NCBI GenBank assembly: GCA_903813345.2
Contig: CAIIXF020000002.1
Coordinates: 12,730,150-12,794,149, forward strand
Length of the DNA: 64,000 nucleotides
From: Owenia fusiformis
Lineage: Eukaryota > Annelida > Polychaeta > Sabellida > Oweniidae
Direction of reading: 5' to 3'
This document shows positions 1 to 64,000 of the stretch, in pieces. Under the pieces are notes generated by a model. It saw nothing but the letters and a program-made list of their open reading frames with translations, did no database searches and was not told where the DNA came from. How positions within the stretch are numbered: position 1 is the first letter of the stretch; each line of letters starts with the position of its first letter. A program made the position numbers and the translations under genes.

Positions 1-110
1 TTTTTATTCAATTAACAATAGTTTTTGGCTCACACAGAGCCTATGATATTGACTAGGCGTCCGTCCGTTCGTCCGTCAACATTGGCCGCACAAATTAATT
101 AAAACTGCGT
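1..110. repeat. Truncated repeat with hairpin and CCGT microsatellite
   Basis: A short hairpin (GGCTCACACAGAGCC, about positions 28-42) is followed by a CCGT-rich tract at about 58-80. This hairpin-then-(CCGT)n order matches the 5' ends of the larger pearl/HINE-like repeats at 11.4, 23.4 and 58.97 kb. Only the 5' part is visible and no core repeat follows. Confidence 0.4.
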
Positions 111-159
111 TTCGTATTAAGTCATATCAACCTTCATTTTATGTATAACCATAGTGGTA

Positions 160-250
160 GACTGTAAATCTAGTAAATCTAGTAAAACTAGTAAATCTAG
201 TAAATCTAGTAAATCTAGTAAAATCTTGTAAAATCTTGTAAAAACTTGAT
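160..250. repeat. 9-bp tandem repeat (TAGTAAATC-like)
   Basis: About eight imperfect copies of a TAGTAAATC-type unit run from about 165 to 245, degenerating into AAATCTTGT copies. A short inverted match to its start (GGTAGACTGTAAATCT) lies near 5765-5800. The sequence could be the remnant of an outer inverted repeat around the 0.5-4.7 kb element. Confidence 0.6.
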
Positions 251-487
251 TATTCAATGTCTAAGATATAAAGTGCAAATGTCGAAAAAGCACTGAAAAT
301 GCCTTTGTATGAATGAAATGAACATGTAGAAAAAATTCTACCTTTTATTTCATTATATTTAGTTACAAAACAACTATATGTTAGTACTGGATAACAAATG
401 GTACACCCATTTTATCATCATACACAACCCACCCAAGAAGCATGCTCTATTAACAAATTAAGCCACACATTTAAGGACTGAGGGGAC
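251..487. other. No recognised feature
   Basis: AT-rich sequence with no supported gene or repeat structure. Confidence 0.5.
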
Positions 488-732
488 AATGCCACCCTAT
501 GCAGACAGAGCCTGTGGGAAATATTGGATGCGGAGCAAATGAGCGGAGGGTGCGGAGCTAACGGTCATTTTTGAATTTAAATTTGGGATATTTCTGAAAC
601 TAAGCCGTTTTGGGACTTCAAATATACCAAGATATGTGTATTTGACACCAAATATCAATACAATTGTGAAAATAGTAGCGCAATTCATTCTATAGCGACG
701 CAGTGTGCCTTAAACCTTTCCCAGACCTATAT

Positions 733-990
733 ATTTTGAAATTATCCTTTTAATACTGAGTCCCCAGCATTCATAAAAAATGGTGTTCAAGGTACACTAT
801 CTATACAAATTATTTTTGCATCTTGGAAGCCAGGCAGTATCTGTGTGATTTTATAAAAATTCGGAAATGTTCTTCAGATATGAGCCCCAAGATGGCTTCC
901 AAGATGCAAAAATAATTTGCAAGGTAGTGTATCTTGAACACCATTTTTTATGAATGCTGGGGACGCAGTATTAAAAGGATAGTCTCAAAT
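733..990. mobile_element. Hairpin MITE inserted in the left TIR
   Basis: An almost complete palindrome: the left arm near 738-835 is mirrored at about 895-985. Its shared core is ATCCTTTTAATACTG plus a block around 'aatggtgttcaaggtacact'. The equivalent place in the right TIR of the 493-4743 element is uninterrupted, so this is a later insertion. The target looks like a TA/TAT step. Confidence 0.7.
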
Positions 991-1022
991 ATACAGTTGG
1001 ACGGCACATTGGCTTAACCCAT

Positions 1023-2720
1023 CAGCTTTATGACGTGCACTTCCGCGTGGGACTATATCTTTACAACGGGAATTTCAAGTTTTTGTCAGTGTAGACATAA
1101 AAAGTTGCGGTCCTCTTACTCGCACAGTTTTTAATATTTTCATTTGAAACTTGCAGGAACGGTGCTTTGAATCTAGCTCTCTACTCTTTGAAAACGTCAT
1201 GTAGAATCAAAACAGTTAAACTATTTATTTTTTGTCGTGAAAATATTATTTTTTTAGTTTATTTTTATTTTACAACTTTTTGGGAAAAAATGTAACAAAT
1301 TTTTATCTCTTGTCATATTTATCCGATATTTTGTCATCATGAAATTCGAGATTCCTTTTAATGATGGTGCAAGTTTCATAACAATTGATGAATTTTTATT
1401 ATCAGTGTTATGTTTTCCAAAAACGGTGTACCACAGTGCATGTTTCTTTAATTGACGGCACATTTGCCTTTAATTGGGCGAACGTACAGGTCCCGACGCA
1501 ATAAGCTTTATTTGATTTAATACACTCAAAAATAAAGTTTGCTATCAAATCAGAATGTTCATAAAACATAAACCTTGCCTTTGTTTTCCCAATTCTAAAA
1601 GCAGGCCAAATAAACTATGATAATCGTTTGACTCTCGAGACTACAGAACTTGAACTTGAACATACTAAAATCGAAGTTACCTATGGTTACGCTTGTAAAG
1701 TTAATTATATGTTTAACGGCGTGCTGAGTGAATGTATCTAATCAAATTTGTGACATACCCATAAAATCGTAGATCACAATTCTAAGTTTAAAATGTAATT
1801 TGGATTCGTAAGAAGTATTTCTGTTTTAAACTTACCTTTGCTGTCTGAAAAAGATCAATATCCATAGACGGGGATGTTGAAACCTATATTTCCTTTGAAT
1901 GACCTGCATTTGTACTACGAAATGATCCTGTGGAGAAAAGTTGATGAATTCCAAACAGCTAGTTCTAGCAAATCTACTAGTATAAGCTTACTTTCTAAAA
2001 GTATTTCAATGTTAAAAATGTCTATTGATATGTTTCATTTTTAAAATGATCTTTTGCTTCCTTTAACTTATGTTTGTGACTTAATGAAGAATGCTGTTTA
2101 CCACATCAAACTTAAGACGTAAACTTGGCAATTACTCGATACATGTTATAACGCAATTTTCTTTCATTTTCTACAAAAATGGTATGTTTTCGAACGGTCA
2201 CTTATGTTAATCTATGACCATGGTATGTTTGAAAATGAAAGAACTGAACCAAGTATTGTCGACTCGGTTGAATCATAAGTTTTATTTTGATTGATTTAAT
2301 CTCTTCTTGAATTTTAAAACTTTTGTCCGAATTACATCTGCTATGGAATTAAAGTTCAAATATACCTCAGAATTGCTTATTGAATTAACCTAGCAATTAA
2401 TTTGAAAATAATTCTTTACATAGGTTATATATCATAGATATGTAAAAAATAAAAATGTGTTTTGAAAGATGAATTGGTAACAAACGTTTTCGTACACGTG
2501 CCATTCTTCACCTTCAGCCCACTTAAAGCACGAAATCCCGTATGACGTAATATAACGAAAATGCGCAGATAATTGATATTTTCCTTAATTTTAATTCAAC
2601 TCACATTGACCTTTCTTATTTAGAACGTGTTTAAAGTTCTCATGTTAAGAAAATAAATATGTGGAAAGGCAATGGTTTAAAGCTTATGAAAATGTAAAAA
2701 TCATAATTCAGTTTTTAAAA
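1023..2720. other. Interior of the transposon, non-coding
   Basis: AT-rich sequence inside the TIR transposon. No ORF above about 70 codons and no transposase motif was seen. Confidence 0.5.
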
Positions 2721-2729
2721 TAAGATATT

Positions 2730-3990
2730 GACATGCATTCACGCACATGTGACATTATCTCTTTTTGTGCGATTCAAACATAAAAAAATCTCATTACAGT
2801 TATACATATGAACCAATCTTAGCCATGCCTTTCTAATAGAAGGAACTAAATTTGAATCAAAAAATAATTCTGTGTAAAGATGATTCCCCATAGATATAAT
2901 AAATGTCAAAAATGTCAAAAAATTATCAAAAATCAAATACTTACATGCTTTTAAGCACACTGACCTTTTCTTGTTTTGCTCATTTCATTTACCTTGAAAA
3001 CCAAGGAGACCGAACGCAATTGCTATATACAACCTTGATATGTGTACCAAATCTATAATTGCATTTTCTCATGGAAGGAGCCAAGCAAAAATTATAAAAA
3101 TAATTCTGCGTAGAGGTGATGCTTCACAAATAATATTAATGTCCAATAATTAATTCAAGTTCAGTCAGCTTGAAGCTAGGAAGATGTTTGAATTATTGAA
3201 TTAACCCCCTCCCCAACTTCATTAATTAATTCATTTCTTCAAAATTAAATACTGACACGCATTTACGCACACATGACCTTTTCTAGTTTTGCTTATTTCA
3301 TTTACCTTGAAAACCAAAGAGACTGGACGCAATTGCCAAATACTTCTTTGATACGCGTGCCAGGTCTATAATTGCATTTTCTCATGGAAGGAACCAAGCA
3401 AAAATTATAAAAATAATTCTATGTTAAGGTGATGCTTCACAAATAATATTAATGTCAAAACTTTAATTCATTTCTTCAAATCCAAATACTGACACGCATT
3501 TACGCACACGTGACCTTTTCTCCTTTTGCTCATTTTATTTATCCTGAAAATCAGTGAGCCTTAATACATTGTTCGATACTTCTTTAATATGTGTCGGGTC
3601 TAAAATTGCAGTTTATCATGAAAGAAATCGAACAATTATTATAAAAATAATTATGTGTAAAGGTGATGTTCTTCAGATCATACAAACATCAAAATTGTAA
3701 TTCATTTATTGAACGTTTAATATCCACATGCTTTACCGCACACATAACCCTTTCCCCTTTTTCATTTCATCTATCTTAAAAATCAGTGAGCCTGAACTCA
3801 TTGCTAAATAATTTTTGATATGAGTCAGCTGCAGGTCTAAAATTGCATTTTATCATGGAACAAAACGAGCAATCATTATGAAAATAATTCTGTGTAAAGG
3901 TGATGTTCCAAAGACAATATATATGTCAATTTGATAATTCAGTTACTCATTATGAAATATCCACATGCTTTTACGCACACATGATAATTT
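2730..3990. repeat. Degenerate ~235-bp tandem array inside the transposon
   Basis: About six diverged units start near 2730, 2942, 3253, 3490, 3726 and 3961, each opening with a form of 'cacgcatttacgcacacatgacc'. They continue with 'tttgctcatttcatttacc', an 'ataattgcatttt' block and 'aaaataattctgtgtaaaggtgatg'. The last three periods are 235-237 bp; the earlier ones vary through indels. Confidence 0.7.
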
Positions 3991-4748
3991 TCTGAATGAC
4001 GCTACTTTTTGGATTCAACCATGCATATAACGTCGTAAAATACACATTTCTACCGAAATTATGCCCAACCGTTTTCGCAGAAAATGTAACAAATGAAGGC
4101 ATTTTATCGGAACTGATTGATATTTGGTACTTATAAAATATCGTATTTACTTTAACTTTTAAGCGATTCAGACATTTAAAAAAATGATGTTTAATCAATG
4201 TTAATTTTGCACGAATATAGGGTACAAAATGAGTGAAAGTCTCACGTGTTTGGTTGCATTTTACTCCCATTCACGTGCATTTTTCTAACATTAAAATGAG
4301 ATAGTTCGAAAGAAGATATCAGTAGAATTTTATCCGTCACTTTCATTTTCAAATGTTTAAATGTTTACCATTTCAATGGACCTCATAAAGATGGTAGACA
4401 ACGGACCAGAAACAAGTAGTGCGATGACGTCATATATCGCTACACCACTTTGATATAAAGTTTGGTAAACAACAATGGGTTTTTTCAATGTGCCGTCCTA
4501 CTGATATAGGTCTGGGAAATGTTTAAGGCATACTGCGTCGCTATAAAATGAATTGCACTACTATTTTCACAATTTTATTGATATTTGGTGTCAAATACAC
4601 ATATCTTGGTATATTTGAAGTCCCAAAACGGCTTAGTTTCAGAAATATCCCAATTTTAAATTCAAAAATGACCGTTAGCTCCGCACCCTCCGCTCATTTG
4701 CGCCGCACCCAATATTCCCCACAGGCTCTGTCTGCATAGGGTGAATGC

Positions 4749-6350
4749 GTACCATCTAAATGACACAGGCTTGTTTTCCCTCACAAAATGTTATAATGCT
4801 TAGCCTATCAGATAATTTAGTTCAGTCAATATGGTACAACGAAAATGGGACTTCTGCGCATGTTAAAATTTTTCGTCAAAACTCAACTTTTGTTCAAGTT
4901 GATACGATTGTCTTTCGAACTAGAGACTTACCTCATTCGAAAGATCATAAAAGACTTTATCTATGCTGAAAATCTTAGATCCAAACATAGTAGAATACGC
5001 CGTCAGTCCGCATTCGATTTTTTGAAGTGAGTTTCGTAGATCGTCAGATTTCTCCGACTGATATCGGGTTATCTCAAATTGGTTCGTTTATAAATACAAA
5101 TTTCTTTACCGTTGTAAGGCGCATGCGCAAAATTGATTTATAAACGTGATTGGTTGATGGTTTTTCTCCTGAGCATGCGTGAAGTCTGATGAACACTTAT
5201 GACGAAGACCGGAGCAAACATTACTAGCTCTCAAACGAAATTCCAAGATTCAGATCATTTCGCCGTGTTTGCTAAGCGTGTATACGTGAATGACAAGCTG
5301 TTTTGAGTAGATCAGGTACCTGTTTTAGACACAACATTGATTTAGCTTGACATTGATGTGCACATTGGCACTTTTGAGCATGTTAATACAAGTTTTTACA
5401 CGCTTAGCACGAGACGTGTTTTCGAAAAATCTGTTATCTGATTCACTCGATCTAATAATTGCCATTTATCCATTCCTCTCATATTAGATCTGAAACAGAG
5501 ATAGTGACTCTTAAAGTCTCCAGTTTAATTGAGATACTGACTCTTTTAGATAACAATGTCAAAATGCGCACTCTCAAAAAGTCTATCAAAACAAGTATTA
5601 GTGAAAATTACAAGTGATATAATAGTACACAGTGAAACCAATGTATCTAGTGACCAAAGGCAGCATTAAAGTGCCATCGTGTTAAGTACACTATCACGTA
5701 AATTGGATAAAGAAGAAGAAGAAGAAGGGACTTTTAATTGCCAAAAAGTCGAGTGAGCTGGCGAAGAACTTAGATTTACTTAGATTTACAGTCTACCGGA
5801 TCACCAGTGTCATGGGTTTGTCTCTCTAACCAATAGGAACCTGGCTTACAAAGGGGAATCCCCCTTTTAGCCATGCTAATAAAATTACCAGGCGAACTAA
5901 CGGGTAGAATTTTGAGGCTGGCTAATTGTGGTTTTACTAGTTAATTATCTCAACAATCCGACGGTAAGTCACACAATTATAATATATTCTTCCACTATTG
6001 TTAGTGTACCCTATGGTCATTCTTTTTTATTTTGCAATAAATGAAAAAAACATGCGGATTTTAATTTCAGGTCAGCTCAGTGCATGTTGGAATTTTTTAG
6101 CAATTTTTGAAAAGTAAACCACTGAATATTTTAGTTATACAAACATTCTGAAGAATTATCAACCCTCAATTAATAGATTAGGTACTCTAATGCATCTTTT
6201 GTGCAAGAATGAAAGATGTAGATGATGTTTGGAATGAATTATGTTTATCTGAAAATAGCACATGATCATGAAATTTCACATGCTAGATTGCGAGACCATT
6301 TTTGCGAGACACCCGTCACCATATTATAAGTGTTTTTAAGTTTCACAAGG
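4749..6350. other. Intergenic, no supported gene
   Basis: No gene is recognised. A short GAA run lies near 5708-5727, and an inverted match to the 160-250 repeat lies at about 5765-5800. Short ORFs here lack splice or family support. Confidence 0.45.
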
Positions 6351-6355
6351 ATCCA

Positions 6356-7425
6356 GCCGCTACCGTGGTATTGTTATTGTTAAAGCCTGGTATAACCGTG
6401 ACAATGCTATATTGTATTGCAAGGCCTGTCATGACCGTGGTAATGTTAAAGCCTGATATGGCCGTGACAATGCTACATGTATATTGCAAGGCTTGTCATG
6501 ACCGTGGTAATGTTAAAGCCTTCTATGACTGTGGCAATTGTTGTAAGGCCTGTCATGACCGTGGTAATGTTCACGTTCTTGAATGAGATTAGAATTATAG
6601 TTTGTGGAAGTGAATTATGAGTTAAAGTAGTAGTACATGTAGTAGTACACTGTAGTAGTCTAGATTTACATATTTAAGGTAGATAAACGATGAAATTTTT
6701 CATTACAGTATTCTCATGCAACTAAATGTATATTAATATAACCATTGTCACGGTCATATTAGGCTTTAACATTACCATGGTCACGACAGGCCTCGCAACC
6801 ATTGTCACGGTCATATCAGGCTTTAACATTACCACGGTCATGACAGGCCTTGTAGTCCACCCGTGTAGCTCAGCGGTAGCGCAGGTACCTCTTACGCAAT
6901 AGGTCTCGGATTCGATCCCCGGTTCAGGCAAGACTAAATTTGCTTGTTTGCGTGAAGTACTTCAGGGTGTTTGACTGAGTGGTCTGCAACTTGTACAAAA
7001 AGGCTGTGGTGTGTACTTGTATGTCTATGTATAAGTGCACATAAAAGAACACAGGGCTCCTTTAAGGAGGGGTTTCTGGGTCTATCTTCCATGTTAATTA
7101 TGTAAATTACGACCGTATATATACGGGACATACCCAAGAGGTATTGCTCACCTTCATTGGTGGTAAACAAAATACAATACAATACAATACAATACAATAC
7201 AATACAGGCCTTGCAACCATTGTCACGGTCATATCAGGCTTTAACATTACCACGGTCATGACAGGCCTTGCAACCATTGTCACGGTCATATCAGGCTTTA
7301 ACATTACCACGGTCATGTCAGGCCTTGCAATATAATATAGCATTGTTCCGGTGATATCAGGCTTTAACATTACTATGGTCATGACATGTGATATAAAATG
7401 GCATTGTCACGGTTATATCAGGCTA
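6356..7425. mobile_element. Foldback element with tandem-repeat arms
   Basis: The left array (about 6356-6575) carries ~60-bp units of the type GTCATGACCGTGGTAATG, TTAAAGCCTGATATGACCG, TGACAATG. The right array (about 6735-6852 and 7204-7425) carries the same units in reverse complement. The inverted arms are thus themselves tandem arrays, as in Drosophila FB/Galileo-type foldbacks. The right arm is split by a SINE. ORFs across the arrays are repeat artefacts. Confidence 0.7.
6853..7203 (+). mobile_element. tRNA-derived SINE, 351 bp, with 10-bp TSD
   Basis: The head is tRNA-like, with an A box (TAGCTCAGCGGTAG, about 6866) and a B box (GGATTCGATCCC, 6908-6919). An unrelated body follows, then an (AATAC)n tail of about seven units. 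It is flanked by the direct repeat ACAGGCCTTG (6843-6852 and 7204-7213). Insertion lies within the right arm of the foldback array. The A and B boxes would form an internal pol III promoter. Confidence 0.85.
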
Positions 7426-7439
7426 TTTCAATTTTTCAA

Positions 7440-7905
7440 AGTGCCATATCTAGCTTTCCAACGGCGCACTGAACAGCTGAATAATAGTGACCTTTAAATC
7501 TTGAATAATGCGATCAGCTGCTTACTTTTGGTCTCTAACTGTGTCCTGCATCAGTATCATTCATCCATGCAAGTATAAGGGCGCTGAACTACGTGTACTT
7601 CTTCTTCGAGTTAGACTTGCAAATATGTTCATTGAGTGAATGTTTTTTCGACCCATTTCTAATATGGCAGTTTGCTAAGTAGTGAGATATGCAATGAATG
7701 AAATGAATTTTGATAACCTCCGTCATATTGGAATTGGGCAGAAAAAACATTCACTCAACCAATAAGTCTTGATCGAAAAGGGAATACTTCAGCGCTCCGA
7801 TACTTGCAAGGATGGATGATACTGTTGTGGGGCACAGTTAGAGAACAAAATTAGTAAGGCGCTGATCACATTATCAGCTGTCAAAATCTAACATGGCTCT
7901 CTAAG
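7440..7905. mobile_element. Foldback (hairpin) element
   Basis: The arm near 7500-7672 is matched in reverse complement at about 7725-7884, including 'gagtgaatgttttttc', 'ctctaactgtg' and 'cagtatcat-catcc' blocks, with a spacer of about 60 bp. The outer motif 'aataatagtgacctttaaa' recurs near 51337, so the family is dispersed. No coding capacity. Confidence 0.65.
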
Positions 7906-7925
7906 TGAATAATTCTGCTACAGTT

Positions 7926-10900
7926 TTAGTACTCCCATATATTATTTACATGGCCAGGATCACAATGGTCATGGTTAAAATGACATGCTGAAATAGCTTT
8001 TTCAGCTCTCTGAAAATGAGACTGAAAAAAGTTAAAAGTTTGCATTTGTTTCGGAATGTTTGTTTTCAGAAAATGTGCCCAACATATTGCAAATGATAGG
8101 AGCTTTGAAAATTCATTTCTAGAAATAGAGAAAAAATGAAAAAACTGATTTGAAATATTTATGACCACAATTTTTGTTGTTGTTGTGCTTTAAAGCCGCT
8201 TTAACCTCGGCATTTAGTCACTTTGTGCTTGTTTTTCTCTATGTGCGCACACTACGTACTTTACACTTGTTGCACAGCTATTTTATATTAATCTATTATG
8301 TCTTTTCTTATTGACTCCCTTGTTCTTAACTTAATGTTATCTATGTACATATGTAAGCTTCATGTAATACTATGTACATACAGTCTCTGTCTGTTATTCT
8401 TGTTTTCTTATATATTAGAGTCTATTTAGTCTTGTTCAATTAGTTGTAATCTAATGTTCCTGATTTGTACTCTAGTAAGAGATTTATTAAAATCAGCCAT
8501 GAGTTTTATGTCTTTCAGGTTTCACATCTGCTCCTAATAATATTTTTTCAATAGAGTAGAACATACATTCTCTTTCATCATTGAACTTGGAGCATTCATA
8601 CTGGTAATGATTCACTGTCTCTACTTTGGAACATACACGGGGAAAGTCTACCTGTCTATATACAACATACCGCAGAGTAAGACACGCTTATACCGCCAAT
8701 CCAATGTTTGGTAAACTACATCTCATAGGAAAATGGTCAATAAAGGTAATACTAGGCCACTATCAATTCCCTTGGATGGTTAGAATCATTACTAAGATGT
8801 TCTAGCAGGCGGAATTGGCCCAGAATTTTAGTTGAAATATATTTTTTATGTCCAAATTAAGAGATAAGTAAAACGTATGATGGTTTTTGATTTGTTTTTC
8901 TCATTTGTACTCGCTTTAATTGATAACGAGCCATACATGCGACATACTTGGGCCGGTAAATGTGTGTTATATGCATAATATATTAAGTGTCAAATTATTA
9001 GGTCAAAATAGCAAAATCTTCACATAAACGCTGTCCTAAAAGATCCGATGTTATCCGATGGGATCGATGAGTAATATTATAAAGATCCGAAAATATCTTG
9101 AGTAAAGGATCTCAGAATCCGAACATTACTTTAGAAAAAACTGTTGAGCTCCGGTGATATTGCGAGTTTATGACGTTCTGATGATGAAATGGTGTTAGGG
9201 CTACTTTTGGGAGTTTTTGAACCTTGATTTAATTGCCTTTTTTAGAAGGGTTCCTCGTGATTAATACTATTGTAACATTTTGACCCAGACTGACACAGTA
9301 GTATAGAAATTAGGCTATCAACACTGGAGGATAGAAATAGCATTTAAATCAATTATTATCCATGTTCATGGATAAAAATGAATACGCTTTACTTTCCTAA
9401 TCTCTGCTGGTCAATCTGTCTTCATTTTAGTAGCCGTTGTACTGATATCTTATCTTTATAGTCAAAATTGAGAGCAAATGAGTATAACGGGTTTTTTGAC
9501 TTTGCACATTTTAGACCAATCAAAATATATAACTATTTTTCATATGTTTACTGTCTTGGTAGATACAAAACAACACATATAATATTCTAATTAAACAAAT
9601 TTTTATATTTTGTGGCCTCATTCCGTTAAGAGTGGTATCAAACCATTGATTTAAATGTTTTTATATAATCACTTTATATGACATCTGTTCAGTTTGACTA
9701 AATAATTCAGATTTTGAATAAAACATGGCAACGGGGTTGAAGGACCAAAGTTTATACCAAAATCATTGGATTATGAGCATTGTCAGCATGATAGAACTGT
9801 TTTAAAGAACTTTGTGGCACACAGATGTTGACGTATAGTGCTGCGGGAATCATATCATATTATTTTATATCCCGACGCCAGGAATATACGATAGATTAAC
9901 AGGAATATTTGTTATATACGTCATGTTATTATATGATTACCCTAAAGCTTACTCACTACCTCATCGGGCTCTACTCACGGTACAATCAGAATACTCAGGC
10001 AGTAGCATAGGGTCCTACAGAATTGTACTTGTGGTATAATCGGGTCTTTCATTTTCAACTTTCACCAGTGATTTCAATGATATGCGTGACAGTGATTAGA
10101 AACAAATGTGATAAATATGCACCTATTGTATCTTTAAAAACTACTATATCGGTTACAAACAATTCTGTGTTTTACCTATTTCTCATATTGAGAAATTCAA
10201 TATAGAAACAGGAGTTTATTAACTTCCCCCCTACATTTTCAGACATCTTCGGGTCTTTGCTTGGCGGTAGGTTGTATATAGGCAGGTAGACTCCCCCCCC
10301 CGTGATGTAGAGCATAGTTTATTAACATCAGGTCTGATCTTAGCAATGTGATTATTCAGATCAGGATATGACCTGTGATTATTTGGTTATCTGGTACAGT
10401 CTATATGCATATGCAGATTTTGCTTAAGTTGTACTTTAACTCACAGACACGGGAACAAGAGTTCATCCCCTTCCCACTCACTATGTATGAGGTAGATATT
10501 TTTTTACCTTAGCTATACAGTGACTGGGGGGGGGGGAGATTTAAATCTTCCTGCGCCTGTGCTTTAACTTGTGTACTTTGTATATTTATTTATTTTTTAT
10601 TAATTTATTTATCAGCATTTATTTATATGCAGCATTTTGTTATTTTATTTGTTTGTTTAAACAGTATTAACAGATAATTGGCTAGTACATGTATTAGACT
10701 TATGTCACACATAATGAATGTTTCACACATAACTCTCCATAAGTTATCACCTCCTTAAGAGGAATACTAAGAGATGTCCATTGATTTAATGTAGAATTAA
10801 TCTCTGTCTTGTGTGTAAGTTGAACAATTTCAAATAGAACACTATTTTGAGGTAACAAAGTAGTTCCCCTCACAAGATTTACTGCATGTGTCTAATTTAG

Positions 10901-11385
10901 TACAAATCTTGAAATGACCCCTTGCCCTTCAGACTGTTAGAGCAATAAACATTTCTTTAGTGGCCACTCTACAAATGAAATGACACGTGTTAAAAAGAAT
11001 AATAATACTGCATATCAGGCTTGATTTTGTTCATTCTGGATTAAACCAGATTCTACTGCAAAAGAAGTCTCATTTATTGTTAAAGGGTCACATTACACCT
11101 TTAACTTATTTTATGCATAGATATTGGTTCAGGTAAAATTTGAATCCCTGCAAAGAGATTCTTCACTAGTTTGGCATCTTTATATGAGATTGAAAATATT
11201 TTTTTTTAATTTTTTGTCTTAAAAGCTGCTCAATCTCAGACAAAACCAACCCATTCATTGGCCAAATCAATCGTTCTTCTGCAGGTATTTCCTTGAAAGC
11301 CATTTCTGATTCAATATGAAGTTAATATACTTGGACGATTAAAGTTCAAATCAAAGGTACAGTATTTCATAACAAGGTATTGTAT
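7926..11385. other. Intergenic, no supported gene
   Basis: AT-rich sequence with homopolymer tracts (C-run about 10293-10300, G-run about 10520-10530) and a low-complexity TTTATTTATT stretch near 10580-10650. Short ORFs lack motif or splice support. Confidence 0.45.
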
Positions 11386-11435
11386 CATTGTTATCCCATC
11401 GAACGAAGTTCGGAGGGATATAGGGAACGCCTCCG

Positions 11436-11500
11436 TCCGTCCGTCCGTCCGTCCGTCCGTCCGTCCGTACGTCCGTCCGTCCGTACGTCCGTCCGTCCGG
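11436..11500. repeat. (CCGT)n microsatellite
   Basis: A run of CCGT units, occasionally CCGTA, directly after the 5' hairpin. The ORF across it is a Ser-Val-Arg-Pro artefact. Confidence 0.9.
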
Positions 11501-13469
11501 GCAATAACTCAAATACCGTCGGCCCGATTTTGTTCATATTTTGTACACATATACCCTATGGGGGTAGAAGTTCTGCTCGAAAGCCGATTTTCAAAATGGC
11601 GGCCATTTTAGTGCCGATTTTACAGTAATTTAGGTGCAATATGTAAAACTGTAATAGCAATATGTTTTTAGTGTAAAAAAATTATAAAGGACATTAATAA
11701 AGCTACAAATGTAGATATTAAAAAAGCACATGGCAGCCATCTTGAAAAATGACGGCCTTTACTCGTTATTTTACGATTTTTGCTGTAACTCTAAAAGTAG
11801 TGGAGCGATTTTGTTCATATTTGGTATGTGAATACTATAAACATTGCACACTGTCTAAAGACACTTTTGGTAGAAGGCGGCCATTTTTCAAAATGGCCGC
11901 CATTTTAACATATTTTACTATAACTCGAAAAGTAGTGGAGCGATTTTGTTCATATTTGGTATGTGAATACTATAAGCATGGCACACTGTCCTATGACACT
12001 TTTGGTACAAGGCGGCCATTTTGAAAAAAAAATTTGAAAAATGGCCGCCATTTTAACGTATTTTACTATAACTCGAAAAGTAGCGGAGCGATTTTGTTCA
12101 TATTTGGTATGTGAATACTATAAGCATGGCACACTGTCCTATGACACTTTTGGTAGAAGGTGGCCATTTTGAAAAATGGCTGCCTTTTTAACGTATTTTA
12201 CTATAACTCGAAAAGTAGTGGAGTGATTTTGTTTATATTTGGTATGTGAATACTAAAAGCATGGCACACTGTCTATTGACACTTTAGGTAGTAGGCGGCC
12301 ATTTTGAAAAATGGCCACCATTTTTACATTTTTTACTATAACTCGAAAAGTAGTGGAGCGATTTTGTTCATATTTGATATGTGAATACTCTAAGCATGGC
12401 ACATTGTCTAATAAAACTTTGGGGAGTAGTCGGCCATTTTGAAAAATTGCCACCATTTTTATGTGTGTTATTTTACAAGTACATGTGTGCGATTTTTCAA
12501 AAATTTTATAGGTGGCTACTTAAAAGCATATTATTTCTTCTGATGACAACTTGGCTAGTGAGCAACCGTTTTGAAAATGGTGGCCTTTCTTGTTAGGCTA
12601 GGCAAATGGAAGTTTAACATCCCAAAAATTGCAACAGTTTTTAAATAAGGCTTATATTGTATATTGATACCAGTTGAAAAACATATCAAAAATATAGAAA
12701 AATATATGCAGTGGACAAATATGAAATGTCACATTCCAGGTACCCCCCTCCAAATTTGAGTATGGGATTGTAAATATTTTTTTATTTCAAAATGTCATAC
12801 TTTTGTCAACTAAACGAGTAATATTATGATAGTTTACTGACATAAGAGCCACTAAAAATTGTTAACCAACTATTTGAGTGCAATAATTGGCATTTCTAGC
12901 GCCAAATATCTGAAAATAGGCCATCAAATAGCCCGAATTTAATATAACAATGTATTTATTTCTGTATCAATTCATCAGAATTGCAAGAAAAATATCAAGG
13001 AGGGTATTGTACACCTGAACATTGTCTTTGATAAGTATCAGGGTCATTAAGTGAATATTGAGCGTGAAAATAATATTTGAAATTTCAATATTTTACCACA
13101 CCCACTTTTGGGGTGACCTTACTTTTGTTTAATTACTTCCAAGATATGTCATATTTGAACTCAATAGCACAACTAAATTATTTGTAAAGGCTTATTTTGT
13201 CCTGAAAACAGTTTTTTGAGGTTTTCAGGAAAGGATTATGTAAAAAAAAAAGTAGAAAAACAGCAAATGCCAGGTGAAATATAGGGGAAGCCCTACTTTT
13301 AGTTGATAACTGTTAAATTATCAAATGTTTTTTCCTTTTAAATTCAATTTGATATATAATATACATTTTCTGGTAAAACAGAGAACGATTTGTTACAATC
13401 AGTGGTCAGAAAATGTCCTTGAAAAGGCAACAAAATGTTAAATATCCCTGTCCCTAACATCAGTTTATT

Positions 13470-14033
13470 AATATAAGCCAAAAAAGGTAACCCAACCAAA
13501 TGTTTGTTAATAACCGAGTCATTCAGCATGGGTTTGACATCATATTTGGCACAATTACCCTGTTCAATGTTTTTTCATTCTACTAAGTGCCATTGATCTA
13601 TCCTTAATAGTCACGATTTTATGGCCATTTACAAAATGTGCTCAAAATATCGAAATGTGCCTAACTGACTGGACATCAATACCACCAGTTTTTTTTATCT
13701 GTGGACCTTTATTCGATACTAACAACACTTGAAACATTAAAACAAGAGATAAGAATGAAGATGAGAGTCATAACACATGATTTTTATGCTCCTGATTTGA
13801 ACAACAACGTACGATACGTTCAAGTTGGCCTCCAGGCATGACACCCATATTTCATGGCATGGTATAAAATGGCCATAAAATCGTGACCACTAGAGACCAC
13901 TGAGACTGGGTAGATTGATAATACATTGACCAAGACTCAATTCTGCCAAATATGACACTAAATCCATGCAGGATGATTGGACTGGATTATTAAGATTTGT
14001 TTGGGTTACCTTTTTGGCTCGCCCTGTATTAAG
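13470..14033. mobile_element. Foldback element
   Basis: The arm at about 13478-13640 (including 'gccaaaaaaggtaaccc' and 'cacgattttatggccattt') is matched in reverse complement at about 13860-14022. The spacer is about 220 bp. No ORF of note. Confidence 0.65.
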
Positions 14034-14412
14034 GAAAAATTGTTAGTTTTGACTAAGGTGTTCTTAACCACACAGTGATATTGAGAAATGAAATGAAGAA
14101 GTTCAACTGAAGAATGTTCGATTTCAAGATGAAATTCAATAAAAAAAATGAGGAAAAGGTTTCTACATTAATAAATCCTCCTGAGTTAACTACTCAAAGT
14201 AACGCAAAGTAAATCCCTGGTCTTTATACAAGGCCTGGTTCGATTATGTTATGTTCATTATCAAAAATGCTGCCTTAATTTTGTAATCTTAACCTTCATA
14301 TATGTGTCTTACTTATAGAGAGCAAAAAAGAATGCTGATTAAATAAGCTTAATACTATTATTATGTTGTAACAACAATCAGTTACAACCTTGTCTATCAC
14401 CAGCCTTCATCA

Positions 14413-14670
14413 GGGGCGGATATGGGAACAAACAAGGGGGGGGGGCAAATGTCAGGTCTGAGAAAAAAACTTCCGCGGAAAAATTTTGGGCCCCTAAAAC
14501 CCTGAATTTTGAAATATTGAGACCCATTTTCTTCAATTAAAAAATAAGTCTTTAAAAGGCCCATTTCTGACCAAAAAGGCCCACTTTTCGTGGCCTTAAG
14601 GCCTTTTTTGGCCCCAATTTTTTTTTCTGGGCCCGCCCAAGGGGGCGGGAGGGGCCAGATCTGCCAGTGT
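14413..14670. mobile_element. MITE relic with CAGGGGCGGAT end
   Basis: Starts CAGGGGCGGATATGGG and ends, in reverse complement, with a CACTGGCAGATCTGGCCCC-type terminus. It is G/C-tract rich, including a G-run at about 14437-14446. The ends are typical of short DNA-transposon derivatives, but no clear TSD was found. Confidence 0.45.
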
Positions 14671-15116
14671 TCATTATTTAGTCATCATTATTCTCATGAT
14701 CAGTAATGGAGGTATTTGCACAAATGCCTTTGCATACCTTACATGTCAAAGAACAGTTATTTCATTTTTCTACAAGAACATCTCATAGAAATACAATCTG
14801 CCTTACACACACAATGGATGATCTCTGAGAAAGGGGAGCTGCATTTAGGCAATTGGTACATAGTTTCGTTGCTTATTTCCCAGCCCAATTATAATGCAGG
14901 CAGTTTATTTCCCTCCCACTCCTGGATCTGATGGTACACTCTGTAACTGTGGTATTCCGCAGCATCAGGAAATGGAGGAAGAACACGGGGCTGCAATAAT
15001 TCAGACCTTGCTGCTCTCTTTTAATAGAATTTTAGAAGCCTAAGATAATTTAGGGTTTCACCATTTTTCCACCATAAATTGATAAAAGAGCATATTCCTC
15101 TGCAATGACAGAGTTG

Positions 15117-15335
15117 CTTGCATTTCACTGGTTTTCTACTTGTTTACGTTGTAACAAAATGTCGGAACATCAAAGGTTTGATTTTTCTTTTTTCTTTATT
15201 TCACACATTGTAGGCAAAATTCCCACAACATTGGGGATTCTGCCTACAACGCGTGAAAAAAGGGAAAAAAGAAATACCGTACTTTCGATGTTTAGACATT
15301 TTGTAATCGAGCGGATCACCAGTGCTTTTGGTAAT
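15117..15335. mobile_element. Foldback element
   Basis: A near-palindrome centred around 15225. 'ttgtaggcaaaattccc' is mirrored by 'ggggattctgcctacaa', and outer blocks 'caaaatgtcggaacatc' and 'gatgtttagacattttg' match. A CACTGGT block appears at both outer ends. Confidence 0.65.
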
Positions 15336-15365
15336 TTAAAAACAACCGGTTGTTTTCTCAAGAAC

Positions 15366-15731
15366 TCACTCTTTTTTATCTGCCTCAATGATAGCCTCTT
15401 GTCTATGCCATATATAACCTGAATGCGATGTCACACCCCAGAAAAGAAACAAAATATTGTCACAGACCACTTTTCCCAAAGACAATCTTATTTCATTTAT
15501 ATTCCAACATTTTGTTTCTTGGGTTGCTGCTTTTGGTTCAGGTTTGAAGAAAATGTTGAAGTTTGTGTTTTGTGCATGATAAATGAGAAGCACAAGGAGA
15601 TCTGTATGAGTACTGTATTTGAGGTTTGGACACTTTGGATTGCAGTTTTCACAATCACAATATCTGCATCCGATTCTGAATGCAGCACATGTACACTCAA
15701 TGTTTTCCAACCTGACAGACAGAATTACCAT
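15366..15731 (-). pseudogene. Cys-rich ORF, possible transposon protein fragment
   Basis: A 121-codon minus-strand frame lies inside the 4.2-kb TIR element. Near its N-terminus is a cysteine cluster (ECTC...GCRYCDCENCNPKCPN), a spacing that recalls CXC/tesmin-like or transposon-encoded zinc-binding tails. On the minus strand a pyrimidine-poor 'aatttcag' lies just upstream of the start, so it might be one exon. I do not recognise the family. It overlaps a + strand frame of similar length and may be fortuitous. Confidence 0.25.
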
Positions 15732-16906
15732 CGTTCCTATGCACTGAAATTATATTAATGAAAGACTCCCCAGATATCTGAGATTTTAATGTTCTCTGTC
15801 AGATTAAATTCCGTTTAATAACCATAAATTCGTTTCTACAGCATTATACATCCAATTGATAGTTCCATAGTAATGTACTCTTATGTAATGATTTATTTAT
15901 CTGATGAATTTAAATATATGCAAATTTTGCAATTGCGGATTGTAATTAATAATTTAAACAATATTAAATTCCACAAAAACTACAACTTACATTATTTAGA
16001 TAAGCCTAGTATAGAGCAGTTATCAAATACCCTAATATCAGAGTGGTGATATGTAATTATTCATCAAATAAAAGTGAGGTCACCTTAACATTTCACCTGG
16101 TGCAACTAATAATTCCTATTTTTCATACTAATAAGGTATAAACCTTCACAAAACTTGTATTTTAGATGATGACAAGCCTATATAAATGATTTAGATGTCA
16201 ACTCTTATACAAATGTGATGCATTGTGGGAGTAATCATCAAAACTATAGTCTCCCCTATAGTGGGCGGGGCAAAACTATGAAAATGAAATAATTTTTTTC
16301 TTCCTAAGTATACACCTTAGAATTCTGACACTCACCAAATATGAAGTTCATATGAATATGTAACACCATGATTTTTTTCATGCTTTTCTGACAAACTGAT
16401 CCTAAAATATCTAAATAGATATGTGATAATATGCCTGTTTTGTGGCCTATTTTGTTATACTTTGGGGTCAAATGACCAATTACTGGTCTCAAAATTGATT
16501 AAAATAATATTTTAATTATTTGTGAATATTTGATCTATCATAATAAAGCTTGAATACTTGACTAAAGTATTCCATTTGGGAAGAAAAAATTGTTTCCTAC
16601 CAATACTCAATTTTGGGGTAGGGTTGTAGGGGGTACCTAGGAAGTGAAATTTCATATTTGTCCACTGCATATATTTTTCTATATTTTTGATATGTTTTTC
16701 AACTGATATTAATACATAATATAAGACTAATTTAAAAACTGTTGCAATTTTTGGGATGTTTGGGCCTTTTATGAGCCCATTTGCTTGGCCTATGTGTGTT
16801 TTTATGATATTTGCTATATATTTCGTTTGTAAAAATGCCAGCCATTTCTGTTCGATGGGATTCGCTACGCTTTGGCGTTGCCGTTGTTCTGGTTTGATTT
16901 GGGATG

Positions 16907-17336
16907 GAACACTCTAAAAACCCTTCCACTTTTTACCTGGACCTTTGCTCTTCAACCTTTGACTTATTGGATGTTCAGAAATTCTTGGAATAAAACTTTA
17001 TTAAAACCCCGATTAATATCCTTCGACCTACAACCTATTGAGTTCTAAGTTGAAATTCATAAGTTTCAGTCGTTTCTTACCTCCTCCATTGAAGAATACA
17101 AAAAATGCACAAATGGCAGTGGCCGGAGTCGGGCAATCTGAGCGAGGTGCCTTTTTTACTTGGCTCAGTTTTTCCTCCATTCATGCGCATGCGTAAAAAT
17201 TTGAACCAAAAATGAAATATCATGCAGAATTCCCCAAGTGCTTTTTGAGATTGGCAAAAATAGCTCCTATTAACTGTTCTTTTTGGACATATAATAGGTC
17301 GAAGGTCGAAGGTTAAAGGGTTTTTAGAGCAGTTTC
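16907..17336. mobile_element. Foldback relic
   Basis: The start 'ggaacactctaaaaaccctt' is matched in reverse complement at about 17310-17336 ('gggtttttagagcagtttc'). A second inverted block ('cttcgacctacaacctatt' / 'aataggtcgaaggtcgaag') lies inside. Confidence 0.5.
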
Positions 17337-17339
17337 TAT

Positions 17340-18830
17340 TAGGGACTCATAGAATCCAAAATGCTCCCAAATTCAGGGAATGTTTGTTCATTTTAGATCC
17401 CTTCTAAGTATGGATTATGAAATTTAAATCAAAGGTAATAAGTGAGTCACTAATATTGAATTTGTTATGAATGATTTAGGGCTTAATATACTTTTAGTGT
17501 TTGAGAAAGGATATATTTTATTTGGATTTCCTACAAGTTGCCATTTTCTAGATAATTTTCTAGGTCAACAGGTGTATTTTAGTAATTATGATTGTTGAAG
17601 TAATTATGATTGTTGAGCTGTTAATATCTTAACCATAATATAAGGAAGTGAAAATCAAGATTAATTGTTTTTTAATCCTTTTGTATTGCTGAGAAATTTA
17701 TTGATCTGAAATTCAGTATCACAGTAATTGTACATGCTATTATATTAAAGAGCTTTCGAAAATGTGTATGTAAACTTGTACTTTAAAGGGTCTTGTCAAA
17801 CTTAAATCAATATTGATTTTGATGAATTGTACCCAGTTGACATAAATAGTTTCCGAATTGTTCACTTTATTCAGTGACTGCGAATATAATATCTGTTGCA
17901 TTATTGTAGTGTGTACATTATCAACTCAATAGATCTACCTCTTGTGGCATGGTGTTCTACAAACAAGACCCTCTAACTAGTTCATTACATGAACAATTGA
18001 TTAATTTGACAGTTCTTATAAAAGTTGAAGTTGAGATATAAGTTTAGAACCTATGAAAAGACATATAGACAATGATTGTGCATGTGAACTTATGAATTGG
18101 ATTTACACGCAAACCCTAACATCCTCATGTGTGTCGACCAATGAACTCTATTCAAAATTGATACGACGAATATGTAAAGTACATTTTGACTATCATTTTG
18201 ATTTTCTAACCAAGCCAATCTGTTTGGTTGCATAATAAACCCTCTCCAGTATGTGTACAGGGTGTTTCATATGTTCATCTCAAAAGTCAGTTTGAGATGA
18301 GATAGAATTATAATAGATATGTCATGTAGGAATTCCTATTTCATTTGAACCCAAGAGATCTCAGACATGTTACGATAAGTTTAAAAGTTACAAATGGTTT
18401 GCATTTGAATGTTTATCTGACATTTTGAGATTTTTTTCTAATAGTCTAATGTAACACCTTTATTTAGAAGTACAAGTCCAGTCAGATGATTTGTTGAGTT
18501 TTTGATAGAATAATCTAGACATGATTGTAAAAGACTGATGGTGAAAGAGTATAACGGAACAAATACAAATGCATTGTTTATTAGATGTTTCAATGTGAGT
18601 TGAACCTTAACGCTAGATTGCAATAAATATGCAAATACTAATAATACTAATAGCCTTAATGTGTAATAATAAAGTACAGCCCGCAATACCTTTGCAAGCC
18701 CCAATCAGAGGGGTATGGGGTCCACACCCTGGAAATTTAAAACAAATTACATTGTATATGGTGCATTCTATGCATTTTCAAACTCTAATTACATGTAGTC
18801 TTTCAATGTACATTCATTTTATCATTGCAG
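17340..18830. other. Intergenic, no supported gene
   Basis: AT-rich with no recognised repeat or coding exon. The ORF at 18053-18235 has no family support. Confidence 0.4.
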
Positions 18831-18880
18831 ATTATTACTGTTATCATCTGGGATCTACATCTGTGGAACTAGATACTTTG
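18831..18880 (+). other. Candidate 5' exon of gene 1
   Basis: A 50-bp segment is bounded by a good acceptor (ttatcattgcag) and a strong donor (TTTG|gtaagt). It is open in the frame that would join at phase 0 to the exon at 20433, but it has no ATG, so it would be internal or non-coding. No transcript evidence. Confidence 0.3.
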
Positions 18881-19488
18881 GTAAGTTCTCTACCTATAAA
18901 TCTGTAATCAATTTAGCCTTTCGTTTAATTTGCAGCAAATCAAATGAAATCAAAGGTCATATGTTTGTATTATTAGAGCCACATGATAAATAATGTTTGT
19001 TCCAAGGTTCACAGTTTAGTTTGTAGAAGTCTATACTTTCTTTAACAGAGCATAAATTCTCATTTTCTCTGTCTTAGTCACATATGATTTATTAAATTAA
19101 AGGGGCAATAAGGACTGTAGAGAAAATAGGAAAGTTTTTTCATTTTTTCTGAGCTATCGAGGCAACATTTGGTTTAACGTCTTCTTTGACATACCTATTT
19201 TCTTAAAATGTATGGATAAATTATCAATTTCAGCATTAAGAAGTGTAAATTCAGTTCAAAGCTTCAAAAAGGGGACTTCCACTTTTATATTTTTAAGATC
19301 CACCATGTTTCAAGAGGAATATCAGCTAAAATAATGTTTATCTAAGGGGTTTCTTTGTAGATAATAAAAATAGATGTTAGTCTTGATGAAATATCCAAAC
19401 TTAAATATATTTTGACACTGGTCAAATTATTGCACCTTTAAATTAAACAGTAACATGACAGCATAGCTTTGGGAGTCTTCCGATGTTA

Positions 19489-19671
19489 CACAGTGAAACC
19501 TGTTAAGTAAAACACCTCTAAAAGTGGAACACCTCCGTAAGTAAAACACTTCATCAGAGTCCCAAGACCACTGGATTAATGTTAAACAAAACCTATGTAA
19601 GCGGAACACCTCCCAAGTGGAACACTTTTTAGAGGTGCTAGATTTGTTCCACTAAGACAGGTTTTACTGTG
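19489..19671. mobile_element. Pogo-like MITE
   Basis: The ends CACAGTGAAACCTGTTAAGT and, in reverse complement, CACAGTAAAACCTGTCTTAGT are inverted repeats. The interior repeats 'gtaaaacacctc' / 'gtggaacacctcc' motifs. The CAGTRAAACCTGT terminus recurs at 34443, 35435 and 54.06 kb, giving a dispersed family with pogo/Tc1-mariner-type ends. Confidence 0.6.
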
Positions 19672-20018
19672 CACTTTTCCCTTCTCATGATTTATAATTG
19701 TCTGCATTTTAATTAATTATAGTTGCTTCACATAAACCTTGGCCAGTGGTCTTGTTTTTACATTTTTTGCCTAAAATTTTTACCATCAACCTCTGAATTG
19801 GCCAGTAATTGTATCACATAGACATGCAAGAAACATGAATGTTGTTTGAAATCTATTTGAAATTACTAAACCTGTCTTTTGCTCATTTTTGGTTGCTTTT
19901 GTAACAATTATGTCATTTTTATCAATATTTGTAGCTAGACCAACCCACCTCATCCTCACATATAGTACCATATGAAAATATCTTGGCGAAGACAAAGACA
20001 CGAGACAGACACAAGACA

Positions 20019-20021
20019 ATG
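20019..20021 (+). other. Possible start codon of gene 1 at an exon end
   Basis: ATG directly precedes a GT (ATG|gtaaca) at phase 0. An acceptor-like 'tttgtag' at about 19934 would define an exon 19935-20021. Joined to 20433 it would give MYKSVCLAVISFASVINC, a plausible signal peptide. The donor is weak, so this is only a hypothesis. Confidence 0.25.
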
Positions 20022-20432
20022 GTAACAGTTCATTCACAATTATTTAATTAGCATAAATTGACTTGCTGTATTCTTGTTTGTTATGTCAATTTCATAATTA
20101 TTTAGTGGTGACATATTGTTATAGCATACCATATTTGGTGACTGGCATCAGCATTTGGTAATTGTAACATATTTTTCATTGTGACAAGGTGGTGTTTTGC
20201 TTGGTAAGCTATAAATAATATGTAGAATGTAATAATTTAGTTCCCACATTGTTTCTTGACAGTGACAAATGATTAAAGTATTTACTAATGTATTGACTAA
20301 TGTATTGCCAAAATTAATGATCTGTTGTTTATGTTGCTACATATTTTATGGGAATTTATTTTGAATGTTTTCTCTAAATTACTTCTTGTTTTCAATAATT
20401 AACGTACATGTTCTTTCAATTTTTATTTCCAG

Positions 20433-20645
20433 TATAAATCTGTTTGCCTTGCTGTAATTAGCTTTGCTTCAGTGATAAATTGTGAATCAAGAGGTTGCCA
20501 TGGAGATTATATTGATAATGAAATGACAAAGGATGACTGTTTTCAATGTGAAAACAGAAGATGGATATCCTATCCTCAAAATCCAGACAAAAATCCCTAT
20601 TGTGTGGAGTGCCTAAAATGCCAAGCAGGGTTTGGACTGTCAGAG
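20433..20645 (+). CDS. Gene 1 exon: signal-peptide end and CRD1
   Basis: Acceptor 'ttatttccag' at 20432, donor GAG|gtagg. It encodes YKSVCLAVISFASVI, the hydrophobic tail of a signal peptide, then a cysteine-rich domain with CHG, DDCFQC and YCVECLKC. The exon is 71 codons and ends at phase 0. Clear homology to the exon 61883-62122 of gene 2 (shared C..C..RWIS-P....PYC..C pattern). Confidence 0.85.
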
Positions 20646-23600
20646 GTAGGCTCATCTTTTACAATATTTGGATCATAGACCTTGTCATTTCTAAATCTTG
20701 CCGATTTTCTTGCATCTCGTCAGTTAACCACATAAAAGTGAGTAGAATTCAGTCCAATTGGACACATCAACATTTCTCCCTATTTTGTCTTCTAAATCTG
20801 ATGAGCCAAGCGATTCTAAGAATGTGATGTCACCAGAACAAAATGGACTGACCTGTCCTTCAATATTTATATCCATTTTCGAGTATATCTGTTTCTAGCT
20901 ATAATTCAGGTAAATATTGCATTTAAGAAATATAGACCAAAGAGCAGGGGTAATATTGTCGAATACACCCCGCAGGGCTAGGCACAAACGTTTTCTGTAC
21001 CCCAAACGACCGAAGGGAGTGAGGGGTTTGAAAGCTTTTCTGCCTAGCCCTAAGGGGTGTATTCGACAATATTACACCTGCTCTGAGGTCTATATTACGA
21101 TTCGAACATGAAAACTCACCAACATGTTTCAAATATTCATTATGGTCCACCATTACTACGGCCCACCGTTATGACGACACACATTACATATATTACCAGG
21201 GGTTTTGTTCGCGAATATACCCCGGGTGAAATGTTGACTTTGTTTACAGTTTATAGAAGGCGTGAATACAGTCATGTTCGAATGGGTTTTAAAAAACAAG
21301 TTTTTTTTACATCTCACTGGAGGTCAATTGAATCAAAACCCAAAATTGTTGATCAATTTTTATAAGGAACACAGGGACACTCTAATCTTTGCAATTATAA
21401 ATGAATATAAAAGTTTTGGTCGACATGATATTATACCTTTACATTGAAATTGTCATTGTACTTTCAGAAGATCAAAGTTAGGATACATTTCAGTTGGTAA
21501 ATTCAATTTATGTGATTATTTTCCTGGTGTATTCTTGTTTGTGGCTTTCTGATTTCTATAAATGTTAGTGACTGTTCCAGTGTTTCTGTTTCACCATTGT
21601 ATTACATGATACAAGTTGTCCAAGTCCCTTCTTCTATGTGTACCAAATGCCCTGCCACTACCCACAAATATTCTACCTACATTACACAAATAAAAATACA
21701 TAAACCCAGTTCAGGATCATCAATTTGTAATGAATTAGATATCATAAGTGTTTATGATTTAAATGAACTTATGACTAGAACTAATGCAAACTTGAATTCA
21801 ATAGATGACTGGATAAAAGCAAACAAACTTTCACTTAATATTGGCAAAACCAATGCTATTCTATTTGGACCCAAAAAAATCAAACAAATCTGAATCTTAA
21901 AATACGCAATGAGAACATAAATTTCCGGGAAAAATTGACTTTCTTGGAATTATTATTGATAAAAACCTGAAATTTAAAGAGCACATAAAATCTGTTGAAA
22001 CGAAGATTTCCCGCGTCATTGGTTCTCTTTATCACATTAAACATCTACTTCAATTAGACAGTTTCAAAACAATTTACTACTCATTGATACACTCTCAATT
22101 AAATTATTGCAACATAATCTGGGGTAACACATTTAAATCATTTTATGATCGTCTACATAAACTGCAGAAACAATTCTTAAGGCTAGCTTTAAATAAGGAT
22201 AGACTTTCTCACTCCACTCCCCTATTTAAAGATCTTAAAATATTAAATATTTTTGATGTCAACAGATATTGTACTGGTCAGTTCATGTACAAAATCTTTA
22301 ATAAGCACCCCAGTCTTCCAAAAAATCTATTTCAAGACTTGTTTGATATCATCATCATTACACAAGACAATTGCATTATTTTCATATCCCTAAATGCTCT
22401 AAACTTTCCCTTCGCTATCTAGGTTCTTTATCTTTGGAATGGTCTACCACATGATATTAAAAAATGCTCCACTCTAAATATTTTCAAATCTTCATATAAA
22501 AAACTACTCATCTATCGATAATGTATAATACCAATCAGATCATACTGTATTGTTGATTTTATACTGGTACCTGATTTTTATATTGTACATCCTTAGATAA
22601 ATTGTTAATACCATTTTTATATACCTACATGTAACATAATATAAGTGTTTTCTTTTATATGTAGTCTAGATGTCATTTTAATAATTTCTGTTAAACCGCA
22701 ACATATACCCACTAGGGTGTCTAGCGGCTTGTTTTTATAGTGTATATTATATAAGAATTATGAAATAAATAAAAATGAATTGAATTGAAATTGGCAATTT
22801 TATCCAGACAGGCTTGTGTTTGTATTGTTTTGCCAGGATTGTTTGGCTTGTTTTGTGTTGTTTTGCCAGGATTGTTTGGCTTGTTTTGTGTTGTTTTCCT
22901 CCCTTTAGCCAGATAAAAAAATTCTGTCTGTATGCGTATGGATGGTTTGATCACAAAGGTTTGGTCACTGTGTCCACTCCTAATATTTGAATAAGTGATT
23001 TTATGAACTCAGCTAACTGCCAATCATTGAGATCATTCCCTTTGGTGTATGGAATTTTGTGATGAGTGCATCTTATTCTTACAGCTACAGAGACACCGCC
23101 TAGCAGAATGTATTTCAATAGCCTCTGTATATTTTAATGATTGATTATTCACTCTTAGAATTAAAGTGATATTTGGAAAGCAATGTCGGTGAAGGTTCTA
23201 TATTAGTGAAAAAAACACCGTTCTTTGACTTGTTTGCATGGTGTCAAAGTCCAGGGGTGATTAGCATGATGGCGTGACTCCTACTGGCCTTGTTTATATA
23301 CATTTATCTATAGATTCATTACTTCACAGGAATGCCATCTTTTTTATTATTTTCAAACAGATATTATTTGAAGCTACCCTGCTGGTAATTTAGAACCTAG
23401 AAATATTTGCTCTCTTTTTATGTCCCCACCACATAGTGTGGGGCCATATTGTCGGCCTAGGCGCGTCCGTCTGTCCGTCCGTACGTCCGTCCGTCCGTCT
23501 GTCCGTCCGTCTGTCCGTACGTCCGGGAGTTTTCTCCAAAACCGCTTCAGATATCACCTTCAAATTTTCAGGGTTAACTTATGAGTGCATACAGATGTGG

Positions 23601-26600
23601 ATGAAAAAATTTTAACTCGATACCTACTTCCTGTCGGCCATTTTGAAGTCAAATGCTAAAATCCTTGTCTGCAAACTTTAAGAAAAACGGCTTCACAGTT
23701 GCTTTTAAAACTTTAACATCTTGTTCAGCTCACTTCATTCTAGATCTGATTAGGTTTTGGACCTGTTAGCTCAGTCATGTCAGCCATTTTGAATGTCTTA
23801 AGAAAAGTTAGCGCACGATAATACTTTGTATCATATTGAATGGTGTTTTTGAGTTTTCATACTTTAAGTATTTAGTAGCTTTATAAATAATTTCAGATCT
23901 ACTTTGTTGTAAAAGCCTATGTTATTGTTAAAAGTAGTAATATGTGATAATTTTGTAAGAAGAAATCAGCAAAAACACATAATCACTTTTTTATTGTCGG
24001 CCATTTTGGATTTTTCCGTCCTAAAGTCTTGTCTGTGAAGTCTTGTCTACGTGTTTTCAGGTGAACCGTTTGGTGGATCTATTTCAAATTTTCAGGGATG
24101 ATTCTTAGTATAAAAATCTAGATCTGATTTGTTTTTTGGCATTCTGGGTAAATGTCAAGGCAGCCATTTTGGATTTTCCGTCCTAAAATCTTGTCTGTAA
24201 AGTCTTGTCTACTCGTTTTCAGGTGAACCGTTTGGTAGATCAATTTCAAATTTTCAGAGATGATTCTTAGTATGGAAATGTAGAACTGATTAGTTTTTTG
24301 GCATTCTGGATAAATGTCAAGGCAGCCATTTTGGATTTTCTGTCCTAAAATCTTGTCTGTAAAGTCTTGTCTATGCATTTCCAGGTGAACCGTTCTGTAG
24401 ATCAATTTCAAATTTTTAGGGATGATTCTTAGTATGAAAATCTAGATCTGATTAGTTTTTTGGCATTCTGGATAAATGTCAAGGCAGCCATTTTGGATTT
24501 TCCGTCTTAAAATCTTGCCTGTAAAGTCTTGTCTACGCGTTTTTAGGTGAACCGTTTGGTAGATCAATTTCAAATTTTCAGGGATGATTCTTAGTGTGAA
24601 AATCTACATCTGATTAGTTTTTTGGCATTCTGTGTAAATGTCATGGCAGCCATTTTGGATTTTCTGTCCTAAAATCTTGTCTGTAAAGTCTTGTGTACGC
24701 GTTTTCAAGTGAACCATTTGGTAGATCAATGTCATATTTTCAGGGATGATTCTTAGTATGAAAATCTAGGAACAGATTAGTTTTTTGACATTCTGGGTAA
24801 ATGTCAAGGCAGCCATTTTGGATTTTCTGTCCTAAAATCTTATCAGTAAAGTCTTGTTTACATGTTTTCTAGTTAACTGTGTGACGGATCAATTAAAATT
24901 GTGTTGGTAAAGTCTTGTCTACTCATTTTCAGGATAACCATTTGATGGGATCACCCATTGGTGGGGACATTTTGTACACATTTGTGTTCTTGTTTACCCT
25001 TGGTATGCGCAGCTAACGAAAATTGACTGGTACGGGTCAAAAGCTGGACCGGTACGGGTTAACAGTTTTATTTGAATTTAAAATAGCCATAACTTGCTCA
25101 ATATTGACTTCCTCGTGTCAAATTTGAAATATATGATGCCTGCTTGCCTGCCTGCTTGCAGCAAGAAGACGGACCGGTTCGGGGCAATCTGCTTGCAGCA
25201 AGAAGACGGACCGGTTCGGGGCAATAGCTGATGAAATTCTTTGTCACAAAGTTTGGCATTTTTTATAAAATCAAACGCGCGTCATTGAAACTCACAAGAT
25301 GTAAATAGCATGTCATTTACATCATACCTTGATGGGGAAAAATAGACCTTATATGTTAGAAGTACTAAATAAAAGTTATCGTGAAAATAAGACAGTCGTT
25401 CTCGAGAGAAAAGAGCATAAATGCGCATTTAGAGAGTTTTGGTCCGTTTAAAAATCTGTAAAAAATTGGGGTACTTAAAAGCATCGGGAGGCATCATATA
25501 TTTCAAATTAGACACGAGGAAGTCAATATTGAGCAAGTTATGGCTGTTTTAAATTCAAATAAAACCGTTAACCCGTACCGGTCCAGCTTTTGACCCGTAC
25601 CGGTCAATTTTCGTTAGCTGCGTATACCAAGGGTGTTTTTAGAAGCTAAATAAACTATTGGAAGGGGCATGGAAAGAGTGATCTGGTGATGGATTTCAAA
25701 TTGAATTTTTAATTTTCTGTGTCATTGAAATTTCTAAAATAGGGGATAACAAGAACAAATTGTAGAATAAACAAAAACTTATTATCATTATGCTCCAAAT
25801 ATTGATGTCTAATATTCTGAGGCCAATGAACTATAATTGAGTTCCTTCTTATTTATCAATTCAATTAAACATCTTCCCCTAATTTATATCCGTATTATGG
25901 GTTTTCAACCCCTTTACATATAGCAGAAGTGAAATATATTAGAGACTACAAAGATTACTTGGCAATAAACTGTTTCTGTGTTTATATGTGTTTTCAGCGA
26001 TGTGGTTATGGTGCTGGAGAGGATGCGGATTGTGTGTGGTGTGATCCCAAGGAACATAAATATAGCGATGCCTATGAAGCTGATATATGCAAAACAAGCT
26101 ATCATTGTCATACTTTCCATAGGATTTATATTATAAATGCAACTAGTGAATCAAATGCTGAGTGTGGAGAGTGTGAATATGGGTATGTACATTATACATG
26201 TAGAGAACAAGTTAGAAAGTATATACAGTATATATACATATTGTTAAATACCACATGTGATCAAAACCACCCCTTTGGTTTCAAGAATAGTACTACATAT
26301 CATCAGAATTTGCAGGAATGAATATAATTTACTGAGCAAGTGTAGTGAGTGAGCTCAAATGTTGATACATATTTTTAGAAAACCTTTTTATGATAATGCC
26401 AACATTGGTCAACTACATATGAAAGTTTAAATTCATAATTTGTGGAGGCATAGTCTTAAATATATCTGTACATGTGTGTGAAAAATTTGTAGATATGTTG
26501 AATCTGAAATGGAAGATAATTTTGAGTGTGACCCTTGTGAATGGAGACGAAGTGATCCAAGATGCGAGATATATTTGATAGCAAAGGACACAACAACAAC

Positions 26601-29600
26601 AACAACAACAATGTCGAAAGCCATCACAGTGGAAAATGTCACACACCATGATCAAACTGAAAACACATCAAGAGAACTGAATAATGAACCAGGTAAACAC
26701 TCATAGGTTAATGATGTTTTCATGCAGAATGCATCAATTTTATAAAATATGTATACTGTATTAGGATTACATGTATGTTAAAGTGCAAATTTTGATCATT
26801 TGTCATGACTTAAAAATTGTTTGAGGCATTTTTGGAAAACGTAACCTTTGAAAAATAGGTTGCTGGTTATTCAATTTACAAATATTTGAATTTCCTACCA
26901 TTTTACCAGCAACAGTTTAGATTTGAAGATCATCAAAGTTGTAATGAAATGGCATTAAGGACCAATGAATAGCTTCTACTTACCATCACAACAACACTAG
27001 CGATATCTAGCTTGTGATATTACCCCCACAAAAAAACTCAATAGTACAGTGTAAAACAAAGTAAGGAGGTCCTTTTGAGGTCTTTTTTCAAATCATTTTG
27101 CATGATTGTTGATTTAGATTATAATAACAATACAGTTCATGTCCACTGTAGGATGTATCTTTTAACCCTGGTACCCATAGTTTGTACAGCCTTCCTCTGA
27201 TTGATACCAAACTACATGTAACCACTTGAGTATGATTCTTAATGTTAATAGGTTCTGGGACAGACTTGACAGCGATACTGATTGCAGTTATACTAGTAGT
27301 GGGAGCTGTGTTCTCCATATGTATCAGTTGTTGGTGTTATTGGAGAAATAAGCCAAAACGCATTTGCTTCAATGGACCATCACAAGATCCAGAAAAAGGT
27401 ACTATAATATCAGTTTTCACTGAGGGACGATATCACAGTATAGCCCCAACCAATAGGGAATGATATAAACACAACCTTGTTTATAGAAATCGTTATTATT
27501 TGAATTGAATACTCTGAAATTAATACTGTTTTTAAAGAAGCACCACTCCTGCACTTTTCCACCGATCATTTGTAGAAAATAGTGAAGAACAATCAGGATG
27601 CAAAAGGGTTAATGTTTGAAGATTACATTTGTTTTTAGTCAGTAATTTTCCAATTTCTTTTTAAAATCAATTCAACATATTATTAAGAAATATATGAAGA
27701 AAATTTATCTTTAGAAATTTCCTAAGCTTCAAAACAGGTCATGGAGAGTTGAAAATGATTTAGCTGTCAAGACTATTATATATTTAAACAGGATGAGCTG
27801 ATTTTACAGAATTTCAGACAACCTACACAAAATCATACACACACTTTAGTCACACATATAATGTCATACCCATAATAATAATAAATTAAAATATTCAAAA
27901 TACCCTTCATCCTGTTATTTATTTTAGGTTCAAGAGAAGAAATAACTGAGAATGAGCTTCTTCTAAAAAGGTAAATTGCTAAGTTTATTTTATTTTATAT
28001 GCTTGATTGTTGAAGGTCTATGTATGTTTGTAAATCTGTTTACTATACACATGCTATAAAATATGAGAACTATTTAAAGTTGCTTATCTTAGCATAATCA
28101 TATTTTCCATTCTTGTAGTAAAACAACTATATACATTTTTGTGTGGTATTAGATATTCTTATATAAGTGAATATTATTTTTATTATATTTTTGCAATCCT
28201 ATTATTAAAATCTCAATGGGTGCAGCGCCCATTTGTTTTAATGCTTGGAATGTCACTGTGGATCTTGTTCAGAATTACATCTTAAGAAACATGAACAGGT
28301 GAAGTACGCGATTTTGAAAATAATCACGGTTATGATGATCATATCCCAAACATTCTGCTTTGTCCCAACGATGTCACCATCAATGAACGTTCCAGCATGG
28401 ATTCAGTTGTTGATGCTTCGGGTAAGAAGCTACTAGACCTATGCAGGTCATCTAATTTACGAATTATAAATGGCAGAGTACTTGGGGACTCGCCCGGTAG
28501 ATTCACATGCCATAAATGGAACGGAAGCAGGTAGTTGACTATAGTATTATTCATGAAAATATGCTTCCAGATATTATATACTTCAAGGTTCATGATAACC
28601 TTTGTGTGCTCTCTGATCATTGCAAGATTTCTCTATTAATGCAAGTACGAATACCAAACGACCACGGTAACAATCGGACTAAAAACAATGGGCATACTAT
28701 CAAAATGAAACCATGGGAAAAATGGGACGCCCGTCGAGAGGTACAATTTAAACGAACCTCTCCAATAATTTAAAAACACGAAATGATATAAATGAACTCA
28801 ATTACAAGCTAAACGACACCTACAATATTGATGATTGTATTGACAAGCTCGAAAAAATTATAATTAACACAGCAAAAAGAAAACTACAAAAAAGTTACCC
28901 TGTAAAAAGAAAGGGGGCTCGATATCTCAAAAATGGTTTGATAATGATTGTAGTATACTGAAAAGAAAGGTTAAGTCAATTGGAGCAAAACTAATAAAAT
29001 CACCAAATGATAATATGATTAGAGGTAATTACTTCAAGTGGCTAAAGGAATATAGGAAATGCTGTAAGATAAAACAGAGGAAATTTAAAACTAATATGAT
29101 AAATAAATTAGAAGAACTTTATGACAATGACCCTAAAGAATATTGGTCCCTACTTGAGCAACTAAGGCACAAAGACGGAAACAATAAGTCCGCGTATATA
29201 ACACCAGAGAAATGGCATGAACATTTTTCCAAATTATTTGAAAAGGATAAAAATACCGAAATCAACAAAAAAGTCAACGAAATTGTTAAATCAATAGAAA
29301 ATGACAATCATTTTGACGAACTTAGCTTCAGAATAACAGAAAACGAGGTTTACAAGGCAGTTAAAGGAATATTCCTTGCCAAACCATCTCTCTCCTCATA
29401 TGGTAGCTATAACCATATATGCTTGCCATGTTTAGCAAAACACGCAAAAATGTTTTGATATGGTCAAATTTGATCACTTAGAAATATGATGCTCAATTCC
29501 AGTAAGCTGCCATCTTTTAAAATTTCACAAAGGAAGTGATGTCATCGACTCTCAACTTTGCATATAGCATTAGGTGAGGAGCTATTAAGAATTACAAAAC

Positions 29601-32600
29601 CAGCTAAATATTCTTTTTCAACTTTGTATCTTATTTAATCCTTCTGAAAATCTCTTCTTTTATTCTAAGTTGACAAGCCCTGAAAATATTTTTGCACAGA
29701 AAGTAATGATCACTTGTCTAGAAGTGATTTTGTGCTACTTTCCTATCCTGTTATAGGCAAGGTTATAGAAGTTGAGAGTTGATGACATCACTTCCTGCAA
29801 GAAATCTTAAAAGATGGCAGATCACTGGAAATAAGCACTGGATTTTTAAATGATCAATATTGACCATATTAAAACATTTTCCCATGTTTTGCTAAATATG
29901 GAAACTATATATGTGATTATAGCTACCATATCAAGAGAGAAAGGGTCTGGCAAGGAATATTCCTTTAAGCAATTAAAGAACAACAAGAGTTCGGGTTTTA
30001 ACGGCATTAGCTATGAAATGATTAAAGCGTCATACTCAGTTTTAAATAATGTTATCTGTAAAATGTTTAACCCTTTCACGACGATGGGCTCCATATGGAG
30101 CCCTATTATGTAATACCTTTCAGGACGATAGGCTCCTTTTGGCACCATAATTTTTGTTTATATACATCGATGAAATGATAATATCTCCAGTTCTATTCAG
30201 TATTTTTACACCAAATTTTGACAAGTTGTTCTAATACGATAGTCCTTACTAAAAATGTATTTCAGTGATAAAATTCAAGGTATAGGTCTCTGGGCATAGG
30301 TAATTTTCAGTTTTCCCCTAAAAACTGCTCTTACTTATCCGTCACCAGGGCCAACATTTTCCTCTTATATTCACGTCGGGAAAGGGTTAACATATTACTA
30401 AGCAAAACAGTTTTCCCTGAGAAATGGAATATTTCATCAATCGTTACGTTATTTAAGAAAGGAACGACGAAAGACCCTGGAAATTACAGAGGTATTTTTA
30501 TTTCTGATTGCTTTGGCAAATTATTTTCAATAATTTTGTATAATAGACTTTACGCCTTTGTACATGACCGAAAAATAATATCGGAAAATCAAGCCGGTTT
30601 CACAAAGAAAGCACGAACAACTGACCACATGTTCATTATACGAACCCTCGTAGTTAAATATGTAGTAAGTGAAAAAGGGAATATATATATGTGTTTTGTT
30701 GATTTGAGGAAAGCTTTCGATACGGTATGGCATGATGGATTATTTTTGAAACTTTTGCAATCGGGGGTAAACGGTTTATTCTATAAAATGATAAAACATA
30801 TATATTCACAATCAAAAGCAAGAGTCAGACTAGATAATGAGGGTTTATTTACCAATGAATTTGAGTGTAACAAGGGAATAAAACAGGGGGACCCCCTAAG
30901 TCCTCTTCTATTTAATATATATATAAATGACATTATTAAAACATTAGATCTCAAAACAGACCCTTTATTAAATAATAAGCGAATTGGAAGCCTCCATTTT
31001 GCCGATGACTTAGTAATTATCGCATCCTCAAAAGATGAAATGCAAACCAAATTGGACAAATTAGAAAAATACTGTGAAGAATGGCACTTAAATATCAACA
31101 CTGATAAAACCAAAATTATGGTAATGAATAAAAATGGTAGACTTATTGATAATCACTTCTTTATAGGAAATTACAAAATAGAATCTGTTTCACGATACAT
31201 TTACCTGGGAATGGAATTAAGCATAAGTGGGTCAATGAGACCTGCAGCCCAGCATGTCAAAGACAAAGCTGAAAAGGCAAAATTTAAATTATTAAGTCTA
31301 ATTTCTAATGGTAATATGAAACCATCATTATGCTTAAAACTATTTGATCAACTCATAAAGCCCATATGCCTCTATGGATCTGATATATGGGGTATGGGTA
31401 TCTTAAACTCGAGTAAAATTAAAAAAGACCCACAATGGGCATAAGAAAAGGGATATGATGGAATAACATTTGAATCTCTTCATATATCATTTATGTAATC
31501 GATACTCGGTGTTAACAGAAAGGCCAGTAATGACGCTACACGAGGCGATTTAGGTAGGTTTCCACTATTTATTTCTTTGTTTTATCAACAAATGAAATAT
31601 CTTAATCATATTAACAATAAAGGAACCGACTCGCTTCTACGTGAAGCCCTTGAGGTAAATAAACAACTGACAGATATGAATAAACAATCATGGCTCACGC
31701 ACATCAATGATGTACTTAAATATATTTACAATGGTACTTCACCAAACTATTTAAACTTAAAACCAAGAGAAATTAAGAAATTACTGGAAAATAGATACAT
31801 ACAATTTTGGGAAACTAAAATAAAATCAAATAATGGTAAATTGAGGTTTTATAAGATAATAAAAGCAAAATGGAACAAGGAACCCTACTTGGATTTAATC
31901 AAAAATGAAATAGACAGAAATAACTTGACAAAGCTAAGAATTAGCGCACATAAATTAGAAATCGAAACAGGTCGTTACACAAAACCAATTACCCCTATTG
32001 AAGAAAGAAAATGTTTAATGTGTAACAAGAAAACCGGTTCAGAATGCCATTTCCTATTAGAATGCAATAAGTTAAAAGATGTTCGGTCAAGTTACATGGA
32101 TAAAATAAAAAAACACTGTCAAAATTTAGAAAACATGAATAACATGGAACATATATTAATGTTTCTATTTAATTCAGAGGGAATAATATTAAATATACTA
32201 GCAAAATATATATCTAATATTTTTATCGAGAGAGAAAAAAACACGAAATGCATCCAATAAAATCTTGCAATGATCAAGCACCCTTTGATTAGTTAATATA
32301 CTATATAGATAATTAGTTAAGCTTTTTCATTTTTTCTGTTTAAGCTGTACACTTTGCCCAAATGTGGGATACAAGTATAATAAAGCTCATAATAATATAT
32401 TTGAAAGATCTATACTCTAGCATGATGTACTTGTTACATGTACTAGAATGCACCATTAAAGGGCCTGGAATGTGGTAGCCTGAATTCCAAGTCTAGGATA
32501 CAAGACTTGGGTTCATTATAAATCATCCACAATAGATTGAGTCATTTTCATAATTCTTTTCACACATTGCAAAATATTTTGTACAATATCACCTAAAAGA

Positions 32601-35600
32601 ATGATGTTTTATTTTACATTGATTCCTTTTTGCAAGGGTTCTCAATGAGGGTAATTGCACTAAATCTTAAAATAACCATGCACTCTGGTCTGGTCTTCAA
32701 TAATGAATATTATTTAAAATAATCTTCTGCTTTTTTGGAATTGGATATATCATGCCTAGCTATTACTACTAGCTTTATGATTGTGTGAATTTCATATCAA
32801 ACAAAATTAATAATATAATTTGTCAGAATAAAGAAAACTTCATCCATTTTGGCATCCATTTAATAGTAGAACTTTTGCATCCACATATATTCGCTGCTGT
32901 GTAATTAAACATGTAATTTGAACCAATGAAATCTATGTTTGATTTGGTGGTTGAAACTGATACAAAAAAGCAAAAACTGACATCCCCAGTGAAGTAATTA
33001 TTTCTAATGTTGATTTATTAGACCATATCAATAATTCCCAATATGGCAATTTACTTCCATGTGAATACTAATAGCACACTGTTTTTCAACAATATCCTCA
33101 TTACTGCAAACATTTTGGAAAATAATAGACCTTTATTATCCTTTTTTATATCTTTTTAACATTTATTATTTAAAAAGTAATAGAGTGTTTTTATTTTATT
33201 ATCTTTAGTAATGGCCAATGTGAAGAAGCTATCCCTAAATCTGGGAAACCAAGAGTCCACACAGTGTCCGAATCTGATTCCCATTGTGATACTCTTAACA
33301 TTGACTACTGCCCACAATGTCAGTGCAATGACTGTGGTTGGAAGCAGAATGGTATTTGTGGACGCAGCAGTCGGAGATCAACAATGGATGATGAAGTTAG
33401 ACCAGAATCATTCATGACAAACTCTTCAGTATCAAAGAATGAGACCAGTACCTTGGTTGATACAACCAGACTAGTTCCTAATCCAAATATGGAAATGGTT
33501 GCTCCTAACCCTAAGGTGCTGATTAAACAACGCTCTGTGGAAATGAAAATCCAAGAGAAGGAGAAGGAGAGCCGCCAATGTGCCATTGGTTTGGTCTGTA
33601 ATCAAGAAATACAGTCATTCCCTTACATGAGCTCAATGAATCCTGAGCCAGCTTCTTCGAGGCCCTCAGAACTTGAATCAGTAAATGGAGAGTTATCCTT
33701 AGAAACAGTCATATCAGGTAAATACTAGAAAAGTACAACTACTGTAGGTTTGCTTGTTGTGTACATGATCTATTGCATTATTGTAGCGATTTTATATTTA
33801 TCCACATAAAGTTGAAACCACTAGCTATTTGACAAATGGACATAATTGGCGGTCCATGTTAAATGGTCAGCGAAACATTGGCCACATTTTCAATTAATTT
33901 CTTTCTTAATTCATTTGTATTTTATTTTAGAAGCTAACAACTTGGCTAGTAATATCCCAAATGATAATTCACTTTGTGATGAGCAACGACAACCTCGTGT
34001 TTCAAGTGGGGGTTTCTCTGCTAATAGCAGAGATGAGAGACTAAGGCCACCGATATCCCATGACTCTGATGCTACAATTCCTAAGAAGAGACTTGATCAG
34101 GGAAATGCTAGAGTCACTCCTCAGCCTCATCGTGATGTCAGTAGCTTTAAAGATGCCTCCCTCCCTAATATCGATGTCCGAACGGAAGAGTCAAGACCAA
34201 TTTCTCAGAGAGAGCAAGCTTTGAAATGTGGTATCGGTGATCAATATGGTGAAGAAAAATCCAATGTGGCCATCAATGGGAACAATAACCATATAACAAT
34301 ATACCAAAACCCACCAACAAATCTGCTTCAAACAACGAATCAGACAGAAAGCCAACCAAACTCCAAGGTAAGCAATTCTCCATTATTTCACATAATCTCC
34401 ATTGGAGACAACCAATAATTTTGTACTGTTTCATTTCATATTCAGTAAAACCTGTCTAATCCGAACACCATTGGGACCGGATAAAAGCGTTCAGATTAGG
34501 AGGTGTTCACATTTCAAGGTTTTTGCATTCGCGATATTCCGGATTCTGAAGAAATATGAACACATTCTCGGTAAATATCTATAGTTCTTTTGACAACATA
34601 ACTTTATGGCATTCCAGAAATGTGAAAACTCGATTTAAATGAATCTAGTCATGCTGGAAAGCCCCATTATGAATGAGACCATTCAAGATTTTTTCCCAAA
34701 ATTTTGATATAATGACAATATTTGAGCAATTTTGTATGAAACATCAGAAATTTTATGAAAAGTGTTCAGATTAGACAGGTGAGTTTTTCAAACATGACTG
34801 TTCACTGTTCAAATTGGGAGGTGTTCACATTTCAAGGTTTTTTTAACATGGGAGTCAATGGAAGGAGAAAATGGGACCAAAAAAAGGTGTTCAGATTGGG
34901 AGGTGTTCGGATTAGCCAGGTGTTCAGATATACAGGTTCTACTGTATATGCAACATCAAGTTATATGTTAAACAAATGCTAAATACCCTAAAAACGATCC
35001 TTGGGAACTAAATCCTAAAAACATGTTATGAAATAGAAATCGATGTAAATTCTTAGTGATAAAATATAGAAATCTAATTTAATTTTCTGTTTATCAAAAT
35101 ATTTAAGAATATATTTCAAAATATATTAGGGTGCTTCCTAGAATTTATTTCTCAGGTAGGTGCAAAATTCACATTTTCTCACAATCAAATATTTGCAAAG
35201 CTATTTGAAATCTCGCTTAAACTTACATTTTCTTTTATTTTATAACATATTTCAATTATATGTATGATTTTCTCCCTAAGAGAAGTTTGATATACATAGT
35301 TATTCCATTTTATTTGATTTCCAAGGATCCCCATTCAGACTGGGTTAAAAATTCTTTAAAAGTTGATTTATTCTTTTAATGGTCATATTTTTAAGATATG
35401 CCAATGGAGTTTTACAATGATCTCTCAAGAAAAACAGTCAAACCTGTAAAGTGGAACACCTCTGTTAGTGGAACACTTCAGAGTCCCAAGACCAATTGAC
35501 TTAATGTTAAATGCACCTCTTTAAGAAGAACACCTTCCTTGTGGAACACGTTTTAGAGTCCCAAGACCAACTGACTAAATGTTAAATGAACTTCTTTAAG

Positions 35601-37292
35601 TACATACCTCAAATGTGGCCATTTTTCCCCATTAAAAAGTTTTCATAATAACCATGAGGTTAAATACAATTTTTTTTTTAGATTCGGGCTGAGAAGGAGA
35701 AGGCATACCAGGAAGCATTGAATAAGTGTAAGTGGTAGTACTGATATTTATTATAGCTGTTAGGCGATGGCCTGTAAAAGATTTGGGCCCTTTTTGAATT
35801 TTTGGCCTATTTAAAAATTAGGCCTACCATTGGAAGATAATGCCCACTAACATCGCTTTGTTATCTAAAATGGCCAGTTTTAGTGGAGGAGAGTAGACTT
35901 TGGTGGTAACATGTATTTGGGGTTTTAGGGCTAAATGATAATCATATTTCTATACCAATTATCAGGCTACGTTACAAAGAACATAACAGTAATTCAAGAA
36001 AAGCAATGGCTTGTGGCCGCAGTACAGTTTATTGCAATGTGATGTAATTCAGGTACATGCAAACATGGACAGTAACACAATACGTAGGCGAGACACGCTG
36101 TTTTAAAAGAACGAGTTGCACGCAAGACATTAGACACTTATGAATATTCCATTAAAATGGACTCCTTCTGCAAAATTAGTTCTAATTAAGTCGATTGATT
36201 TTCGGAGTTGTTTACACCATTAAAACCTCAAAATTTTGAGGAGCTCTTAATTGCAAGGCCTAAAAGGTATGCAACAACTCTTGGACCTATCGACTGTGTG
36301 ATATAAAGTCTAGTAATGAAAGGAATTTACCTTGCGGAGCCAAGAGCCAGAATGATGTGTACAAACCTAACAACACAGCTCACTAAACAGCTAATAACAA
36401 TGCAGCTCGCAGCTGGATCAAAATCGTGTTCGATTTTCACGACAAATACATGTACTACACCCCACAATAACTATAGAAATTATTTATATTCTAAATTCGT
36501 AAACTCTACCGAATATAAATTACAATTATTACCACCTTGCTGGGCCAGTTCTAGGGGTTTTAGTGCTAGTTTAGAAGGCGTTTATTTTACTATATCGACC
36601 TGAGAAATGTGTGACGGAGTGGTGGTCCATATGGACCGGTCTAGAATATATTCTGGACCGGCAATTTTCCCTGGGAAATTAAATATCGTTCAATGCGTAA
36701 GATTTTCTTGCTGTTTCAGTCCTGGTCGTTAACGGTGGTAATAATACTAATAACGTCATTTCTGCGAGCGTAGAAATGACGTTATTGTACTATTAATATA
36801 TCTGTATGCCACATTGATTACATAGTCAGATATACATGTAGAAATGATAATGATAAATATATATTTGTATAACACAGTTAAAATTGAGGGTGAGGTGAGA
36901 ATGTTCATACAACAGGCCAATCAAATGAAATGTAAATCTGATTTAATGTGTAACCTTGCATACCTGCTTTTTTCTAAATAACAATTTCATGAAATATATG
37001 TGTTGTAGGCAATGGCTGGATGTTAGACAAGCTGAGCCTTGATGAGAGAGACAGGATTTGCGTTGATATGGATCCAGAAAGACCCAATATTAAGAATTTT
37101 AAACATTTGGGTGAAAAATTTGGATACAGCAATAATGAACTTGACTGTTGTGGTGGATGTAAAGGTCTCCTTCATAGTCTGATAGCAAAAGCTGTACCAG
37201 TCACAGACATTCTGAAGGAGATTCATAATATACATAGATATGATGTTCGTAACTATTTAGTTGACATCATATTGAAGAAAAATGAAGAGTGA
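20433..37292 (+). CDS. EDAR-like TNF receptor with death domain (gene 1, spliced)
   Basis: Nine exons (20433-20645, 25998-26182, 26493-26692, 27252-27398, 27928-27970, 33209-33717, 33931-34367, 35682-35727, 37009-37292), each with AG/GT borders and matching phases, join into 2064 nt: 687 residues plus TGA. Order: hydrophobic signal-peptide part (about 1-15), cysteine-rich domains (about 16-150), Thr-rich stalk, membrane helix (about 206-229), a cytoplasmic tail of about 365 residues, death domain (about 600-682). The second cysteine-rich domain (RCGYGAGEDADCVWC...AECGECEYG) and the death-domain core (KNFKHLGEKFGYSNNELD) match EDAR/TNFRSF19/EDA2R style; EDAR with its death domain fits best. 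Such receptors bind TNF-family ligands at the cell surface and signal through death-domain adaptors and TRAFs to NF-kB; that role is inferred. The first exon with the start codon is unresolved. Introns carry two LINEs and many MITEs. Confidence 0.85.
20929..21096. mobile_element. Hairpin MITE in gene 1 intron
   Basis: A 168-bp near-palindrome. AATATAGACC...GAGCAGGGGTAATATTG at the left is mirrored by CAATATTACACCTGCTCTG...GGTCTATATT at the right, with 'gtcgaatacacccc' and 'gggctaggca' also paired. Overlapping ORFs on both strands are mirror artefacts. Confidence 0.75.
21110..21740. other. Intron sequence, no supported feature
   Basis: Lies between the hairpin MITE and the LINE fragment in the first large intron of gene 1. 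It contains 'gttcgcgaatataccccggg', reminiscent of the neighbouring MITE. No coding support. Confidence 0.4.
21745..22785 (+). mobile_element. 5'-truncated LINE (CR1/Jockey-like), dead
   Basis: Encodes, with frameshifts, the C-terminal part of a non-LTR reverse transcriptase: DLNELMTRTNANLNSIDDW, KANKLSLNIGKTNAILFG, then FLGIIIDKNLKFKEHIKS, then SLIHSQLNYCNIIWGNTF...LHKLQKQFLRLA. The catalytic FADD part is missing (5' truncation). It ends with AAATAAATAAAAATGAATTG-type short repeats. It lies in the sense direction in a gene 1 intron. The motifs fit CR1/Jockey-group LINEs; the exact clade is uncertain. Confidence 0.8.
22817..22890. repeat. Short tandem duplication (~33-39 bp)
   Basis: Two copies of TTGTTTTGCCAGGATTGTTTGGC-type sequence, each followed by 'ttgttttgtg', just downstream of the LINE tail. 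Confidence 0.8.
22900..23415. other. Intron sequence, no supported feature
   Basis: No recognised exon or repeat. Confidence 0.4.
23420..24970 (+). mobile_element. Pearl/HINE-like repeat, second family (ATGTCCCCACCA)
   Basis: Perfect 12-bp inverted repeats ATGTCCCCACCA (23420-23431) and TGGTGGGGACAT (24959-24970) bound the element. The left copy forms a hairpin (CCCCAC-CACATAGT-GTGGGG). A (CCGT)n tract (about 23466-23524) follows, then about six tandem units of ~162 bp with 'ggcagccattttggatttt' and 'gtctgtaaagtcttgtct'. The insertion point is T|T with no TSD. A ~160-bp core with (ACGG/CCGT)n is the hallmark of bivalve pearl elements and resembles DINE-1-like Helentron derivatives. It sits in a gene 1 intron. 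Confidence 0.75.
24150..24880. repeat. ~162-bp tandem core repeats
   Basis: Unit starts ('ggcagccattttggatt') fall near 24160, 24320, 24483, 24645 and 24808, a spacing of 160-164 bp. The minus-strand ORF across two units is a repeat artefact. Confidence 0.85.
24997..25633. mobile_element. Foldback element rich in ACCGGT/TACGGG motifs
   Basis: Arms of about 150 bp: CCCTTGGTATGCGCAGCTAACG at the left and its inverse (CGTTAGCTGCGTATACCAAGGG) at the right. They include paired 'ggtacgggtcaaaagctgg' and 'caatattgacttcctcgtgt' blocks. The interior holds a 36-bp tandem duplication with GACGGACCGGTTCGGGGC (about 25150-25225). It lies 26 bp after the pearl-like element in the same intron. Confidence 0.75.
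25998..26182 (+). CDS. Gene 1 exon: CRD2
   Basis: Acceptor 'tgtgttttcag', donor GG|gtatgt. It encodes RCGYGAGEDADCVWCDP...ICKTSYHC...AECGECEYG. The CGYG...C..C...AECG.C layout is that of the second cysteine-rich domain of EDAR and TNFRSF19. An N-glycosylation site (NATS) lies in the loop. The exon ends at phase 2. Confidence 0.9.
26493..26692 (+). CDS. Gene 1 exon: short CRD3 and stalk
   Basis: Acceptor 'aatttgtag', donor CCAG|gtaaac. It encodes FECDPCEW...PRCEIY, a short half-domain with three cysteines as in EDAR (C..C.......C). A stalk with seven consecutive Thr (an ACA run of about 21 bp) and several Ser/Thr/Asn follows, likely O-glycosylated. The exon ends at phase 1. Confidence 0.85.
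27252..27398 (+). CDS. Gene 1 exon: transmembrane helix
   Basis: Acceptor 'gttaatag', donor AAAG|gtacta. It encodes a single hydrophobic segment (LTAILIAVILVVGAVFSICI) followed by SCWCYWRNKPKR, a Cys- and base-rich stop-transfer region with possible palmitoylation sites. The topology is type I. Phase 1 to phase 1. Confidence 0.9.
27928..27970 (+). CDS. Gene 1 micro-exon: juxtamembrane tail
   Basis: A 43-bp exon with acceptor 'tattttag' and donor AAAAG|gtaaat. It encodes GSREEITENELLLK. The SREE tetrapeptide fits the loose TRAF2 consensus [PSAT]x[QE]E, and ENELLLK resembles the ENEQLL stretch of EDAR. Joining 27398 to 27928 and 27970 to 33209 keeps the frame. Confidence 0.75.
28297..28770 (+). 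pseudogene. LINE endonuclease remnant
   Basis: The C-terminal part of an APE-like endonuclease with at least one frameshift near 28520. The catalytic N-terminal half is missing. Confidence 0.65.
29365..29964. mobile_element. 600-bp MITE with TTAA target duplication
   Basis: TTAA flanks at 29361-29364 and 29965-29968. Perfect 16-bp ends AGGAATATTCCTTGCC extend into a longer imperfect inverted repeat ('gatatggtagctata', 'catgtttagcaaaaca'). There is an inner second set of inverted blocks ('gaagtgatgtcatcgactctcaac'). TTAA targeting is typical of piggyBac and Kolobok superfamilies. Non-coding. Confidence 0.85.
30071..30386. mobile_element. 316-bp piggyBac-like MITE (TTAA-CCCTTTC)
   Basis: TTAA at 30067-30070 and 30387-30390. 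The ends CCCTTTCACGACG and, in reverse complement, CCCTTTCCCGACG match. The TTAACCC start is typical of piggyBac-type termini. A direct repeat near the left end (CTTTCACGACGATGGGCTCC / CTTTCAGGACGATAGGCTCC) is visible. It interrupts the LINE RT frame. Confidence 0.85.
31577..32260 (+). pseudogene. LINE C-terminal domain fragment
   Basis: A 227-codon frame downstream of the RT stop, ending CIQ*. It has a C..C...H....C motif (RKCLMCNKKTGSECHFLLEC) as found at the C-termini of many APE LINEs. It is out of frame with the RT part, hence a decayed copy. Confidence 0.8.
32400..33200. other. Intron sequence, no supported feature
   Basis: AT-rich remainder of the intron before the exon at 33209. Confidence 0.5.
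33209..33717 (+). CDS. Gene 1 exon: cytoplasmic tail with Cys cluster
   Basis: Acceptor 'ttatctttag', donor TCAG|gtaaat, 509 bp. It encodes a polar, disordered-looking tail with a compact cysteine group (CDTLNIDYCPQCQCNDCGW...GICG) that could bind zinc or be lipidated. This is unusual for an EDAR-type tail. A charged KIQEKEKESRQ stretch and Pro/Ser-rich MNPEPASSRPSELES follow. Phase 2 in, phase 1 out. Confidence 0.85.
33931..34367 (+). CDS. Gene 1 exon: cytoplasmic tail, Asn/Gln/Ser-rich
   Basis: Acceptor 'tttattttag', donor AAG|gtaagc, 437 bp. Low-complexity polar sequence with many Arg/Asp pairs and a distinctive NVAINGNNNHITIYQNPP motif before a Gln/Asn/Thr-rich end. No known domain is recognised. 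It ends at phase 0. Confidence 0.85.
34443..34944. mobile_element. Pogo-like MITE in gene 1 intron
   Basis: The ends CAGTAAAACCTGTCTAATCC and, in reverse complement, CAGTAGAACCTGTATATCTG are followed by GAACACC on both sides. Interior repeats of 'gtgttcagattrggaggtgttc' are present. It starts 75 bp after the exon donor at 34367. Confidence 0.7.
35435..35625. mobile_element. Partial pogo-like MITE
   Basis: Starts CAGTCAAACCTGTAAAGTGGAACACC with internal duplicated 'agagtcccaagaccaa-tgacttaatgttaaatg' blocks, as in the 19489-19671 copy. The right terminus is missing. Confidence 0.55.
35682..35727 (+). CDS. Gene 1 micro-exon
   Basis: A 46-bp exon behind a strong polypyrimidine acceptor (ttttttttag) with an excellent donor (AAGT|gtaagt). 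It encodes IRAEKEKAYQEALNK, a short charged helix linking to the death domain. Phases 0 to 1 fit both neighbours. Confidence 0.75.
35760..36740. other. Intron sequence with repeat-like blocks
   Basis: The region holds 'ttttggcctatttaaaaattaggcct' inverted bits near 35800 and 'tccatatggaccggtctagaat' near 36620-36660. The 95-codon ORF at 36316 has no splice or family support. Confidence 0.35.
36749..36786. repeat. Perfect 15-bp palindrome with CRE-like half sites
   Basis: AATAACGTCATTTCT, an 8-nt loop GCGAGCGT, then AGAAATGACGTTATT. Both arms contain TGACGTTA/TAACGTCA, close to the CREB/ATF core. It lies 220 bp upstream of the death-domain exon. Function unknown; it could be a MITE centre. 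Confidence 0.7.
37009..37292 (+). CDS. Gene 1 last exon: death domain and stop
   Basis: Acceptor 'tgtgttgtag'. It encodes a death domain: LDKLSLDERDRICVDMDP, then NFKHLGEKFGYSNNELDCC, then LLHSLIAKAVPVTDIL and DVRNYLVDIIL, ending KKNEE and TGA. The W/F-x-x-L-x-x-x-x-G core and the amphipathic helices match EDAR-type death domains. The domain is complete at about 90 residues and C-terminal, as in EDAR. Confidence 0.9.
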
Positions 37293-37596
37293 ATTACCTA
37301 TGTTATCCAATTGGAATGGAAGGTTTTTAGTCAGATATTTGATATATTGATTACAAGCTTTTCTGTTCTATTTTCACCAGGAAAATATTGTGTAAAGCAA
37401 ATAATTAAATTATTCTTGAAAATGTACATAAAGATTGCATGACTAAACATGTCATATGGGGAGAGAATGGCATGACATGACTATGCAATAAGTATAATTT
37501 ATTTGGTTTGACCCATCTTGAGTTGCTATCTGCAACTATCTAGTATAAGTGGACACCATACAGTATGGCAGTTGACACTTAAAGGATCTCCTGTAC

Positions 37597-37602
37597 AATA
37601 AA
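37597..37602 (+). terminator. Candidate polyadenylation signal of gene 1
   Basis: AATAAA 305 bp after the stop codon. Another AATAAA near 38286 is an alternative. Confidence 0.4.
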
Positions 37603-38735
37603 GCAGTTGATGCTAAGTATAAGTGGACACCATACAGAACAATGTTACATTTGTCCAATATTTTATAGAATTTACTCTCACTTCAAAGGCTTTTACTCTT
37701 TACCTTGTAAAATGTTTTAAATTTTCAGGAATCATTGTAATAGTATAATAATTATGTTTTAATTCAATGAACTATTCAAAATTCAATGGTAATCATCTGA
37801 AACATTGATTTTGGGCAAATAACGTGGTGACAACAAGTGGACTTACTGTACATGGTAAAGAGTGGTAAAGGTTTTGCAAGTTTAACCTTTTGTCTATAAA
37901 ACAGCACTATAAAAGTATGTTTATCAGTACCAAACACCTAAAGCCTTAATGATGTATTACTATAACTGACAAGGAATTATTCGTGAGAAATCTTTCAGTG
38001 CTGTGAATTTCTGCACACTTGTCTACAAATCTGAGTGGATATAAGCAAGCAAGTTAACTTGGATGTTACATGTAAGCTTGCATGTTATGATATAAAACAA
38101 ATTGTATCAGAAGCTTAAATCTCTCCTTACTTTAAGTAATATTTACTTTATGTAAGGTTAATAAGAAATAAGCTGCGAACAAGTCACATGCTTTGGAGAT
38201 GTTTTTCTGAGTGGATATGTTTCCTTACCAGAAACACATATATCTCCAATTGCGAAATAGATGTAAATATTTACATTGTATATTGTAAATAAATATATAA
38301 TGTAAACTGTATATATGTGTGTAAAGGGAAGACCAAAGTTTGTATCAATATACAAGTATGTATATTGAGTAACAGACTCAGTTGTACATGATGATAATAT
38401 GTATATGCTTGTAAAGTATCTGCATTTTTACATAAAATTCTTATAACCTGGTAAATGAGAATTGAATTTGGGTTTAAAACTTTAATACCTCAACCAATAT
38501 GATATATCACACAATCCCTACAGTCCCTCAGTAAATAACATATATGTATTGCCATTCAGTATGAAACCATATTCAATCCCTCATGAAAAAAATACATGTA
38601 CTGCCACTCAGTTAAAACCCATATTCAATCCCTCCTTGTAAATAAGCTCTATGTTTGCACCGTCTGCACTGTATTGCTGTAATATATTGCTTAAAAATTT
38701 GTGCCATTTTCACTTTTGTATTTTTTTTTTACTAG
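37603..38735. other. 3' flank of gene 1, no further gene
   Basis: AT-rich. A small duplicated phrase ('agtataagtggacaccatacag' near 37541 and 37618) is visible. No ORF support. Confidence 0.4.
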
Positions 38736-38737
38736 TT

Positions 38738-39860
38738 ATCCCACCGAACGAAGTTCGAGGGGGATATAGAATAGCCATCCGTCCGTTCGTGTGTCTGGGC
38801 AATAACTTAAATACCGGTTGACAGATTTCATTCAAATTTTATAGGCTTATGCCTTATGGGTGTAGGACCTCTCCTCGAAAAGGAATTTTCAATATGGCCG
38901 CTTAATTCAAAATGATGGCCATTTTTCATAAAAAATATAATCTTTGATAAATAGGAGTTCTGCTCGAGAAGGGATTTTCAAGATGGCAGCTAAATTCCAA
39001 AATGGTCACCATTTTTCATAAAAGAACTTGAAGAGAGAATCAGAGATAGCGAGCAGGCTAAACAAAAAATTGTTTCAATTTTCGAATATTTAGATTAGAT
39101 TTTTGGCTCATGTCATTCCTTGTCATGTGTATTTTCTAAAAATCACAAAAGTGCATACTTTATTCAAGGAAAACGAAAGATTTTTACAATAATGTATTAT
39201 TTTTTTTGATAACTCAAATACAAGTTGACGGATTTGGTTCAAATTCTATGTGATGCCTAAAGACAAAGAAGTTCTGCTCAAGAAGACATTTTCAAGATGG
39301 CCACTGAATTTCAAAATGGCCACCATTTTACGTAAAAATGTAAATCATTGAGAACTCAAATACCAGTGGATGGATTTGGTTCCAATTTTATATGCTGATG
39401 TTTAGGGAAAAAGTAGATCTGCTTCTGGCTGCCATTTTTCATGAAAAAGGTAATCTTTGATAACTCAAATACCATTGGACGGATGTACTTCAAATTTTAT
39501 ATACTGATGCCTAGAGATAAAGGAGCTCTGCTTGAGAAGAAATTGTCAAGGTGGCTGCTATTTATCGAAATCTCCGCCGTTTTTCATTTAACATGTAATC
39601 CTTGATAACTCAAGTACCAGTTGGTGGATTTGGATTAAATTGTATATGCTGATGCCTTGGGACATAGGAGCATTGCTAAAGAAGAAATCTAAAGATGACA
39701 ACTGAATTTCAAAATGGCAACCATGTTTCATAAAAACATAATCTTTGATAATTCAAATACCAGTGGATGGATTTGGCTCAAATTTTATATGGCCGCTATT
39801 TATCAAAACATGTTTTGTTCAGTGGGATTTGCAACTCCGTGGAGTTTTTGTTTTTCTAGT
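38738..39860 (+). mobile_element. Pearl/HINE-like repeat copy (ATCCCACCGAAC)
   Basis: The 5' subterminal repeat ATCCCACCGAAC forms a hairpin with GTTCG. A short CCGT tract follows. About five units contain 'gataactcaaataccag-tgga-ggattt', 'tatgctgatgcc' and 'aaaatggccaccattt'. The inverse GTTCAGTGGGAT lies at 39817-39828, followed by the perfect stem AACTCC-GT-GGAGTT (39833-39846). The 3' stem-loop after the inner repeat is a Helentron-type trait. Confidence 0.7.
39030..39195 (+). repeat. Direct repeat also at 40905-41055
   Basis: About 150 bp ('gatagcgagcaggctaaac' through 'catactttattcaaggaaaac') recurs at 40905-41055 with about 93% identity by eye. It is therefore a separate repeat embedded in the pearl-like copy. 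Confidence 0.75.
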
Positions 39861-39945
39861 TTTGTTTATTCTAGTGTTATGTGGAGAATGTTTGTAGATT
39901 TGAGAGAAAACATTTTATTCCTGTCGATTATGTGAGGCAATAACC

Positions 39946-40346
39946 CAGATGCGAGTAGGTTAAGTTACCAGTTTCACCACCAGGTGGCTAATTTGGGTCA
40001 GATAACATGGCAGGGTATTAGAAAGTTCCCTTAAACTTGAAACAGTTCTAGTGTTTCAATTCTCATGATACCCTTATGTATCTGATAGTTATACAAATTA
40101 AAATATGTCCAGTAAAAGAAAATATCATCTTTACAATACAAGATAAGATATTTCACTTTTTGTGATTTTATAGCATGGGGTCTATGGGGAATCTCCCGAC
40201 CTAGAAGTAACATTTTCAAAGAAAATTAAATTTTCAAAGTTGATAAACAAATGTGATTGTGCATGTAGATTTCAAATATGATATCACTTTGACTGGATTA
40301 TGAATTTTTAATGACGTAAATCAAGATTATTTCTACTCGCATCTAG
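39946..40346. mobile_element. 401-bp TIR element, copy 1
   Basis: The ends CAGATGCGAGTAGG and CTACTCGCATCTAG are inverted repeats. The whole element is related in opposite orientation to 46631-47056, sharing 'ccagtttcaccaccaggtgg', 'acccttatgtatctgatagttat' and 'acatgtagatttcaaatatgat'-type blocks. Confidence 0.75.
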
Positions 40347-40904
40347 TCTATATTAAGTAGACACATATGGTACTAACAGGTTAAATGTAACTATGACTGA
40401 AATTTGCTTGAATTCTGCCATTTAAGAGAATAACTTTTTGAGACAACATTTTAAAATGAAGGCATAGTTACATAATCCTATACTGTATACATATATAATG
40501 TATAATTGCCTAGTCAATGGGCCTGTATTATGATATTTAAATATTTGACAAATATTTTATTCTGCTATGAGGAATACCTGTGCATTCCCAATCACTCTCT
40601 TATTGGGTCACCATTATTTATGTATATTTATTGACCTGTACAAACTGTATGACTCTATTAATAGAGGTGAAAATATGCTTTCTTTCTGAGTATTAACCAA
40701 TCAGAGAGTGAGGAATATGACAGTAATAAAATACATGTAAGTAAAAATTCATTTCTCCAAACATTCATTTATGCGGTGTCTAGTTAATTAGGACTTTAAG
40801 CAATGCATACATGTATAAAATCGAAACATAAACCTGTACGCATTAAAGTTACGCTATACAAATGCATGTAGTTTTCTCACATAAACAACCGTTCAGTTAC
40901 AATG

Positions 40905-41275
40905 TTTAAGAGAGAATCAGATATAGCGAGCAGGCTAAACAAAAAATTGTCTCAATTTTAGAATATTTTTGGTTCATGTCATTCCTTGTCATGTCTATTT
41001 TCTAAAAATCACAAAAGTGCATACTTTATTCAAGGAAAACTAAAGATTTTTATAATGTATTATTCTTCTATAAGAATGGTTACCATTCTTATTATTTGGG
41101 AGAATTTAAACATTTTCCACCCATTTTTGCACTTTGAATAACTTGACCAATTTATAACATATTGTGAGTCTTTTGGGAGATATTGTATTTGATATTGTAA
41201 GAAATAGATTGGCAGGTCAATTTTAAAAGTTGCTTGTAATTTTGTCACCCCTATAGATCTGATTCTGCCTTTTAC
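40905..41275 (+). repeat. Dispersed repeat segment
   Basis: The first 150 bp match 39030-39195. The remainder (41090-41275) matches 46247-46430 in the same orientation ('gggagatattgtatttg-gatattg', 'ttgcaattttttcaccy-ctatag-tctgaatctgcc'). This is one older repeat seen in three places. Confidence 0.6.
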
Positions 41276-41423
41276 TTAGTCCGTTGCATAGACTACACAT
41301 CATCGTGTAATATGCCATTGATAGTTATATAGCTAGTTTTCTATGATACATATTTTAAACAAGCCTGTTTAGTAAGATATTTAGAGCTTAAACATTTATG
41401 ACACACATCATTTTCTTCAAAAA

Positions 41424-42180
41424 GTATTATAGTGTGTATCAAAGTCAAAAAGATCATGTGCAGTATGGCAAGTGATTTTAGACGGTCATATCTTTCACCA
41501 GGAGTACTTTCTGGCCATAAATACAGTGGTTTTTATTAATAACAATATGTTTTCTTACAAGAGAAGTTCCCATGATAGTAAAATATCAATCAAACTCTCT
41601 AAAAAATTATGGTTTAGGACCCCACATTGGCACTTTTTAAAAATGTTAGGCTTATTTTCTAAAAAGAGGATCTTGTTTTTCTCAATCTAAACATATGGAA
41701 AGTTTCATCTATACTATATCAACAATTTCTGAAAAGGGTATGGGTATTGAAATGCGTTAAAGTTAAAAACCACATATCCCATGTTATTTTCCCATAGGGA
41801 AAGCTATCCATTATTTTCAGCATAACTTTGGTCATCGAAAATTGATACCTGCAAAACTAGACTTTCAATACCATTCACTTTTGAAGAAGCTTTAGACCCC
41901 TTGTTGAATAATCTTTTCATGCAATAGAAATCAGAAAAAGAAGATCCTCTTTTGAGTAAATAGGTTCAACATTTTGGAAAAATTGTTGACATGGGGTCCC
42001 TATTCATAATTTTTCGAATTGTTCGATTGATATTTTTATCATCGTGGGTACTTCACTTGAAAGAAAACATATTGTTTTAATAAAAAAAACAGTATTTATG
42101 CCCAGAAAGTACTCATGGTGAAAGATATGATTGTCTAAAATCACTTGCCATACTGCACATGGACCTTTCCACTATAGTAT
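41424..42180. mobile_element. Large foldback element, 757 bp
   Basis: Arms of over 300 bp. The left 'catgtgcagtatggcaagtg' (41455) mirrors 42142-42161. 'ccaggagtactttctggccataaatac' mirrors 'gtatttatgcccagaaagtactcatgg', and the outer GTATTATAGTG mirrors CACTATAGTAT. The inner 'ggaccccac' blocks also pair. No coding potential. Confidence 0.75.
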
Positions 42181-42199
42181 TCAATAGATATGAGTATAA

Positions 42200-42880
42200 T
42201 GATTCCCGTTGACACCAATGGGAAATTGCAAATCTCCAGCTCTAAACACAGGTCTGAAGCTGGTCGGGTATTTGAAGTAGACATAGCAGCGCTTGTTTTG
42301 TATACGCGCTATATACATTACTGTATTGATTCATTGGCTTTGCGTTCAGGGTTGCGTTGTGAAAAATATCGTTAGCTTTAACTCTCAAATATGCTTTTAG
42401 AAAGTGGTTAAAGCCCCAAAAGACTTGAATCATATATTTTATTTAAACGATAAAGTTGAATAAATACATATACTCATCGAGTGTCCAGTCAGCTAGCTAG
42501 AAATAGTTGAAAGCTATTATATGAAAAGTTGTTCACTAGAACAGATTTGTGTTTAAATGAAATATGAATGAATTGTTGGAAAGTGCAGTGTATATATAAA
42601 ATATAATATTACATGTACTGTATATTCATATCCATGAAATCTGCAGTAATATACAAGGTGACCAAAAATGCAATGGTTGTTAATGATATTTCATATCATG
42701 GGCTTTCTATTGAATGCCCATGTTCATATGTACACACTTTTTTAGGATAACTGACAATAATGATAAATTGATTTGCCTTAAATTGGTCAATATGAACATA
42801 CATGTACACTATATTGATACAGATAAGCAATTCCAAAAGTTTTTCTGAACATTAGTGGGTTGCATTTTTAGGACACTTTA
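42200..42880. other. Intergenic, no supported gene
   Basis: AT-rich, with no recognised gene or clear repeat boundary. Confidence 0.4.
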
Positions 42881-42881
42881 T

Positions 42882-43151
42882 CACGTGGTACTAACTCATC
42901 AGGGCGTATCGAAACCAAAACGCACCGCAAAACCGTTAATTTGAATTTAAAATCTACCCTGTCTTTGGAAAATCAATGATTGTGAGTCTCACACTACACC
43001 GTTTTTCTTCAAACTTGTTCCATTAAAACCTTCACAGAAATACCTTTCAGTCGAGACATTGCTTTTGTCCCTCGTTTTAGCGGCGTTTTGGTCCCCAGAG
43101 TTTTGCAGGGCGTTTTGGTTTCGATACGCCCTGGTGAGTTAGTACAGCGTG
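42882..43151. mobile_element. Foldback MITE, 270 bp
   Basis: CACGTGGTACTAACTCATCAGGGCG at the left and its inverse (CGCCCTGGTGAGTTAGTACAGCGTG) at the right, followed inward by paired 'tatcgaaaccaaaacgc' blocks. Inner 'gcaaaac' blocks also mirror. Confidence 0.8.
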
Positions 43152-43159
43152 TTTATATG

Positions 43160-43415
43160 TGGATATTGTTATATTGATGCCTTAGGACATATGTATGAAA
43201 TAAGTTATTTCTGACTACACATACATTTCATCAACATATCTAGTATGATTTTGAAAGGCCTGGTAGTTTATTTACATTGCTCCAACCTTTATATGATCAA
43301 ATTTGACTAAATGTAGTATTTGAGAAGTGAATGTTATTGCATTAGTTATGTTTAGTTATGTACCAGGACTCTCAAATGTTGTTATATATATATATCACTA
43401 AGAATTGTTGTATAG
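43160..43415. other. No recognised feature
   Basis: AT-rich spacer with a TA dinucleotide run near 43382-43393. Confidence 0.4.
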
Positions 43416-43417
43416 TT

Positions 43418-43985
43418 ATCCCACCAAACGAAGTATGGTAGGATTATAAAGAAGCGCTCAATCCATTTGTCCATCCTTTCCCAAGTCTACTCATTCAGAT
43501 CATTCATCTTTATGGGCAACAACTCAGCAGTTGACAGATTTAGTTCAAATTTTATAGACTGATGCCTTATGGGCAGAAGGAATTTTCAGAATGGCCACTA
43601 AATTCAAAAAGGCTGATTTTTTAGAAAAAATCAATCTGTAACTTCAATACTAATTGAGCAATTTAGTTTGTATTTTGTTTACTGGTACCAAAGCGCTGCG
43701 CTTTCCTCAAGAAGAAATTTTCAAGATCGTCACTGAATTTCAATTTTTCATGAAAAATTTAATTTCTAATAACTTGAATACCAGCTATAGGGTTTGGTCA
43801 AAAAATTTTAGGCTAATGTCAATTGGGCAAAAGGACCTATTGCTCAAGATGACTGCTGAATTCAAAATGATTACCTTATTTTGTGAAAATATAATTCAAA
43901 TACCAGATGTCACATTTGGTCAAGATTTTATATGTTTTGTTCAGTGGGTTTTGCTGCTCCAGGGAGTTGTTGTTTTTGTAGTTTA
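43418..43985 (+). mobile_element. Pearl/HINE-like repeat copy, diverged
   Basis: ATCCCACCAAAC at 43418, core text 'aactcagcagttgacagatttagttcaaat' and 'gccactaaattcaaaa'. It closes with GTTCAGTGGGTT (43939-43950) and a 3' stem CTCC-AG-GGAG. The CCGT tract is degraded. The ORF 43654-44001 is read through this repeat and is not a gene. Confidence 0.6.
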
Positions 43986-44029
43986 TGGTATGGCAATCTA
44001 AATGGACATCAATTATTTTTTTAGGTCAC

Positions 44030-44860
44030 ATGGTGAGCTATTACAATACAGAAAACTCCCTTATGACTCCTGGTTCAAAAGCTCGCCTATTTTCAAAATG
44101 GTCGCCATTTTCATCTCGCGAAATTCACTTTTGGCCCATTTCCTAGCTTTACAAATAATTTCAGGTGTCCTGCATTGTAAAAAGCCATGTTACTGTTAAG
44201 AGTAGTTGTATGAAATAATTTTGTTACAAAAAATCGGCAAAAATTTTATCCGTTTTTTTATTTTCAGCCATTTTAGTTAACATTGATTTGTCCATCTATC
44301 TCGCGAAATCCACTTTTGGACCATTTGCCTTAAAACCTCTGTCAATAGGATTCCCGTTTTAAGTTATTTTTGGTCAACATCAATATAGAAAACTCCTCTA
44401 TGACTCCTGGTTCAAAAGCTCGCCTATTTTCAAAATGGTGGCCATTTTTGTCTCGCAGAATTCCCTTTTGGCCCATTTCCTATAGCTTTACAAATAATTT
44501 AGGTGTCCTGCATTGTAAAAATCCATGTCACTGTAAATCCACTTTTGGACCATTTGCCTTAAAACCTCTGTCGATAGGATCTTCCTGCTTTAAGTTATTT
44601 TTGTTCAATATCAATACAGAAAACTCCCCTATGACTCCTGATTCAAAAGCTTGCCAATTTTCAAAATAGTCGCCATTTTTGTCCTGCCAAATTCACTTGT
44701 GGCCCATTCTCTAGCTTTACAAATAATTTCAGGTGTCCTGCATTGTAAAAAGTCATGTCACTGTAAAGAGTAGTTGTATGAAATAATTTTGTTACAAAAA
44801 ATCAGCAAAAATTACATCCATTTTTTTATTTTCTGCCATTTTAGCCATGATTCACTTTTG
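44030..44860. repeat. Tandem ~280-bp units
   Basis: Three units begin near 44040, 44375 and 44615 with 'aatacagaaaactcccctatgactcctggttcaaaagctcgcc'. They contain 'aaaatggtcgccattttt', 'tttcaggtgtcctgcattgtaaaaa' and, in the first and third, 'gagtagttgtatgaaataattttg'. The last block resembles 23915-24010, linking it to the ATGTCCCCACCA family. Confidence 0.7.
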
Positions 44861-44869
44861 AGCAATACC

Positions 44870-45395
44870 ATGTGAGCCCAGTACCCACGGTACTATTTTA
44901 TTAAGACTTAAAAACACATCCTTGACGAAGATGTATTTTAGCCATATCTCGTAGTTTTTATATCATTCCAAACTGATTTAAACATGAACAGTACCAGAAC
45001 AAGAACAATTTTCCAGCCATTTATTATTATCCCATACTTAATAGTATTATACACTGTAGGTAAATAACATGCGGGAATATAATTGATATCTGAGGTTAGT
45101 GGGAGATATATATATCACCCGCTCAACAATTCCCGGGAATTTCGTTTTATGTTAAAAGCAGTGGAGTTTTTAAAAAACAATGAATGTTAAGACATTTATA
45201 TTTAGATACGATATTTATGTTTTGATTGTAGTTTGTAATTATTACACGATGGTTCCACAACATTCAATGCATACTTAAATATAATCTACTAATCTTCAAA
45301 ATCTATAAGTATAGGATAAAACTGGTTCTGGTTATGTTATTTGTAATTTGTATTATATGAAAAAAAGTATAGGATAAATCAGTTATTAAATGCTC
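44870..45395. other. Intergenic, no supported gene
   Basis: AT-rich, with no coding support. Confidence 0.4.
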
Positions 45396-45397
45396 GA

Positions 45398-45507
45398 TTT
45401 TTGATACAGGGTATATCCCTCGGTAAATACAACATATCAACCCTCGGTCCCTACGGTCCTTCAGGTAGATATATTGTATTTCCCTCAGATATACCCTGTA
45501 TCAAAAA
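45398..45507. repeat. Palindrome, ~110 bp
   Basis: TTTTTGATACAGGGTATATC and its inverse GATATACCCTGTATCAAAAA bound a near-complete hairpin with inner paired 'cggtaaatacaa' and 'ttgtatttccctc' blocks. Likely a tiny MITE; the ORF across it is not coding. Confidence 0.75.
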
Positions 45508-45629
45508 CCAACCTCCATATATCAACATGGGAGGGAAGTATATTTCAAGTTATCTCACCCTAAGTGTTTTATATGATTGTATAAGAGCATTGTATAACTG
45601 CAATATAAAACCAACACTCATCGTATATA

Positions 45630-45720
45630 ACTCTTGAGAAAGATATACAACTCCTGGATAGCGTATACAACTCCTGGGCAGCGTATACAACTATTCGACT
45701 TGATATACAACTGCTGAATT
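45630..45720. repeat. Short tandem repeat (TATACAACTCCTG)
   Basis: About five imperfect units of TATACAACTCCTGGGCAGCG-like sequence. Confidence 0.7.
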
Positions 45721-45755
45721 TAGATTAACCTTATATTGATTAAAGATAAGAGTGG

Positions 45756-45935
45756 GATAATAAGATCATATAATGGTTGATTCTGTATATCGTTAAACTC
45801 TCGTGAGTATATGATATATTCACTCATTCTCTTCAGTCACTCATGAATATATCATATACTCACTTGAGTATAAACACGATAAAGTGAGTATATACACGAT
45901 ATACGGAATCAACCATTATATAATCTCATAGTATC
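45756..45935. mobile_element. Hairpin MITE, 180 bp
   Basis: GATAATAAGATCATATAATGGTTGATT at the left mirrors the right end (AATCAACCATTATATAATCTCATAGTATC). The middle carries paired 'gagtatatgatatattcac' blocks. Confidence 0.75.
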
Positions 45936-46246
45936 TTTAGTTTTGTATCATTATTTTGGGATATTCTTCAGTGAAAACCACATGTCACTTTGATTACAAA
46001 AATGAAATAAATATATATTCAAGTCTATTTGGTTTCATGTTGAATTTATACTGGTTGGACAAATCATTTACAAAAATATATGGTTTTGATATGGGTTATA
46101 TCTATTTATTATAGAATATGGCTCATATTCTTAAAAGTCCACAAACATGAAAATAACCACATTTATAATATAGTACCCCATGCTATAGTATTTATAGTTT
46201 TTTTGCAATTATGTGCTCATTTCCTGATAAATGTGTTACATTTATT

Positions 46247-46430
46247 AATTTGGAGAATTTACCTGTTTGTGGGAAATTGTACACTTTGAATCTTATATTA
46301 CTACACCATTTGAAAACATAATATGGATAAATTAGGAGATATTATATTGGAGATAATGAAGAATACATTGGTTGTACATGCTGCTTGCAATTTTTTCACC
46401 TCCTATAGCTCTGAATCTGCCTATAATAAA
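46247..46430 (+). repeat. Dispersed repeat segment, second copy
   Basis: Diverged copy of 41090-41275 in the same orientation (see that entry). Confidence 0.55.
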
Positions 46431-46630
46431 TAATAAACAGGACAGGAGGGTGATCAATGGGTAGAAGCTGGGCTGGATGAACAAGGCTATATTTGCAGGA
46501 CTTCTTGTTCCCAATGGTTGTTGATATAATAAGCATTATTCTATAGTTATTGCAATATTCATAGCAATTTTGTCAAAATAAAAATGGTAATTTTGTAATC
46601 AATGGAAAAATTGGATATTTTGGCAATAGA

Positions 46631-47056
46631 CTAGATGCGTGTAGAAAAAATCTTGATTTACGCCATTAAATATTCAAAATTCAGTCAAAGCGATGTTATA
46701 TTTGAAATCTACATGTAAAAGTACATCTAGAAATATGGTTTCAAAAATTGTTTATCAAGTTTGAAAATTTAATTATTTTTGAAAGTGTGACTTCTAGTTC
46801 GGGTTGATTCTCCATAGAGCCCATGCTACAAAATCACAAAACGTGAAATATCTTTTCTTATATTGGTCAGATAACATTTTCATTTACTGGACATAATTTG
46901 ATTTGCATAACTATTAGATACATAAGGGTTATATGAAATTTGAACCACTAAAACAGATGTTATTTAAGTTAAAGGGAACTTTCTACTATACCCGCCATGC
47001 TATCTGACCCGAACGAGCCACCTGGTGGTGAAACTGGTAACTACCTACTCGCATCT
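46631..47056. mobile_element. 426-bp TIR element, copy 2 (inverted)
   Basis: The ends CTAGATGCGTGTAG and CTACTCGCATCTG, with internal similarity to 39946-40346 in reverse orientation along nearly the whole length. The pair could be an inversion-prone couple 6.3 kb apart. Confidence 0.75.
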
Positions 47057-47069
47057 GCGTTATTGAATA

Positions 47070-48050
47070 TGGTGCCATGGATTTTTGCTATTTAATTGAC
47101 TAATAACAAGACTGACAATAACAATGGTGTAACTGCAACATGCTCCTCCTACTCCATTCAGATAATGGTCCAGTGTTGCTGACTCTGCACTTTTGAGCCT
47201 GCTTTGCAAGGGTTCACAAACTTTTTTTACATGCCTTGGGATCCCCTACAATAATCTAAAGTCAAATTGAATCTAGGTGTTTAGGACACAAATGGCCTTG
47301 GCCCTGAGACATATTTAATGATGGTCTCAGCTTGGCCGTAGTACTTCATGGTCATTCTTTAGCATGATCAAAGAAAACAAGATGGGAAATATTGACATTA
47401 GATTCACTTTTGCCAGGAGAACAAAACTAGATATTGCTTAAATCTAAGTTGACATCAATCAATAAAGAAACTCCTAGATTGACACATTTAAAATAGATTG
47501 TCTTAAAGATGGGTAATATAATATTTGTGATTGATTTGCGGCAGGGTAAGAGCTATCGCAACTTTTTGGTCAGTTGAACAACCATTGACTACATGGCCTT
47601 AAATTCTTGATGATTTTGACTTGTCTAATCTGTGTTTCATTAATATGTGAGTGAACGGGAGAAAATAATTATGCAAATGCACAAATGATGAGCAAGGTTT
47701 CTGAGAAGTGGGAACATCTTTTACCTTTGCACGAGTACTGACAATACGTGTGCATGTACAATATGTGAAAATGAAGACAAATCTATATAAAGTATGTAGA
47801 TGGATAAACTCGACCATATTGACTAAATTTTTGTCTCCCCTTTAAATTGCCTCAGATAATTTTATAGATCCTAGTTGCGCCACTCTCAGGTATAGGAGAT
47901 TTGATATAATTGCCTTGTCATTGGTATGGGTACTAGAGTATGGATCAGTCCAGAGTTATTGAATGGATTTAATTGTTCAAGTCCAGGGCAGTCTTGCTCC
48001 TACATGAATGCAATAAAAGATAAAAGGAATGTTAATCAGGAACATGCAAA
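47070..48050. other. Intergenic, no supported gene
   Basis: No recognised coding exon or repeat. Confidence 0.4.
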
Positions 48051-48051
48051 T

Positions 48052-48154
48052 GCCAGTATGAAAATGTTCTAAGTGTCAAATACAATAGACCAAATTGATT
48101 TGCATGCCAGTATGAAAATGTTCTAAGTGTCAAATACAATAGACCAAATTAATG
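48052..48154. repeat. 54-bp tandem duplication
   Basis: Two near-identical copies of GCCAGTATGAAAATGTTCTA...AGACCAAATT, at 48052 and 48106. Confidence 0.9.
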
Positions 48155-48241
48155 AGTTTTCAAAGTGCCTCTCAAAAAATTAAATGATTGGAAATAGTTT
48201 CAAACATAAAACATTACTTCAATGTCATAAATCTTTGTTAT

Positions 48242-49387
48242 GGGGTGCACCCCAGTTGTCCGAAACCCAGTTGTCCGAAACCCAGTTGTCCGAAACCCAG
48301 TTTTCCGAAACCCAGTTGTCCGAAACCCGGGTCCGAAACCCATTACTCCGAAAAATATAGTCATCATTTACCAGAGAAAGGGGAGACGTACTTAAGCTTA
48401 GGCCAGTTTCATGCCATGTATTTGGCATTGACGGCGCATTCTGATGTTCATAGATCTCTCTCTCACTTTGAATTGCATCCACGCGTTACCAGAATGACAG
48501 GAACGGGGGATTTATTTTACATTAATTGTGATTCTAAAAAAAGAATATCAAAACACAATATATATTACGGAACAGTTTATCTTATCTTCTTCAATCTCTT
48601 TTATATAGGCAAAATAAAATGAATCATTTTGAAACAGATAAAATAAGTTTACTCATATAGTACTTTAAGAATAATTACGTTGTCAAAATATTTCGTCGTA
48701 TTTAGTTTCTTAGTCTCTGTATTTTATCAAATCGTAAAAGAACAAAACATTCTTATAACTTAATCACTTTGGGATCAACTGGAAACGAAGGCAGGCTGTC
48801 CTCGTATCAAAATGGATGTTCTCCCATTCGCAAGAAGTTTCATTTTCGCCATGTACTCACTTCATCCTTTTAATTTAATCTCTATTTCTCGAACAGAGTA
48901 CGTAAGTGAAGAATAAGTTTTGGTTTCAAAACATGTACATGTATGTCAACTTTACTAAATAAATGCCCACTGGCTTGGGAAAGCTATTTTTCCTTTTATG
49001 AACGCCCATCACCCATTGGAATAATGTTGTTCCCTCTTGAAAATTGTAGACCCCTATGTATGTTGTGTAAACGCCATTTTACAATGAGAATAACATAATT
49101 TAACTTTGTTTGTTTGAACATCTATATCACCTGTATATAAACTTTTTTAGGCTAAACATTAAACAATTAACGTCTTGACTTAGCATATTTAGCCTAATTT
49201 TGCAATGATGTCAATGTTATTCCAATGTTATGTTGTGATTCGCAAAGGTTGCTACAACGAGATTCGTTTAAAAAATTGTATTTTTCAAATAAGATCCCCC
49301 TAATTTTCGGAGAACTGGGTTTCGGACAACTGGGTTTCGGAAAACTGGGTTTCGGACAACTGGGTTTCGGAAAACTGGGTTGACCCC
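48242..49387. mobile_element. Element with tandem-repeat TIRs (CCCAGTTGTCCGAAA)
   Basis: The left end GGGGTGCACCCCAGTTGTCC continues as six 15-bp units of CCCAGTTGTCCGAAA type (to about 48340). The right end (about 49306-49387) carries the inverse TTTCGGACAACTGGG units and closes GTTGACCCC. The 950-bp interior is non-coding. Units vary only between GTTGTCC and GTTTTCC. The repeated NWVSD minus-strand ORF and SCPKP plus-strand ORF are artefacts of the 15-mer (exactly five codons). Confidence 0.8.
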
Positions 49388-49639
49388 CTCAGATTATACT
49401 AAGCGCATGAAGTACCTGCATAGTCTACTTATAAACTACCCTCTGCCTAGTATAGACTATATTGCAGCCTTTAGCAGCACCGCCCAAAAGATTGGTGCCT
49501 GTGACAGCCTGGGTAATAAATCATTTCAAATCTACCACGCCAACCCTTTCTCAACCAATCGGCGAAGAGGAAGGAATGCATGCTAAATACGTGCTAAGAG
49601 CTCTTATACGTGCTTATCAACTATGCAGTGATGTCATAG

Positions 49640-49905
49640 GAAAAGACCATATATGTATAGAAAGATGTATTTCGACGACAAATTCTGGAGACGAAGCTCT
49701 CTTTAAATAAGTGAAGTTAAACGAATGCAAAGGGTGTGCACACACAAGGTGTTTGCTAATATGAGTTACTAGTATCATTTATAATCTTATATCAGCTCTT
49801 CTGATCAGGAAGTTACAACTGTCATTTACCCTTTGCATTTGTGCGACTTCACATCTTAAAAGAGAGCTTCCTCTTTGTAGTTTAACTCAGAGATATGTCA
49901 CCGTG
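49640..49905. mobile_element. Small foldback relic
   Basis: 'gaagctctctttaaat-agtgaagt...gaatgcaaaggg' (about 49694-49735) is matched in reverse complement at about 49828-49885. The spacer is about 95 bp. Confidence 0.5.
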
Positions 49906-49909
49906 GGCA

Positions 49910-50930
49910 TGATGTCACATAGGTACAGGTGGACGAGGTGGTGTCTCCTCAAGTTTTATGTCCCCTTTTAGAATTTTGCAGTCCCCGGTAATAGTGATGT
50001 TTCGTTCAGTACAATATTCAATAATTGAAAAGGGGATTCCCCTATTTAAAATGACGAAATCTTCCTGACATTGCAATAATTTGAATGAATGAAAATTTGA
50101 GCGACTATTTGAGTGGTTCCCGATCGAGTAGGCGAGATATTCACATCAAGAGGTGAGTCATATTGATTATGAAATTTGCAAGAACTTAATGTGGATACTT
50201 TGGATCAGGTTTAACTCACAGATACATCCAAATTTCCTACTTTGATGATTTTGTTTTCATGTCTGGGCGATCTAAGAAAACTGAAAAAAAAATATTTAGA
50301 ACTTTCGAGAATTTTCAACTAAAAGATCGTGATAACATGGGTTTGTATTACTTCGGTCCAAAGCCTTCTCTATATTCCGGCTTTGAGGAGGAAGATTGAG
50401 CTGCCTAAGTATTATAAATATTGTAAATCATTGTGTCACACGCACAGTAAATATGGCATAATAATATGAAATATACCTTTATGTATAGATTTGAAGAACA
50501 TCAGCTCACATCCCCGTCTGAATCTATTGTTATATTTGATTTCTTTAAGCGAGAATAATTTCAAATGTTATTCACGTCCAGAACCGGAAGCCATTTTTAG
50601 CTACAGCGAGAAAATTTCACCATGTGTCAAACTCCGAAATGAAATTTTGAAATATCTAAATCCAGACAAGCAACGCTTCATCCTAAATATGATTAATATT
50701 CTTAAAAATATTTATAAAATTTATTAAAAATGAGTTCTAGGTGCGTGTAGGTGCGTGTAGGTGCGTGTAGCACAGTACATACGAAATCAATGAAGTTTCG
50801 TCTAGCTGTAAGCTAGAGACTCGAGTAAGGTTTGTAGATAACACATCTTTCATACTGTGCTCCTATTGTACTATTTCTGGAAAAATACATATTTATAGTA
50901 GCTCAACATGCAGATCTAAACCTCCGTCTA
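49910..50930. other. Intergenic with one unexplained ORF
   Basis: A 78-codon + strand ORF (50491-50727) follows an acceptor-like 'tttatgtatag' but has no recognised family. A 10-bp GTGCGTGTAG unit is repeated three times at 50741-50770. Confidence 0.3.
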
Positions 50931-50933
50931 AAC

Positions 50934-52191
50934 TTATTGAACACAGCTGGCTCAGCTGACACACCGTTAGAATATACCGGCTTGTGAAGCGTTTTTCTCC
51001 AACTTCCAGCTGGTGCGCTAGCATAAATAACGGTATTTAGGAAGATAATTGAATATTACTTGCCCTTTTTTTGACGCGTGGTGTCAACAAGTCCTATTTG
51101 TTGTGTAATTTGCAGTTAAATTGGAGAAATTTCTGTTCCGGCGCGCACCATCTTTTAATTTTTTGCGCATGCGCTCATAAACTTCTCTTCATTGCAATGC
51201 CAACGGAACTTCCCAGAGCTGACTTCTGTCAGCCCGGTAGAGTAAGTCTAAACCATGCAACAGTTTAGGTACTCACTTCGAGAGGCAAGTTAGATTTTGA
51301 AACTTATGGCTCTCCAACGGAGAAATGGAGAGCGGAATAATAGTGACCTTTGAAACATGAATTAAGTTGATCCGGGGCTTACTTTTGTTTTCTAGACTAA
51401 CTATTTTCAACCTTTTTTTGGGGTTGTCGAGTTGGCCGAGAGGGCTTGAGCGCCAGCACATTTAGGCGATTGGGCACCGTAACCATGAGGTTGCGAGTTC
51501 GAGACGTGTGTGCTCCTTGTGTTTATTCATTTATGACCACTCTGACTGTCTGAGCTTTCAGTTGCAGAGGTATTAACCCGCTCTGAGTTCTTAAGGACAG
51601 TTGAGCAATGTGTATATGTGTAGGAATATATAAGCGCAAATGTCAAAGGGAAAAAAGGATAGGAGATTTGTTTTGTCAACTAAAGTATATTAAAATGACT
51701 CGACACTTTCCTCAAAAAGTGGAAGTGCACATCTTTTTACATTCGACTTATAGGCTCTAACCCTCGCAAATTTGGGGTGGCGAGCGGTTAAATTATTCAC
51801 TGGATTGCAGCCATTTTAGGTCTCACGAGATCTAGTGACTTTCGAAAGTAAAGATTTGCTACAAAATAACTCGCATCAGCTAAATGTGAATGGACACGTG
51901 ATCTTTTAATGGCAATGGCCATGCGCATGTAAAGTACAATGTGCATGCACGCATGCTCAAAAGTTGAAAAAATGGTGCGTGCCAGGTCATTTCTCCACTT
52001 TAACTGCAAATTACACAATAAGTAAGACCTATTGTCACCATGCGTCTTAAAAAGGGCATGTTACATTCAATTATCTTGTTAAATACCGTTACTTATTCCA
52101 GCGCGCCTGCTGGAAGTTGGAGAAAACCACTACACAAGCCGGTATATTTGAACGTTCCCTAGCTGGCTTTTGAGCCAGCTGTGTTCAGTAA
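50934..52191. mobile_element. Foldback element carrying a SINE
   Basis: Arms of about 300 bp. TTATTGAACACAGCTGGCTCA at the left mirrors the right end GAGCCAGCTGTGTTCAGTAA. Inside, 'atataccggcttgtg', 'tctccaacttccagc', 'gataattgaat' and 'gtgtaatttgcagttaaa' blocks are mirrored. Each arm holds GCATGCG-type motifs. The central part carries a tRNA-like sequence. Confidence 0.75.
51424..51650 (+). mobile_element. Class II tRNA-like SINE head (Leu/Ser type)
   Basis: GTTGTCGAGTTGGCCGAG (A box TGGCCGAGAGGG) leads to a long variable-arm-like stretch and a B box GCGAGTTCGAGACG (about 51493-51506), as in Leu/Ser tRNAs. The T stem pairs poorly and the 3' acceptor is not convincing, so it is a tRNA-derived SINE or pseudogene, not a working tRNA. 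A body of about 130 bp follows. Confidence 0.55.
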
Positions 52192-52199
52192 CCCTATTA

Positions 52200-53045
52200 C
52201 TTCATGTCCAATCAAATTGCAGGATGTAATCACATGAACAATCATGAGCACGTGCTCTCTCAGTGCCGCGTATGAGCAAAGTAAAATTTGAAATTGTGGA
52301 AATGGTTTTAACATCAGTTCAACATCATCATTTCAAAACTACGGAAATACTATATTGAAATGACTCGATCCAAACTTGTAGAGAACACACATAAAACTAC
52401 AGCGAACATTGGGAGATCCATTCAATGGCAAATTTACTTCCATTTAAGCTCACTGACAACTTTTATTTAACCACAAGGTGCTACCTGACCTCATGATCTG
52501 AATATTTAGTTATCTGCAACTATTTCACAATAGTTTGTGAATAATCAAAGTGATTAGTATGACATGTTTTTATAAGGAAGTATAAATATATAGATTAACT
52601 GATATAGAATGATTTTTATTGCTACAAGAAACAGATATTTGTCTAGTGCTAGAAAGTAGACATTTATTTAAATAGCCCCAAATGTCAGGTTATTTGTTAT
52701 AAGTTAGTGCTGATGTGGGTTTCATTTATTGGACAGACACTATTATTTGTGTGGGTGGTACCTCCCCAATCGTCTACGTCACTATGCTGGCTCTAGATGT
52801 CATTCTTGATTGTAATTTTATTCAATTTTTACAAGTAGTATGGTAATGAAGAACTTCTAAAGTACAAATTTAATTCATGTTGTATAAAGGAGTATGTTGA
52901 CCTAAGCTATCTGAACTATTATCATTGGGAATTTAATGATCAATTCCCAAATAGTTGAGTGTCTGTCCTAAGCCTATGCCATGTCTATCTTCCCAAGATT
53001 TACAGTCTCTGGAAATTGCGCAACATACCAATACATAATATGTAC
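52200..53045. other. Intergenic, no supported gene
   Basis: AT-rich, with no supported feature. Confidence 0.4.
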
Positions 53046-53049
53046 ATTG

Positions 53050-53945
53050 AAACAGGTATATATGAACACCTTTCTACAATATACACATTGAAATGTGAAC
53101 ATATGAACACTTCTTTACAGTGAACACATTAAAATATGAACATCTTGAAATGTGAACATATGAACACCTCTTTACAGTGAACACATTAAAATGTGAACAT
53201 CTTGAAATATGAACCTATGAACACCTCCTTACAGTGAACACATTAAAATATGATTATCTTGAAATGTGAACATATGAACACCTCTTTACAGTGAACACAT
53301 TGAAATGTGAACATGTTGAAATATGAACATATGAACACCTCTTTACAGTGAACACATTGAAATGTTAACATGTTGAAATATGAACACCTTTTAAGAGTGA
53401 ACACATTGAAATGTGAACATCTTAAAATATGAACATATGAACACCTCTTTACAGGAACACATTAACATGTGAACATCTTGAATTATGAACATATGAACAC
53501 CTCTTTTCAGTGAGCACATTGAAATAAGAACATCTTGAAATATGAACATATGAACACCTCTTTACAGTGAACACATTGAAATGTGAACATGTTGAAATAT
53601 GAAGATATGAACACCTCTTTATAGTGAACACATTGAAATGTGAACATGTTGAAATATGAACATATGAACACCTCTTTACAGTGAACACATTGAAATGTGA
53701 ACATGTTGAAATATTTACACCTCTTTACAGTGAACACATTGAAATGTGAACATGTTGAAATATGAACATATGAACACCTCTTTATAGTGAACACATTGAA
53801 ATGTGAACATGTTGAAATATGAACATATGAACACCTCTTTACAGTGAACACATTGAAATGTGAACATGTTGAAATATGAACATATGAACACCTCTTTACA
53901 GTGAACAAATTGAAATATGAACATCTCGAAATATGAACATACCAT
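53050..53945. repeat. 57-bp minisatellite (~15 copies)
   Basis: Unit approximates GTGAACACATTGAAATGTG-AACATGTTGAAATATGAA-CATATGAACACCTCTTTACA. The central part (53570-53890) is nearly perfect and the flanks are more diverged. As 57 is divisible by 3, the minus strand reads as a 19-residue periodic ORF of 172 codons (Cys/Phe-rich). No start context, splice site or domain supports translation. Confidence 0.9.
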
Positions 53946-54033
53946 ATTTCAATTAAGTCATCTGGAACTTTATGACTCCCCATGTTTTCATAACTTTGAA
54001 ATGTGATCACCTTAAATATGAACAATGCACTTT

Positions 54034-54066
54034 TAGCATGGTGTTCACTTAGTCAGGTTTTACTGT
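54034..54066. mobile_element. Pogo-like MITE terminus next to the minisatellite
   Basis: GGTGTTCACTTAGTCAGGTTTTACTG matches the right end of the 19.5-kb MITE. The minisatellite probably grew from the 'gaacacctc' interior of such a MITE. Confidence 0.55.
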
Positions 54067-54079
54067 TTATAGAAATCTA

Positions 54080-55620
54080 AAGAATATTCTAGAAACTCAG
54101 ACTATGCTCGTCAGCCAGTTGGCACAATTTGATTGGCTTATTGATTGAATACAATATATGTTTGTTATTATGTATTTACTATTGGTAAAGAGGAAACCCC
54201 TCAAGATGAATCACAAGTCTGTTAACAGGTTAAAAGTTTGTTCTATACAGGTGTACACACCCTTCACTTTGTATTACTTATCAACGGATACAACATAGAA
54301 CTTCTGAAACAGCAAACAACAAACAAACAAACCGACCCAAACATCATAAAAAGTGAACAACATATTTTTCAATAATTGTTAAGAATAATACATTATTAAT
54401 GGGTTTTAGGGCTGAAATATAGTAAGTGTGATCTCACTGTTCAAAACAAAATTTCAAAAGAATAAAAGTACAAAACTTCATCACTGGGTTTGTACCCAAG
54501 TATCACCAAATACTTCTGGTTGAAAAAAAACATCTTTGTGCTCATAAAATAGAAACTTCTAAATTTATTTTGCTATTAGTGATATGTTGTAATTTGAAAC
54601 ATTATAATTTATTTTTGAACATGGTATATTTCAACACGATTAAATTTCAATTAATTTGAAAATTCATTAATTTCACAGGTATTAAATTTCAGGGATTTGA
54701 CAATTTCATTTGAAATTTCATTATTCTCTGAATCCTCAAGCTTTGTAAACTGATCCATTATTTTCTCTTTCCGTAGCTTGGTCAACGGCATGTTGCATCT
54801 CAAGCTCTATTATAACATCATTATTTGACTTGTTGGTCTCATAATCCAATGTTATTTAACATGATGAGGTCATCTATTACAGTTTTATTATCAGTTAAGA
54901 TTACTGTAATACAATTATTTATGACCCCAGAATCCGGGTTCTTCTAGTTCTATTTAACCAGAGGACTGGATTAACTGAAAATTTCTATATTGTTAGTTCA
55001 GTATTAAAGTGAACAATGTAAGTTAACGTCATGAAGTATTCTTCTCTATTCAGCCTTTGTAAGAGACCTTAAAATATATTTATGAATGAACTTCCCATAT
55101 CTGGTGACTATTACACAATCTTGGGGCCCAGCCAACATGCTAAAATTGACGTCATAGATTCTCCATCTTCTGATTGGTAGATCAAAACCAAGCCTTCTAT
55201 TTATGCTTTTCCTATGTCATTCAGCACATGGATCAAGTCATAGATAGGATCATTTAGGATTGAAATATTTATTGAATTTAAGTAAGTTCAAATATGATTG
55301 TGACATGCTTTTCAAAATATAATTACTTTGTCTAAGGGCCTGGAATAACTAAGGATGAGGAAAAGAATTGTGTGGATCTGAATATTTTGTTTATTTTGGT
55401 TGGTTTGTTTATATGGAGGTCAACATGACATCCTGAAATTTTGGGAATGGGACTTAAAGTAGAAGTATTAGTTATTATTTATCATCATATTTAATTTAAT
55501 TTTAATGACCTGAAAATGTAAAATTAGATGTGTGAGGTGAATATTTGAGCATTTTTTACATGACAGAGTTAATAACTACTTTATATTTAAAAAAGACTAA
55601 CATCCGGCTTAACAATTCAT
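54080..55620. other. Intergenic, no supported gene
   Basis: AT-rich, with no recognised coding or repeat structure. Confidence 0.4.
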
Positions 55621-55626
55621 CATTAT

Positions 55627-56693
55627 CAGGGCCGTAGGGAGAGGGGGTTCGGAGGGTTCGTGCGAATCCCCCCCCCCCAAAAAAAATCTTGACTAAAAAA
55701 ATCCGAACCCACCTTTTCCGGGAATTGTGCAAACCCCCAAATTTTGAGTTAATGTTTTGCAGTATTTCACTTATCTATCGTTTTTGATTACCGAGGTATA
55801 TACCGATAGATATTCGAGGTATATGCAAAGATGGAAACAAGTGAGAAGTACAACTTTATCTCGTCAATGAGTAAAATGACTGAGAATAAAGAAAAACGAT
55901 CTATTTTGAAATGGGCGATGATAGGTTTGCACCTTGCATTTTGGGCCTGAAATACTGTTCTGATACCATCAAAAGGAATTCAATTGTACAAATAAAGCAT
56001 ACTTACCGAATATGAGTCTGTTTGGGACATAAGGTCAAAATGGTCCCCAATTTATGATATAAAGCAGAGAATTTTGAACATTTGAAAGTTCAGTGATGCA
56101 ATGCACGTGGTGCACCAAAGTCCTGAATGCTAGAAAATTCTATTTTTGGTCAGGAGTCACTTTCAAAATTGTTTTCTTTCATTGGAACTCATATTTTTGC
56201 AATTTTTTGCCTCTTATTTATTGGATGAGCACATTGAGAAAGTAATGGAAAATAGACAATTGAATTACATAACGTATGCTTGATTAATTTGGAGGGGGAG
56301 TCTATGTCAGATAATGTCCTGAGCTATTTATTTTGGATTTATTTTTCTTACTTATTCACAAAGTGGTAAGACATAATTTGGAATTTTAACAGACCTTTGT
56401 TGAAAAATGTTCTAGATTTTTGCCTATGTTCCAAATAAACGAAATTGGTCAAAAGTTGGGATATTTCACTTGTCTTATGATTTTGCTCATGCGATTTAAA
56501 ACTAAATTCCGGCAAACTGGCAAAAAGTAATAAAATTAATCAAAATTCGGCAAATTTGGCAAAATTTAAGCAAAAAAGGCAGAGATTAAGTATATTTAAA
56601 AAGGTTTTTACCAAAATCACCGTTAGGTGGCTGAAAAAAAGTTTTGCCGAAAATATTCGAACCCCCTCCTGTCAAATCCTGGCTACGCCACTG
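55627..56693. mobile_element. MITE with CAGTGGCGTAGCCAGG end and 5-bp flanks
   Basis: Left CAGGGCCGTAGGGAGAGG...GGTTCG; right, in reverse complement, CAGTGGCGTAGCCAGGATTT...GGGGGTTCG. ATTAT lies immediately outside both ends (55622-55626 and 56694-56698). C-rich and A-rich tracts follow the left end. The interior is non-coding; the 56556 ORF is not supported. Confidence 0.65.
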
Positions 56694-56896
56694 ATTATGT
56701 TTATAAAGCACCATCACACTTCAAGTTCAAGCACTAGACTTCAGTCACATTGTCCAATTTGGCGTTTGTGTTATTTTGGTATATAAGAATTGTGTGGATG
56801 AAAAATTTAAAATTTGGTCATCATGTAATGTATCAATTCTATACCCTGTTTCCCTTGGTTTACAAATCCCTTGAAACAATTGTGTTGAGTACAATT

Positions 56897-57806
56897 ATTA
56901 TTACTCCAAAAGTAGTGAAGCGATTTTGTTCATATTTGGTATGTGAATACTATAAGCATGGCTCACTATCTAATGACACTTTTGGTAGAAGGTGGCCATT
57001 TTGAAAAATGGCCACCATTTTAACATATTTTACTATAACTCGAAAAGTAGTGGAGCGATTTTGTTTATATTTGGTATGTGAATACTAAAAGCAGCACACT
57101 GTCTAATGACACTTTTGGAAGAAGGTGGCCATTTTGGCCCCATTTTAACGTATTTTACTATAACTTGAAAAGTAGTTCAGCGATTTTGTTCATATTTGGT
57201 ACGTTTCATATTTTATATGTGAATACTATAAGCATGGCACACTGTCTAATGACACTTTGGGTAGTAGGCTGCCATTTTGAAAAATGGCCACCATTTTTAC
57301 GTTTTTTACTATAACTTGAAAAGTAGTGAAGCGATTTTGTTCATATTTGATATGTGAATACTCATGAGCCTTGCACACTGTCTCATGACACTTCGGATAG
57401 TAGGCGGCCATTTTAAAAAATGGCTTTCATTTTCACATTTTTTACTATAACTTGAAAAGTAGTGGAGCGATTTTGTTCATATTTGATATGTGAATACTCT
57501 AAGCATGGCACATTGTCTAATAAAACTTTGGGGAGTAGTCAGCCATTTTGAAAAATGGCCACCATTTTTATATGTGTTATTTTACAAGTACATGTGTGCA
57601 ATTTTTCAAAAATTTTATAGGTGGCTACTTAAAAGCATATTATTTCTTCTGATGACAACTTGGCTAGTGAGCAACCATTTTGAAAATGGTGGCCTTTCTT
57701 GTGTGTTGTTTTATGATATTTGCTATATATTTCGTTTGTAAAAATGCCTGGGATTCGATGGGATTCGATGGGATTCGCTACGCTTTGGCGTTGCCGTTGT
57801 TCTGGT
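56897..57806 (+). mobile_element. Pearl/HINE-like repeat, 5'-truncated copy
   Basis: Six tandem units like those at 11.75-12.6 kb ('agtagtggagcgattttgttcatatttggtatgtgaatac'), then the same unique 3' part as 16793-16894. It has GGGATTCGAT three times near 57749-57772 and a terminal ACGC-TTTG-GCGT stem. It lacks the 5' hairpin and CCGT tract. It serves as an uninterrupted reference for the 12594-16792 insertion. Confidence 0.75.
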
Positions 57807-58105
57807 TAGTTTTTTAAATGATATCACCAATTGATTGTACAAAATTGGCTACAAGCCAGTCATCAGTGCATATGTGCCTTCCTCACTCAAAAAGGGAAGA
57901 ATTGCATATAATATTACATTTATCAGCTATAAAGGCAGGAATATTTTGGCTTAGTGTCAACTTGTCTCAAAACTGTAAATTTACAACCAAAATATTAATT
58001 TTTTCATGACTCGCTGGCTTACACTTTTGAAAAGTTTGCAAACATTTCATTTTAATTCTATATTTCATTTTATGTAGAGAAATCAGACCCAATGATGAGG
58101 GATAT

Positions 58106-58420
58106 ACGGTTAAACCTTTTGAAGTGAGCACCTCTCTTTAGTGAACACTTGTGTTTTGTGAACACCACTTCAGGACATATATTACATTGTCTCCTTTATG
58201 AAATACCCTCTCTGTAGTGAACAACAGTCCATAGGTGTTCACTATATACAGGGTTTACTATACAGTGAACATTATATTTAGCCACAACAAATTATGTAGG
58301 TAGTTTTTCACTTCAGAGAGGGTGTTTTTATTACAGAAGTGAATGTAAAATGTGTCTTGATGTGGTGCCGAAACACAGGTGTTCACTGGAGAGCTGTGTT
58401 CACTAAGGCAGGTTTTATAA
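58106..58420. mobile_element. Pogo-like relic
   Basis: GGTTAAACCTTTTGAAGTGAGCACC at the left and GTGTTCACTAAGGCAGGTTTTAT at the right, with several 'tgaacac'/'gtgttca' motifs between. Confidence 0.5.
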
Positions 58421-58429
58421 TGTATCGGG

Positions 58430-58965
58430 AGACTTGTATTTAATCACAATTTATGAATGAACTTTTATGCCTGTCTTGTGACTGCACAATTGCGAAATCC
58501 CTGTTCAAGTAGCCAATAGTCTAGACAGTATATGGCAGATGATTTATTTACCATTTAAAGGTCACATTCAAGAAATCTGATTGGTTATAGAGGCCAAGCC
58601 CATTAGTTTATTTTGGCTTCATTCATTCACTGACTCATTCATGGAGGGACCTTTTAAAATGGACTTGGGTTTTTTAATAAATGTACTATTATGTAGCCTC
58701 ATTGTAGGCAAGGTTTTTTCTTTTCCTTTATTTTGTACTAATACTCAACAGATCTAAAACATAAGGTACATGAAAATAGGAGAAAGATTGTTTTACTTAA
58801 GGGAGAAAGACCTCTATGATTTATGGTGGAATATATGACTGAAAATTTTATTGTGTACATTGTAAAAGACAGAAATCACATAGCAATTGAGGTCTTTGGC
58901 AATGGGCAAAAAAAATCTGAGGTCATATATTTGCCATATATCATAGAATCAAGGTCTTTGTTATG
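58430..58965. other. Intergenic, no supported gene
   Basis: No supported feature. Confidence 0.4.
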
Positions 58966-58968
58966 ATA

Positions 58969-59165
58969 ATCCCATCGAACGAAGTTCGGAGGGATATAGG
59001 GAACACCTCCATCCATCCATCCGTCCCTCCGTCTGTCTGTCCATATGTACGTTCGTACGTATGTCTGTCCATACGTACGTCCGTCCATTATATAGGACAT
59101 TATTAAAGCTAGAAATGTAGTTATTTAAGAAGCACATGGCAGCCATCTTGAAAAATGGTAGCCTT
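58969..59165 (+). mobile_element. Pearl/HINE-like repeat, 5' end only
   Basis: ATCCCATCGAAC (58969-58980), the hairpin, a degraded CCAT/CCGT tract (about 59010-59095), then 'cagccatcttgaaaaatggtagcc' as in the 11.4-kb copy. The 3' part is missing. It lies about 120 bp upstream of the first candidate exon of gene 2. Confidence 0.65.
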
Positions 59166-59285
59166 TACTCAGTCAATATAAAACATAACTTTATATTTAA
59201 CTGTACACAGTCAAATTAAAATGGCAGCATCTGTAATATAAATCATAATTACTGAATACATGTATATATTTTTTTTGTGTTTCAG

Positions 59286-59349
59286 AATTCATCAAAGTAT
59301 ATTATATTATAAACAGACTTTATACCTGTACACCAGAAAATAGTTTTGG
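59286..59349 (+). other. Candidate 5' exon a of gene 2
   Basis: 64 bp between 'ttgtgtttcag' and TTTTGG|gtaagt. No ATG-led frame; it would be 5' UTR. Confidence 0.4.
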
Positions 59350-59969
59350 GTAAGTTATAAAAGATTGGTTCATGGACAATATTAGGATTTTTAGAAAATA
59401 AACATTTGAAGTCAAAGGGTCCTACCATATGAATTGCTAAAATTTTTCTTGTAATTTTTTGTTCTTTTTATGACCTCAAACCAGAAAGAAATTAGGAAAT
59501 TTCCAAAGAATGCTTCATGCTAACATAAGACGTAATGCCTTAGTTGATCTCTGGGTGTGTATGATGATTCATAATCAGAACCATTATATTTTGACCTTTA
59601 AAGTTATACCAGATAATTGATGTTGAAGGTGACATTGTGACCTGTGACGGCTTGAAATTCAGTAACACTTACATATTGGTTCATTCAATATACCATTTTA
59701 CATTGTTCCTGCTGGAACAATTCCAGCGATTTGAGACACATAAATATATTTGAATGTCATCTGCATCTGCATAATCACATACATAGCTATCAAAATAATA
59801 AGGACAATAAACAATAAAGACTCATCACCTACATACAGTGTATATGTCGGATCCTATTGATTCATGTACATTGTTGTTAATACTGTACAATGCAGAATAA
59901 TCACAATGTTGAATGTTGAAATCATTATATTTCTTAACAACGCTTTACATTTTCATTTTATACTTTCAG

Positions 59970-60039
59970 AGTTATAAAAAGGGTGCATGATTACAACTAT
60001 TAATCATGAAGTCGGTTCTCTTCTAAAGTCTTCTTTAAG
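59970..60039 (+). other. Candidate 5' exon b of gene 2
   Basis: 70 bp between 'atactttcag' and TTTAAG|gtatat. It contains short upstream ATGs only. Confidence 0.35.
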
Positions 60040-60247
60040 GTATATTGTTTTGTTAATGTTATTTTCTGTATGTTATACTGGTATAAGACCCTTAAAGACA
60101 TAATAATAGGTTTGGGTTGAAAAAGAGTTGAGTAAATGTACATGTATGTATTGTCTATTATTTGATCAGAAATTGTAATGTTATCTAAGAAATATGCTTA
60201 CAAGTACAGATATATCTGTACTCTAAAAGTTTGGTTTATTTTTGCAG

Positions 60248-60365
60248 ATGGATCAACCATTTGAAACATCTCACTCTAGTCGTAGAAGTAACCACCCCTT
60301 TTATATCAGATATGCCTTCATTAGTATATCCTAGAAGGCAATGCCACATCAAAGAAGTTCTCTTG
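60248..60365 (+). other. Candidate 5' exon c of gene 2
   Basis: 118 bp between 'tttttgcag' and CTCTTG|gtaagt. It opens with ATG at its first base, in a 28-codon uORF. A second ATG at 60312 is in frame with the coding exon at 61883, giving MPSLVYPRRQCHIKEVLLI before the methionine at 61886. Confidence 0.45.
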
Positions 60366-60915
60366 GTAAGTTGAGTTACTTACTTTGGTTCATCAAGATA
60401 CTTATTTATTTGAGAATTTAAAAAATGTGTGTCAAAATATATAGTTGATTGATTGATACCCCTCGCTTAAAACTAAGAATCCAATACCCCGGTATTGTGA
60501 TGTCATGTTACTATAGTGACCATAACTCTACCCACATTTTATCATTTTTTCTGAAATTACAATTTTAATTGTATTACTTCAAAGTACAATTTGTGAAAAT
60601 TTGAAGACATTTGGTACAGAATTGACAAAAACTGCTTATCTGTTGTTTTTTTTCGGATCCAAGAGCACACTAGTGCCAACATCTGATTTGTTTTAGAGTT
60701 AATAACATGGTGCACATTTTGATTTTTTGCTATATTATGTTATGTTGTTATGGTGTCTGTTTTTTACGTTGGCAGTTGGCGTCAGTAACAAATTCTCAAA
60801 ACTTTCAATAACTTAACAAATACTGTTTAGACTAACTTCAGTTTTCAGAAGTGCAAATCTGACAAAATACAATTACAAATGCAAAATTTTACAGATTCAA
60901 AGGTCTTCAGCTAGT

Positions 60916-61188
60916 TATCCAACCAAATGAAGTTAGAGGGGGATATAGAAAAGCCGACCATCCGTCCGTTCTTCCGGCAGTTTGTTCGTCGCTGTGTTTG
61001 GGCGATAACTCAAATATCGGTTGACGGATTTTATAGACTTATGCCAAATAGTCGTAGGACATCTGCTCAAGAATGAATTTTCAATATGGCCACTCAGTTC
61101 AAAATAGCCACCATTTTTCATAAAGATGTAATCTTTGATATCTCAAATACTGGGATTTGCTATCCGTGGAGTTGCTGTTTTCCAGTTA
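60916..61188 (+). mobile_element. Pearl/HINE-like repeat, short copy
   Basis: ATCCAACCAAAT (60916), CCGTCCGTTC tract at 60961, one core unit ('aactcaaatatcggttgacggattt', 'caatatggccac'), then the 3' 'tgggatttgct-tccgtggagtt' end. A minimal single-unit copy, in a candidate intron of gene 2. Confidence 0.6.
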
Positions 61189-61353
61189 ACTTTGTGAACT
61201 CTGAAGGATATGACATGATATCTAAATCTACTGGGTGTTAAAATCATGCTCTTCACTGTGTGTTTTGTTTTTTGTTTTTAACATCCATACAAAGAACTAT
61301 TATTTTATTCAAATAAATGGTGTTTAAGGGTTACAATCCTAAATATAATGGAA

Positions 61354-61626
61354 TCTTACCTTGTATTCGCATCCTCCTAAGCAGGTATCCAGAATCCGTA
61401 CCTCCTTCTTCCCCCTGCTATAACCAATTTGGAAGTGCCCGATTTAACTGAATCATGTGATCTAATTATGCGAAATGACTTATACATGATATCTGTCGCA
61501 GTGTTGCGACAGCCAATCAGATTGCGAGTTCTTAATTGGGGAAATGCTAACTGCTTATCGCAGGGTGTAAAAAGAAAGAATATATTCTGAATTTTGAAGC
61601 CCTGTGATCGGAGGATGTGTATTCGT
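61354..61626. mobile_element. Foldback relic
   Basis: GTATTCGCATCCTCCTAAGCAGG at the left is mirrored by GATCGGAGGATGTGTATTCG at the right; inner homology is weak. Confidence 0.4.
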
Positions 61627-61792
61627 GAATGCAACTAACGCCTGCCGGCTACCGGATTAACCTACAAGTTTATGGTCAACTCATTTAAATATGAATGGAA
61701 TAGTGGCAGGTACTATTCATATTTAAATGAGCTACCAATGAAATTGTAGGTTAATCCGGTAGCCGGCAGGCATTAGTTGCATTCGCGAATAC
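61619..61792. mobile_element. Hairpin MITE just upstream of gene 2 coding exon
   Basis: A 174-bp near-perfect palindrome. GTATTCGTGAATGCAACTAA...GCCTGCCGGCTACCGGATTA is mirrored by TAATCCGGTAGCCGGCAGGC...TTGCATTCGCGAATAC, with inner 'catttaaatatgaat' arms. It ends 91 bp before the coding exon. Confidence 0.8.
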
Positions 61793-61882
61793 AAGCTTAA
61801 ACATTAAATTCAGTAACTAATTAACTAGCATAATCTTTCAAAACATTATAATGATTGAATTTTTTCTCATTTTTTACTGCAG

Positions 61883-62122
61883 ATTATGCTTCCAGCCATA
61901 TGTTTTGCACATTTTATTACTTTATTTCAGCTTATTTCCCTTGTTTTGATCTCACAAGCTGTAGGGCAAGATTGTCAGGATTTTCATGATTACTCTAAAA
62001 ATGAAACAGAGTGTGGAAAATGTGAGAGATATCAGTGGATATCCTCACCAAAAGGAAATAAAAAGGAGCCGTATTGCTTGCAGTGTCCTATAACCTGTGG
62101 TCTGGGGCGAGGACTAAATAGG
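61883..62122 (+). CDS. Gene 2 exon: signal peptide and CRD1 of a TNF receptor paralogue
   Basis: Acceptor 'ttttactgcag', first ATG at 61886, donor AATAGG|gttagt, ending at phase 0. It encodes a hydrophobic signal peptide (MLPAICFAHFITLFQLISL, then VLISQAVGQ) followed by DCQDF...ECGKCERYQWISSPK...EPYCLQCPITCGLGRG. The cysteine layout and the RWIS/QWIS-P...PYC..C match gene 1 exon 20433-20645, with the same phase-0 end. An internal acceptor (tttatttcag, ending 61930) could give a shorter form starting at LISLVL. The rest of the gene lies beyond the window, so whether it has a death domain is unknown. Confidence 0.75.
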
Positions 62123-62129
62123 GTTAGTA

Positions 62130-64000
62130 GATGTTTTATATTACTGAAGCAAGCCTTACATGTATGTAGTAGCTTTCCAACCTGCTGCCTTATCCCCAAT
62201 ACTTAAGGAGTTTGTTCACCAGCAAGAATTTACAGGGGCAAATTTTTTAAAATATCTTAGTTTGCTTTTGAATTAATGAAGTTCTGTTTTGAATCAGGTT
62301 AAGTTAATGGGCTCCTTGCTATTATTCACATCTCATTGTAAATAAGCTCCTCCGTCCAGTTTTTGAAAAAAATTAGTTCATGGTCGAATTGATTAATTTA
62401 TACTTCAAGTTTTTTTTGGTACAGTTTATCTTTTTTCAAGTTTTAATACTTTTCCTATCTTGATTTTCAATTGTTACTTATATATTTAATGATCATCATC
62501 TTGTGCAATAAAAATAAGCATTAAATTGAGCTCATCATGTATTCATCATTCCTGCTTTTTAGAGTGCCAACATTGGCTGGTAAGCTTAAATGTTTGCATG
62601 CGTTTTATTATTTTCAACATGCTAAGGCATTAGGTATAGTTTTGGGGGAAAGTTATTGGATGTTATGGGCCTGTTAACCCTCTTACCTCCGCCACTAGAG
62701 ACATTATATTTAGATGGTTAAAATATTTAGAAAAATAATGGTAAGCATGCTGCATGAGTCCTGTTACCCGTTAGATTAAGCATGAAAAATTTAAATTGCA
62801 ACCAATCTCTAAAACTAGGAGCCATTATCCAAACATATACTTTAAGGTTCACTTGTATACCCTAAATTACATTGTGTAAAGTGTGTGATGTTTCAAAGAG
62901 GAAGGACTGCTTGGGTGTGGTACAAACTAAGTTCAATAAATATATGGTGTCTATGTCTGGCATGGTGACCTTTAATCGCATCACCTCATAGGCAAAAATG
63001 CCCTAATTCACGTCACCATACTAGTCAATGGGCAAAAGGGCAAACGCCTGACTTTTTATCTCGAGTTATGGATTTATGTGGCCTCACTGGCCTATCTGAG
63101 GTTCTAAACCTATGTCTAAGCTACATCTTGACACTAAACTCAATAGGGGCCAATCATCTACTTTTTGAAATAATTGGTCAATTGTGACACTACCCCCTCT
63201 CTCTGCAGACACAAATTGAAATTCACAAAAATGAAGGCAAAATTAATACGCCACTTGACTCGAAATTTTCCTTCAGATAACCCAAATAAACGCATTTTCA
63301 GAAGAAATGGCATGTTGCCATTGCAAAAAGATTACAACTGTGCCTACATACTAGCTTACTGACTCGTCATGATCACAATTGTGTTGGGACTACATTTATT
63401 TTTGAATACTACTTTTTTCTATTCAGCGGAAGTGACGTATTAGGGCATTTTGGCCTAATAGCCACATGGTTGGATGATTTCTGGCTTTAAATTGCGTTTT
63501 TTTAATTTACTAGAGTTTTTCAAGTAGTTTTGTGCAGTTTAAGAATATTCTGACAGCAATTATGAAAAATATGGCTACTTCATTACCCCTGGGGTCATTT
63601 TTCCAAGAACCCAATGGTTTTCCTTTAAATTTGACTAGTTTTTCATTTACATCATGAAATCCACTGCCTGATGGTGACATTTTTCAGTATCGTGTCAAGA
63701 AATTGAGTATTTTATTGCATATTGCGATTTTTAGCCAAAATCACTGAACCGTGAACCAGAAAATTGGACAAATTTGGCCCACTTTTTGGCAAAATCTTAC
63801 TAAAATCATCACTTTTTCATACTTTATTCCATTCAACAACCTCCTGATTTGAAAAATGATGACAAATTTGATCAGTTTTGACTCTGGCCTAGAGAATTGG
63901 GACTTTTGAGATATTTTTTAGCTCGAATGTAGTCATTCAGAGTGAACAAATGCATTAAAAATTGACACTTAACTCACCAATTTCTGACTGCACCCCCGAT
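62130..64000. other. Intron of gene 2 / no further exon seen
   Basis: I looked for a CRD2-like exon and found none before the window end. A weak inverted pair ('aaaatgccctaattcacgtcac' near 62996 and its mirror near 63430-63452) suggests a foldback relic. Confidence 0.4.

Follow-up and report, generated by a model that had tools for sequence, protein, structure and literature searches.

How did one LINE copy in the genome of Owenia fusiformis come to hold two TTAA-bounded inserts with 98 bp between them (29969-30066), what are these inserts, and does their closeness call for a special cause? We analysed the 64,000-nucleotide stretch of DNA that carries them, called the window here, together with its own genome (498 Mb, 525 contigs). 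The right-hand insert is called M2 and its left-hand neighbour M1 (Table 1).

M2 begins with TTAACCCTTTCACGACG and finishes with CGTCGGGAAAGGGTTAA. Both ends read CCCTTTC, as part of CCCTTTC[AC]CGACG, and the two arms (17 nt counting TTAA, 13 without it) differ at one position, being 94% complementary. M2 thus displays a TTAA target-site duplication and a terminal inverted repeat of the 12-19 bp class with the CC[C/T]T terminal motif; CC[C/T]T ends and TTAA are named as piggyBac hallmarks in excerpts of PMC2872659. It is also short, non-coding, multicopy and even in length, as is typical of a MITE, and in the ORF list of the window nothing of 60 aa or longer lies wholly within it. A sequence-only reading had proposed a separate piggyBac-like TTAA element at this place. 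Its coordinates proved exact, the CCCTTTC ends agree with that proposal, and M1 and M2 gave no mutual match when the window was compared with itself at E 0.01.

Table 1. Features of the locus, in positions of the window
Feature	Position	Strand	Evidence or remark
Host LINE copy, non-LTR retrotransposon with reverse transcriptase (RT), 5′-truncated	28290..32397	+	RVT_1, E 1.6e-37; alignment with sister copy L076
M1, neighbouring TTAA MITE with ~200-bp arms and TTAA+AGGAA ends (Kolobok/T2-like)	29361..29968	+	Terminus counts; intact copies
LINE segment between the inserts	29965..30070	.	6 TTAA in 106 bp, counting the two insertion sites
M2, piggyBac-type MITE	30067..30390	+	324 bp, both TTAA counted; terminal inverted repeat, genome copies
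M2 left TTAA, target-site duplication	30067..30070	.	Letters; joined single-TTAA query unbroken in 17 other LINE copies
M2 left terminal inverted repeat, CCCTTTCACGACG	30071..30083	+	
M2 perfect 18-bp palindrome, element bp 16-33	30086..30103	.	Putative transposase (CRD) binding site, by position relative to piggyBac left end bp 17-33 (PMC7351741, excerpts)
M2 left-end motif, second imperfect copy, CCTTTCAGGACGATAGGCTCCTTTTGGCACC	30116..30146	+	Read from letters; copy alignment
M2 right terminal inverted repeat, CCCTTTCCCGACG as read on the - strand	30374..30386	-	
M2 right TTAA, target-site duplication	30387..30390	.	Letters; same empty-site comparison

Both inserts interrupt a retrotransposon whose RT region, right of M2, gives the RVT_1 match of Table 1. 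The sister copy L076, which aligns with the window's copy in three pieces (97.1, 100 and 98.6% identity), carries both an endonuclease and an RT domain (Exo_endo_phos, E 2.4e-10; RVT_1, E 1.2e-35), as a LINE family should. When M1 and M2 are cut out so that a single TTAA remains where each had been, the frame from 28868 stays open for 550 aa from stop to stop; counted from its first ATG it has 501 aa and a stop, that is, the 502 codons that the sequence-only reading had announced, and clean removal is thereby confirmed. The restored junctions translate as ENEVYKAVKQLKNNKSSGF and VICKMFNILLSKTVFPEKW, which are RT-like by look. The 502-codon frame is nevertheless only part of the LINE protein, since the copy is 5′-truncated relative to its sister and holds small indels and further frame breaks besides the two inserts. 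Indeed, the frame of L076, which is 925 aa long between its stops, starts about 530 nt upstream of the start of the alignment. From this truncation, judged against the one sister L076, we infer that the window's LINE copy was dead on arrival; the MITEs therefore need not have inactivated it. Comparison of 100-base stretches revealed no target-site duplication of 8 nt or more around the LINE copy.

That the LINE copy came before the inserts is shown by empty sites. Searched with a 407-nt query in which both junctions are joined, the window's own genome gave 25 candidates with 26 matches. Sixteen span the whole query at 98-100% identity and one covers positions 67-407 at 99%; three are pieces of the window's own LINE copy, and the other six are uninformative, five of them beginning right of the M2 site and one (80%) covering the inter-insert stretch only. 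Thus all 17 other LINE copies that cover both junctions lack the inserts, one of them being 100% identical over the 407 nt. Since these copies cross both junctions uninterrupted at 98-100% identity, M1 and M2 are private and recent insertions which stand outside the LINE consensus, in line with the sequence-only reading, and both MITE families were mobile after the young LINE copy had inserted. That the MITEs belong to the LINE family and were copied along with it has next to no probability: the 17 empty copies refute it, M1 and M2 are both present at many other places, and we found no support for it.

M2 is a member of a multi-copy family. Its terminus pattern, TTAACCCTTTCNNGACG, occurs 352 times in the genome, against 2 occurrences for a reversed-pattern control. 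The M2 search gave 423 candidates, of which the best 40, including the window's own, scored 94-100%, with 38 of the 40 at full length; a more diverged copy, L001, stands at 85%. Eight copies were aligned, the window's own plus one each from L001, L002, L004, L005 and L007 and two from L012. Not included were L003, L006 and L008, which are these same places reached from the opposite end, and L009-L011, whose copies are interrupted. TTAA stands at both ends in all eight, one of the two by construction in the seven fetched copies, which were found through an exact search for a TTAA-bearing end. The 25-nt flanks show no evident likeness to one another apart from those of the two L012 copies, which lie 880 bp apart with near-identical flanks and represent a duplicated stretch. 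Single-base variants of the second left-end motif occur in seven of the eight copies; in L001 the motif is mostly deleted. Another M2 copy, at L002, has an RT fragment (862-1095; 36% over 80 aa) about 0.4 kb away, which may be a case of M2 near another LINE. A scan of viral_contigs with the M2 terminus found seven contigs with a single terminus each; beyond the terminus there were only two matches at E 0.59 (L065), which we take to be due to chance.

The assignment of M2 to the piggyBac superfamily is strengthened by its interior. The perfect left-end palindrome is whole (18 bp) in four of the eight aligned copies, 16 bp long in three and 12 bp in one, and the right end of M2 has none. We take piggyBac base-pair numbering to begin after the TTAA, and the positional match with bp 16-33 of M2 depends on this. 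Excerpts of PMC7351741 describe for piggyBac, beside the TTAA and a short terminal inverted repeat, a 19-bp palindromic internal repeat, and cysteine-rich domains of the transposase which bind bp 17-33. The left ends are therefore alike, with a palindrome at about bp 16-33, but the repeat is 19 bp long and found at both ends in piggyBac, and 18 bp long and confined to the left end in M2. Such a repeat is described for piggyBac itself and is not required of all members of the superfamily. Indeed, it is missing from the majority of 25 further piggyBac terminus candidates in this genome.

Two of these 25 candidates do have it. At the piggyBac locus L035, TTAACCCTTCTCGAACGG precedes a perfect 18-bp palindrome that occupies bp 16-33, and the terminus at L060 has a palindrome centred at the same place as those of L035 and M2. 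Full pairing (8 of 8 bases) was found at these two candidates out of 25 as against 2 of 599 TTAA sites in the window (that of M2 among them); seven paired bases were found at two more of the 25 as against 34 of the 599. The piggyBac loci L035-L037 share the TTAACCCTT end with M2, but 4 of 17 end bases differ, as do the palindrome letters and what comes after them. A right end was not found at these three loci.

The neighbouring insert is of another kind. The arms of M1 are 83% identical, and its ends, TTAAAGGAATATTCCTTG, combine a TTAA target with AGGRR termini, which it has in common with the Xenopus T2-MITE/Kolobok elements (terminal motif AGGRR, in excerpts of PMC6004289). Judged by these letters, the ends of M1 fit T2-MITE/Kolobok. 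Its exact termini occur 793 times in the genome and not at all in the control, and four intact copies found by exact ends are 97.0-97.7% identical to that of the window, with unlike flanks. The one long pair of M1 ends that we looked at (L070, 5.6 kb) was considered as an autonomous partner and rejected, as it is an M1 copy with an insert, whose longest ORF has 84 aa. At L075 (106-137), the outer TTAA of an M1 copy doubles for an oppositely pointing 14-nt M1-like end; no further M1 sequence matched beyond that opposing end at E 1e-20.

Could M2 belong, like M1, to Kolobok, another TTAA-targeting superfamily? The TTAA target is common to both, but M2 ends in CCCTTT rather than AG/RR and its palindrome is positioned as in piggyBac, which makes this assignment most unlikely. 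We are confident that M2 is a non-autonomous MITE of the piggyBac superfamily that was mobilised in trans into a TTAA of a pre-existing LINE copy; M1 probably came independently, and their closeness is best ascribed to chance.

On this piggyBac assignment, M2 would have been excised from some other place by a piggyBac transposase acting in trans, the C-terminal domain of which may bind the palindrome, by analogy with piggyBac. It would then have been inserted at a TTAA within the RT region of the already resident LINE copy, leaving a TTAA at each end. M1 would have arrived separately through a Kolobok-type transposase that likewise targets TTAA.

Transposases of the piggyBac type are abundant in this genome: PF13843 has 113 matches (best E 1.5e-83), with none in 14 control genomes. 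The sequence-only reading had suggested looking for a piggyBac transposase with matching terminal repeats. No transposase lies between M2's ends at the 50 loci examined, which are part of the 113 matches, overlap in some cases, and in 30 cases comprise just about 1.5 kb of flank; the nearest TTAA terminus among them is 3 of 17 bases off that of M2. Since none of these loci bears M2's ends, we infer the mobilising transposase, which may be one of the genome's piggyBac transposases or a lost relative. A decayed piggyBac locus, L034, matches the interior of M2 (125-217 of 324) at 82% over 93 bp. This stretch (1084-1176 of L034) lies about 0.3 kb from the decayed transposase, and the locus, where M2-like ends were not seen, is perhaps a relative of the source of M2.

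Three places with M2-end pairs 0.8-3.2 kb apart (L009, L010 and L011) were considered as the autonomous partner and discarded: they are M2 copies with other sequence inside. Their longest ORFs are 110 aa in L009 and 102 aa in L010, and a tblastn search of the three inserts with nine piggyBac reading frames, of which those of L013 and L016 are only 95 and 75 aa long, gave one match at E 0.28. The insert which breaks the M2 copy of L011 (351-817) has a poly-A end and repeated AAGTTGTTCTTA and is SINE-like.

Why, then, do the two inserts lie so close together? The sequence-only reading had offered a TTAA-rich hotspot or open chromatin, with random placement as the check. The termini counts imply about 176 M2 and 397 M1 copies; if these were evenly spread, a hand reckoning puts the expected number of pairs within 100 bp at about 0.03 for the whole genome, so that the pair is in itself mildly surprising. 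Among the matches listed for one contig (21 M2 and 60 M1 places), the nearest M1-M2 pair is 53 kb apart. A scan of the window for inverted repeats (TTAA plus a 14-nt repeat, at most two mismatches, 60-1200 bp apart) gave 15 pairs, whereas four of 30 first-order Markov controls gave a single pair and the others none. We set aside nine pairs within a tandem-repeat region (6.3-7.4 kb) and a further one that is nested; of the five remaining candidates, only M1 and M2 were confirmed as genome repeats. When two elements were assigned at random to TTAA sites in the window, they fell within 102 bp of each other in 0.4% of trials; with five elements, two did so in 3.4%. For a pattern picked after the fact, these simulations are weak evidence against chance. 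The simplest reading is chance on a TTAA-rich stretch: the pair is one of very many possible TTAA-family pairs and was noticed post hoc, so no special cause is needed.

The TTAA-rich spot itself is real, at 6 TTAA in 106 bp, insertion sites included, versus one per 106 bp across the window; its local density places it among the top 2.2% of TTAA sites in the window (neighbour count 6 versus a mean of 2). A true insertion hotspot, in which this cluster draws TTAA-targeting transposases, is nonetheless very unlikely. The same stretch stands without insert in 17 sisters at 98-100% identity; therefore the sequence alone does not make a strong hotspot, and of the earlier proposal the richness stands and the hotspot is weakened.

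Attraction by the locus, with intronic open chromatin drawing both elements irrespective of the local letters, would accommodate the empty sisters, as the inserts occur in this copy alone among the LINE copies covering both junctions. Gene-like ORFs lie on both sides of the LINE, a transmembrane-like one upstream and a death-domain-like one downstream (PF24979, E 0.039, below the Pfam cut-off), and a location within an intron is plausible. In mouse cells, piggyBac vectors favour highly expressed genes, according to excerpts of PMC5333637. The low genome-wide expectation and the two-element trials also speak for such an attraction, but the five TTAA elements of the window bring the figure up to the 3.4% given above and the pair was chosen post hoc, and we regard this explanation as unlikely. 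Given that the same sequence stands empty in the sisters, a double hit that was not due to chance would point to the state of the locus of this LINE copy as having drawn two unrelated TTAA transposases, which we hold to be rather improbable. If true, the LINE family would offer one and the same target at 18 or more places on the chromosomes and could act as a natural sensor array for measuring how chromatin steers TTAA transposons.

The two inserts form a clean nested insertion, with a young LINE copy, two younger MITEs and exact empty sites in 17 sisters. On this evidence, MITEs of the piggyBac type and of the Kolobok type have both been mobile recently in the genome of O. fusiformis, and the near-identical LINE copies are possible replicate targets for measuring TTAA site choice. 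M2 itself is ordinary: a real and well-resolved nested insertion of a familiar type.

Similar elements are known from other animals. CMITE family I and AmiPB1 of the coral Acropora, as far as excerpts of PMC2872659 describe them, resemble M2 in their TTAA duplication, CCCTTTCCC ends, small size and lack of coding capacity, and alleles with and without the insert were reported there. AmiPB1 ends in CCCTTTCCCGTCC; the CMITEs are about 100 bp long with another interior, whereas M2 has 324 bp and its own CCCTTTC[AC]CGACG ends. In piggyBat (excerpts of PMC11707139), as in M2, the left end has repeated imperfect palindromes and the right end no matching one, but there are three units in piggyBat and two in M2, and the motif letters are unlike. 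A literature search with TTAACCCTTTC gave a match relevant by title, and one with AGGAATATTCC as a transposable-element sequence found none. No literature joining piggyBac, MITE, TTAA and nested insertion was found, and a broader search gave none on point by title.

The window holds several further features. Scans for tRNA genes and Rfam families were empty. Three other TTAA-bounded candidates are a 225-bp one at 750-974, with the terminal inverted repeat TACTGAGTCCCCAG and one mismatch; a 355-bp pair at 19092-19446, with a 14-nt repeat and two mismatches; and a 513-bp inverted-repeat candidate at 25059-25571, in which a second TTAA pair is nested (25078-25552). ORFs at 21516-22422 resemble, on visual inspection, the 3′ portion of a further RT element, with no significant Pfam match. 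At 25869-37292 and 61859-62206, ORFs are cysteine-rich, transmembrane-like and weakly death-domain-like, being of TNF-receptor type by eye with Pfam scores below cut-offs. Finally, arrays of related 57-67 bp repeats (CACGGTCATATCAGGCTTTAACATTAC) occupy 6378-7367 in both orientations.
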